Shown one piece after another: positions 1 to 38,711 of a DNA stretch of 38,711 nt. Origin of the DNA: Actinomycetota bacterium (GTDB lineage Bacteria > Actinomycetota > Actinomycetes > S36-B12); the NCBI GenBank assembly GCA_947449035.1, contig CANFQC010000024.1:1-38711 (forward strand), given 5' to 3'. Position 1 is the stretch's first letter; every line of letters starts with the position of its first letter. The notes below the pieces were generated by a model. That model did no database searches, had not been told where the DNA came from, and saw only the letters and a list, made by a program, of their open reading frames with translations. The position numbers were made by a program, and so were the translations under genes.

Positions 1-518
1 AGCGTGATCAGGTTGCGCTCGGACTTATCGAAGTCACCGAAGGTGCTCTCGCCGTAGATGCCCTTGAGCTCGCCGTCCATTCCGTACGACCAGGCGTGGT
101 AGCGGCAGGTCAGCGCACGGGACTCGCCATGTCCGGCGTCGCAGATCAATGCACCGCGGTGGCGGCACACATTCAGCATCGCGTGCACCTCACCCTTGGA
201 ATCACGGGTGATCACGACCGGAACGCCGACAACCTCGATTGCTTTGTAGGAGTTCTTCTTCGGCAACTCGCAGGAAAGAGCCAACGGCAGCGGGATCCGC
301 TTGAAGATGAGCTCGATCTCGTTCTTGAAGATCTCCTCATCGAGGTAGTTCGCGGCCGGCTCGAGGTACGGCGCCTCAGCCTGATCGGTGGTCTTGTTCT
401 TGGTGTGCGCGATCAGGCGGCGCATCATTGAGATGGCCTCTTCGCGTGCCGCCCCATTGAGGATGTCGCTGGGCAGATAGGCCGGAACGACGGCTTCGGT
501 CTGGGCGGTCTCGCTCAC
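1..518 (-). CDS. Rieske oxygenase alpha subunit, N-terminal part (cut by window edge)
   Basis: This is the first 172 codons of a Rieske [2Fe-2S] non-heme iron oxygenase, the terminal component of a ring-hydroxylating or related mono/dioxygenase. The cluster ligands are visible as C118-R-H120 and C138-R-Y-H141. The catalytic iron domain lies outside the window. The start is GTG at 518, preceded by AGGAG five bases upstream. The reading frame is open to the window edge. It is a close paralogue of the next gene upstream (622-1899), sharing among others a GELKGIYGESTFGDFDKS stretch after the Rieske domain. A TCTAGA palindrome about 40 bases upstream points to control by the GntR protein at 5548. 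No reductase or ferredoxin gene is seen nearby. The family call is firm; the substrate is unknown. Confidence 0.9.
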   Translation of the reverse strand, partial: MSETAQTEAVVPAYLPSDILNGAAREEAISMMRRLIAHTKNKTTDQAEAPYLEPAANYLDEEIFKNEIELIFKRIPLPLALSCELPKKNSYKAIEVVGVPVVITRDSKGEVHAMLNVCRHRGALICDAGHGESRALTCRYHAWSYGMDGELKGIYGESTFGDFDKSERNLIT

Positions 519-557
519 GTGAACTCCTAGTCAGGCGGGTCCGCCGAGCGTATCAAC

Positions 558-569
558 TTGTCTAGACGA
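558..569. promoter_or_regulatory. TCTAGA-core operator candidate before partial Rieske gene
   Basis: TTGTCTAGACGA lies in the 103-base gap upstream of the GTG start at 518. On the minus strand the surroundings read GTAGTCGTCTAGACAAGTT, almost the same as at 1933-1944. It is probably the binding site of the local HutC-type GntR regulator; this is inferred from the repeats of the site, not demonstrated. Confidence 0.6.
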
Positions 570-621
570 CTACCAGGCCTCGGGGCGATTATCTCGGGGC
601 CTCCGAACCCACACCGTGGGC

Positions 622-1899
622 TCAGACCTTGCGAGGCATGCGGTACTCGCGGGTATCACCCTCGGAACGGGCAGCCGCCAGGCCTTCCTCGCATAGTCGA
701 TTGAGGGAGCCATGCAGGTACTGCACGCCGATCTCGTTACGACCGAAGATCTGGGTGTGTCCACCGGTGGCGCCCACGCCCTTCTGCACGCCGTACTGAG
801 TGAGGTAGTCCTCGTTGTAAACCACGTCGTAGAACCAGTCGCGCATCACCTCTAGCTCATGCTGCACCTCGTCGTTGATCTCGTGACGCACGACAATGCG
901 ATGCTCCGTGATCGACTCGTCAACCTTGGTGGTCGGCAAGCAGAGCGCAACGGTCATCCGCTGGCGCCAGCCACCGGCAATCGAGAAGCCGGGGAAGGTC
1001 CAGAAAATCGGACCCACGTGGTGCGAGGGATCCCACTCGGTCTCGGGTCCGTCGATCACTTCGTCAATGGTGCGGAGCGCGAAACCCAGACGCTCATGCG
1101 GACCGAAGCCGTCGAACACCATCGTGTTGCCGTGGTTCACCGTGAACACGGTGTTCGGATGCGTGGCTGCAAAGTGATACGCCTCGAGGTAGCCCTCGAT
1201 GGTCGCCTTCCAATTGGGGCCTGGCATCTGCCGTGAACTGAAGACGTGGCACTCGTCGAGCTTGAGCGAGGCCAGTTGCGGACCCCACTCCCCCAGCCAC
1301 GAATCGATGTCGATGGTCAGCCCCGGAGTCAGGCATACCCAGATCACGCCGTGCTTCTCGACGACCGGAAGCTGGATTAGTCCACGCTGTGACTTATCGA
1401 AGTCACCGAAGGTGCTCTCACCGTAAATGCCCTTCAACTCGCCATCCATGCCGAATGACCATGCGTGATACGGACAGGTAAGTGCGCGTGCTTCGCCGCG
1501 ACCTTCGCACAGCAACGCACCACGGTGGCGGCATACGTTCATCATCGCGTGCGCGACACCCTTGGCATCACGTGTGATGACAACGGGCACGCCGACGGCT
1601 TCAGTCGACTTGAAGGTGTTCTTTCCGACCAGTTCGGCGGAGAGAGCGAGCGGAAGCGGGATCCTCGTGAAGACCAGGTTCACCTCAGAGGCGAAGACCT
1701 CCGGGTCGAGGTAGTTGTCGATCGGCTCCTCGAGGGTCGACTCGGCCTGATCGGTGGTCTTGGCCTTCAGGTGCACAGTGAGACGGCGCATCATGTCCAT
1801 CGCCTGCTCGCGGGCCTGGCCATCGAGTACATCGCTGCGCAGCCACTTGGGCACTTCCGGCTCGGCGATCTCGATGTCGTCGGCGATCATCTCGGTCAT
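622..1899 (-). CDS. Rieske non-heme iron oxygenase, alpha subunit
   Basis: A 425-residue terminal oxygenase. The Rieske cluster is bound by C123, H125, C142 and H145. The mononuclear iron motif follows at E239-A-Y-H242-FAAT-H247, and D364 in YNEDY is the probable third iron ligand. The residue that bridges the two metal sites is Glu239, where most ring-hydroxylating oxygenases have Asp; carnitine oxygenase CntA also uses Glu. The start ATG has AGGAGG six bases upstream. It is a tandem paralogue of the gene at 1-518 and has its own TCTAGA site 34 bases upstream, so it may be transcribed apart from the genes before it. The electron-transfer partner must be encoded elsewhere. Family certain, substrate unknown. 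Confidence 0.93.
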   Translation of the reverse strand: MTEMIADDIEIAEPEVPKWLRSDVLDGQAREQAMDMMRRLTVHLKAKTTDQAESTLEEPIDNYLDPEVFASEVNLVFTRIPLPLALSAELVGKNTFKSTEAVGVPVVITRDAKGVAHAMMNVCRHRGALLCEGRGEARALTCPYHAWSFGMDGELKGIYGESTFGDFDKSQRGLIQLPVVEKHGVIWVCLTPGLTIDIDSWLGEWGPQLASLKLDECHVFSSRQMPGPNWKATIEGYLEAYHFAATHPNTVFTVNHGNTMVFDGFGPHERLGFALRTIDEVIDGPETEWDPSHHVGPIFWTFPGFSIAGGWRQRMTVALCLPTTKVDESITEHRIVVRHEINDEVQHELEVMRDWFYDVVYNEDYLTQYGVQKGVGATGGHTQIFGRNEIGVQYLHGSLNRLCEEGLAAARSEGDTREYRMPRKV

Positions 1900-1932
1900 G
1901 GCGGGCCTCCTGGCGTGACGTGGCGGTCAAAG

Positions 1933-1944
1933 TTGTCTAGATGA
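1933..1944. promoter_or_regulatory. TCTAGA-core operator candidate before full Rieske gene
   Basis: TTGTCTAGATGA in the 131-base gap before the start at 1899. The minus-strand context GTAGTCATCTAGACAACTT matches the site at 558-569 over about 17 bases, which suggests that promoter and operator were duplicated together with the Rieske gene. Confidence 0.6.
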
Positions 1945-1971
1945 CTACTTCGCCACTATCGCAGGGGAATT

Positions 1972-2020
1972 CAGGCCGCGGGCCTGCAGAAAGTCGGGAA
2001 TCGCGCGGGACCAAAGTCCC
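1972..2020 (-). terminator. Pair of hairpins after the histidine phosphatase gene
   Basis: Two short perfect stems follow the stop at 2031: GGGAC/GTCCC at 2007-2020 with loop CAAA, and CAGGCC/GGCCTG at 1972-1986 with a 3-base loop. Neither is followed by a long T run, so termination is only plausible. It would separate the aldehyde dehydrogenase/phosphatase transcript from the Rieske gene. Confidence 0.35.
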
Positions 2021-2030
2021 TCATCGGGCG

Positions 2031-2672
2031 TCAGCCGATCGGCAGGATGTCCGATCCTCGATCACGTTCATGAGTTAGCTCATTGATGCACAGGAGCACG
2101 AATCGACCGTCGGGCCACACCTGCACCCGAGAGATCGAGGCATAGCCGGGATTGAAGAAGAACTTGTGCGGGCTATCGAGCACGTACGCAAGGAAGGAGT
2201 TCGACGCTCCACCATGGCTCGCAGCCACGACCTTCTGCCCCTGATGCGCGAGGCCGATCTCACGCATGACGTTCACCATGTTCTCGCGCAGCTCGGCATC
2301 GTTGTGGACGGGCATGAAGCCCTCCTCGAACCTTCCCTCGAGGAATGCCTTGATGCGTGACTTGTCAGCCATGCCCTCGGTGCCGGTGTACGCCGTGGCA
2401 CCGGACACCCACTCACGCAGTCTCTCGTCGATGGTGATCTCGAGTCCGCGATCAGCCGCAAGCGGTTCGACTGTCTGCACCGCACGAATGAGGTGGCTCG
2501 AGTAGATGGCGTCGATGCGCTCGGGGCGCAGGTGTGCGACAAGGCTGAGCGACTGAGCCATGCCGGCTTCGCCGAGACCGGGATTCATCGTGCCGTCAGG
2601 TTGCGGCACGGCATGCCGAACGAGAAGGATCTCGCACGGCTCAGCGATACCGAGCTCTTGCTCTGTGGTCAT
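2031..2672 (-). CDS. Histidine phosphatase family protein (phosphoglycerate mutase-like)
   Basis: A branch-1/2 histidine phosphatase: the phospho-acceptor histidine is H20 in LLVRHA and the second catalytic histidine is in the ASHGG motif, so the active site looks complete. Such proteins remove phosphate from small molecules or proteins; nothing here identifies the substrate. The start is uncertain: ATG at 2672 lies 10 bases after the aldehyde dehydrogenase stop, while an ATG at 2714 would add 14 residues and overlap that gene by 32 bases. Neither has a good ribosome site, and translation is probably coupled to the upstream gene. It is the last gene of the aldehyde dehydrogenase operon. Confidence 0.85.
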   Translation of the reverse strand: MTTEQELGIAEPCEILLVRHAVPQPDGTMNPGLGEAGMAQSLSLVAHLRPERIDAIYSSHLIRAVQTVEPLAADRGLEITIDERLREWVSGATAYTGTEGMADKSRIKAFLEGRFEEGFMPVHNDAELRENMVNVMREIGLAHQGQKVVAASHGGASNSFLAYVLDSPHKFFFNPGYASISRVQVWPDGRFVLLCINELTHERDRGSDILPIG

Positions 2673-2682
2673 GAGTTCGCGA

Positions 2683-4137
2683 TCAGACAGTGGTGCCGAA
2701 GTTGCCGAGTTCATCGGCTGACGGGAACTGGAGGCTCTGCAGCTCGAAGTACTCCATCAGGCCGTGATGGCCGAGCTCGCGTCCGATGCCGGAGGTCTTG
2801 TAGCCGCCGAACGGTGCCTTGGCGTTGAAGCGACCGCCATTGATCGCAACCTGACCGGTGCGCAGGCGCTTGGCTATGCGCACGGCCTCGGGGATGTCAG
2901 CGGCGAACACTGCGCCCGACAGACCGAACTCGCTGTCGTTCGCGATCGCAAAGCCCTCTTCCAGAGTGTCGTAGCCGACGATGACGAGCACCGGGCCAAA
3001 GATCTCTTCCTGCACGACTCGCGCCTTCGGCGACAGCCGGCTGAAGACGGTGGGCTTGACGAAGTAACCGCGATCGAGACCCTCGACTGCACCGGGGCCG
3101 CCGGCGATGAGAGTGCCTTCGGTCATGCCGATGTCGATGTAGTCCTTCACGGTCTTGAACTGACCGGCGGATGCGACCGGGCCGAGAGTGACCGACGGAT
3201 CAAGCGGATTGCCGATGACGAAGGCGTTGACCATCGCGGCGACGCGCTGCTCGACATCGTCAATGATCGCGTTGGGCACAATCAGACGAGTCGTGGCCGA
3301 GCAGGTCTGGCCGTTGTTCACGAAAGCGCCACGCACGGCATTCGGAATTGCCTCATCGAGGTCAGCGCCCGGTGCCACGAGGAATGCCGATTTGCCGCCG
3401 AGCTCGAGGGCAACCTTCTTGATGGTGGGAGCAGCAGCCTGCGAGACACGCACACCAGCACCGGTCGAACCGGTGATGCTCACCATGTCGATCTCCTTGT
3501 GAGACGACAGAAGTTCTCCGACGAGAGCGCCGCGGCCGGAAACCAGGTTGAAGACACCGGACGGAAGCCCGAGCTCGTGTACAAGGTCAGCCAGGACGAA
3601 GGTGGCCAGCGGGGCAACTGAGCTCGGCTTCACGATGACCGTGCAGCCAGCGGCAAGTGCCGGTCCGACCTTGGCCGCGAGCTGGTACAGCGGGTAGTTC
3701 CAGGGAGTGATCGCACCGACCACGCCAGCGGCGGCACGGATGACCATCGAGTTGCCGATGCGCTCCTCAGCCGGCATCTCACGAGCCGCCTCGGCCATCG
3801 TCTCGAAGACAGAGGCTGCGAGACCGACCTGCACGCGCTCGGCGATGGCGATCGGGGATCCAACTTCCTGGGCCATGATCTTGGCGAGCTTCGCCTCATT
3901 TGCACGCAGGCCGTCGGCGAGAGCCTGCACGACATCGGCGCGCTCCTTGATGGGAGTCTGGGTCCAGTCATCGAAGGCGCGACGAGCGGCGAGGATCGCG
4001 CGCTCGGCGTCAGCAGCATCGCCTGCAGGCACGGTGCCGATGATCTCCTCGGTTGCCGCCTCATCGACCTCGATGACCTCGCCGGTGGCCGGCTTGATCC
4101 ATTCGCCGTCGATGTACAGGGCGTCGCGGTTGATCAT
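2683..4137 (-). CDS. NAD(P)-dependent aldehyde dehydrogenase
   Basis: A 484-residue member of the aldehyde dehydrogenase superfamily, oxidising an aldehyde to a carboxylate in the cytoplasm. Key residues are all present: N147 in the PWN motif (oxyanion), K170 (cofactor), E245 in ELGGKS (general base) and the nucleophile C279 in NNGQTCSA. Length is normal. The ATG at 4137 has GGAGG four bases upstream. It follows the tyrosine-phosphatase-like gene by 65 bases and is coupled to the histidine phosphatase downstream. In this context it probably oxidises an aldehyde released by the Rieske oxygenases; that is inference. Confidence 0.95.
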   Translation of the reverse strand: MINRDALYIDGEWIKPATGEVIEVDEAATEEIIGTVPAGDAADAERAILAARRAFDDWTQTPIKERADVVQALADGLRANEAKLAKIMAQEVGSPIAIAERVQVGLAASVFETMAEAAREMPAEERIGNSMVIRAAAGVVGAITPWNYPLYQLAAKVGPALAAGCTVIVKPSSVAPLATFVLADLVHELGLPSGVFNLVSGRGALVGELLSSHKEIDMVSITGSTGAGVRVSQAAAPTIKKVALELGGKSAFLVAPGADLDEAIPNAVRGAFVNNGQTCSATTRLIVPNAIIDDVEQRVAAMVNAFVIGNPLDPSVTLGPVASAGQFKTVKDYIDIGMTEGTLIAGGPGAVEGLDRGYFVKPTVFSRLSPKARVVQEEIFGPVLVIVGYDTLEEGFAIANDSEFGLSGAVFAADIPEAVRIAKRLRTGQVAINGGRFNAKAPFGGYKTSGIGRELGHHGLMEYFELQSLQFPSADELGNFGTTV

Positions 4138-4202
4138 GGTTCCTCCAGTGACTTCGTCTTCACTTCAATTGAGCCGTGCCGTGATGCTGGGTGGTGCAGG
4201 TT

Positions 4203-4931
4203 CTAGTCGAGCAGTCGTTCCCTCAATGCTTTCACCGTGGCGTCAGGCACGTCGAGCTGGGCCACGTAACCGTCGAGTCCACCGAACTTGGTGTCGACCT
4301 CGGCAAGGAAGAGCTCGATGGCGCTTCGCGGGACGCGCAGCAGCTCCTCGCGCTGATTCATCATCGGGTGATCCTCGATGTTCTCCCGACCCTTGAGGTA
4401 TTCGACCAGGGCGACAACCTCATCACCACTGAGGGCGAAGTCATCGGCGATGTCGCTTTCGCTCACGCCGAGCAGGTCGAGCACGATGGCTGCGACGACA
4501 CCGGTGCGGTCCTTGCCCGCCATGCAGAAGAAGACGGCTGGGTAGGTGTCGCCGAAGGCCAAGGCATCGAGGATCGCGCGAATCGCATCGCCACCGAGCT
4601 CGAGCATCTCGTGATACACGGCAACCAGGTACTGATCGGCAGGCAGTTTGCGGGCTTCCTCATCGGACTTCCAGTGATCAGGGAGGATCGGCGCGTGGAG
4701 GTAGTCGGTGATGAACTCCGGCAGTGGGAAGGCATCGCGTTCACGGTCATAGCGAAGATCGATCACGCACTTAGCGTCGAAATCACCCCAGGCCTGGGCG
4801 TCATCGAGGCGGTGCAGGCTCGATGCGCGGTAGAGCATGCCGGTCTTGACCGTGCGGCCACCCAGGCCGGGAAAGCCTCCGAGATCGCGCATGTTGTAGA
4901 TGCCGCCGAGCTCGACACTGCGATCGATCAC
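4203..4931 (-). CDS. Tyrosine phosphatase-like protein (Y_phosphatase3 / MptpB type)
   Basis: A 242-residue protein of the family that includes mycobacterial PtpB. It has the N-terminal NMRDLGG motif (residues 13-19), the RAS element near residue 35 and the P-loop C136-MAGKD-R142 followed by TG, i.e. a complete CX5R. The residue before the nucleophile is Phe, where the classic motif has His, which may alter the pKa of the cysteine. It starts at GTG 4931, whose last bases form the GTGA overlap with the stop of the SnoaL-like gene, so the two are translationally coupled. A phosphatase within a catabolic operon is unexpected; it might act on a phosphorylated metabolite rather than on protein. 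Confidence 0.85.
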   Translation of the reverse strand: MIDRSVELGGIYNMRDLGGFPGLGGRTVKTGMLYRASSLHRLDDAQAWGDFDAKCVIDLRYDRERDAFPLPEFITDYLHAPILPDHWKSDEEARKLPADQYLVAVYHEMLELGGDAIRAILDALAFGDTYPAVFFCMAGKDRTGVVAAIVLDLLGVSESDIADDFALSGDEVVALVEYLKGRENIEDHPMMNQREELLRVPRSAIELFLAEVDTKFGGLDGYVAQLDVPDATVKALRERLLD

Positions 4932-5491
4932 GGAAGCTCCACGTAACCCGGGTACTTCTGTTCCTTATCCGGCAGCTCTGCATCGCCCGCCGGTCGATTC
5001 GGCCAGATCTTGCGCTGAGAAAAGCCGGCACGACCGGCATTGAAGTCATCGACCGTCATTGCGTAGGTGGAGAGCACCATGCGCTGGGCGAAGCGCCAGA
5101 CACCGTCTTCCTTGCGGTAGTCGTCCTGGTAGCGGATGTTCGTGACGATGGTGTGCTGTTCGTTAGCGAGCTCGGCATAACCGATGACCGTGCCACGTGC
5201 ATGGTCATCGTCAATGAAGTGAACCGCTACTCCGTGGGGATCATGCAAGGTCATCGGGAAGGGAGCGTGCTTGACCCGGAAATTCTCGATGATTGCCTGC
5301 CGCCCGGTGGTCACACTGTTCGACGAGGCGAAGACGCCATCCTCGGTGAAAAGCTGGCCCACATCATCGAAGAGCATGTCGTCAAGGAGTACCGCATAGC
5401 GCACGACCAGGTCGTTGATGGCGAACCGATCCTCGAGGCGCTGCACACGGCTTTCCAGGGAGGTCACGTGAGGAACACTACTGGAGTCCAT
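4928..5491 (-). CDS. SnoaL-like / NTF2-fold protein
   Basis: A 187-residue protein with the SnoaL_4 pattern: an N-terminal helix (EDRFAINDLVVRYAVLLD), a GRQAI segment, a central HDPHG and a C-terminal DGVWRFAQR strand. This fold includes polyketide cyclases, small hydratases and the beta subunits of aromatic-ring dioxygenases, so it could be an accessory subunit of the neighbouring Rieske enzymes or an independent isomerase/dehydratase. No ribosome site precedes ATG 5491. A TAGTTT hexamer (5498-5503) ends six bases before it, so the transcript may be leaderless. It is the first gene of the operon divergent from the GntR regulator. Confidence 0.8.
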   Translation of the reverse strand: MDSSSVPHVTSLESRVQRLEDRFAINDLVVRYAVLLDDMLFDDVGQLFTEDGVFASSNSVTTGRQAIIENFRVKHAPFPMTLHDPHGVAVHFIDDDHARGTVIGYAELANEQHTIVTNIRYQDDYRKEDGVWRFAQRMVLSTYAMTVDDFNAGRAGFSQRKIWPNRPAGDAELPDKEQKYPGYVELP

Positions 5492-5518
5492 CTAAAGAAA
5501 CTACCCAAAGGCCGCAAC

Positions 5519-5530
5519 CTGTCTAGACAA
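5519..5530. promoter_or_regulatory. TCTAGA-core operator between GntR gene and divergent operon
   Basis: CTGTCTAGACAA contains a perfect 10-base palindrome TGTCTAGACA (5520-5529). It lies in the 56-base divergent gap. It covers the expected -35 area of the leftward promoter (TAGTTT at 5498-5503) and the spacer of the rightward one (TACCCT at 5535-5540, seven bases before ATG 5548). This placement suits a repressor controlling both directions and itself. Confidence 0.65.
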
Positions 5531-5547
5531 TCCGTACCCTGTCACCC

Positions 5548-6267
5548 ATGACCGATCTCCCCCTGTACGAGCAGGTGCGCCAGTCCTTGGCATCAGCGAT
5601 CGCCAGCGGCGAGTACGGCCCCGGCGACAAGCTGCCGAGCGAGACCACACTCGCTGCGGAGATGGGCGTTAATCGACTCACGGTACGTCGGGCAATCGAG
5701 GAACTCTCGCGTGCAGGGCTCGTGCAATCACGTCAGGGTTCGGGCACGTACGTAGCCCGTTCTGTCGTGCGCCTGCCCGTCTCGCAGTCGCTGTCCACCG
5801 ATTCCCTGGTCTCCGGCATTACCCAGCAGATAAACGAGCAAGGTCATTCCTATGAGGACATCCTGCTCAAGGCCACCAAGGTCAACAGCCCTGCCCACAA
5901 TGCCGAGCTGCGCCTGCCCGCCGGTCCGCTGTGGCGGGTCGACAATGCCCTCGCCGTCGATGACGACGTCTGGATGTGGTCAAGCTCGTGGTTCCCGATG
6001 GAGCTCTTGAAGGACCCCAAGAAGAACTGGTCACCGGCGAGCGGTCTTTATGGCCAGCTCAATGAGTCCATCGGCGAACTCGTGCCCATGTGGCGCGCTT
6101 TCTCAGCCGAGGCCGCGACTGCCGAGGATGCTGAGATCCTGGGCATCAAGCCCGGCACTCCCCTGATCGTGCGCGACGGTCTCACAGCCGATCAAGACGG
6201 AAACCCGGTCCTGCGCGTCAGTCGACGTGCTCGAATGGACCGGGTCTCCTACGTGCTGCGTTACTAA
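5548..6267 (+). CDS. GntR family transcriptional regulator, HutC subfamily
   Basis: A 239-residue repressor-type regulator. Residues 5-70 form the GntR winged helix (LPSETTLAAEMGVNRLTVRR, then a QSRQGSGTYV wing) and residues about 90-235 form a UTRA effector-binding domain (ending VSRRARMDRVSYVLRY). No Shine-Dalgarno sequence precedes the ATG. A TACCCT box ends seven bases upstream, so a leaderless mRNA is likely. The TCTAGA palindrome at 5519-5530 and its copies at 558 and 1933 are the obvious candidate operators; HutC-family proteins such as NagR and DasR bind related TCTAGA-centred palindromes. It probably senses a catabolite of the Rieske pathway. Confidence 0.93.
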   Translation: MTDLPLYEQVRQSLASAIASGEYGPGDKLPSETTLAAEMGVNRLTVRRAIEELSRAGLVQSRQGSGTYVARSVVRLPVSQSLSTDSLVSGITQQINEQGHSYEDILLKATKVNSPAHNAELRLPAGPLWRVDNALAVDDDVWMWSSSWFPMELLKDPKKNWSPASGLYGQLNESIGELVPMWRAFSAEAATAEDAEILGIKPGTPLIVRDGLTADQDGNPVLRVSRRARMDRVSYVLRY

Positions 6268-6273
6268 AACGCC

Positions 6274-7701
6274 TTACTTAGCCAGCCAGCGATCGAGGAT
6301 CTGGTGGTAGTGGCGAATGCGATTCTCCTGGTAACGACCCAGCTGAATGCCCTTGGTCTTCAGTGACTTCAGGCCATCTTGGATATGGGGCAGGTTTGCG
6401 TAATCCTGATCGAAGACCGGGCCGAGAAGGCCGATCTCGGTGATGTCGGAGAAGGTTTCACCAGGCTGCAGCCAGCGAGTCTTCGGAGCCTTGGGCTTCG
6501 AGCCATCGGCAGGCGCCTGGGCGAGCAGGTACACCTCAGCGATGCACTTGTCGGGATCGTTGCCCAGCGGACGGAAGCGATAGATCGCGTTAGTGCGCGG
6601 ACCGGCAAAGAAGTAGAAGTTCGGGAAGAGGAAGTACTGGATGCCATCAAGAAGCTCGGAATCGGTCCAGTGATCCTGGTCGGTGCCGAACTGCTTGGCG
6701 AGTGCCACGCGCATCTCGGCAGCAAGCTCACGACGGGCCGTGGAGTCAGCGGGCACGCGGGGGGTCTGGCCGTTCTCCATCGCGAGGTCGCGACCCTTGC
6801 CGGCGGTGTAGAAGGCACGGGTCTCGTAGTACGAGTCGAGAACCTCCTGCTCGCTGATGTGATTGGCGATGGTCGGACTGGGCACGCCCTGGGGAACGAT
6901 CTGGCGGCTCCAGTTCTCCTCCGGGATGACGTCGTACTGGGTGTTCTCGTCGCCGAGCCACTCCATCATTTGCGGGTGGGTGGCAAGTGAATGCCATCCT
7001 TCGATAAAAGCCTCGCCGGTGATCTTCCAGTTGGCATTGATGATGCCGCCGAAGTGGGAGTAGATCACGCGATCGTCGTAGTTCCAGCGCTCCCAGTCGT
7101 TGAGCATGGTGCCTACGTAGGAGTCGAAGGACTCGCAGTCGGGATCAGGATTAATGAAGACGAAGCCATTCCAGACATGAACCTTGGCCTCGGGCAGCGA
7201 GAAGGTCGGCTGATCGATCTGCGGGAAGTCCCACTGGCACGGGATGAACTTGGAGGTGCCATCGATGTTCCAGCTGAAGCCATGGAAGGGGCAGCGTAGT
7301 TCGCTGACGCGGCCTTCCTCAGTGCGTAGTGCGCGACCTCGGTGAAGGCAGACATTCGACAGAGCCTTGATGTCGCCCGAGTTCGTGCGCATGATGAGCC
7401 ACTTGTCATCGGCAATGTCGTACATGATGTGGTCGCCGGCTTCGGGGATCTCATCAACGCGGCACACGAACTGCCACACCTTGCGCCATACCTTCTCGAC
7501 CTCGCGGTCATGGAACTCGCGAGAGATGAAGCGCTCGACATCAAGGGGCTCAGAGCCGAGATCCTCATTGATGCTGTAGCGCAGTACCGGGGGAACCGGA
7601 CGCGCATCATGGTCGAGGAATTCCTGCACGCTCGTCGCGGGCGACATCGGTGGCGTGGGCTCATCGGATGCTCGCTGCGGTGACACCTGAACGTCAGTCA
7701 T
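6274..7701 (-). CDS. Rieske non-heme iron oxygenase, alpha subunit (second type)
   Basis: A 475-residue terminal oxygenase of a different branch from the two tandem ones. The Rieske ligands are C118/H120 (NVCLHRG) and C137/H140 (CPFHGFSW); the catalytic iron is bound by H237 and H242 in EGWHSLATH, with Glu234 in the bridging position. FDQDY near the C-terminus probably carries the third ligand. The start chosen is ATG 7701, with GAGGAG six bases upstream; an upstream in-frame codon at 7758 adds a tail unlike the family. Convergent with the GntR gene (stops six bases apart). It has no TCTAGA site but has its own repeated half-sites upstream. Confidence 0.93.
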   Translation of the reverse strand: MTDVQVSPQRASDEPTPPMSPATSVQEFLDHDARPVPPVLRYSINEDLGSEPLDVERFISREFHDREVEKVWRKVWQFVCRVDEIPEAGDHIMYDIADDKWLIMRTNSGDIKALSNVCLHRGRALRTEEGRVSELRCPFHGFSWNIDGTSKFIPCQWDFPQIDQPTFSLPEAKVHVWNGFVFINPDPDCESFDSYVGTMLNDWERWNYDDRVIYSHFGGIINANWKITGEAFIEGWHSLATHPQMMEWLGDENTQYDVIPEENWSRQIVPQGVPSPTIANHISEQEVLDSYYETRAFYTAGKGRDLAMENGQTPRVPADSTARRELAAEMRVALAKQFGTDQDHWTDSELLDGIQYFLFPNFYFFAGPRTNAIYRFRPLGNDPDKCIAEVYLLAQAPADGSKPKAPKTRWLQPGETFSDITEIGLLGPVFDQDYANLPHIQDGLKSLKTKGIQLGRYQENRIRHYHQILDRWLAK

Positions 7702-7721
7702 CAATTGCTCCTCGTGAAGGG

Positions 7722-7772
7722 GTATCTCGATTCTCCCCCCTGAGATACTGAACGTCAAGTAAAGATACTGAA
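7722..7772. promoter_or_regulatory. Regularly spaced half-sites upstream of second Rieske oxygenase
   Basis: Three half-sites lie one or two helical turns apart: GTATCTC at 7722-7728, GAGATAC at 7742-7748 (perfect inverted repeat) and a second AGATACTGAA at 7763-7772, 20 bases after an identical copy at 7743-7752. The 20-base spacing puts all on one DNA face. They sit 20-70 bases upstream of ATG 7701 and overlap a TTGACG sequence (minus strand, 7758-7753) that could be a -35 box. Probably an operator array. Confidence 0.5.
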
Positions 7773-7790
7773 TTGCTAAGAACGAAAACG

Positions 7791-7826
7791 AGAGTGGGCC
7801 CGGTCCTTTCGGACCGAGCCCACTCT
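7791..7826 (-). terminator. Rho-independent terminator after first binding-protein gene
   Basis: A 16-base stem (AGAGTGGGCCCGGTCC with GGACCGAGCCCACTCT, one mismatch) and a TTTC loop. On the minus strand it is followed by a T-rich CGTTTTCGTTC. It lies 16 bases after the stop of the binding protein at 7843-8967. Confidence 0.85.
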
Positions 7827-7842
7827 GCGATGAAGCTAGGGC

Positions 7843-8967
7843 TTACTTAACGCCCCAGACCTTCTTGAACTGCTGAACGTAGTTCTTCACACCGAGGTAG
7901 TTGCCATCGGCGGTGAGAACCAGCGAGTTGGCGTTTGCCTTGGTCAGGATCTGCGTGGGCAGGTCCTTGGTGTTGAACGGCATCTTCTGGAAGTAGCGAG
8001 CGAAGCTGTCGATGACAGTCCAGCCCACGATCGGCAGGGAGTAGCCGGTCCATGCCGACTCAGTGCCGTCCTTCAGGCCTGCAATGTTGCCCACACCAGC
8101 GGTCAGGCCGCCGATCTGAACCTGGTTCTGCAGACCAGCGGTCTTCAGTGCTGCGGAAACGCCGGTCACCCAGCCACCGAGATCGGAAACGATCCAGTTG
8201 GCCTTCGGGTTGCGCTGAACAGCGGAGACGACAGCTGCCGGGGTCTTGCCCGCGAAGATGTCAGTGAGCTGCTGCGGGTTAGCGTTGTAGACAGCCTTGC
8301 CGCCGGACAGGATGCGGAGGTTGTTCTTGAACGCCTCATCGAAGCGGATCAGGATCGGGTACAGCGGAACCGTGACACCCTCAACGTTCGGTGCGGGGGT
8401 ACCCGCCACGACGTAAGCAGCGATCATGCGGCCCCACACATCGAGCTGGCGCTTGCCGGCGATGTGGGTGTCGACGAGTGCGCTGGTCGGGGCGCTCATG
8501 CAGGCGGAGCAGACAACCGGGATACCGGCTGCCTTTGCCTTGCCGAGGAGGTCACCCAGGGTGCTCGGCTCGATGCCCGAGATGTGGATGCCGTTCGGCT
8601 TGAGATCCAGTGCCTGCTGGAAGGCAGCGCGCTGATGCTCGGGCGTATCGGCGCCGGAGATCTCCTTGAAGGACCAGCCGAGGGTTGCGCCACCGGCTGC
8701 AAGACCGTCATCGAGGGTCTTGTTCTCAGCGCCACCGTTGGACAGGCCGACGATGAGCTTGGTCGGGAGAGTCTTCGGCGACACCTTGAGGGGAGTCGTG
8801 ATGTTGATGCTCGTGGGGGTGCTGGAGTACTGCTTGACGATCGCTGCTGCGGCGGCGGTGCCCTTGTCGGCAGTCGGTGCAGCGGCGGTCGCAGCAGGTG
8901 CCAGGGCACTTGCCAGAACAACGGAAGCGGATGCCGTGATGGCGACCGCGAGGATGGACTTGCGCAT
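7843..8967 (-). CDS. Secreted substrate-binding protein of a sugar-type ABC transporter, lacking a lipobox
   Basis: A 374-residue periplasmic-binding-protein-1-like (Peripla_BP_4) protein. It has a clear Sec signal peptide (MRKS, hydrophobic core, then an ATAAAP cleavage area near residue 30) but no lipobox cysteine, unlike its neighbour. The mature domain has the LIVGLS strand start, the ALDLKPNGIHI segment and a conserved C153-S-A-C156 pair. The end GNYLGV..Y..QF..WGVK is shared with the paralogue at 9248. The leader GGAAGAGAGATCC before ATG 8967 is identical in both genes. The likely transporter is the permease/ATPase pair at 22919-25458. How an unanchored binding protein would stay at a Gram-positive cell is unclear. 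Confidence 0.88.
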   Translation of the reverse strand: MRKSILAVAITASASVVLASALAPAATAAAPTADKGTAAAAAIVKQYSSTPTSINITTPLKVSPKTLPTKLIVGLSNGGAENKTLDDGLAAGGATLGWSFKEISGADTPEHQRAAFQQALDLKPNGIHISGIEPSTLGDLLGKAKAAGIPVVCSACMSAPTSALVDTHIAGKRQLDVWGRMIAAYVVAGTPAPNVEGVTVPLYPILIRFDEAFKNNLRILSGGKAVYNANPQQLTDIFAGKTPAAVVSAVQRNPKANWIVSDLGGWVTGVSAALKTAGLQNQVQIGGLTAGVGNIAGLKDGTESAWTGYSLPIVGWTVIDSFARYFQKMPFNTKDLPTQILTKANANSLVLTADGNYLGVKNYVQQFKKVWGVK

Positions 8968-9017
8968 GGATCTCTCTTCCAGTCGAGGGGTACTTACGAA
9001 CCCGAGCAGAGTGAAAG

Positions 9018-9032
9018 TACATGAACGTCCTA
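9018..9032 (-). promoter_or_regulatory. Conserved upstream element of binding-protein gene, copy 1
   Basis: TAGGACGTTCATGTA (minus strand) about 50 bases before the start at 8967. Fourteen of fifteen bases match the element at 10443-10457, at nearly the same distance from its gene. It is either promoter core or a common regulator site. Confidence 0.45.
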
Positions 9033-9179
9033 CAGATGGGAAGCGATTCCCGTCTCAATCTGGTCACGAATTGCGTCCTATGAGGAGAAATCACGGAGTC
9101 TGAGTCAAGAAACTAGGGCATCCGACAACCGTGAACCCGACTATGCGACTCCCCAGGATCGGTCCCCAGAACCCGAGAA

Positions 9180-9207
9180 GGCCCTCCCCTGAAAGTGACG
9201 GAGGGCC
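9180..9207 (-). terminator. Possible terminator after second binding-protein gene
   Basis: GGCCCTCC (9180-9187) pairs with GGAGGGCC (9200-9207) around a 12-base loop, about 40 bases after the stop at 9248. No clear T run follows. Confidence 0.4.
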
Positions 9208-9247
9208 CACCCGCAGACGCAGGCAGGCCCTCTCGGGTGATTCAGGG

Positions 9248-10390
9248 TTACTTAACGCCCCACAGGGCCTTGAACTGCGCCTCGTAATCAGCAACGCCAA
9301 TGTAGTTGCCTTTGGCATCTACGGCTGCGGCTGCCGCATTGTCGGCCGTCAGAAGCTGGACCGGAAGCGGGGCCACCACGATCTCCTCGCCGCCCAGGAT
9401 GCGGGCGAACTGGTCGATGACGCGCCAACCGACGACGGGCACGGGGTAGCCGAGCCAGGCGGCTTCGGTGCCTGCGGCCGTGGCCTTGATGTTCTCTGCG
9501 GTGGGGGCCCATCCGACGACCTTGACCGTGGCTGCGTCAATGCCTGCGGCGGTCAGTGCATCGCCCAGGTACGCCGATAGCGCACCGGGAGCAAAACTCG
9601 CCCAGTTGACTAACGGATCCAGCTGCATTGCCGTGCTGACAGAGTCAGCAGGGACAACTGTGGTGTCGGTGAGGTCAATCAGGTTCTCAGTTGTGGAGCA
9701 CGGCTCGCAGTACTGGAGGAGCGCCGACTGCAGACCTTGGTCGAACTCGGCAGGTGCGCCGGTGCCGTAGGCAAACAGTTCCAGCACGGCGTCCTGAGCC
9801 GAATTGACCTGGATGTACGACGCAACAGCCTTGCCCCAGTCGTCAACCTCGAGCTTGCCCACGATCGACGTGTCCTTCAGAGCGTCAATGGGATCACCCA
9901 GGCAGGCGGTGCACACGACAGGAACGCCATCGGTCGTGGCCTTGGCAAGCCCGTCGGTCAGGTAATCAACGTAGGAGCCATCGATGTGGATTCCAGCTGG
10001 CTTCAGGGCAAGCGCTTTGTCGAATGCGGCAACTGCGCCATCAGGCGTGCCAGCACCGTCAACGGTCTTGTAGGTCCAGCCGAGTGCCTTGGCCGCGGCC
10101 TCCATGGAGGCATCCAGTGCCTTGCCCTCGTCAGTGCCATCGGAGAGTCCGACGATCAGGGCGCCCGGCTTCGGCGGAGCCGCGAGCGGAGTATCGACAC
10201 CGATGCTGGTCGGGGCAACCAGGTACTGATCCACGACAGCTTGCGCATCATTCGCCGTGGCGCCACCATCGCTCGTGCCATCGACGCTTCCACCCGCGAT
10301 GAAGTTGGGATCATCAGCAGGCATGGCACAGGCCGCGAGAACAAGGGAGGCCGAAGCCAGCATGGCCAGGGCGGCGAGGGGCTTGCGCAT
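9248..10390 (-). CDS. Substrate-binding lipoprotein of a sugar-type ABC transporter
   Basis: A 380-residue lipoprotein: MRKP start, hydrophobic core and lipobox LAAC with Cys21, followed by an Asp/Gly-rich linker. The fold is as in the paralogue at 7843 (GALIVGLSDG, ALALKPAGIHIDG, C160-T-A-C163) and the C-terminus GNYIGV..Y..QF..LWGVK is nearly the same. It has an extra C228-E-P-C231 pair absent from the paralogue. ATG 10390 is chosen because the leader GGAAGAGAGATCC is shared with the other copy and the signal peptide begins here; the longer reading frame to 10606 is not credible. Probably supplies substrate to the ABC pair at 22919-25458. Confidence 0.9.
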   Translation of the reverse strand: MRKPLAALAMLASASLVLAACAMPADDPNFIAGGSVDGTSDGGATANDAQAVVDQYLVAPTSIGVDTPLAAPPKPGALIVGLSDGTDEGKALDASMEAAAKALGWTYKTVDGAGTPDGAVAAFDKALALKPAGIHIDGSYVDYLTDGLAKATTDGVPVVCTACLGDPIDALKDTSIVGKLEVDDWGKAVASYIQVNSAQDAVLELFAYGTGAPAEFDQGLQSALLQYCEPCSTTENLIDLTDTTVVPADSVSTAMQLDPLVNWASFAPGALSAYLGDALTAAGIDAATVKVVGWAPTAENIKATAAGTEAAWLGYPVPVVGWRVIDQFARILGGEEIVVAPLPVQLLTADNAAAAAVDAKGNYIGVADYEAQFKALWGVK

Positions 10391-10442
10391 GGATCTCTCT
10401 TCCGGTCGAGTGCCACCGCGAGGTGACGAAGTAGCGTCACGA

Positions 10443-10457
10443 TACATGCACGTCCTA
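10443..10457 (-). promoter_or_regulatory. Conserved upstream element of binding-protein gene, copy 2
   Basis: TAGGACGTGCATGTA (minus strand), 52 bases before the start at 10390; one-base difference from the element at 9018-9032. Confidence 0.45.
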
Positions 10458-10570
10458 TGAAATGTGACGAGTTGAGCCGTAACAATGTGGTGACGAAATG
10501 CCCCCATTGCCCCAGATCTTGGGAATGAATCCCCCTGCCGCAGGCGGGGCCGCGCGGATAGACTTACTGT

Positions 10571-10586
10571 TATCGAACTATCGAAA
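10571..10586 (+). promoter_or_regulatory. Tandem 8-base repeat before acyl-CoA dehydrogenase
   Basis: TATCGAAC TATCGAAA in direct tandem, just after a TTACTGT box (10564-10570) that could be a -10 element, about 40 bases before ATG 10624. The rest of the 233-base divergent gap shows nothing else I recognise. Confidence 0.3.
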
Positions 10587-10623
10587 CGGGCCACCACCCG
10601 ATTCACCTGCCCCCGGGAGACAG

Positions 10624-11724
10624 ATGACCAGCGAACTCGCCCTCGCCAGCCTTGATCGCGAGGAGCTTGCCGAGCTTCGTCTCACCGTCCGAGCCGCGGC
10701 CACGGAGTCGGGCTACCCCGAGCGAGTTCGTGAGCTTGAGGCACGCGCAGACAACCCTGGATTCGATCCGGCGCTGTGGGCACTCCTCTCGGAAGAGATC
10801 GGCCTGGCAGGCGTGGGCCTGCCCGAGGAAGTCGGCGGCCTCGGCGGCCTCGCCGAGATCCTGGCTGTCACCGAGGAACTCGGTGCCACCCTTGCCCCAG
10901 TTCCCTTCCTGACCAGCACGGTTATCGCCGGCCAGATTCTGGCCGCCGCTGGCGGCCCTGCGCTCCCCTATCTCGAGCGCATTGCCGGCGGAGAGATCGC
11001 CGCACCCGCTATTACCGATGCCCGCGGACGCTTCACTGCCGATGGCGTAGGAGTAGCCGGCACCGATTCCTCAGTAGACGGCAGCGTGCGTTTCGTTCCC
11101 TACGGCGCTTCGGCAGCCTTCTTCGTGGTGGCAGCGCGCACCGATGCTGGCATCGATCTCTTCATCGTCGAGGCTGCTGATGCATCAGTCGCGGCACTCC
11201 CCTCGCTAGACTTCAGTCGTCCGTCGGCAACCGTCACCCTCTCGTCTTCCACTGCTACTCGCCTGACCCAAGGTGGCGCCGGACTCGCTGCACTCGAGCG
11301 CGGCCTCGACATCGCGCTACTAGCCATCGGCGCAGATCAGCTCGGCGGAGCGCAGTTCTGCTTCGACATGACCCTCGAATACATCAAGCTGCGTCGTCAG
11401 TTCAATCGCGAGATCGGTAGCTTCCAGGCCGTCAAGCACCGCATGGCAGACGCACTGATTCAGGTCGAGATGGCTCGCGCCGGACTCGAGCGAGTGACCT
11501 GGGACCACTCCGAGAACCTCTCGGCCGACGCTGCGGTGGCAAAGGCCTGGGGCTCAGATGCCTTCAATGCCCTTGCCGCAGAAGCGATTCAGCTGCACGG
11601 CGGCGTGGGCTTCACGTGGGAGCACGATGCGCATCTGTACTTCCGTCGCGCCCGATTCGATGCCGCGTTCCTGGGTGATGCCGCTTTTCATCGCGAACGC
11701 GTCGCAACCCTTCTCGGCTGGTAA
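10624..11724 (+). CDS. Acyl-CoA dehydrogenase-family protein, short partner type
   Basis: A 366-residue acyl-CoA dehydrogenase-like flavoprotein. Visible are the N-terminal helical domain with GLPEEVGGLGG, and the C-terminal QFNREIGSFQAVKHRMAD and AIQLHGGVGFTWEHDAHLYFRR motifs. I find no Glu at the usual base positions (neither MCAD-like before GT nor the IVD-like LER position), so it may be the non-catalytic partner of a heterotetramer of the FadE28/FadE29 kind, with the dehydrogenase at 13114-14367 as a candidate partner. ATG 10624 is chosen for its GGGAG four bases upstream; upstream in-frame codons from 10498 lack one. Ends four bases from the convergent beta-propeller gene. Confidence 0.88.
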   Translation: MTSELALASLDREELAELRLTVRAAATESGYPERVRELEARADNPGFDPALWALLSEEIGLAGVGLPEEVGGLGGLAEILAVTEELGATLAPVPFLTSTVIAGQILAAAGGPALPYLERIAGGEIAAPAITDARGRFTADGVGVAGTDSSVDGSVRFVPYGASAAFFVVAARTDAGIDLFIVEAADASVAALPSLDFSRPSATVTLSSSTATRLTQGGAGLAALERGLDIALLAIGADQLGGAQFCFDMTLEYIKLRRQFNREIGSFQAVKHRMADALIQVEMARAGLERVTWDHSENLSADAAVAKAWGSDAFNALAAEAIQLHGGVGFTWEHDAHLYFRRARFDAAFLGDAAFHRERVATLLGW

Positions 11725-11728
11725 CGCA

Positions 11729-12961
11729 CTAGCGAATCGAGTAACCCGAACCGGTGTAGTAGGGCTGTCGGAAGCACACGTAGCCACCTGTGCCGTTGTT
11801 CGGCCACTGCTGCCAACTACTCGCCCATCCAGCGGACTCCTGGGACGCAATTCCCGGCCAATTCACGTGATTCGGCGCGTTCTTTGCGCACGTACCATCC
11901 GCGGCAATCCCATAGGCCTGCATGGGCACATACATCTCGGATCCGGAGTTGCCCACGTAGATCACGGACACTGATAACTGGTCTGCACCAGAGGAATAGG
12001 CGTTCTGCCCGTCGGCGGCAATGTTGTCCTGATAATCGCCGATTGAATCGACAATGCCGAGCACTGTGTTCGTGTGCGTATCAATCACCAACACTGCGCC
12101 CGGGGAGTCATAGGACACATAGACGTAACCTGCCCCGGCCGCCATAGCCGTGGGGTAGGTGATCGGATCTGAAATTGTCGCGACAACTAACTCGGTACTC
12201 GTGTCGATGACTTGAAACAGTGCGTTGGCGCTATCGCCGACGTATATCGACGAACCAGATGCGACCAATGTCGAGACGATCGGGGTCACGCCGCCTGCAG
12301 GAGTCGTCAGGGGGATGGTCCGAAGGATGGTCAGGAAGGTCTGTGATGCAGGGTCTGCGTCAATGACCGCTACCTGGTCCCCGTCCTTCGCGTACAGGAA
12401 ATTTCCGGCAGCGCTCATGCCTGCGGAGCATTGGTTGGTGAGGGGCACCGAGCCGACGACGGTGTTATCGGAGGCCCTGATCACCGCCACTGGGCTGCCT
12501 CCACTGCAATCGCCGACATACACATATCCGTTGGCGGCAACCACGGCTCCCGGCGAGTAAATGCTCACATCCTGGATCGTGGTGAACACCAAAGGCGCGG
12601 TGGGGTCGTGAATGTCAATCACCTCGACCGAGCCAGCCTGAGCGGTATTGTTCGCCGAATTATTGATGGCAACATAGAGGTAGTCCCCCGATACAGCCAC
12701 GCCTTGGGGTGTATTACCCACGGTGACCGATGCGACCTCGGCGTTCGTCGCTTGATCGATCACGCGGACCAGACCATTTGTCGGGTAGGAACCCACGTTC
12801 TCCGCGACATAGACGTAGCCGCCCGACGCGGTGATGCCACTGCCGCCGCCCGGGATGGTTGCCACCACCGAGACGGTCGTGCTTGCGCTCGCCACCGTTC
12901 CCGCTGCCACGGCAGCCCCGACGACCAGGAGCCCCGTCGCCACCCTCTTACCCAAGCCCAT
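11729..12961 (-). CDS. Secreted YVTN-type beta-propeller repeat protein
   Basis: A 410-residue exported protein. The signal peptide covers residues 1-27 (GLLVVGAAVAAGTVASAS). Then come about seven repeats of 40-45 residues with the YVYVxxx / VIDxxTNxxV pattern of YVTN beta-propellers (clear at residues 49-110, 135-170, 186-210, 238-262, 279-303). A C-terminal tail of some 60 residues has two cysteines (C358, C396) and a Trp-rich stretch (WASSWQQWPNNGTGG). ATG 12961 has GAGGA seven bases upstream. Its codons are richer in A/T than the flanking genes and it interrupts a fatty-acyl catabolic block, so it could be an insertion. Role unknown: surface binding or adhesion are possibilities only. Confidence 0.82.
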   Translation of the reverse strand: MGLGKRVATGLLVVGAAVAAGTVASASTTVSVVATIPGGGSGITASGGYVYVAENVGSYPTNGLVRVIDQATNAEVASVTVGNTPQGVAVSGDYLYVAINNSANNTAQAGSVEVIDIHDPTAPLVFTTIQDVSIYSPGAVVAANGYVYVGDCSGGSPVAVIRASDNTVVGSVPLTNQCSAGMSAAGNFLYAKDGDQVAVIDADPASQTFLTILRTIPLTTPAGGVTPIVSTLVASGSSIYVGDSANALFQVIDTSTELVVATISDPITYPTAMAAGAGYVYVSYDSPGAVLVIDTHTNTVLGIVDSIGDYQDNIAADGQNAYSSGADQLSVSVIYVGNSGSEMYVPMQAYGIAADGTCAKNAPNHVNWPGIASQESAGWASSWQQWPNNGTGGYVCFRQPYYTGSGYSIR

Positions 12962-13050
12962 GATTGTGTCCTCGCGACATCGGAGTGAACGAATAAACGC
13001 TGTAGGTTATCGCCCCGAGGTACTAGGCACCTAAGGTCTGGCCATTTTCA

Positions 13051-13076
13051 CTGAGCCGTGAGGCCGTGCCGCTCAG
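13051..13076 (-). terminator. Weak hairpin after the acyl-CoA dehydrogenase operon
   Basis: CTGAGC/GCTCAG with a 14-base inner segment, 40 bases after the stop at 13114. No T run; listed because it is the only structure in the 152-base gap before the beta-propeller gene. Confidence 0.25.
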
Positions 13077-13113
13077 GTGCCGAGACATCGATCCCGGCAA
13101 ATCGCATCTGCCG

Positions 13114-14367
13114 CTAGTTCTTGCTGAGCTGCGAGAATGGCGCCTTATCGGCCCGATGCTCGGCAGGAAGCCCGAGTACGCGCTCAGCAATGATGTTGCG
13201 CTGAATCTCGTCAGTGCCGCCGGCGAGGCGATAGCCCGGTGCGCCGAGCACGTGATCAGACCACGCGAACTGGCCCCACTCGCCGGTGTCGGCGACGAGC
13301 GCAGACCCAAGCATGTCGGCAGCCGCGTTTCCGATGCGAACAAGATTGTCGGAGGCAATCAGTTTGCCGAGCGAACCTGCCGGACCGGGCTTGTCGCCTG
13401 AGGCGTTAGCGCGTGCAACCTTGGCCACGACTGCTGCATGCAGGCGGGCGCGCACGTACACATCGGCAAGTTCTTGACGGACCACCGGATCGTCGTTAAG
13501 ACCTAGAGCCTTGGAGAGTTCGACCAAATCGGCCACGGTGCCGCCCTTGCGACGATGGCCTGAGCCAGATGACGAACGCTCGAAGCCGAGGGTTGCCATC
13601 GCGACCTTCCAGCCATCATTGACATCGCCGATGCGCATGGAGTCAGGAATACGAGCACCGTCGAAGAAGACTTCGTTGAAGCTCGAGGGGCCGCTCATCT
13701 GACGAATCGGACGGATCTCAATACCCGGGGAATCCATCTTCACCAGGAAAGCGGTGATGCCACCCTGCTTGACGACATCAGGGTCAGTGCGCGCCAGTAT
13801 GAAGCCGTACTCGGCGAACTGAGCGTTAGACGTCCAGATCTTCTGGCCGTCGATGACCCACTCATCGCCATCGCGCACGGCCTTGGTCGACAGGCCGGCC
13901 AGGTCAGAGCCGGCACCCGGCTCGCTGAACAGCTGGCAGCACAGCTCATCGGTACGCAGGAATGCACGCGCATACTTCTCGCGCTGCTCAGGAGTGCCGA
14001 AGACACTGACGGCCGCGCCGACCAGGCCGGTTGTCACCGAGATGAGTTCCGATGACGGGGGCACGTCGAACTCGCGCTCCTCGTCGGCGAATGCCACGGC
14101 GTACACGCTGGGCAGGCCACGACCACCGAACTCCTCGGGCAGGGTCAATGCACCGAAGCCGGCGTCGAAGCGGGCTTTGCGGTACTCGCGCACGCGGTCG
14201 AGGTGAGCGCGCTCGTCTTCCTCACTCTTGGCGATGAAGATCTGGAGCTCGGGATCACCCTCTCCCCAGACACGCACCTCTTCGGTGCGCGGCTTTGCGA
14301 CGGTGGCGAGCCAGGCGCGCACATCGGCGCGGAAAGCCTCGAGCTGGGCGGGATCGAGCTCGCTCAC
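13114..14367 (-). CDS. Acyl-CoA dehydrogenase
   Basis: A 417-residue FAD-dependent acyl-CoA dehydrogenase. The flavin/substrate signature CQLFSEPGAGSDLAGL, the IDGQKIWTSNA strand and the C-terminal GGTDEIQRNIIAERVLGLP are clear. The MCAD-type catalytic Glu position is Gly here (AGGT); a Glu in LGFER sits where isovaleryl-CoA dehydrogenase has its base, so I take that as the catalytic residue. The start is GTG 14367, in a GTGA overlap with the thiolase-like stop and with AAGGAAGG upstream; the ATG at 14400 is inside the upstream gene. Last gene of the 17167-13114 operon. Confidence 0.92.
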   Translation of the reverse strand: MSELDPAQLEAFRADVRAWLATVAKPRTEEVRVWGEGDPELQIFIAKSEEDERAHLDRVREYRKARFDAGFGALTLPEEFGGRGLPSVYAVAFADEEREFDVPPSSELISVTTGLVGAAVSVFGTPEQREKYARAFLRTDELCCQLFSEPGAGSDLAGLSTKAVRDGDEWVIDGQKIWTSNAQFAEYGFILARTDPDVVKQGGITAFLVKMDSPGIEIRPIRQMSGPSSFNEVFFDGARIPDSMRIGDVNDGWKVAMATLGFERSSSGSGHRRKGGTVADLVELSKALGLNDDPVVRQELADVYVRARLHAAVVAKVARANASGDKPGPAGSLGKLIASDNLVRIGNAAADMLGSALVADTGEWGQFAWSDHVLGAPGYRLAGGTDEIQRNIIAERVLGLPAEHRADKAPFSQLSKN

Positions 14368-15539
14368 GAGTTCGCACCTTCCTTGACGAGAACGGTGCAT
14401 GCCGAGATACCGGGCGCTCCGTAGACATGGGTAAAGCCAATACGTGGATTATTGGGCACCTGCTGGCCGAGCGCACGTCCTTGCAACTGGCGCATGACCT
14501 CGTGCACCTGACGCAAGCCCGAAGCGCCCACCGGCTCACCGTTCGCGAGGCAACCACCGTCGGTGTTGACCGGAAGACGGCCATTGATCTTGTAATCGCC
14601 GTTGAGGTAACCGGCGCCCTGCTCACCATTGGCGCACAGTCCGGTCTCGCCGAGGTGGATGATCTCGGCACCGCTGTCGGTGTCCTGCAACTGTGCCACC
14701 TGAACTTGATCGGGTGTGATGCCGGCGGCGTCGAAAGCAGCCTTCGCCGCATCGATCGACGGACTGGTGCGCTCACCCGGGGACAACCAGGGCGAGAACA
14801 CCTCGAAGGAACCAGGGCGACGACCGCGCAGCTCGACAGCCGCGAGTCGAATCGGGTTCTCGCAGAGTTCGAATGCACGCTTTCCGCGTGCGAGTACGAG
14901 TGCGACCGCACCTGCGTCAGGCGAGCAGAACATGAAGCGGGTGAGCGGCGCATTGATCATGTCGGACTCGAGAGCTTCCTCGACCGACACTGGCTTGCGC
15001 CGCCAGGCCAGCGGATGCGCGGATCCGTAATCGAAGGCTTTCTCAGAGACATAACCGAGGGTGCGTTCATCGATGCCCTGCTCGTGCAAGTAGCGCTTGA
15101 TCTTGAGCGCGAAGTAGGACGTGGTGACCATCATTCCGGTCTCGCCGTACCAGCCGCCGATGCCGTAGCGCGCAGGTGACGCAGCGAAGGCGCCACGTGC
15201 GTGGTTGTCGTAACCGACGACCACCGCGACGTCGCGTCCCTCGGCGATCAGACCGTTGCGGGCCGTCATCAGCGCGACGCCGCCAGTCGCACAGCCATTC
15301 TTGACCGTGATGAAGGGAAGACCCGTGAGACCCATACGCGCAACCATGTTGTCGGGCTTGGTCTCGCCATTCGTGCCACCGACCGCGAAGTCGACGTCAT
15401 TCCAGGTGATGCCACAGTCGGCCAGTGCCTCGCGCATCGCCTGCTCGGCAAGCTCTTGATCCTCGCCATCGAAACGACCGAACTCGGTCATGCCACCGCC
15501 GACAATGTAGACCTCATTATCGATATTCGCGCCGCTCAT
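14364..15539 (-). CDS. Thiolase-like protein (lipid-transfer / Ltp2-like, possible retro-aldolase)
   Basis: A 391-residue thiolase-superfamily protein. The first catalytic Cys is in place (C83, NGCATGG), but the GHP histidine motif reads GEP (E335 in ANGEPVGASG) and the C-terminal CxG motif is replaced by SACTVL. These changes argue against ordinary thiolysis. Y373 in HVYGAPG is a candidate catalytic tyrosine, as tyrosines serve in the Ltp2 aldolase. It overlaps by ATGA with the DUF35 gene upstream, the arrangement of the Ltp2/ChsH2 pair that cleaves a beta-hydroxyacyl-CoA by retro-aldol reaction in steroid side-chain breakdown. The superfamily is certain; the aldolase activity is inference. 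Confidence 0.88.
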   Translation of the reverse strand: MSGANIDNEVYIVGGGMTEFGRFDGEDQELAEQAMREALADCGITWNDVDFAVGGTNGETKPDNMVARMGLTGLPFITVKNGCATGGVALMTARNGLIAEGRDVAVVVGYDNHARGAFAASPARYGIGGWYGETGMMVTTSYFALKIKRYLHEQGIDERTLGYVSEKAFDYGSAHPLAWRRKPVSVEEALESDMINAPLTRFMFCSPDAGAVALVLARGKRAFELCENPIRLAAVELRGRRPGSFEVFSPWLSPGERTSPSIDAAKAAFDAAGITPDQVQVAQLQDTDSGAEIIHLGETGLCANGEQGAGYLNGDYKINGRLPVNTDGGCLANGEPVGASGLRQVHEVMRQLQGRALGQQVPNNPRIGFTHVYGAPGISACTVLVKEGANS

Positions 15540-15934
15540 GAGACGGCCTCGAATCCGTAGGTGTGCACAACCGTGCCATCGTCATTGGTCCAGGCCTTGG
15601 CGAGGGCAAGGCGAACAGGCTCGCCAATCACCCATTCGGTCTTATGAAGCAACCAACCCTCGACGATAACCGAGCCAAGATCGACGTAGCCGATGCTGAA
15701 TGGATGAAACTCGTCAGTGCGGAACGGCGCCTTCGGAGCGAAGTTCTGGGTAGTCCATGACCACACTGTGCCCTCGGTGGGGAGTGCGACAGTGCTGACG
15801 TCGACGCCCGCGCACATCGGGCATGAAGAAGCAGCCGGGAATACCTGTGCACCGCACGATTCGCATGCCGAGCCTTGCAAGGCCACCGGATCAGTGGAAG
15901 CGAACAGGCTGGCATCGACGAGCTGAATGCTCAC
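15536..15934 (-). CDS. DUF35 zinc-ribbon / OB-fold protein
   Basis: A 132-residue protein with an N-terminal rubredoxin-like zinc ribbon (C24-ES-C27 and C38-PM-C41) followed by an OB-fold (EGTVWSWTTQNF ... FSIGYVDLGSVIVEGWLL). DUF35 proteins bind acyl-CoA and form complexes with thiolase-like partners; in the ChsH2/Ltp2 system the domain anchors the aldolase. GTG 15934 has AAAGGG seven bases upstream and lies 13 bases after the oxidoreductase stop; the longer reading frame up to 16123 runs through that gene and is rejected. The stop overlaps the thiolase-like ATG. Confidence 0.9.
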   Translation of the reverse strand: MSIQLVDASLFASTDPVALQGSACESCGAQVFPAASSCPMCAGVDVSTVALPTEGTVWSWTTQNFAPKAPFRTDEFHPFSIGYVDLGSVIVEGWLLHKTEWVIGEPVRLALAKAWTNDDGTVVHTYGFEAVS

Positions 15935-15947
15935 GGCATGGCCCTTT

Positions 15948-16955
15948 CTAGTCGGAGAGGCGAACGAGGGCCTTGCCCACGTTCGTACCGGAGAGCAAAC
16001 CGGCCAGGCCTGCGCCGGCATTCGCGATGCCTTCGACGACGGTTGCGCGGTCGACGAGCTCGCCACTGGAGAGCCAATCGCTGACCTTCGCCTCGAACTC
16101 GGGGCGTAGATCCTCGAAGTCACGCACGATGAAGCCCTGAACCGTGATGCGGCGCAGGATCATCTCGATCATGACTGCAGTGCTGGGCTGGGGCGTTGTG
16201 CCGAAGTTCGAGATCGCACCGCACATCGAGACTCGGCCATGGATCTTCATGTTCTGGAATGCCGCTGCCATCTGCCAGCCGCCGACATTGTCGAAGAAGA
16301 GATCGATGCCCTCGGGAGCTGCCTTCGGAAGCTCATCGGAAAACTCCGCATCGCGGTAGTTGATGACGTAGTCGAATCCGCATGCATCAAGCAGCCACTG
16401 GCACTTGTCAGCGCCGCCGGCACTGCCGATCACATGGCTCGCGCCGGAAAGTCGAGCGAACTGGCCGGCCATCGACCCGACTGCTCCGCCAGCACCGGAG
16501 ACGAGAACGACCTCGCCGGCCTGGAGCTTGCCGACCGGGAAGAGCCCGGCGTAGGCGGTGAAGCCGGTCTGGCCAAGGGAACTCAGCCAGTTGATTGCAG
16601 GCGCAAGGGTGGTATCGCACACCGTTGCCGCGACATCGTCGACGACGGCGTACTCGCGCCAGCCCATGCGGTGGCGCACGGTGGCACCTACGGGAAGCTT
16701 GTGGGACGCAGACTCGATGACCACGCCGATTGCAGAGCCGTCGAGCGGACCACCGATGCTGAAGTTGGTCGTGTACTGCTTCTCGCCCGGATCCATGCGG
16801 CCACGGGTTGACGGATCAAGGCTCATGTACTGATTGCGAACGAGCGCGTGACCTGCGGTCAGTTCGGGAAGCTCAATTTCACCCAGGGTGAGGTCTTCGG
16901 CGACGAAGGTGTGCTGGGGGCGCCTGGCCAGAAGGACAGCGGTAGTCGACTTCAC
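15948..16955 (-). CDS. NADP-dependent oxidoreductase, PTGR/CurA branch of the MDR superfamily
   Basis: A 335-residue zinc-free medium-chain reductase. The N-terminal YMSLDPSTRGRM motif is typical of prostaglandin reductase/CurA-like enzymes. The nucleotide motif is SGAGGAVGSMAGQ (near residue 153), and VGGWQM and ISNFGT follow as in the family. Such enzymes reduce the double bond of alpha,beta-unsaturated carbonyl compounds with NADPH. Starts at GTG 16955 in a GTGA overlap with the 71-residue gene. In an operon with acyl-CoA dehydrogenase and DUF35/thiolase genes it may act on an enone or enoyl intermediate. Confidence 0.9.
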   Translation of the reverse strand: MKSTTAVLLARRPQHTFVAEDLTLGEIELPELTAGHALVRNQYMSLDPSTRGRMDPGEKQYTTNFSIGGPLDGSAIGVVIESASHKLPVGATVRHRMGWREYAVVDDVAATVCDTTLAPAINWLSSLGQTGFTAYAGLFPVGKLQAGEVVLVSGAGGAVGSMAGQFARLSGASHVIGSAGGADKCQWLLDACGFDYVINYRDAEFSDELPKAAPEGIDLFFDNVGGWQMAAAFQNMKIHGRVSMCGAISNFGTTPQPSTAVMIEMILRRITVQGFIVRDFEDLRPEFEAKVSDWLSSGELVDRATVVEGIANAGAGLAGLLSGTNVGKALVRLSD

Positions 16956-17167
16956 GAGTTGGCCTCGCGCAGAGCGCGAGCCTCGGGAGTACGACCGACC
17001 CAGCCCAGCGCCTGGAAGTCGACGTCGCGGATCTCGCCTTCGAACCAGACGCCGTTGTCGTCGAAGACGCCGTAGGCATTGGTCTTGGGATCGCGGACGT
17101 CGACCAGGCCGACCTCGTTCACCGAGTAGACCAGCCCCGTGATCGGGTGGTTGTAGACCTTGGCCAT
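16952..17167 (-). CDS. Conserved-looking 71-residue protein of unknown function
   Basis: A small acidic, soluble protein that I cannot assign to a family. It has VYNHPITG near the start, a central VDVRDPKTNAYGVFDDNG and VWFEGEIRDVD, suggesting a compact beta-rich fold; no cysteines, no signal peptide and no membrane segment. ATG 17167 has GGGAG five bases upstream; a longer frame to 17254 is less likely. It is the first gene of a tightly overlapping operon (oxidoreductase, DUF35, thiolase-like, acyl-CoA dehydrogenase), with GTGA coupling to the second gene, which strongly implies that it is real and works in that pathway, perhaps as an accessory subunit. Confidence 0.75.
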   Translation of the reverse strand: MAKVYNHPITGLVYSVNEVGLVDVRDPKTNAYGVFDDNGVWFEGEIRDVDFQALGWVGRTPEARALREANS

Positions 17168-17265
17168 GAGAGCTCCCTGACAGGTGAATCCGCTGTGCTT
17201 CGTGAGGCTCAGACTACACAACTTGTCTCGGGGTACAGTAACTTTCCCGGCCATCGAGGAGTGAC

Positions 17266-17811
17266 ATGAGCAACCCGCCCATCCCCGGAATCACCGCACT
17301 TCCGCGCGAGCTCGTACAGATCGCTTACACGGTTCCCGATCTCGAGGCCGCCTGCCACGAATGGGCCGAGAAGGTCGGCGCCGGCCCCTTCCTGGTGCGC
17401 AAGCACATGGATGTCCAGGCCACTCACCACGGCGCACCAGCCGTCTACGACCACAGTGCTGCCTTTGGCCAATGGGGCCCGGTCATGCTCGAGCTGGTGG
17501 AGTTGCACGAGTGCGAACCAGCCAGCATGAACGAGGTTTTCCGGCATTCGGCGCCCAACCAGGTCAATCACTTCGCCTACTTCGTCGACGATCTCGATGT
17601 CAGCAGTCAGGCACTTCAGGCGCAGGGCTTTCCGCTCACCATGGAACTCATTTCATCATCGGGAATGCGTGTGCACTTCCTCGATGCTCGCAAGAGCGTG
17701 GGCGGTCTGATCGAGCTCTATGTCGGCAGTGAGCACCTGCGCGCCCTCTACGACAAGGTCGCGGCATTGCATGAGGGCTGGGACGGCTCTGACGTCGTTC
17801 GCTACATCTGA
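17266..17811 (+). CDS. VOC superfamily protein (glyoxalase-like)
   Basis: A 181-residue protein with two beta-alpha-beta-beta-beta modules of the vicinal oxygen chelate fold: first module from QIAYTVPDLEAACHEWAEKVGAGPF, second from QVNHFAYFVDDLDVSSQALQAQGF to HFLDARKSVGGLIELYVG. Likely metal ligands are a His in the NHFAYF strand and the Glu in LIELY. Members include dioxygenases, epimerases and lyases. GAGGAG lies four bases before ATG 17266. It is divergent from the thiolase/DUF35 operon (99-base gap), so probably co-regulated with it. Confidence 0.87.
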   Translation: MSNPPIPGITALPRELVQIAYTVPDLEAACHEWAEKVGAGPFLVRKHMDVQATHHGAPAVYDHSAAFGQWGPVMLELVELHECEPASMNEVFRHSAPNQVNHFAYFVDDLDVSSQALQAQGFPLTMELISSSGMRVHFLDARKSVGGLIELYVGSEHLRALYDKVAALHEGWDGSDVVRYI

Positions 17812-17817
17812 GAAAGT

Positions 17818-17848
17818 ACTTACTTTCCGCACTGACTGCTAAGTAAGT
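17818..17848. repeat. AT-rich inverted repeat between convergent genes
   Basis: ACTTACTT (17818-17825) and AAGTAAGT (17841-17848) form a perfect 8-base inverted repeat with a 15-base loop. The left arm overlaps a second small palindrome, GAAAGTA-CT-TACTTTC (17812-17827). It lies in the 50-base gap between the convergent VOC and histidine phosphatase genes, so it could act in termination or be a protein site. Confidence 0.45.
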
Positions 17849-17861
17849 CTGTCTCGCATGA

Positions 17862-18512
17862 CTAGCGCGTGGTGAGCATGCCCTCGTGGCCGAGCACATG
17901 TGCGTGGTCATTGAAGGTGAGCAAGGTAAGCCCGCTGCCACCCGAGAGCACTGTGGTGATCGAGGCATTGATGCTCACCTTGTTGAGCAGAATGACCCGT
18001 GCGGCATCAGTGCCGAGCAGACCGGCAACGACCGCCGCAGTGACGCCTGCCGAGGTGGCGACGATGCCGTCACTCCCCTTCGGCACCTGGGCGGCAAAGT
18101 CTGTTAGTGCGCCGATCACGCCAGTGCTGAAGGTGGCCCAACTGCCATCGGTGCCCTCGATCCAGGCGATGAACGCCTTGTCGAGATGCACCTGGAACTC
18201 GGCGGATGTCATCTCGTGCGGAATCTCTGGAATTCCGAGGGAACGCGCGACAAGTGCGTGGGCATCGAATTCATCCCACCGTGAATCGATGATCAACTCG
18301 GGAGCGGAAATTTCGAACTCATCGGCCACGATGGTGGCGGTGTCGCGCTGCCGGGCAAGCGTGCCGCTGCCGAAGACCGGAGTGCGCACTCCGCGTCGCA
18401 CGAGTTCCTTGCCGGCGAGCGCCGCCTGCTGCTGCCCGGTGGGCGAAAGCACGTCATAGTCATCCGAGCCGAAACTCGCCTGGCCATGTCGGACCAGATG
18501 GATGACGGGCAT
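17862..18512 (-). CDS. Histidine phosphatase-like protein lacking the second catalytic histidine
   Basis: A 216-residue phosphoglycerate-mutase-like protein. The first active-site motif is normal (LVRHGQ, then SPTGQQQAALAG and the GSGTLARQRDTA arginine), but where the family has SHGG it reads ATSAGV, so the second catalytic histidine is replaced. A subgroup of the family has similar variants; activity is uncertain. ATG 18512 follows the E2 stop by one base and is translated by coupling; the frame extending to 18596 lies inside E2 and is rejected. Last gene of the 2-oxoacid dehydrogenase operon, the second case in this window of a histidine phosphatase closing a catabolic operon. Confidence 0.85.
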   Translation of the reverse strand: MPVIHLVRHGQASFGSDDYDVLSPTGQQQAALAGKELVRRGVRTPVFGSGTLARQRDTATIVADEFEISAPELIIDSRWDEFDAHALVARSLGIPEIPHEMTSAEFQVHLDKAFIAWIEGTDGSWATFSTGVIGALTDFAAQVPKGSDGIVATSAGVTAAVVAGLLGTDAARVILLNKVSINASITTVLSGGSGLTLLTFNDHAHVLGHEGMLTTR

Positions 18513-18513
18513 G

Positions 18514-19866
18514 TCAGGCGCCGGGCAGGAGAACCAGCGGGCGGGCGAGAAGCTCGTTGACGGTCTGCAAGAACTCGGCTGCCGGCGCACCATCAACGAC
18601 GCGGTGATCGAAGGTCAAGCTGAGCGTGAGCACCTGGGTCTTGACGAAGCGCTCGCCCTCCCACTTGCCCGACTCACGCAAGCGTCCGACACCGAGGATG
18701 CCGACATTGCCCGGGTTGATCACCGGAGTGAACATGTCGACGCCATAGGTACCGAGTGAGGTCACGGCGAAGGTGCCTCCCTCGAGTGCATCGAGAGAGA
18801 TCGAACCTGCACGGCAGTCCTCGGCAAGCTCGCGGGTGATGCGGGCGAGTTCGAAGATCGAGAGTGTGTCGGCATCGCGAATGACCGGGACCATTAGGCC
18901 ACCGGGAACGGCGACAGCCATGCCCATGTGGATGTGGCTGAGGAGATGGATCTCCTTGTCGACAATGGTCGAGTTCAGGATCGGATGCTTGCGCAGTGCG
19001 AGCGATGCAGCACGCACGACGAAGTCATTGAGCGAGGGCACCTGCAGACCGAGATCGCGGTACTGCTCCTTGAGCGTGCCACGAAGGTCGACGACGGCAT
19101 CCATCGTGACCTCGAAGCCGTGCGTGAGCTGCGCCATCTCGGTCAGGCTCTGCACCATGCGAGCCGCGATGGTGCCACGCATGCCCTTCATCGGGATGAT
19201 CGATGCAGTCTCCTGCATCGAGGCAACCGCGCCAGTCGGTGCAGCAGCCGGCGGCGGATTGACTACCTGACCGCTGATGGCATCGCGTACGTCCTTGCGA
19301 GTGACGAAACCGTTGTCGGTGGGTACGGCATTGATGTCGATGCCTGCCTGAGCGGCATCACGACGGGCAAGCGGCGAGGTGATCTTCGCGGAGCCTGCTG
19401 CAGCAGCGGCCTCAACGTCTTCAGACACCACGCGACCATTCGGGCCAGTACCGGCGACCTGCGTGACGTCGACACCGAGCTGCTCGGCAACGCGACGGGC
19501 ATTCGGTGAGACGAACTGACGCCCACCTTCATGCACGACTGCGGCAACAGGCGCAGCGGCCGCAGGAGAGGCGGTCTCGATAGGAGCCGCAGCAGCGGCA
19601 ACCGGTGCAGCACCGGCAGGAGCCGCTTCACCTGGTGCAAGCAACCAGCCGAGCACTGCCCCAGGCGGCAAGGTCGTGCCATTGGGAACTGCGCGAGCGA
19701 TGATGCCCTCTGCCTCAGCCTCGACGTCAACATCAATCTTGTCGGTGGCCAGGCGCAGCAGCGGCGTGCCTACGGTGATGAGGTCACCGTCATTGACCAG
19801 CCACTCCTCGAGCGTGCCCTCTTCCATCGTGAGGCCAAGCTTGGGCAGGGTTACCTCAATTGCCAC
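18514..19866 (-). CDS. Dihydrolipoamide acyltransferase (E2) of a 2-oxoacid dehydrogenase
   Basis: A 450-residue E2. Residues 1-75 are a lipoyl domain with the lipoylated lysine K43 in ATDKID; an Ala/Pro linker follows; then two peripheral subunit-binding domains in a row (SPNARRVAEQLG from 120, SPLARRDAAQAG from 164), where most E2s have one. The catalytic acyltransferase domain ends with H421-RVV-D425-G. It transfers an acyl group from E1 to CoA and forms the core of the complex. GTG 19866 lies two bases after the E1 beta stop. No E3 gene is in the window, so dihydrolipoamide dehydrogenase must come from elsewhere. Confidence 0.95.
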   Translation of the reverse strand: MAIEVTLPKLGLTMEEGTLEEWLVNDGDLITVGTPLLRLATDKIDVDVEAEAEGIIARAVPNGTTLPPGAVLGWLLAPGEAAPAGAAPVAAAAAPIETASPAAAAPVAAVVHEGGRQFVSPNARRVAEQLGVDVTQVAGTGPNGRVVSEDVEAAAAAGSAKITSPLARRDAAQAGIDINAVPTDNGFVTRKDVRDAISGQVVNPPPAAAPTGAVASMQETASIIPMKGMRGTIAARMVQSLTEMAQLTHGFEVTMDAVVDLRGTLKEQYRDLGLQVPSLNDFVVRAASLALRKHPILNSTIVDKEIHLLSHIHMGMAVAVPGGLMVPVIRDADTLSIFELARITRELAEDCRAGSISLDALEGGTFAVTSLGTYGVDMFTPVINPGNVGILGVGRLRESGKWEGERFVKTQVLTLSLTFDHRVVDGAPAAEFLQTVNELLARPLVLLPGA

Positions 19867-19868
19867 GA

Positions 19869-20855
19869 CTAGCCCCGCCCGACAACTGCGCGAATGCCAG
19901 TGGCGATGCGATTGGCATCGGGCATGTAGGCATTCTCGAGAATCGGTGCGTACGGCGACGGTGAGAACGGTGCGGCCACGCGACCGACCGGTGCATCGAG
20001 GTAGTCGAATGCCTGCTCGGTGATCTGCGCGGCGATCTCTGCGCCGATGCCACCGAATTCGACAGCCTCGTGCACGATCAGCGCGCGGTTGGTCTTCTTG
20101 ACGGACGCGATGATCGCGGGAGTGTCGAGGGGCTGCACAGTGCGCGGGTCGATGATCTCGACCGAGATGCCTTCAGCCGCGAGAGTCTCAGCGGCCTTGG
20201 TCGCCTCAACCACCATGCGGCCGATGGCCACGACGGTGATGTCGGTGCCTTCACGCACGACGTTCGCTTGGCCCATCGGAATGGCGTACAGCTCTTCCGG
20301 AACCGGACCCTTGACGCCGAGCATCTTCTTATTCATCACGACGATGGTGGGATTGTCGTCGCGGATAGCTCCGACGATCAGGCCCTTGGCGTCGTACGGG
20401 CTTGCCGGCATCGCAACCTTCAGGCCCGGAATGTGAGCAAGCCATGCCTCGAGGCTCTGGCTGTGCTGAGCAGCAGCCGACATACCGCCGCCGCCTGCAG
20501 TGGTGATGGTCAGCGGCACGCGAGCGCCGCCGCCGAACATGTACTTCATCTTCGCGGCCTGATTGAAGATCTGATCCATCGCGACACCGACGAAGTCCAT
20601 GAACATCAGATCGCAGACGGGTCGTAGGCCACGTGCGGCAGCACCAACGCCGAGGCCGATGATTGCCTGCTCGGCAATGGGGGTGTCCTTGACGCGCTTA
20701 TCGCCGAACTCGGTGAGGAGTCCGTCGAACATGTGGAAGACACCGCCGTAGCCGGCGACATCCTCACCGATGAGGAAGACATCGGGATCAGCAGCCATCG
20801 CCTGGTGCATGCCCTCGTTGAAGGCCTTGACGTACGTCAGTTCGCGGGTAGTCAC
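19869..20855 (-). CDS. 2-oxoacid dehydrogenase E1 component, beta subunit
   Basis: A 328-residue transketolase-type beta subunit. Characteristic segments are VFLIGEDVAGYGG, DTPIAEQAIIGLGVGAA, HSQSLEAWLAHIPGLKV (catalytic His region) and the C-terminal IDPRTVQPLDTPAI. It closely fits the acetoin dehydrogenase AcoB and branched-chain BkdB types rather than homodimeric AceE. It pairs with the alpha subunit upstream to bind thiamine diphosphate and decarboxylate the 2-oxoacid (or acetoin). It is in an operon with E1 alpha (17-base gap) and E2 (2-base gap). Confidence 0.94.
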   Translation of the reverse strand: MTTRELTYVKAFNEGMHQAMAADPDVFLIGEDVAGYGGVFHMFDGLLTEFGDKRVKDTPIAEQAIIGLGVGAAARGLRPVCDLMFMDFVGVAMDQIFNQAAKMKYMFGGGARVPLTITTAGGGGMSAAAQHSQSLEAWLAHIPGLKVAMPASPYDAKGLIVGAIRDDNPTIVVMNKKMLGVKGPVPEELYAIPMGQANVVREGTDITVVAIGRMVVEATKAAETLAAEGISVEIIDPRTVQPLDTPAIIASVKKTNRALIVHEAVEFGGIGAEIAAQITEQAFDYLDAPVGRVAAPFSPSPYAPILENAYMPDANRIATGIRAVVGRG

Positions 20856-20872
20856 AGGAATTCCTTCGTAGG

Positions 20873-21895
20873 TCAGACGGTGTAGACGTCGTCGAGGATG
20901 TCGGCAGGATCGGGGTCGGGGCTATTGCGAGCAAACTGAATCGCATCGAGGATCTCCGCCTCGGTGTCGGCCCAGTTGGCCGCAAGCTCAGCCTCGGTCA
21001 CGAGACCGCGCGCTACGCCGACGGCTTCAAGGAGCTTGATGGCATCGCGCTCACGCCACGCCTCGACCTCAGCGGGATCGCGGTAGGGAATGCGCATGCC
21101 CTTGATGCCCTGATGATCGAAGTAGCGGTAGGTCTTCGCCTCGATGAGGGTCGGGCCTTCGCCACGCTTGGCACGCTCCACGGCCTCAACTGCGACTGCG
21201 CGCACTGCCAGGACGTCCATGCCGTCCACGACAACGCCCGGAATGCCGTAGGACGCGGCGCGCTCGGCGATGTCGTCGAGTTTCATGTGGTTGCCCTGTG
21301 CGGTGAACTCGGCGTAGCCGTTGTTCTCGCAGACGAACAACACCGGGAGATCCCAGACGGCGGCCATGTTGACGGCCTCGTGGAAGGCACCGATGTTCGT
21401 TGCACCGTCACCGAAGAAACTGGCAGCTACCGTGCCATCGCCGCGGTACTGCGACGCGAAGGCCGCACCGACAGCAATCGGGATGCCACCGCCGACGATT
21501 GCGTTGGCACCGAGCATGCCCTTCGTGGTGTCACCGATGTGCATCGAGCCGCCACGGCCCTTGCAGTAGCCGGTGGTCTTGCCGTACAACTCAGCGAACA
21601 TCGGCCGGAACTGCGCGCCCTTGGCAATGGCGTGGCCATGACCACGGTGGGTGGAGGTCATCTGGTCGGCATCGGTGAAAACCGACATGACGCCAGTCGC
21701 GACGGCTTCCTCGCCGACGTACAGGTGCAAGAAGCCGGGCATGTCGCCGGATTCGACCAGCTTGCCGGAGTGCTCCTCGAACAGACGGATGCGCACCATC
21801 GTGCGGTGCAGCTCAAGTACGAGCTCACGGCTTACGTGGTCGGCGTATCCCTCGCGCGGGCCGTACTGGACGCCCGGGGCAGCGGTTTCCGTCAT
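20873..21895 (-). CDS. 2-oxoacid dehydrogenase E1 component, alpha subunit
   Basis: A 340-residue thiamine-diphosphate-binding subunit. The motif runs from GDGATNIGAFHEAVNMAA to CENN, with the expected GDG...NN spacing. GMLGANAIVGGGIPIAVGAA and the earlier HRGHGHAIAKG are typical of acetoin/pyruvate dehydrogenase alpha subunits (AcoA-like). Together with E1 beta it starts oxidative decarboxylation. ATG 21895 has GAGGAG seven bases upstream. First gene of the four-gene operon ending at 17862. The exact substrate (acetoin, pyruvate or a branched 2-oxoacid) cannot be told. Confidence 0.94.
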   Translation of the reverse strand: MTETAAPGVQYGPREGYADHVSRELVLELHRTMVRIRLFEEHSGKLVESGDMPGFLHLYVGEEAVATGVMSVFTDADQMTSTHRGHGHAIAKGAQFRPMFAELYGKTTGYCKGRGGSMHIGDTTKGMLGANAIVGGGIPIAVGAAFASQYRGDGTVAASFFGDGATNIGAFHEAVNMAAVWDLPVLFVCENNGYAEFTAQGNHMKLDDIAERAASYGIPGVVVDGMDVLAVRAVAVEAVERAKRGEGPTLIEAKTYRYFDHQGIKGMRIPYRDPAEVEAWRERDAIKLLEAVGVARGLVTEAELAANWADTEAEILDAIQFARNSPDPDPADILDDVYTV

Positions 21896-21911
21896 TCAGA
21901 AGCTCCTCACA

Positions 21912-21933
21912 GTTATAGGAAGCAGACTATAGT
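21912..21933. promoter_or_regulatory. Divergent promoter candidates between E1 alpha and ThuA-like genes
   Basis: TATAAC on the minus strand (21917-21912) and TATAGT on the plus strand (21928-21933, within the palindrome ACTATAGT) could be -10 boxes for the two divergent genes. No convincing -35 boxes are visible. Confidence 0.35.
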
Positions 21934-21995
21934 AAGTACCTCAGGAGCGACAGCCCCTGCGCGTGATGCGCGCGACCTCCACGAGCGGAGTTCCG

Positions 21996-22850
21996 ATGTC
22001 GGCAGCCAAGCGAATCCTGGTCATCACCGGCGGGCACCGAGTCGCCATGGATGACTTTCTCGGGGCGATCGGCGCTATCTGCGAGGAGCGCGGCTGGGTC
22101 TTCGCCCATGCGGTTCAGCCCGCTGCCCAGCGCTGGCTCTCCCCCGAGCATGTCGGCCAGTGGGACGCCATCCTCCTTCATGACATTCCCGGACTTGCCC
22201 TCAAGCGCGGGGTAGCGCCGCAGCCCATCGCCCCAGAACCGGGCGTGGCCGAGAATCTCGTCGCCCTGCTCGACGCCGGCCAAGGGGTCGTGGTGCTTCA
22301 CCATGCAATCAGTTCATGGCCAGCCTGGGAGGGCTGGGCCGAGGCCATCGGCGGACGATTCCTCTACGCGCCAGGATCCCTGCGAGGCGTCGACCTCCCC
22401 TCCTCCGGCTACCGAGTCGGCCCGTTCACCGTCACGGTGACCGCACCTGACCACCCCATCTGCGCGGGGGTCACCGACTTCGCCGTTGATGACGAGCTCT
22501 ACTTCGCTCCCGTGCTCACTGACCGCATCACGCCGATCCTCGGACACGATGCCGATATGAGCGGCGCACTCTTCCAGGACACCTTCGACGAAGTCAGCCA
22601 CGGCAGCTCAACGGGTGTCACGTGCGCCGATCGCCCGGCCGACGGCGGGATTCACGGCGGCCACTCCCTGATGGGCTGGACCACGACGGCGGGCCATAGC
22701 CCGATTGCGACCTTGCTGATGGGTGACGGCCCGGGCACGTTTGCCGACGAGATGTTCCGCCGAGTGCTGGGCAACGCCCTCGATTGGGTCTCGACTGACG
22801 AGGCCAAGGCCGACGCTGCGGCGCATCCTTTCTCAATTCCGCTGCCCTAA
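21996..22850 (+). CDS. ThuA-like domain protein
   Basis: A 284-residue protein of the ThuA/trehalose-utilisation family, a class I glutamine-amidotransferase-like fold. It begins with the RILVITGGHR strand-turn, has VVVLHHAISSWPAWEGW in the middle (typical LHHA in place of a nucleophile elbow), then GPFTVTV..PDHPICAGV and a DELYF segment, and ends with RVLGNALDWV. The molecular function of the family is poorly known; members occur in sugar catabolic loci. ATG 21996 is chosen for its GGAG five bases upstream. Divergent from the 2-oxoacid dehydrogenase operon. Confidence 0.88.
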   Translation: MSAAKRILVITGGHRVAMDDFLGAIGAICEERGWVFAHAVQPAAQRWLSPEHVGQWDAILLHDIPGLALKRGVAPQPIAPEPGVAENLVALLDAGQGVVVLHHAISSWPAWEGWAEAIGGRFLYAPGSLRGVDLPSSGYRVGPFTVTVTAPDHPICAGVTDFAVDDELYFAPVLTDRITPILGHDADMSGALFQDTFDEVSHGSSTGVTCADRPADGGIHGGHSLMGWTTTAGHSPIATLLMGDGPGTFADEMFRRVLGNALDWVSTDEAKADAAAHPFSIPLP

Positions 22851-22870
22851 CCCCTCGACCTGACATACGA

Positions 22871-22906
22871 GAAGGGGCGGTGCAGCTTTCGCTGCATCGC
22901 CCCTTC
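22871..22906. terminator. Bidirectional terminator hairpin
   Basis: GAAGGGGCGGTGCAGC pairs with GCTGCATCGCCCCTTC (one G-T pair) around a TTTC loop, between the convergent ThuA-like gene (stop 22850) and ABC permease gene (stop 22919). TT follows on the plus strand and TCTCGT on the minus strand. Confidence 0.8.
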
Positions 22907-22918
22907 TTGAGTCGTGGA

Positions 22919-23893
22919 CTACTTTCGACGCGAAGCCGTGCGCACTGCGAGTGCGACGGCAACGATCAGTGCGACACCGTTGAACAGGTTGGTGACGTAG
23001 CTCGGGGCACCAGCCAGCTGCAGACCCGAGACGCCGGTAGCCAGCAGGAAGATCGCGACCAAGGTGCCGAGCACGTTGACTCGTCCGGGACGAATCTGAG
23101 TGGCGCCAAGGAACACCGCGGAGAAGGCGGGCAGCAGGTAGCCGTCGCCGACGTTCGGTGTGGCCGTGCCGATAGTGGCTTCCAGGGCAATGCCTGCGAA
23201 GGCCGCGACGAGACCGGAGGTTACGAATGCGATGGTGGTCACGCGACCGATGCGCACACCGGCGAGGCGCGCTGCAACGGGGTTGCCGCCCACTGCGTAG
23301 AGGTAACGGCCACCCGGCGTGTACTCGAGTACCCACCACATGATCAACGCGATGACGGCTGCGTAGTACACCGTGTAGGGCAAGCCGAGGAACTGGCCGC
23401 GTGCGAAGTCAAGGAATGGTCCGTAACCCTCGACACTCAGCACGATCTGGGAGTTCTGGGTGATGGCATAGGCCACCGCAATAAGAATCGAACTCATACC
23501 CAGCGTGCCGATAAAGGAGTCGACTTTTAGTTTGACCACCACTACGGAGTTCACGAGGCCGATGATCAATCCGAGGATGAGCGAGCCCACGGCTGCCACG
23601 ATCACGCCGTGGTGGTTGGCAAGTGCCCAGGCGGTGAAACACACCGACACCGATACGGTTCCGGCGACAGTCAGGTCGAATGCACCGGCAGCAACGGGGA
23701 TGATCAGACCGAGGGCCACCATCGCAGCGATTGCCTGGAAGCTAAGGATCTGCTTGAGGGTGCTGACCTGAAGGAAGAGATCAGGAATCCACAGCGAGAA
23801 CACGATGATGAGCACTGCCCACACGTAGAGGCCGCTGAAGCGGTCGAAGCCGAGATTGATTCGGCGACGCGGTGCTGCTTGAACTTCTGACAT
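22919..23893 (-). CDS. ABC transporter permease, RbsC/BPD_transp_2 family
   Basis: A 324-residue integral membrane protein with about nine hydrophobic segments. The family pattern is clear: FQAIAAMVALGLIIPVAAGAFDLTVAGT (helix with the DLSVG-like turn), VVVKLKVDSFIGTLGMSSI, and GGNPVAARLAGVRIGRVTTIAFVTSGL, the loop that contacts the ATPase. Such permeases work as homodimers importing sugars or related polar compounds. GGAG lies eight bases before ATG 23893. It follows the ATPase gene by 47 bases. No binding-protein gene lies next to it; the candidates are at 7843 and 9248. Confidence 0.93.
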   Translation of the reverse strand: MSEVQAAPRRRINLGFDRFSGLYVWAVLIIVFSLWIPDLFLQVSTLKQILSFQAIAAMVALGLIIPVAAGAFDLTVAGTVSVSVCFTAWALANHHGVIVAAVGSLILGLIIGLVNSVVVVKLKVDSFIGTLGMSSILIAVAYAITQNSQIVLSVEGYGPFLDFARGQFLGLPYTVYYAAVIALIMWWVLEYTPGGRYLYAVGGNPVAARLAGVRIGRVTTIAFVTSGLVAAFAGIALEATIGTATPNVGDGYLLPAFSAVFLGATQIRPGRVNVLGTLVAIFLLATGVSGLQLAGAPSYVTNLFNGVALIVAVALAVRTASRRK

Positions 23894-23940
23894 CGAGGTG
23901 ACTCCGTTTTCTTCGCGGTGGTGGGTCAGTAGTAGATGAG

Positions 23941-25458
23941 CTAGGCGGCTGAATCGCTGCTGTCGCGGCCGATGGATGCTGCGGTGATGTTGTCGTTGGT
24001 GAGCGTGGCGCCCTTGAGCACGTCAACGGCCTTGCCGCGACGCATGATGATGACGCGATCGCACACCCGAACGAGTTCCTCGTGATCGGTCGAGGCCACG
24101 AGTACCGCGGTGCCCTGGGCTGCAGCCTCATCGACCAGGCGGTGGATGTCAGCCTTGGCGCCCACGTCGACGCCCTGAGTCGGCTCATCGAGGATCAGGA
24201 CGGAAGGCTCCTGACGCATCCAGCGAGCGATGACCACCTTCTGCTGGTTGCCGCCGGATAGCTGGGCCATCGTGTACTCGGAATTGCGCGGACGCACGTC
24301 AAGCTTGTCGAGCCACTCATTGACGTCGGAGCGCTCGGAGCTACGACGAAGGAATCCCATGCTCATATGCGCAGAGGGATTAACGATCGTGATGTTCTCG
24401 CGCAGGGTTTGGTCCATCAGTGACGCATTCGCATGGCGCTCCGCCGGGACGAGGGCGATGCCACGCTCGATGGAGATATCCGGACGGCACTGCGGCAGCG
24501 CCTCACCATTGACGATGACCTCGCCGCCTCGATCATGACCACCGAACACAAGTGCGGCGACCTCTTCGCGGCCAGAACCTGTGATGCCGGCAATTCCGAC
24601 GACCTCGCCGGCGTGAACGGTGAGATCGAGACCATGCACCGCTGCGCCTGCAAGACCCTTGAGCTCAATGACGGGCTTGCCGTGCTCACGAGCATCGGCA
24701 TCAGTGACGTGCTCCTCGATCTTGCGACCGACAACGAGCTCGATGAGTTCTTCCTCGGTGAGACCCTCAACCGGACGCGTGATGATGTGCTTCGCATCGC
24801 GCAGCACCGTGACGGAGTCGGCCATCTCGAAGACTTCGTCAAAGTGGTGGGAAACGAAGAGAACGGCAATTCCGCGGTCAGCCACGCCCCGCACGAGCTT
24901 GTACAGGCGCTGAGCTTCAGCCGCGGGCAGGTTTGCCGTGGGCTCGTCAAGGATGAGCATCCGGGTCTCGCTGCCGCGAGTCGACATCGCGCGGGCGATT
25001 GCTACCGCGGTGCGCTCCGACATGGCGAGGGCTCCGACGGGCATGCGCACGTTGATGTCGTAGCCCAGTTCGAGGAGCGCCTCGCGAGCAGCCGCGCGCT
25101 CCTTCTTCCAGCTGATGGTCTTCGTGGGGCCGGTGATGTAGCCCTGGCCGATGGCCATGTTGTCGACCGCATCGAGGTTGGCCACGAGGCCGAGATCCTG
25201 GTGAACGAAGCGCAGGCCAACGGACTCGCTGGCCGTGGCGTTCGAAAAGGCAAGCTCTTCGCCGCCGACCGTGACAGAGGTGCCGGGCTCAGGCTCGTGA
25301 AAGCCCGCGAGAATCTTGATCAGGGTCGACTTGCCACAGCCGTTCTGGCCGACGAGTGCGCGAACCTCGCCGGGCTGGACGTCGATGCTCACGTGATCGA
25401 GCGCGGTCTGGCCGCCGAAGATCTTCGTTGCGTCGCGAACCGACAGTACCGTGGTCAT
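23941..25458 (-). CDS. Sugar-type ABC transporter ATPase with two nucleotide-binding domains
   Basis: A 505-residue RbsA/MglA-like ATPase. Domain 1: Walker A GQNGCGKST (from residue 38), Walker B LILDEPTANL and H-loop SHH; its signature is degenerate (AMSERTAVAIARAM). Domain 2: modified Walker A GITGSGREEV, which is usual in this family, signature LSGGNQQKVVIARWM and Walker B LILDEPTQGVDVG. It energises the permease downstream. ATG 25458 has GGAGG four bases upstream. The 145-base gap before it (to 25603) is A/T-rich around 25499-25540 and probably holds the promoter. Confidence 0.95.
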   Translation of the reverse strand: MTTVLSVRDATKIFGGQTALDHVSIDVQPGEVRALVGQNGCGKSTLIKILAGFHEPEPGTSVTVGGEELAFSNATASESVGLRFVHQDLGLVANLDAVDNMAIGQGYITGPTKTISWKKERAAAREALLELGYDINVRMPVGALAMSERTAVAIARAMSTRGSETRMLILDEPTANLPAAEAQRLYKLVRGVADRGIAVLFVSHHFDEVFEMADSVTVLRDAKHIITRPVEGLTEEELIELVVGRKIEEHVTDADAREHGKPVIELKGLAGAAVHGLDLTVHAGEVVGIAGITGSGREEVAALVFGGHDRGGEVIVNGEALPQCRPDISIERGIALVPAERHANASLMDQTLRENITIVNPSAHMSMGFLRRSSERSDVNEWLDKLDVRPRNSEYTMAQLSGGNQQKVVIARWMRQEPSVLILDEPTQGVDVGAKADIHRLVDEAAAQGTAVLVASTDHEELVRVCDRVIIMRRGKAVDVLKGATLTNDNITAASIGRDSSDSAA

Positions 25459-25603
25459 TCAGCCTCCCTCAATGTCTGTTGAACACTAGTGCCGTAAATC
25501 CAATTTGCAAGGTCTTCCTAGTATTTTTCCCGCCAAGACTGGCAACCGATTTTCGGATCGGGGGCAAAGGTCTCGGATTGGTAACGGTAAGCACCGGACG
25601 GGG

Positions 25604-28132
25604 CTACTCAGAATCGAGTACGGCGTGCGCTGCAGCCAGACGTGCGACCGGCACGCGGCTCGGGGAACACGACACGTAGTTGAGTCCGAGCTTCTCGCAC
25701 AGAGCGATCGAGGCGGGATCGCCGCCATGTTCGCCGCAGATACCAAGCTTGATGTCAGGGCGCGCGGACCGTGCCTTGGCGGCGGCGATCTCCATCAGGC
25801 CGGCTACGCCCCACTCGTCGAGCTCGGAGAACGGGCTAACGGTCAGCAGTCCGCGCTCAAGGTAGGTGCCCAGCATGCGGCGCTCGACATCGTCACGCGA
25901 GAAACCGTAGGTGAGCTGCGTGAGGTCGTTCGTGCCGAAGGAGATGAACTCGGCCCATTGGGCGAGCTGATCGGCCATGAGTGCTGCACGCGGGGTCTCG
26001 ACCATGGTGCCGATAGAGAAGGGCACCACGATGCCGGTGCGCGAGGCGACTTCCTGATTAACCCGGCGGATAAGACGCAGGCTCATCAGCAGCTCATCGG
26101 GAATCGACACGAGCGGGATCATCACCTCAAGTGTCGGTGCAATGCCGTGCTGGGTGTTGACGTCGATCCACGCGTTAAACAGACCTTCAACCTGAGCCGG
26201 GTACAGGCCTTCGTGGATGAGTGCGAGACGAACGCCGCGCACACCAAGCATCGGATTCTCTTCGTGCAGGCTCTCGGCCATCTTGGCCCAGTTCTCGTCG
26301 ACCTCTTCGTGCTCGGTCGGGAGGAACTCGTGCATCGGTGCATCGAGAAGTCGCACAGTGACCGGACGATCGCCCACAGCGAGCAGAAGATCGCGGAAGT
26401 CTTCGCGCTGTGCCTCGGCCAGCGCCGCGAGTGCTAACTCTTCTTCCTCTGGGCTGGAGGAGAGAATCACGCGGCGGATAAACGGAAGTCGGTCACCGAG
26501 AAACATGTGCTCAGTGCGACACAGGCCAATGCCCTCTGCGCCGTTGTCCATCGCGACGCCCGCGTCAACACCGGTATCGGCGTTGGCACGAATTCCCAAG
26601 CGGCGAACATCATCGGCCCAGTTGAGAACGGTCGACAGCGCAAAAGACGGCTCGGGACGCTCGATCGGAACCGCGCCCACATACACCGCGCCTGCGTCGC
26701 CATCAACAGAGATGACATCGCCGCGCTGCAGCACATGCTCACCAGCGGTCACTGTTCCGGCAGCACGATCAATGCGCATTCCGCCTGCACCACAGATCGC
26801 GGGGCGGCCCATGCCGCGTGCAACAACTGCCGCGTGCGAGGCCGAACCGCCAGTGACGGTGAGAATTCCGGCGGCAGCCATCATGCCGGGCAGATCTCCG
26901 GGAGTTGTCTCGGCGGCAACGAGGATGACGGAGTCGCCGGCCTCGGCCATCTCGCAGGCCTCTTCACTCGTCAGTGCGATGCGACCGACAGCAGCACCGG
27001 GCGATGCCGCAAGACCAGTGACCAGAACTACTTCGTGGCCGGTCAGGCGCGGACGCGGATGCATGAGCTCGAGAACATGAGCGGGACGGATCGCCTCGAC
27101 CGCGGACCGCTCATCGGTAATGCCACGAGTTGCAAGATCGACAGCAAGGCTGGTGGCAACGCGAGCGCTCGTGCGATTGAGTTCTTCAAGACCCGCGAGC
27201 ACGAGTCCCTCAGGGCCGTACTCGAAGTCGACGAGGACGACAGTCTTCAGGCGCCCTTCGAGTTCGGCGAGAACTCCGGTGAGCATCGCAACGCCGCCGG
27301 GGAGCTTCGAGAGCGGATGCCCGATCGACGGACGTTCACCGCTGACGCGAACACCGTGGCGGAAGCCGCCGGTGGGGGCGAACTGGCCGGTTGAGAGGTC
27401 ACGCGAGATCGCGTGACCGTGCCCTGCTTCGTCGTGATCGGTGACGACGACAGTTTCGAGATGCAGGCCGAGAGGGAGATCAGCGGGAAGCTGCTGGGTA
27501 CGACGTGCTCGGGCGGCGCGGGGGGAGGTCCAGCGCGCGAGCATCGCAGCGGCGGCGTCGGCGAGCTGCTGATTGACCTCGAGCGGGAACTTGTTCTTGC
27601 CCTTCTCATTGCACAGTGCGATGAGCGGCTCGATGCGATGAGCGGGGTCATCAAAGTCGAGGCCGAGTGCGGAAATTTCATCTCCGGGAACCTCAAGCGC
27701 GAATTCTGCGATGAAGCTCGCGGTTTTCCACCACGCGACGGCGAGATCGGCTGCCATTCTGGGGCGCAGGCCCTCGGGGATCCGGCCGTTCGCGAGCCCG
27801 ATGGCCACGAGGTCCGGCGGCAGGCCCGCGGCGTCGAGTGGTGCGCTAGCGCTCAACCGGAGAAGCAGAATTCCGCCATCGGCGGTGGTGGAACCGACAG
27901 TACGGCCTGCAATCGTCTCGAGCAGATTGACGGCTGCTTCGGCGCGATCCGCTGACACCAGACCCGGCACATTCGGCACCGGGATAGTCAGACCGGTGGC
28001 GACCGGAAGTCCGAGCCCCGCGAGTGTTTCCATCTGCACGCCGCGCGTGCACAGGGATCGCACGTCAAGACCGCGTTCAAAGCCCTTGCCGAACGGTACG
28101 AGTCCGACGTCGTCAATCGGTGAGATGACCAC
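25604..28132 (-). CDS. PEP-utilising enzyme, pyruvate phosphate dikinase-like, with a degenerate ATP-grasp half
   Basis: 842 residues, close to PPDK length. The phosphohistidine domain is intact (TGGSASHAAVVARGMGRP, H433) and so is the C-terminal PEP/pyruvate barrel (GLCRTEHMFL, FGTNDLTQLTYG, CGEHGGDP with C799). The N-terminal third aligns weakly with the ATP-grasp region: the KG near the start reads RG, the TGVAFTRNPxTGE motif is reduced to GHAISRDLSTGQ, and DIEFT...LQTR to VDFEYGPEGLVLAG without the Gln/Arg pair. So ATP/phosphate chemistry may be lost or changed. The GTG start lies seven bases after the stop of the 204-residue gene, so they are coupled. True PPDK cannot be excluded without alignment. 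Confidence 0.85.
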   Translation of the reverse strand: MVISPIDDVGLVPFGKGFERGLDVRSLCTRGVQMETLAGLGLPVATGLTIPVPNVPGLVSADRAEAAVNLLETIAGRTVGSTTADGGILLLRLSASAPLDAAGLPPDLVAIGLANGRIPEGLRPRMAADLAVAWWKTASFIAEFALEVPGDEISALGLDFDDPAHRIEPLIALCNEKGKNKFPLEVNQQLADAAAAMLARWTSPRAARARRTQQLPADLPLGLHLETVVVTDHDEAGHGHAISRDLSTGQFAPTGGFRHGVRVSGERPSIGHPLSKLPGGVAMLTGVLAELEGRLKTVVLVDFEYGPEGLVLAGLEELNRTSARVATSLAVDLATRGITDERSAVEAIRPAHVLELMHPRPRLTGHEVVLVTGLAASPGAAVGRIALTSEEACEMAEAGDSVILVAAETTPGDLPGMMAAAGILTVTGGSASHAAVVARGMGRPAICGAGGMRIDRAAGTVTAGEHVLQRGDVISVDGDAGAVYVGAVPIERPEPSFALSTVLNWADDVRRLGIRANADTGVDAGVAMDNGAEGIGLCRTEHMFLGDRLPFIRRVILSSSPEEEELALAALAEAQREDFRDLLLAVGDRPVTVRLLDAPMHEFLPTEHEEVDENWAKMAESLHEENPMLGVRGVRLALIHEGLYPAQVEGLFNAWIDVNTQHGIAPTLEVMIPLVSIPDELLMSLRLIRRVNQEVASRTGIVVPFSIGTMVETPRAALMADQLAQWAEFISFGTNDLTQLTYGFSRDDVERRMLGTYLERGLLTVSPFSELDEWGVAGLMEIAAAKARSARPDIKLGICGEHGGDPASIALCEKLGLNYVSCSPSRVPVARLAAAHAVLDSE

Positions 28133-28139
28133 GTACGCG

Positions 28140-28754
28140 CTATCCGTGGTTTCCGGAGACGAGCTGCTCCTCGAGTGCTTCGTCTTCCTGTCGTGACATG
28201 CCGATAGTCAGCAGCAATTCCTGGTGCAAGTGCATCCACACCGTGTGGTACGAGTCAATGAGCGGCGATGCGAGCCACGCGTTGTCACCCTCATCGAGCT
28301 TCTCGAGCGCCTCTGTCAGGCGAGCGCGGTAACCGGAGAGCGACGGCACGTCTTCTGCGAAACGCTTGAGCAGCGGCGCAATGGAGTCGTCGATGTCGTC
28401 GAGACGGTCGCGAATCTCAGCGTCGTAGCCCGGATCGGAGTGATCGTTCACGCTGCCGTCAGGGCGCACCTGCCAGGCAGTGCACAGATCGCGCAGCGCG
28501 CGGTTGACAGGAAGGAAGCGGTGGAAGGTCGCCATGATGCGCTCACGCTCAGGTGCATCAGCGGGCAGGCAGAGAATCTCACCGACGAAGGCGGTGCCCG
28601 CAGGGGTCGGCATCATCATCGGACCCTTGATCAGGAGCAGGCCTGCCTCCGCGAGTGACTGCTGCTCGGCAGAAGCCTCACCGCGGGCCATGCCCCGGAC
28701 CACGATGGACACGAGTGCGGTGCGCTCAGCGTCGTTGATGACCACGTCAGACAT
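28140..28754 (-). CDS. Unknown 204-residue protein coupled to the PPDK-like gene
   Basis: A soluble, acidic, mostly helical protein that I do not recognise as a named domain. It starts with a helix-turn-like stretch (ERTALVSIVVRGMARG, then LAEAGLLLIKGPMMMPTPAG resembling a small winged helix), followed by long helices rich in Arg/Asp/Leu. GGAGG lies four bases before ATG 28754, and the stop is seven bases before the PPDK-like start. From memory, mycobacterial truncated ppdK genes also neighbour a conserved gene of about 200 codons, which would support a working pair; this needs checking. It could serve as a subunit or a nucleotide-half substitute. Confidence 0.75.
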   Translation of the reverse strand: MSDVVINDAERTALVSIVVRGMARGEASAEQQSLAEAGLLLIKGPMMMPTPAGTAFVGEILCLPADAPERERIMATFHRFLPVNRALRDLCTAWQVRPDGSVNDHSDPGYDAEIRDRLDDIDDSIAPLLKRFAEDVPSLSGYRARLTEALEKLDEGDNAWLASPLIDSYHTVWMHLHQELLLTIGMSRQEDEALEEQLVSGNHG

Positions 28755-28778
28755 GTTGCCTCCAGGTAGAGCGATGGT

Positions 28779-28866
28779 GCGAACGGCTAGGTGTCGGCCG
28801 CCCGAGCGAATCGAGCGAACGGCTATTTATAGAGCACGTGTAAAGAAAGCCGCTAATCGGGCGGCT
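28779..28866. promoter_or_regulatory. Repeat-rich divergent regulatory region
   Basis: The 212-base gap between the 204-residue gene and the alcohol dehydrogenase gene holds a direct repeat GCGAACGGCTA (28779-28789 and 28815-28825), an inverted repeat AGCCGC/GCGGCT (28848-28853, 28861-28866) and a minus-strand TATAAA (28831-28826) that is a plausible -10 box for the PPDK-like operon. CACGTG lies just beside it. Confidence 0.4.
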
Positions 28867-28966
28867 ATTCCCTTCCTGCCCAAAGGCCAAGCCTAGGACT
28901 TACTGCAGGGCTACTATCGCCGAACCAGCCAACCGCCCCTACGAGGGCGTCACGAGAGGCAGTTTC

Positions 28967-30019
28967 ATGCGCGCACTCCAGCTCCAGGCCTGGCATTCCG
29001 ATGCCGTAGTCGCCGAGGTTCCCGTCCCGACCGCTGGCCCCGGCCAGATCGTCATCAAGGTCGCCGGCGCCGGCGCCTGCCACTCTGACCTCCACCTCAT
29101 GCACATGCTGGGCGATGGCATGTTCCCCTGGGGGCCCCCGTTCACCCTGGGCCACGAGAACTCCGGCTGGGTGCATGAGATCGGCGAGGGCGTCGAGGGC
29201 TTCAGCAAGGGCGAGGCAGTCGCCGTGCAGGGCGCCTGGGGCTGTGGGGCCTGCCCGCGCTGCATGATGGGCATGGATCCGTACTGCGAGAACCAGCTGG
29301 CGGCAGCCGGTGACGGCGCCTTCGGCGGTGGCCTAGGACTCGACGGTGGCATGGCCGAGTACATGCTGATCCACAGCCCGCGTCACCTGGTCAAGATCCC
29401 CGGCAACCTGGACCCGATCGCGGCCGCTCCCCTCACCGATGCCGGCCTGACCCCGTATCACGCGGTGAAGTTGTCGCTGCCGAAGATGACCCCGGGCTCC
29501 AATGTTCTGGTTCTGGGCGTCGGCGGCCTCGGCCATATGGGCGTTCAGTTCATCGAGGCCCTCACCGGCGCGAACATCATTGCCGTCGATACCAAGCAGG
29601 AGGCGCTTGATCTCGCCGTGGCCTGCGGCGCGGAGCACACCGTGAATAGCGGCTCGCCGGATGCCGCAGCCCAGATCAAGGAGATCACCAAGGGCCGCGG
29701 TTGCGAGGTCGTACTCGACTTCGTCGGTGTCGACGCCACCATCGCCCTCGGTATCGCGAGTTCACGAGTACTCGGCGACATGACCATCGTCGGTGCAGCA
29801 GGTGGCACGTACGCGTACGGCCTCTACACCGCGCCGTACGAGCTCAATCTGCGCTCCACCTACTGGGGCAGCCGCACCGAGCTCGCTGAGGTACTCGCAC
29901 TTGCCGAACGCGGTGACATCACCGTCACGTACAGCAAGTACTCGATCGAGGATGGCCTGAAGGTCTACAAGGATCTCGAAGAGGGCAAGCTCAAGGGTCG
30001 CGCTGTTATTGTCCCGTAA
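28967..30019 (+). CDS. Zinc-dependent alcohol dehydrogenase (MDR family)
   Basis: A 350-residue medium-chain alcohol dehydrogenase. The catalytic zinc ligands are C38 (GACHSD), H63 with E64 (LGHE) and probably the Asp in PLTDAGLT; the structural zinc is held by C93, C96, C99 and C107. The Rossmann motif is VLGVGGLGHMG, followed by an Asp (AVDTK), which favours NAD. It oxidises an alcohol to an aldehyde or the reverse. GAGGC-type purines precede ATG 28967. Divergent from the PPDK-like operon and convergent with the flavin reductase gene. It could deliver aldehyde to the dehydrogenase at 2683. Confidence 0.94.
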   Translation: MRALQLQAWHSDAVVAEVPVPTAGPGQIVIKVAGAGACHSDLHLMHMLGDGMFPWGPPFTLGHENSGWVHEIGEGVEGFSKGEAVAVQGAWGCGACPRCMMGMDPYCENQLAAAGDGAFGGGLGLDGGMAEYMLIHSPRHLVKIPGNLDPIAAAPLTDAGLTPYHAVKLSLPKMTPGSNVLVLGVGGLGHMGVQFIEALTGANIIAVDTKQEALDLAVACGAEHTVNSGSPDAAAQIKEITKGRGCEVVLDFVGVDATIALGIASSRVLGDMTIVGAAGGTYAYGLYTAPYELNLRSTYWGSRTELAEVLALAERGDITVTYSKYSIEDGLKVYKDLEEGKLKGRAVIVP

Positions 30020-30035
30020 AGAATTTTCCACCGCG

Positions 30036-30067
30036 GCGGCGGTCATCACTTCGGTGGTGGCCGCCGT
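30036..30067. terminator. Hairpin between convergent genes
   Basis: GCGGCGGTCATCAC pairs with GTGGTGGCCGCCGT through a TTCG tetraloop, with three G-T pairs. It lies between the alcohol dehydrogenase stop (30019) and the flavin reductase stop (30074). On the minus strand GGAAAATTC follows rather than a pure T run. Confidence 0.6.
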
Positions 30068-30073
30068 TGCGTG

Positions 30074-30688
30074 TTACGGCGTACCGTACTTCGCTTCGTA
30101 GTCGGCAACACTCATGCGCGGCACATCGATGATCTCTCCGAGACCGCTCCAGTCACTTGCACCAAGGCGGGCAACGGGATTGAGCTCGCTCATCATCACG
30201 CGACGATCATCCATCACGCGCTCATCGACAGCAATCATCACGACCTCACCAAAGATCACGATGCCATTGCCCATTTCGAACATGTCGGTGCATCGGCACT
30301 CGAGCGCAAAGGGCGATTCGGCGACACGGAAGGGCGCAACCAGATCGCTCGGTTCACGAGTGAGGCCTGCGACGTCGAATTCACTTACGCCCGCCTCGAA
30401 GTCAATGCCGGTCAAGTTGATCTTCTCGATGAGTTCCATGGTCGAGCCGCAGACGACGAACTCGCCTGTCTCCTTGATGTTGCGTGCGGTGTCCTTCTCC
30501 CCCATCGTGCTGATCATGACGATCGGCGGATTGGTGCTCACCAATTGGTAGAAAGAGTGCGGCGCGAGATTGTCGACGCCATCGACACTTCGAGTCGACA
30601 CCCAGCCAATCGGGCGAGGCACAACGAGCGCACCGAGCAGCGAGTAGATACCCGGCATGCTCGCCGGGTCAGTGATTCGGCGTGACAT
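30074..30688 (-). CDS. Flavin reductase family protein (DIM6/NTAB)
   Basis: A 204-residue FMN-binding split-barrel protein. The family pattern is the N-terminal LLGALVVPRPIGWVSTRS, then NLAPHSFYQLVSTNPPIVM, DTARNIKETGEFVV and FGEVVMIAV. Members reduce flavin with NAD(P)H for a monooxygenase or are flavoproteins in their own right. Its ATG shares one base with the stop of the FMN reductase gene (TGATG), so they are coupled. A monooxygenase partner could be the LLM protein at 32379. Confidence 0.9.
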   Translation of the reverse strand: MSRRITDPASMPGIYSLLGALVVPRPIGWVSTRSVDGVDNLAPHSFYQLVSTNPPIVMISTMGEKDTARNIKETGEFVVCGSTMELIEKINLTGIDFEAGVSEFDVAGLTREPSDLVAPFRVAESPFALECRCTDMFEMGNGIVIFGEVVMIAVDERVMDDRRVMMSELNPVARLGASDWSGLGEIIDVPRMSVADYEAKYGTP

Positions 30689-31260
30689 CAGTTCTGAGCC
30701 GAATGCAGCTTGCGCATCACCGCGAAGTCAGCGACCTGGCGTCCGATGGTTTCGAGCAAGGCGACTGCTGACTCGTCCTCCTCGCCGGCCTTCAGCGATG
30801 TGGTGGCGGAGTTAATGGAGCCACCGAGTGGCGTCGGCCACGCGCGCAGTGCATGGGCGACCTGGCGAAGTTGATGCAAGGTCGTGACCGTGGCCTGCGC
30901 ACCATAGGCAACGGCAACGGAACCAAAGGCGCAGCCATCGAGGTACACGCGCTCATCGCGATTCATGTCCTCGGCGTAGTCGAGGGCATTCTTGATCATG
31001 CCGCTGATACCGCCGTGGTACCCCGGGCTCACGACGATGATGCCGTCGCAGGAACGCATGGCCTCGATGAGAGCCAAGGCCTGCGGGGCGCGCTCGGACG
31101 TCTCGGTGTCGTAGATCGGCAGGATGAGATCGCGACCGAGGATGTAACGCACCTCGGCGCCGACGCTCTCAGCGCCACGACCTGCGATGCGCGCTGCAAG
31201 CTCACCGGAGGAATCGGGGCGAGTACTGCCACCGATCACCAAGATGTTCGCGGTCGCCAT
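30688..31260 (-). CDS. NADPH-dependent FMN reductase (flavodoxin-like, SsuE/ChrR type)
   Basis: A 190-residue flavodoxin-fold protein: ILVIGGSTRPDSSGELAARI phosphate loop, a PIYD segment, CDGIIVVSPGYHGGISGMIKNALDY (the SPEYH-like flavin motif) and VAVAYGAQATVTTLHQLR. It supplies reduced FMN or reduces quinones. AGGAGAGG lies six bases before ATG 31260. Together with the flavin reductase next to it and the LLM monooxygenase nearby it suggests a two-component flavin monooxygenase set. Confidence 0.9.
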   Translation of the reverse strand: MATANILVIGGSTRPDSSGELAARIAGRGAESVGAEVRYILGRDLILPIYDTETSERAPQALALIEAMRSCDGIIVVSPGYHGGISGMIKNALDYAEDMNRDERVYLDGCAFGSVAVAYGAQATVTTLHQLRQVAHALRAWPTPLGGSINSATTSLKAGEEDESAVALLETIGRQVADFAVMRKLHSAQN

Positions 31261-31335
31261 GTCAGTCCTCTCCTGAAACTCTCGATCGCGTCGATGCTAC
31301 TTCCCACGTCAACACTGTTGACTTGAGGGATCCGC

Positions 31336-32298
31336 TCAGCCGGCGACGGCTGCTCCGCGAAGAGTGACTGCGGGGTACTCGCCGAATCGCTGCGCGTACG
31401 CGGTACTGAACCGACCGACATGCGCGAATCCTGACTCATGCGCAATTGAGGCAACGGTATTGCCATGAGGATCGGCAATGCGAAGTCGGCGGCGAGCACT
31501 CTGCAAGCGGATCTCACGCAGCAATTGAGTGGGCGTCACGCCAAGGTGTGCGTGTGTGACGCTTTGCAACTGACGCACGCTGAGACCCAACTGCCGAGCC
31601 ATGGCAGCCGTGGTGATCTCGATGCCGTGATTGAGTTCGAGCCACTGCCGCAATTCTTCAACGCGACCTGGTGTCATGGTCGCAGCCTCGGCGGCATCGC
31701 TATGCCAGGCGAGCACCAAGGCGGTGAGCAGATGATCTTCGATCGCGCCCTTGAAAGCAGTCACGACGTCGTCAGGGGTGTCATCAGTTATAGAAGCCGT
31801 GGCCGACCATGCGCGCGTGCAGGCATGCGTGAGAAGCCCGGTGGGATCACCCGGAATTCGACCTGCGGTCTCGCCACCAAGCACGATGCGCTGATGATCA
31901 GCAAGCTTGTCGCGGTCTGCAGCTACAACAAGTGCGCCCGCCCACGGGTCAGGCTGCATCAGCGTGCGGCCATCCTTCGAGAGCAAGAAACCCGAGTCGT
32001 GCACGACATCAGAATGCTTGGCACCCATCGTCACCCGCATCGGGCCGAGCGGCACAGTAGCCACCACGCGCGATCCGGTGGGCGGTGCTTCGACGATGAC
32101 GTCTCCGCCATAGCGCACGAAGACGAGCCGCGTAGTCGAAAGCGGAACGACGCCCACGGTGCCATTGAGTGGGGCGCCAGTCGGAGTGACCTCATGTGGG
32201 GTCACGGATGCCACTTCGTCACGGAGCACCTTGGCGCTTGAGCTGTGAACCAAGTTCGCGGCGCGGTGAGTCGGCAAACCTGCGCTCACGCCGCCCAT
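31336..32298 (-). CDS. AraC family transcriptional regulator
   Basis: A 320-residue regulator. The N-terminal two thirds are a cupin-like AraC_binding_2 region (TRLVFVRYGGDVIVEAP, VVATVPLGPMRV, DSGFLLSKDGRTLMQP); the C-terminal ~100 residues hold the two helix-turn-helices (MARQLGLSVRQLQ and TVASIAHESGFAHVGRFSTAYAQRFGEYP). GGAG precedes ATG 32298. It sits between the LLM monooxygenase and the reductase genes on the same strand and probably activates one or both. The 80-base gap upstream holds only a short CGGCC/GGCCG stem (32316-32329). Confidence 0.92.
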   Translation of the reverse strand: MGGVSAGLPTHRAANLVHSSSAKVLRDEVASVTPHEVTPTGAPLNGTVGVVPLSTTRLVFVRYGGDVIVEAPPTGSRVVATVPLGPMRVTMGAKHSDVVHDSGFLLSKDGRTLMQPDPWAGALVVAADRDKLADHQRIVLGGETAGRIPGDPTGLLTHACTRAWSATASITDDTPDDVVTAFKGAIEDHLLTALVLAWHSDAAEAATMTPGRVEELRQWLELNHGIEITTAAMARQLGLSVRQLQSVTHAHLGVTPTQLLREIRLQSARRRLRIADPHGNTVASIAHESGFAHVGRFSTAYAQRFGEYPAVTLRGAAVAG

Positions 32299-32378
32299 GG
32301 CCTCGCTCCGTTTCCCGGCCCGAGGGCCGAAAGCCTGAGTTTTCAGTCTAGGTGCTCCGTGACGACATTCGTGGGGCT

Positions 32379-33479
32379 TTAGCGAGGCAGGCGAACGCCC
32401 TTCGCCTCAAGGCGCGGCAGGACTTCCTGAGCGAAGTACGGAAGTTCGTCGGCGTAGTTCAAGAAGGCGAGGGTCATGCCACCGAAGCCTGCCTTCGCGT
32501 ACCGCTCGATCTCGTCGGCCACCTGGTCAGGCGTGCCGATGACCGGGCAAGTGCCGTGGCCGGCAGCAAAGCGCGGGCGGAACATGGCAAGCATCTCCGG
32601 GGAGAAAGACTGCGCATGCAGACCCTGGAGACGCATCAGGTTGTCGACGGCATCCCAGTCGGCATTCTCATTGGCGTAATCGTTCAGGAAGTCCTGAGCC
32701 TCCTTCTCGGTCGGACGCACGACACAGTGACCGAGGGTCAGAACACCGGCCTCACGGTGGAACTCGTCCTTGGCCTGGGATGTCACAGTCTTCACGACCT
32801 CGGCGCCGTCGTCGGGTCCACCGACGATGGTGAACACGAAGTTGGCGTTCTTCGCGGCGAACTGGCGACCCTGCGTTGACGACCCTGCGTTGAGAACCGG
32901 GAGCATGCCGTCGTACGGCTTGGGCATTCCCTCGACATGCTGAAGCTGGAAGAACTTGCCGTCCCAGTCGAACTTGCCCGGAGTTGTCCAGATCTTCTTG
33001 ACGATGTCGAGCCACTCCTGCGCGAGTGCGTAGCGGTCGTCATGACTCTGCGGGAGATCCATGCCGAAGGTCTCGTACTCGGGCTGGTTCCAGCCGGCGA
33101 CGACGTTGATGCCGGCGCGGCCATGTGCGATCTGGTCGACGGTCGCCATCTGCTTGGCCACCACGATGGGGTGGTTGAAGGCCGTGTGAATCGTCGCGAA
33201 GACGAAGATGCGCTTGGTTTCGGCAAGCAGGCCCGCGGCCCACACAGTCGGATCGAGAACACCCTCATGGAAGTTGGTCTCGCCGCCGTATCCGATCCAG
33301 CGAGCAATCGGCAGCAGGAAGTCGATGCCCACTTCGTCAGCAATCTTCGCCATGCGCAGGTTGTCATCCCAGCTACCGCTCCAGCGATCGGGCGACTTGG
33401 TAACCGCCAGGCCCGAGGAGCAGTTGGACGAGAACAGGCCGAGCTTGAAATCCTTGCCGTCGAGAATTGCCTTGGACAC
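32379..33479 (-). CDS. LLM-class flavin-dependent monooxygenase (RutA-like)
   Basis: A 366-residue luciferase-like TIM-barrel enzyme using reduced FMN and oxygen. Segments such as IARWIGYGGET, FATIHTAFNHPIVVAKQMATVDQI, GRAGINVVAGWNQPEYETFGM and LNAGSSTQGRQFAAKNANF resemble RutA pyrimidine oxygenase, SfnG and related enzymes. GTG 33479 is the likely start, with GGAGG four bases upstream; an ATG at 33533 would add an unrelated tail. A perfect 14-base tandem repeat lies in the gene at 32866-32893. The substrate is probably a small heterocycle, sulfone or similar. Divergent from the PaaX-like regulator. Confidence 0.92.
   Translation of the reverse strand: MSKAILDGKDFKLGLFSSNCSSGLAVTKSPDRWSGSWDDNLRMAKIADEVGIDFLLPIARWIGYGGETNFHEGVLDPTVWAAGLLAETKRIFVFATIHTAFNHPIVVAKQMATVDQIAHGRAGINVVAGWNQPEYETFGMDLPQSHDDRYALAQEWLDIVKKIWTTPGKFDWDGKFFQLQHVEGMPKPYDGMLPVLNAGSSTQGRQFAAKNANFVFTIVGGPDDGAEVVKTVTSQAKDEFHREAGVLTLGHCVVRPTEKEAQDFLNDYANENADWDAVDNLMRLQGLHAQSFSPEMLAMFRPRFAAGHGTCPVIGTPDQVADEIERYAKAGFGGMTLAFLNYADELPYFAQEVLPRLEAKGVRLPR
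32866..32893. repeat. 14-base tandem repeat inside the LLM monooxygenase gene
   Basis: CGACCCTGCGTTGA occurs twice without a gap (32866-32879 and 32880-32893). Because 14 is not a multiple of three, the copies are read in different frames, yet the encoded NAGSSTQGR fits the family. Confidence 0.8.
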
Positions 33480-33594
33480 GGTGCCTCCAGGTTGATTCGC
33501 GCCCGGCACCATGCCGGTCAGTACTCTGAGCATCGCAGCGGGGCCTATCTGCGTCTATCCAGCCAGCGCGGTCGACTATCCAATTCGCGCTCAA

Positions 33595-33619
33595 TGACCG
33601 GTCACCGGATCGCTACTGT
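33595..33619 (+). promoter_or_regulatory. Leaderless promoter and palindrome before the PaaX-like gene
   Basis: TACTGT (33614-33619) ends six bases before ATG 33626, as in leaderless actinobacterial genes; there is no ribosome site. The palindrome TGACCGGTCA (33595-33604) overlaps the -35 position and could be an autoregulatory operator. Confidence 0.4.
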
Positions 33620-33625
33620 TCTGCC

Positions 33626-34465
33626 ATGGACGGCGTGAGTGGGGAGACCAGCGATCTCAGCGCCCGTGCATCCAGGCCCCAGTCTTTGATCATCACGATC
33701 TACGGCGCCTACAGCCGCCCGCTCGGCGGCTGGTTCTCCGTGAGCGGCCTGATCTCCATGCTCGACGTACTCGAGATCGACGAGTCATCAGTGCGCGGCA
33801 CGCTCTCGCGACTTAAGCGCCGCGGCATCCTCGTAGCCGACAAGCAGGGCACCAGCGCTGGATACGCCCTCGGTCCTTCAGCTCGACGCACCTTCGAACT
33901 CGGTGACGCGCGAGTACTCGAGCGCCGCACCCCTCCACCGAACCGCGGCTGGGTCCTCGCTGCCTTCTCCATTCCCGAAACCTCGCGCGATCTTCGATAT
34001 CGCCTTCGCTCACGACTCTCACGTGTCGGCTTCAGCCAGGTGAGCGGCGGCCTGTGGATCGGACCGCGTCAGCTCGAGATCGATCTTCGCTACGTGGTCA
34101 CCAGCCTCGGCGTGAGCGAGTACGTCGATATCTTCACCGCCGAGCACAGTGGCTTCCGCGTTACGGGCGACGCCGTGGACCAATGGTGGGATCTCGATGC
34201 CATCGCCGATCTCTACGAGCAGTTCAGCTCGGAGTTCAAGTCGACCGCGGCGTATTGGAAGCGAGCGAAGGATGTCGACCCCACGCGTGCCTTCGCTGAT
34301 TACACGCGCGTGCTCACCGCATGGCGGCCGATTCCGTACCTCGATCCGGGCCTGCCGGCTGAGTTCTTGCCGAAGGGCTGGCCGGGCACGTCAGCGACCG
34401 CGCTGTTCTATGGATTGCACGACCGGCTGGCAAAGCCGGCAATGGAGTACGCGCGCCGCGCGTAG
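33626..34465 (+). CDS. PaaX family transcriptional regulator
   Basis: A 279-residue repressor-type protein. N-terminal winged helix (SLIITIYGAYSRPLGGWFSVSGLISML, DESSVRGTLSRLKRRGILVADK), central PaaX domain with RGWVLAAFSIPETSRDLRYRLRSRLSRVGFSQVSGGLWIGP, and C-terminal domain with DPTRAFADYTRVLTAWRPIPYLDPGLPAEFLPKGWPG. PaaX proteins sense phenylacetyl-CoA or another CoA ester. It is divergent from the LLM monooxygenase gene and precedes the FAD oxidoreductase pair, so either may be its target. The last codons and stop are part of a 17-base palindrome repeated downstream. Confidence 0.9.
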   Translation: MDGVSGETSDLSARASRPQSLIITIYGAYSRPLGGWFSVSGLISMLDVLEIDESSVRGTLSRLKRRGILVADKQGTSAGYALGPSARRTFELGDARVLERRTPPPNRGWVLAAFSIPETSRDLRYRLRSRLSRVGFSQVSGGLWIGPRQLEIDLRYVVTSLGVSEYVDIFTAEHSGFRVTGDAVDQWWDLDAIADLYEQFSSEFKSTAAYWKRAKDVDPTRAFADYTRVLTAWRPIPYLDPGLPAEFLPKGWPGTSATALFYGLHDRLAKPAMEYARRA

Positions 34466-34498
34466 TGACATGAGCGGGTACTACGCGCGCCGCGCGTA
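34448..34498. repeat. Direct repeat of a 17-base GC palindrome at a gene end
   Basis: TACGCGCGCCGCGCGTA occurs at 34448-34464 and again at 34482-34498. The first copy encodes the end of the PaaX-like protein (YARRA and stop); the second, 34 bases on, repeats the same codons and a stop out of context. Each can form a hairpin. Confidence 0.75.
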
Positions 34499-34507
34499 AT
34501 GGCAAGA

Positions 34508-34524
34508 ACGGGCAGTTTGCCCGT
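34508..34524 (-). terminator. Small terminator hairpin after FAD oxidoreductase gene
   Basis: ACGGGCA/TGCCCGT with a 3-base loop, 12 bases after the minus-strand stop at 34537; TCTTG follows. Confidence 0.5.
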
Positions 34525-34536
34525 AAGGCGTAACGA

Positions 34537-36081
34537 CTAGCCGACGATGTCGGCGACCATGGCACCGCTGGTGCCACCCACGCCGCCACCTGGCCACGTA
34601 CCCGCTCCGCAGATGAACAGCCGATCTACCGGCGTGCGGTGACGGCCCCAGCCCGGCACTGGACGGAGGAAGAAGAACTGCGCTGGGTGATGGCTGCCGC
34701 CAAGGGAGTCGCCCTTGACCAGATTCGCGTTGTATCTCTGCAGGTCAGCGGGCGAAAGCACGTGACGTCCGAGCACCTGGGCGCCCAGGCCCGGCGCGTA
34801 GGTCTCGAGGATGCCCATGACGTAGTCGGCGTACTCCTCTCGTACGTCATCCCAATGACGCCCGTCGGCGATCTCGAGCGGGAGTACGCGCACCTGCACC
34901 CACAGGGTGTGCTTACCCTTGGGTGCCCGCGAGGGATCCGTCACAGTCGGCTGTCCGACGACAAGTGTGGGAGAGGTCGGAAGATTGCCGGCGGCCGACT
35001 CGGCGTAGGTCATCGCCATGTTGTCGAGGTACGGGCCGATGTGCACGTAGTTGAAATCGCGCGCCTGCGGATCAATCCACTTCGGCAGCTCATCGAGCGC
35101 GAGGTGGATCATCATGGTGGCGAGGCCCGGCTCAAATTCGCGGGCACGCGCGACCTTGCGATCCGCGGCAACGGCGGTCGGCAGCATGTCGGGCATCAGG
35201 GACGGGTTCACGTTCGAGATGACTGCATGAGACGCACGAATAACCTCGCCTGACTCAAGACGCACGCCTACTGCCTTCCCGCCTTCGACCAGGATCTCGC
35301 TGACACGGGCATTGCACTCCACTGTGCCGCCGCACTCGCCGATCACGCCCACAAGCGCCTTGATGAGAGTGTCAGCGCCGCCCTTGCCGATGACCATGCC
35401 GAACATCTGGCCGCCGATTGTTTCGAGATACGAGAACAGCGCGCCACCGGGCACATCGGGAGCGAAGTCGAGGTGCATGCCCCAGCTAGCAAGGAGAGCG
35501 CGCATCTTCGGCGAGACAAAGTTCGCATTCGCGAAGGAACGTGTGCTCGCGAGCGCAAGCTTGGTGAGCTCGTAGACGCCGTCCATGCCGAGTGCCTTGT
35601 GCGCCTTGCGCAGCACCTTCGCCGCCTTCCAGGACGGAAGATCGGCTCCGAGCAGGCCGATGAGGTACGGCGCCCACTCGCCGAGTTGGGCACCCAAGCG
35701 ATCCCAGGCGGCTACGTCCGTGGGCGAGACTGCAGCAATGCTCGCTCGTGTGGCCTCGGAGTCGGTCTGCACGCCCACGCTCGTGCCATCGGGGAAGAGC
35801 GAACAGAACGGCTTGCTCGAGGGCACGAGTTCAAAGCCGTGTCGTGCCAGGTCGGCACCGATGGCCGCATTGACCGGACCGCCGGCAAACAGACCAAGGT
35901 TCATTGCGAAGAGGTCATGCCGGAAGCCGGGCAGGGTCACTTCTGCCGTGCGCACCGCTCCACCGGGCACGTCGGCACTCTCGAGCACGATGACTCGTCG
36001 ACCCTTCTTGGCCAGCAGGGCCGCAGCCGAGAGGCCGTTAATACCCGAACCGATGACGATGATGTCTGCCTGGGATTCCAT
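34537..36081 (-). CDS. FAD-dependent oxidoreductase, phytoene desaturase-like (COG1233)
   Basis: A 514-residue flavoprotein. The N-terminal dinucleotide motif is IGSGINGLSAAALLAKKG (from residue 11) with the VLE acidic end and the GG motif of the CrtI/amine oxidase family (VPGGAVRTAE). A second FAD motif is at the C-terminus (FICGAGTWPGGGVGG). Family members desaturate, isomerise or saturate isoprenoid and retinoid-like substrates; others are catabolic. The paralogue at 36174 is transcribed divergently and shares the VVGQP..DPSRAP and LSPADLQ segments. A 92-base shared promoter gap separates them. Substrate unknown. Confidence 0.9.
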   Translation of the reverse strand: MESQADIIVIGSGINGLSAAALLAKKGRRVIVLESADVPGGAVRTAEVTLPGFRHDLFAMNLGLFAGGPVNAAIGADLARHGFELVPSSKPFCSLFPDGTSVGVQTDSEATRASIAAVSPTDVAAWDRLGAQLGEWAPYLIGLLGADLPSWKAAKVLRKAHKALGMDGVYELTKLALASTRSFANANFVSPKMRALLASWGMHLDFAPDVPGGALFSYLETIGGQMFGMVIGKGGADTLIKALVGVIGECGGTVECNARVSEILVEGGKAVGVRLESGEVIRASHAVISNVNPSLMPDMLPTAVAADRKVARAREFEPGLATMMIHLALDELPKWIDPQARDFNYVHIGPYLDNMAMTYAESAAGNLPTSPTLVVGQPTVTDPSRAPKGKHTLWVQVRVLPLEIADGRHWDDVREEYADYVMGILETYAPGLGAQVLGRHVLSPADLQRYNANLVKGDSLGGSHHPAQFFFLRPVPGWGRHRTPVDRLFICGAGTWPGGGVGGTSGAMVADIVG

Positions 36082-36173
36082 GACGCACTTCCTACTCAGT
36101 CACTACTGTGGGAATGTGACGATCGACATCTTTGCGACATATGTGCGCAAGGGCAACCAACCCGGGAGTTTTC

Positions 36174-37754
36174 ATGGCCGAGCGTGAATTCGACGCCGTC
36201 ATCGTCGGCAGTGGGATCAATGCCCTCGTCGCTGGGGCACTCCTGGCGAAGGCTGGCTGGAAAGTCTGCCTCTGCGAACGCAACGCATCTCCGGGTGGAG
36301 CCATCGCCACTCGCAGTGATCGCATTCCGGGCTACACGATCGAGTTCCTGTCGAGTTGGTACCCGCTCTTTGTCGGCGGGCCGGCTTACGCACTTCTCGC
36401 CGACGATCTGACTGCACGCGGGGTCGTGTTCCAGAACACCGTGCTTCCCACCGGCGTCGTATGCGCGGACGGGTCAGCGATTCTCTCGACGGATCCCGCG
36501 ATCACTGCCGAGCAGCTTGGTCGCCACGGCGATGCAGAAAATTGGAACGCGGTCATGGCTGAATTCGGGGCCAAGATCAATCTCGCCTTCGGACTGCTGG
36601 GCACTGACTTCTGGCGCAAATCCTCGCTTAAGTTCGGCTGGAGCGCGCTTCGTCAATTGGGGCGCCGCAAGCTCGTAGCTAGTGGCGCCGAATTGCTCGA
36701 GCCCGCGGCGCCGTGGCTCGATCGCGCTTTCGACTCCCCCGTGACTCGTGCGCTTCTCGCACCATGGGCACTGCACAACGGCCTCGGCCCTGACGATGCC
36801 GCGAGTGCGTTCATCACCAAAGTGATCGGTGCAGCAATTGCCTTCGGTGGCTGCCCCGTGCCAATCGGCGGCGGAGTAACCGTGGTCAACGCCCTGCTCG
36901 GCATCATCACTGATGCCGGTGGTGAGGTGCGCACGAACGCCGAGGTAACTCGAGTCGATGTCACTCACGGTTGCGCTACAGGTGTCACTCTCGCTGACGG
37001 CACGTCGATCACTTCCCGTCGTGCGGTACTTGCCTCGGTCACCCCGCAGGCGCTGTACACCCACCTGCTCTCGGAGAACGAAGTGCCGGCCGACACCCTC
37101 GCCGCTGCCGAGGCATTTCGTTACGGCCGTGCTGGTATGCAGATCCACATTGCAATGCGCGAGAAGCCGATCTGGACGACTGCGCCCGAGATGGCCGATG
37201 TTGCCATGGTGCATGTGCTCGAGAGCATGGACTCCCTCTCGGAGTCGGTCAACGCCGCCAACCGCGGTTACCTGCCACGAAGGCCCACGATCGTGGTCGG
37301 CCAACCTTGCACCCTCGATCCCTCGCGGGCACCCGAGGGTCATTCACTGCTCTGGATCCAGTTGCAGGAGAACCCGCGCCACATCGTTGGTGATCTCGCC
37401 GGCGAGATCAATTGCGGCGACGGTACCTGGACTCCTGAGATTCGTGACGCATACGCCGAGCGCATCATCTCGATGCTCGAACCGCACATCTCCAACATCC
37501 GCAGCGCCGCAATTGACTCCTTCGCACTCAGCCCCGCCGATCTTCAAGCAATGAACATCAACCTCGTCGGGGGCGATCCGTACTCCGGTGACTGCCGCGT
37601 CGACCAGTACGCCGCATGGCGACCATTGTCGACGGCTCAGGGTCACAACACGGGCATCACGAACCTCTGGCAGATCGGTGCCTCGACTCATCCTGGCCCC
37701 GGCCTCGGTGGCGGTTCGGGCTATCTCGTCGCCCAGCGCCTGCTCAAGAAGTAA
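36174..37754 (+). CDS. FAD-dependent oxidoreductase, phytoene desaturase-like (COG1233), paralogue
   Basis: A 526-residue flavoprotein with VGSGINALVAGALLAKAGWKV, CERNASPGGAIATRS, an IGGGVTVVNALLGIITDAGGEVRTNAEV middle part and C-terminal QIGASTHPGPGLGGGSG. It shares several blocks with the divergent paralogue, for example LSPADLQ and NLVGGD. ATG 36174 is chosen for GGGAG five bases upstream; an upstream ATG at 36132 lacks a site. The divergent pair may form a heteromer or act on related substrates. A strong terminator follows. Confidence 0.9.
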   Translation: MAEREFDAVIVGSGINALVAGALLAKAGWKVCLCERNASPGGAIATRSDRIPGYTIEFLSSWYPLFVGGPAYALLADDLTARGVVFQNTVLPTGVVCADGSAILSTDPAITAEQLGRHGDAENWNAVMAEFGAKINLAFGLLGTDFWRKSSLKFGWSALRQLGRRKLVASGAELLEPAAPWLDRAFDSPVTRALLAPWALHNGLGPDDAASAFITKVIGAAIAFGGCPVPIGGGVTVVNALLGIITDAGGEVRTNAEVTRVDVTHGCATGVTLADGTSITSRRAVLASVTPQALYTHLLSENEVPADTLAAAEAFRYGRAGMQIHIAMREKPIWTTAPEMADVAMVHVLESMDSLSESVNAANRGYLPRRPTIVVGQPCTLDPSRAPEGHSLLWIQLQENPRHIVGDLAGEINCGDGTWTPEIRDAYAERIISMLEPHISNIRSAAIDSFALSPADLQAMNINLVGGDPYSGDCRVDQYAAWRPLSTAQGHNTGITNLWQIGASTHPGPGLGGGSGYLVAQRLLKK

Positions 37755-37765
37755 CGCAAACGCAC

Positions 37766-37799
37766 GAAGCGGGGGCCACCATTAGGTGACCCCCGCTTC
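37766..37799. terminator. Bidirectional terminator
   Basis: GAAGCGGGGGCCACC pairs with GGTGACCCCCGCTTC (one mismatch) around ATTA, between the convergent FAD oxidoreductase (stop 37754) and cyclase family (stop 37811) genes. TGTGT follows on the plus strand. Confidence 0.8.
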
Positions 37800-37810
37800 T
37801 GTGTCTGCGA

Positions 37811-38581
37811 TTAGCGCTGCACGAGTGCGAGAACGCGGCACGGGCTGCCCGAGCCGTTGACGATCGGCAGCGGTGCGACGATCACGACAGCGCCCTTGGT
37901 CGGGATCTTGTCGAGATTGCGCAGCTGCGTGACGCCGTACTTGTTCGCGCCCATGAACATGGTGTGGCACGGGAACGGCGGCTCGAAACCGAATGCGCCA
38001 CCGGCATCGGTGCCGACAGTCTCGACACCCCAGCCAAGGATCTTGGTCTTCGAGATGTACTCCGCCGCCTCGGGAGTGACACCGGGGGTATGCGGACCGT
38101 TCTCGTCGGCGTTCGCGAAGGCTGCGGGGTCATCGCCGTACTGCGACCAGCCGGTGCGGAAGAGCATCCAGCCGTTCTCCGGCAGGGGGCCATTGGCAGC
38201 TTCCCAGTCGAGAACATCCTGAAGGGTCAGGCAGTAGTCGGGATTACCGGCGACCTCTGCGGTCTTGTCGATCACTGCCGCGGCACCGATGAGGCGCTTG
38301 GCCGGGACCTGCGAGACGTCGTCGAGATCCTTGCCGGTGATCCAGTGATTCGGCGCATCGAAGTGCGTGCCGGTGTGCTCGCCGGTGTGGATGTTGTTCC
38401 AGTACCAGGCCGGGCCCATCTCGTCGTAACGGCTGATGAGCTCAAGGCTGAACTTGGCGGTCTGGCCCATCTCCGGCGGCAGCTGGAGGATCGGGGTCTC
38501 CGAGTGGAGCGGCGACGTGAGGTCGATGACCTCGACCGAGCCGTCGAGGATGGCGGCGGCGAGGCCGGAGAGATCGGACAT
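37811..38581 (-). CDS. Cyclase family protein (kynurenine formamidase-like metal hydrolase)
   Basis: A 256-residue protein with the defining metal motif H69-T-G-T-H73-F-D75-A-P-N-H79 and an early VIDLTSPLHSETP. The family includes kynurenine formamidase, isatin hydrolase and dehydratases acting on polar small molecules, with Mn or Zn. Further on, GWMLFRTGWSQYG and GWGVETVGTDAG are as in the family. ATG 38581 has GAAGGGAA four bases upstream. It is probably part of an operon with the gene whose tail is seen at 38658. It may hydrolyse an amide or lactam in the catabolic scheme. Confidence 0.92.
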   Translation of the reverse strand: MSDLSGLAAAILDGSVEVIDLTSPLHSETPILQLPPEMGQTAKFSLELISRYDEMGPAWYWNNIHTGEHTGTHFDAPNHWITGKDLDDVSQVPAKRLIGAAAVIDKTAEVAGNPDYCLTLQDVLDWEAANGPLPENGWMLFRTGWSQYGDDPAAFANADENGPHTPGVTPEAAEYISKTKILGWGVETVGTDAGGAFGFEPPFPCHTMFMGANKYGVTQLRNLDKIPTKGAVVIVAPLPIVNGSGSPCRVLALVQR

Positions 38582-38657
38582 GTGCTTCCCTTCGATGAGC
38601 GATTCAGCGTTACCGACGGCGACGCTAGCGGAGTTTTCTTAGTGCGGCGACTGGTTT

Positions 38658-38711
38658 CTACGGACGCCAGCGACTGGGTCGATTGACCACCGTGGTCTCT
38701 TCGGGCACCAG
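38658..38711 (-). CDS. Probable C-terminal end of a gene continuing beyond the window
   Basis: The minus strand reads an open frame from the window edge, LVPEETTVVNRPSRWRP, then TAG at 38658-38660. Third positions are G/C-rich, as in real genes here. Only 17 codons are visible, so the product is unknown. It would lie 76 bases upstream of the cyclase family gene on the same strand. Confidence 0.35.
   Translation of the reverse strand: MVPEETTVVNRPSRWRP

Follow-up and report, generated by a model that had tools for sequence, protein, structure and literature searches.

A PPDK-derived protein with retained PEP and His sites, a rebuilt ATP half and a VadK-type partner in actinobacterial acyl-CoA catabolic loci

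Introduction

VadK (Rv1127c) of Mycobacterium tuberculosis is a PPDK-derived histidine kinase with the operonic partner Rv1126c, which work of 2025-26 presents as an innovation of pathogenic mycobacteria and genera related to them (PMC13400623). It is tied to protein partners rather than to a substrate; in the published model it binds methylcitrate enzymes, and vadK lies close to the methylcitrate cycle genes in M. tuberculosis (PMC13400623). The same study mentions in one line, with no analysis, full-length mycobacterial PPDKs without the motifs critical for kinase activity (PMC13400623).

In PTS Enzyme I, PEP phosphorylates a histidine on a swivelling domain and the phosphate then moves onward, as we propose for the protein described here. 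Kinases of the ACAD and Lva type use ATP as donor and are APH-type enzymes. In ACAD10/ACAD11 and LvaA/LvaB/LvaC, which serve the phosphorylation of 4-hydroxyacyl-CoA, a phosphotransfer enzyme is closely tied to an acyl-CoA dehydrogenase, which is the likeness to our locus; the kinase is of a different type, and the comparison is one of analogy only.

Here we describe, in a window of 38,711 nucleotides from a freshwater actinobacterium, a complementary and apparently PEP-only form, which is widespread in Streptomyces, Frankia and freshwater actinobacteria and occurs with a VadK-like partner. The original prediction had considered the pair a candidate for an undescribed phosphotransfer system. 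This holds in part: the VadK/Rv1126c pairing is already known (PMC13400623), but no description of the PEP-only form, of the partner linkage outside mycobacteria or of the catabolic operon was found in open-licence papers, and nothing relevant was found there on PPDK pseudoenzymes or the PPDKs of Nanopelagicales.

Results

A PPDK-like protein encoded beside a small partner

Both ORFs are present on the minus strand, the partner gene upstream and separated from the PPDK-like gene by 7 nt.

25604..28132, minus strand: PPDK-like protein, type A (barrel kept, ATP site lost), 842 aa, GTG start
28140..28754, minus strand: partner protein, 204 aa, ATG start; no Pfam family; relative of the mycobacterial VadK partner gene
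27158..28093, minus strand: remodelled ATP-grasp half, spanning residues 14-325; each of the ten canonical ATP-site residues is exchanged or missing
26675..27028, minus strand: swivelling phosphohistidine domain, residues 369-486 (Pfam and alignment)
26834..26836, minus strand: codon of H433, equivalent to the catalytic H455 of C. symbiosum PPDK (MAFFT and hhalign)
25619..26635, minus strand: PEP-binding barrel, residues 500-838; R539, R594, D597, E712, N735, D736 and C799 intact

The 842-aa protein shares with canonical PPDK (C. symbiosum 1KBL, TIGR01828) the three-domain layout, the His and PEP-barrel residues and about 36% identity. Its structural model (mean pLDDT 87) matches solved PPDKs in Foldseek, which indicates that the PPDK fold is retained. 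Pfam recognizes PEP-utilizers (the mobile His domain) and PEP-utilizers_C (the barrel; PF02896 at 8.4e-72), and finds no PPDK_N match even at E<=1. The protein differs from canonical PPDK in its ATP-site residues, all ten of which are gone, in its score against the PPDK equivalog TIGR01828 (661.5 bits, below the cut-off of 843), and in its partner and catabolic operon. Further, it has no match to PF05524 (PEP-utilisers_N, HPr-binding), and no RNA families were found in the window.

The ATP site is lost and the His and PEP sites are kept

The protein was compared with a reference of C. symbiosum (Cs) PPDK and 18 actinobacterial PPDKs; 59 relatives were aligned with MAFFT, and profile-profile hhalign served as the second method. 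Ten ATP-site positions were scored (Cs numbering: K22, R92, M103, R135, E279, D280, D321, E323, Q335 and R337); these, like the PEP-site positions, were chosen in line with the PPDK literature. That literature includes Ye et al. 2001, as cited in PMC13400623, and R95 and E324 are ATP-binding residues of Flaveria PPDK (PMC5507339).

None of the ten residues is kept in the window protein, and none persists as a conserved residue across the 59 aligned relatives (0/10 in both cases). By MAFFT and hhalign, K22 is exchanged for R30, R92 for S94, M103 for P105 and R135 for K136; moreover, D321 corresponds to L300, E323 to D302 (a conservative change), Q335 to G314 and R337 to E316, and the loop Q277-D280 is deleted in the profile alignment. 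For K22, R92, D321, E323, Q335 and R337, both methods agree on the lack of identity. In contrast, both methods recover every catalytic residue of the other two domains: H455 (H433), R561 (R539), R617 (R594), D620 (D597), E745 (E712), N768/D769 (N735/D736) and C831 (C799). H455 and the PEP residues are invariant across the aligned relatives, save one row with end gaps, and about 60 type A orthologues form one clade with conserved PEP and His residues and lost ATP residues. The original prediction that the H433 domain and the PEP barrel retain their catalytic motifs is thus borne out, and the alignment to C. symbiosum PPDK that it had suggested, run by sequence and profile, finds the ATP contacts not retained.

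The loss extends over the entire ATP half. Of the positions that canonical PPDKs hold invariant, the ATP half keeps 21/105, the His domain 32/38 and the barrel 86/102 (NBD versus barrel, Fisher p=1.6e-21). An extra loss of ATP residues beyond this general level is not significant (0/10 kept versus 21/105, P=0.096), and the argument is therefore one about the loss of the whole domain's chemistry. D321, Q335, R337 and the loop 277-280 are absent from nearly all type A orthologues, with R337 still an arginine in at least one relative. Since the exchanges of K22 to R/H and of E323 to D seen in relatives are conservative, and an arginine is located two residues ahead of the lost R92, the rebuilt site may conceivably bind some nucleotide or other anion weakly.

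The ATP-grasp motifs had been described as eroded and their half of the protein as decayed; the motifs are indeed gone, but not by decay. Within the window family, dN/dS ranges over 0.01-0.13 in the ATP half and over 0.01-0.10 in the barrel, rough values with dS near saturation in several pairs, and all three domains are under purifying selection. About 30 positions ahead of the His domain are fixed at non-canonical residues in 60 orthologues, and the former ATP half has the new invariant arginines R92, R200 and R262. Random decay or a pseudogene is excluded by the dN/dS values together with these conserved new residues. Because the ATP half combines purifying selection like that on the barrel with new invariant residues, it is rebuilt rather than rotting. 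In three loci (L097, L103, L106), the PPDK-like gene is split over two or more frames, by frameshift or assembly error.

Type A proteins mirror VadK

Like VadK, the window protein is PPDK-derived, keeps the swivelling His domain and, by its residues, should be unable to run the PPDK reaction; the two also share the partner family and a link to acyl-CoA/propionate catabolism. However, VadK retains the ATP half without the PEP barrel, whereas the window protein retains the barrel without the ATP site; of the VadK hallmarks, an intact ATP half and an absent barrel are not found in the window protein, and an Rv1126c-type partner is. The partner gene lies downstream in mycobacteria and upstream in the window. 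In the mycobacterial loci used as VadK type, the R-H spacing of 313-320 agrees with the 316 between R106 and H422 of VadK, H422 being the residue of its ATP-dependent autophosphorylation. VadK-type proteins keep nearly all ATP residues, including K22 and R92 in 25/25, and are without barrel.

In a His-domain tree (138 columns), type A and VadK type each form one clade. Type A groups with canonical PPDKs and not with VadK, which speaks against sister clades, although the tree is not firm because it has few columns and long branches. Simple truncation does not account for all VadK types, since two proteins display barrel erosion instead. L184 (G330) is full length with intact ATP residues and carries R561 to V, E745 to T and N768/D769 to R/R, and L150 (G125:C101) continues for about 300 residues past the His domain with no barrel match; by sequence, both look like intermediates toward VadK.

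The partner combines a winged helix with a conserved helical bundle

The partner directly precedes the type A PPDK-like gene in 63/63 loci, from Nanopelagicales, Streptomyces, Lentzea, Frankia, Actinomadura, Aeromicrobium and Frankiales, which confirms the proposed coupling of the two genes. The AlphaFold2 model of the partner (pLDDT 94) consists of two parts.

28569..28754, minus strand: N-terminal winged-helix domain, residues 1-62; MarR-type matches, Z 8-9
28194..28559, minus strand: four-helix bundle, residues 66-187; invariant WQ, N-x-H...D and D-S-Y-H-T-V-W-x-x-x-H

The helix order in this model predicts that W94, Q95, N103, H105, D111 and D167-W173 come together at a single bundle end. 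The partner was rejected as HPr or a member of a known family: the window protein has no Pfam match, and its relatives have weak winged-helix matches only. There is no convincing sequence relative in the PDB, the best Foldseek hit has E 0.19, and VIA-align matches to the bundle (Z up to 11.6) are at the level expected of generic helical bundles.

A neighbourhood survey including mycobacterial loci, as originally suggested, places the partner family beside both type A and VadK-type genes. With a profile built from window-family partners, relatives were found adjoining VadK-type genes in Mycobacterium loci, where the family member is, by position, Rv1126c, and also in Nanopelagicales and other actinobacteria. 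Partner relatives further adjoin compact ATP-grasp plus His proteins, roughly 390-456 aa in length. A third donor type, consisting of compact proteins with PPDK_N and a His domain, is encoded next to partner relatives at L158:3116-4372, L159:6005-7171, L162:6295-7662 and L143:4492-7290.

Solitary partners with no PPDK-like neighbour occur in Acidimicrobiia and some other lineages; they branch as sister to the type A partners. Four of six such genomes searched contain a PPDK whose ATP site is intact as far as covered; in the fifth, the PPDK is frame-broken and intact at the residues covered, and no match was obtained in the sixth. Consequently, the partner need not serve only one-sided enzymes. 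Among the loci surveyed, no PPDK with both halves intact shares an operon with the partner; in Frankiales RYN_157 (L079), the divergent neighbour is an intact PPDK. In the PPDKs of five solitary-partner genomes (L172, L173, L174, L175, L176), Val replaces T453, two residues before the catalytic His.

The pair is embedded in acyl-CoA catabolic loci

In Streptomyces, Lentzea, Frankia, Actinomadura and Aeromicrobium, the gene following the type A PPDK-like gene encodes an acyl-CoA dehydrogenase whose start overlaps the PPDK stop as ATGA/GTGA. This holds for 44/44 loci, namely the type A loci from groups other than Nanopelagicales in which the 3' end could be used, leaving out the frame-broken L103, and constitutes a genetic link to one particular acyl-CoA dehydrogenase, which resembles heteromeric IpdE2/PimD types. 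Thiolase/lipid-transfer proteins, ChsH2-type OB-fold proteins, enoyl-CoA hydratase and more dehydrogenases flank or follow in type A loci; neighbours were named after family searches, and the stop-to-stop ORFs of G+C-rich loci include antisense artefacts. The acyl-CoA dehydrogenase does not directly adjoin the pair in Nanopelagicales. The window contains relatives of the pathway genes and an ABC importer, all within about 27 kb of the pair.

23941..25458, minus strand: ABC ATPase (sugar-type), downstream of the pair; linked to it in Nanopelagicales and Actinomadura
22919..23893, minus strand: ABC permease; linked to the pair in Nanopelagicales and Actinomadura
10498..11721, plus strand: acyl-CoA dehydrogenase, about 50% to the gene with ATGA overlap in 44 other loci
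13117..14400, minus strand: second acyl-CoA dehydrogenase, 61-64% to pair-adjacent genes of Actinomadura, Aeromicrobium and Frankiales
14367..15539, minus strand: thiolase/lipid-transfer-type protein, 60-63% to Streptomyces neighbours
15536..16123, minus strand: ChsH2-type OB-fold/zinc-ribbon protein, 40-48% to neighbours elsewhere
622..1899, minus strand: Rieske oxygenase, 46-49% to pair-flanking genes of Frankia

Window positions 622-22850 form a catabolic island with two Rieske oxygenases, an aldehyde dehydrogenase, two acyl-CoA dehydrogenases, the thiolase with its OB-fold protein, 2-oxoacid dehydrogenase-type E1/E2 and a ThuA-like protein. Dehydrogenase- and thiolase-like genes, as read by eye, likewise lie near the VadK-type units of Nanopelagicales.

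Discussion

With a probability of roughly 0.5, we read the pair as a PEP-driven phosphohistidine unit derived from PPDK, from which phosphate leaves via an acceptor site supplied by the partner, within acyl-CoA catabolism. PEP would bind the intact barrel and phosphorylate H433 on the swivelling domain, as the full conservation of the site suggests. Exit to AMP/PPi or ATP would be closed because the nucleotide site is gone, and the remodelled ATP half could act as a docking or acceptor face. Phosphate would then exit through the acceptor site of the 204-aa partner, at the bundle end where the invariant His, Asp, Tyr and Trp are predicted to gather. The unit might switch pathway enzymes by PEP supply, as VadK supposedly does with ATP; alternatively, its output might be the phosphorylation of a pathway compound.

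PEP-only chemistry of the window protein is strongly supported at the sequence level, and phosphate probably passes from PEP to something other than ATP. This agrees with the original prediction, in which phosphate is accepted from PEP and not handed to AMP/PPi: given the conserved site residues, the protein looks able to perform the first step onto H433 and, with the nucleotide site lost, unable to perform the second. As the His domain and the partner are constant and the donor varies (ATP or PEP), provision of the acceptor site by the partner would explain the pattern most simply. The comparison of type A with VadK predicts that the partner, being the common part, is the destination of the phosphate or signal, and type A provides non-pathogenic systems for finding the acceptor. 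Candidates for the final acceptor are a partner residue, an enzyme of the pathway and a CoA ester, and gene coupling favours an acceptor in the acyl-CoA pathway; by analogy, VadK's model would favour regulation, and ACAD10/11 a metabolite acceptor.

Possible, although rather unlikely, is a PEP-dependent metabolite kinase, in which a hydroxyacyl-CoA or an alcohol of the pathway is bound by the remodelled ATP half (or by the partner) and receives phosphate from H433, the product then being used by the coupled acyl-CoA dehydrogenase. The 44/44 ATGA overlap, the conserved catabolic cluster and the new invariant R92, R200 and R262 would suit such an enzyme, and 4-hydroxyacyl-CoA phosphorylation by ACAD10/ACAD11 offers a precedent (PMC12440821, PMC11342911), with LvaA-type kinases as a further analogy. 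However, VadK-type proteins have the partner yet no second substrate domain, VadK is linked to protein partners and not to a substrate (PMC13400623), and the dehydrogenase is of the heteromeric IpdE2/PimD kind. An altered PPDK whose rebuilt site still accepts polyphosphate or a different nucleotide is improbable: its ATP half is retained and constrained, with conservative exchanges at K22 (R/H) and E323 (D), but D321, Q335, R337 and the loop 277-280 are gone in nearly all orthologues, and the genome already has a normal PPDK. This separate copy, with all motifs (G000:C16), leaves the type A copy free to differ. Least probable is a non-catalytic scaffold or PEP sensor, whose PEP-induced shape change would regulate the partner or enzymes without phosphotransfer, as the partner's regulator-like winged helix might suggest, since the catalytic His and all transfer residues are invariant clade-wide, which would be unnecessary in a pure sensor.

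Returning to the PEP-driven phosphohistidine unit, its wider form is a little more tentative than the unit itself: one partner/effector family might be fed by mirror-image PPDK halves, ATP-driven in VadK and PEP-driven in type A. Type A would then be a PTS-like phosphorelay without detectable Enzyme I/HPr, coupled to acyl-CoA metabolism, with the old ATP domain as acceptor dock. Unlike PTS Enzyme I, the window protein is PPDK-derived and without PEP-utilisers_N, and neither HPr nor the Enzyme I N-domain (PF05524) was detected in the genome (97.7% complete).

In this genome, PPDK_N was found in the canonical PPDK only. Four further phosphohistidine-domain ORFs of about 584-598 aa (L185, L187, L189, L190) are encoded there, at G000:C6:62820-66830, C44:13512 and C69:3713. 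A relative of these ORFs, L075:2052-3776, is similar to rifampin phosphotransferase over the acceptor and His parts and lacks an ATP-grasp.
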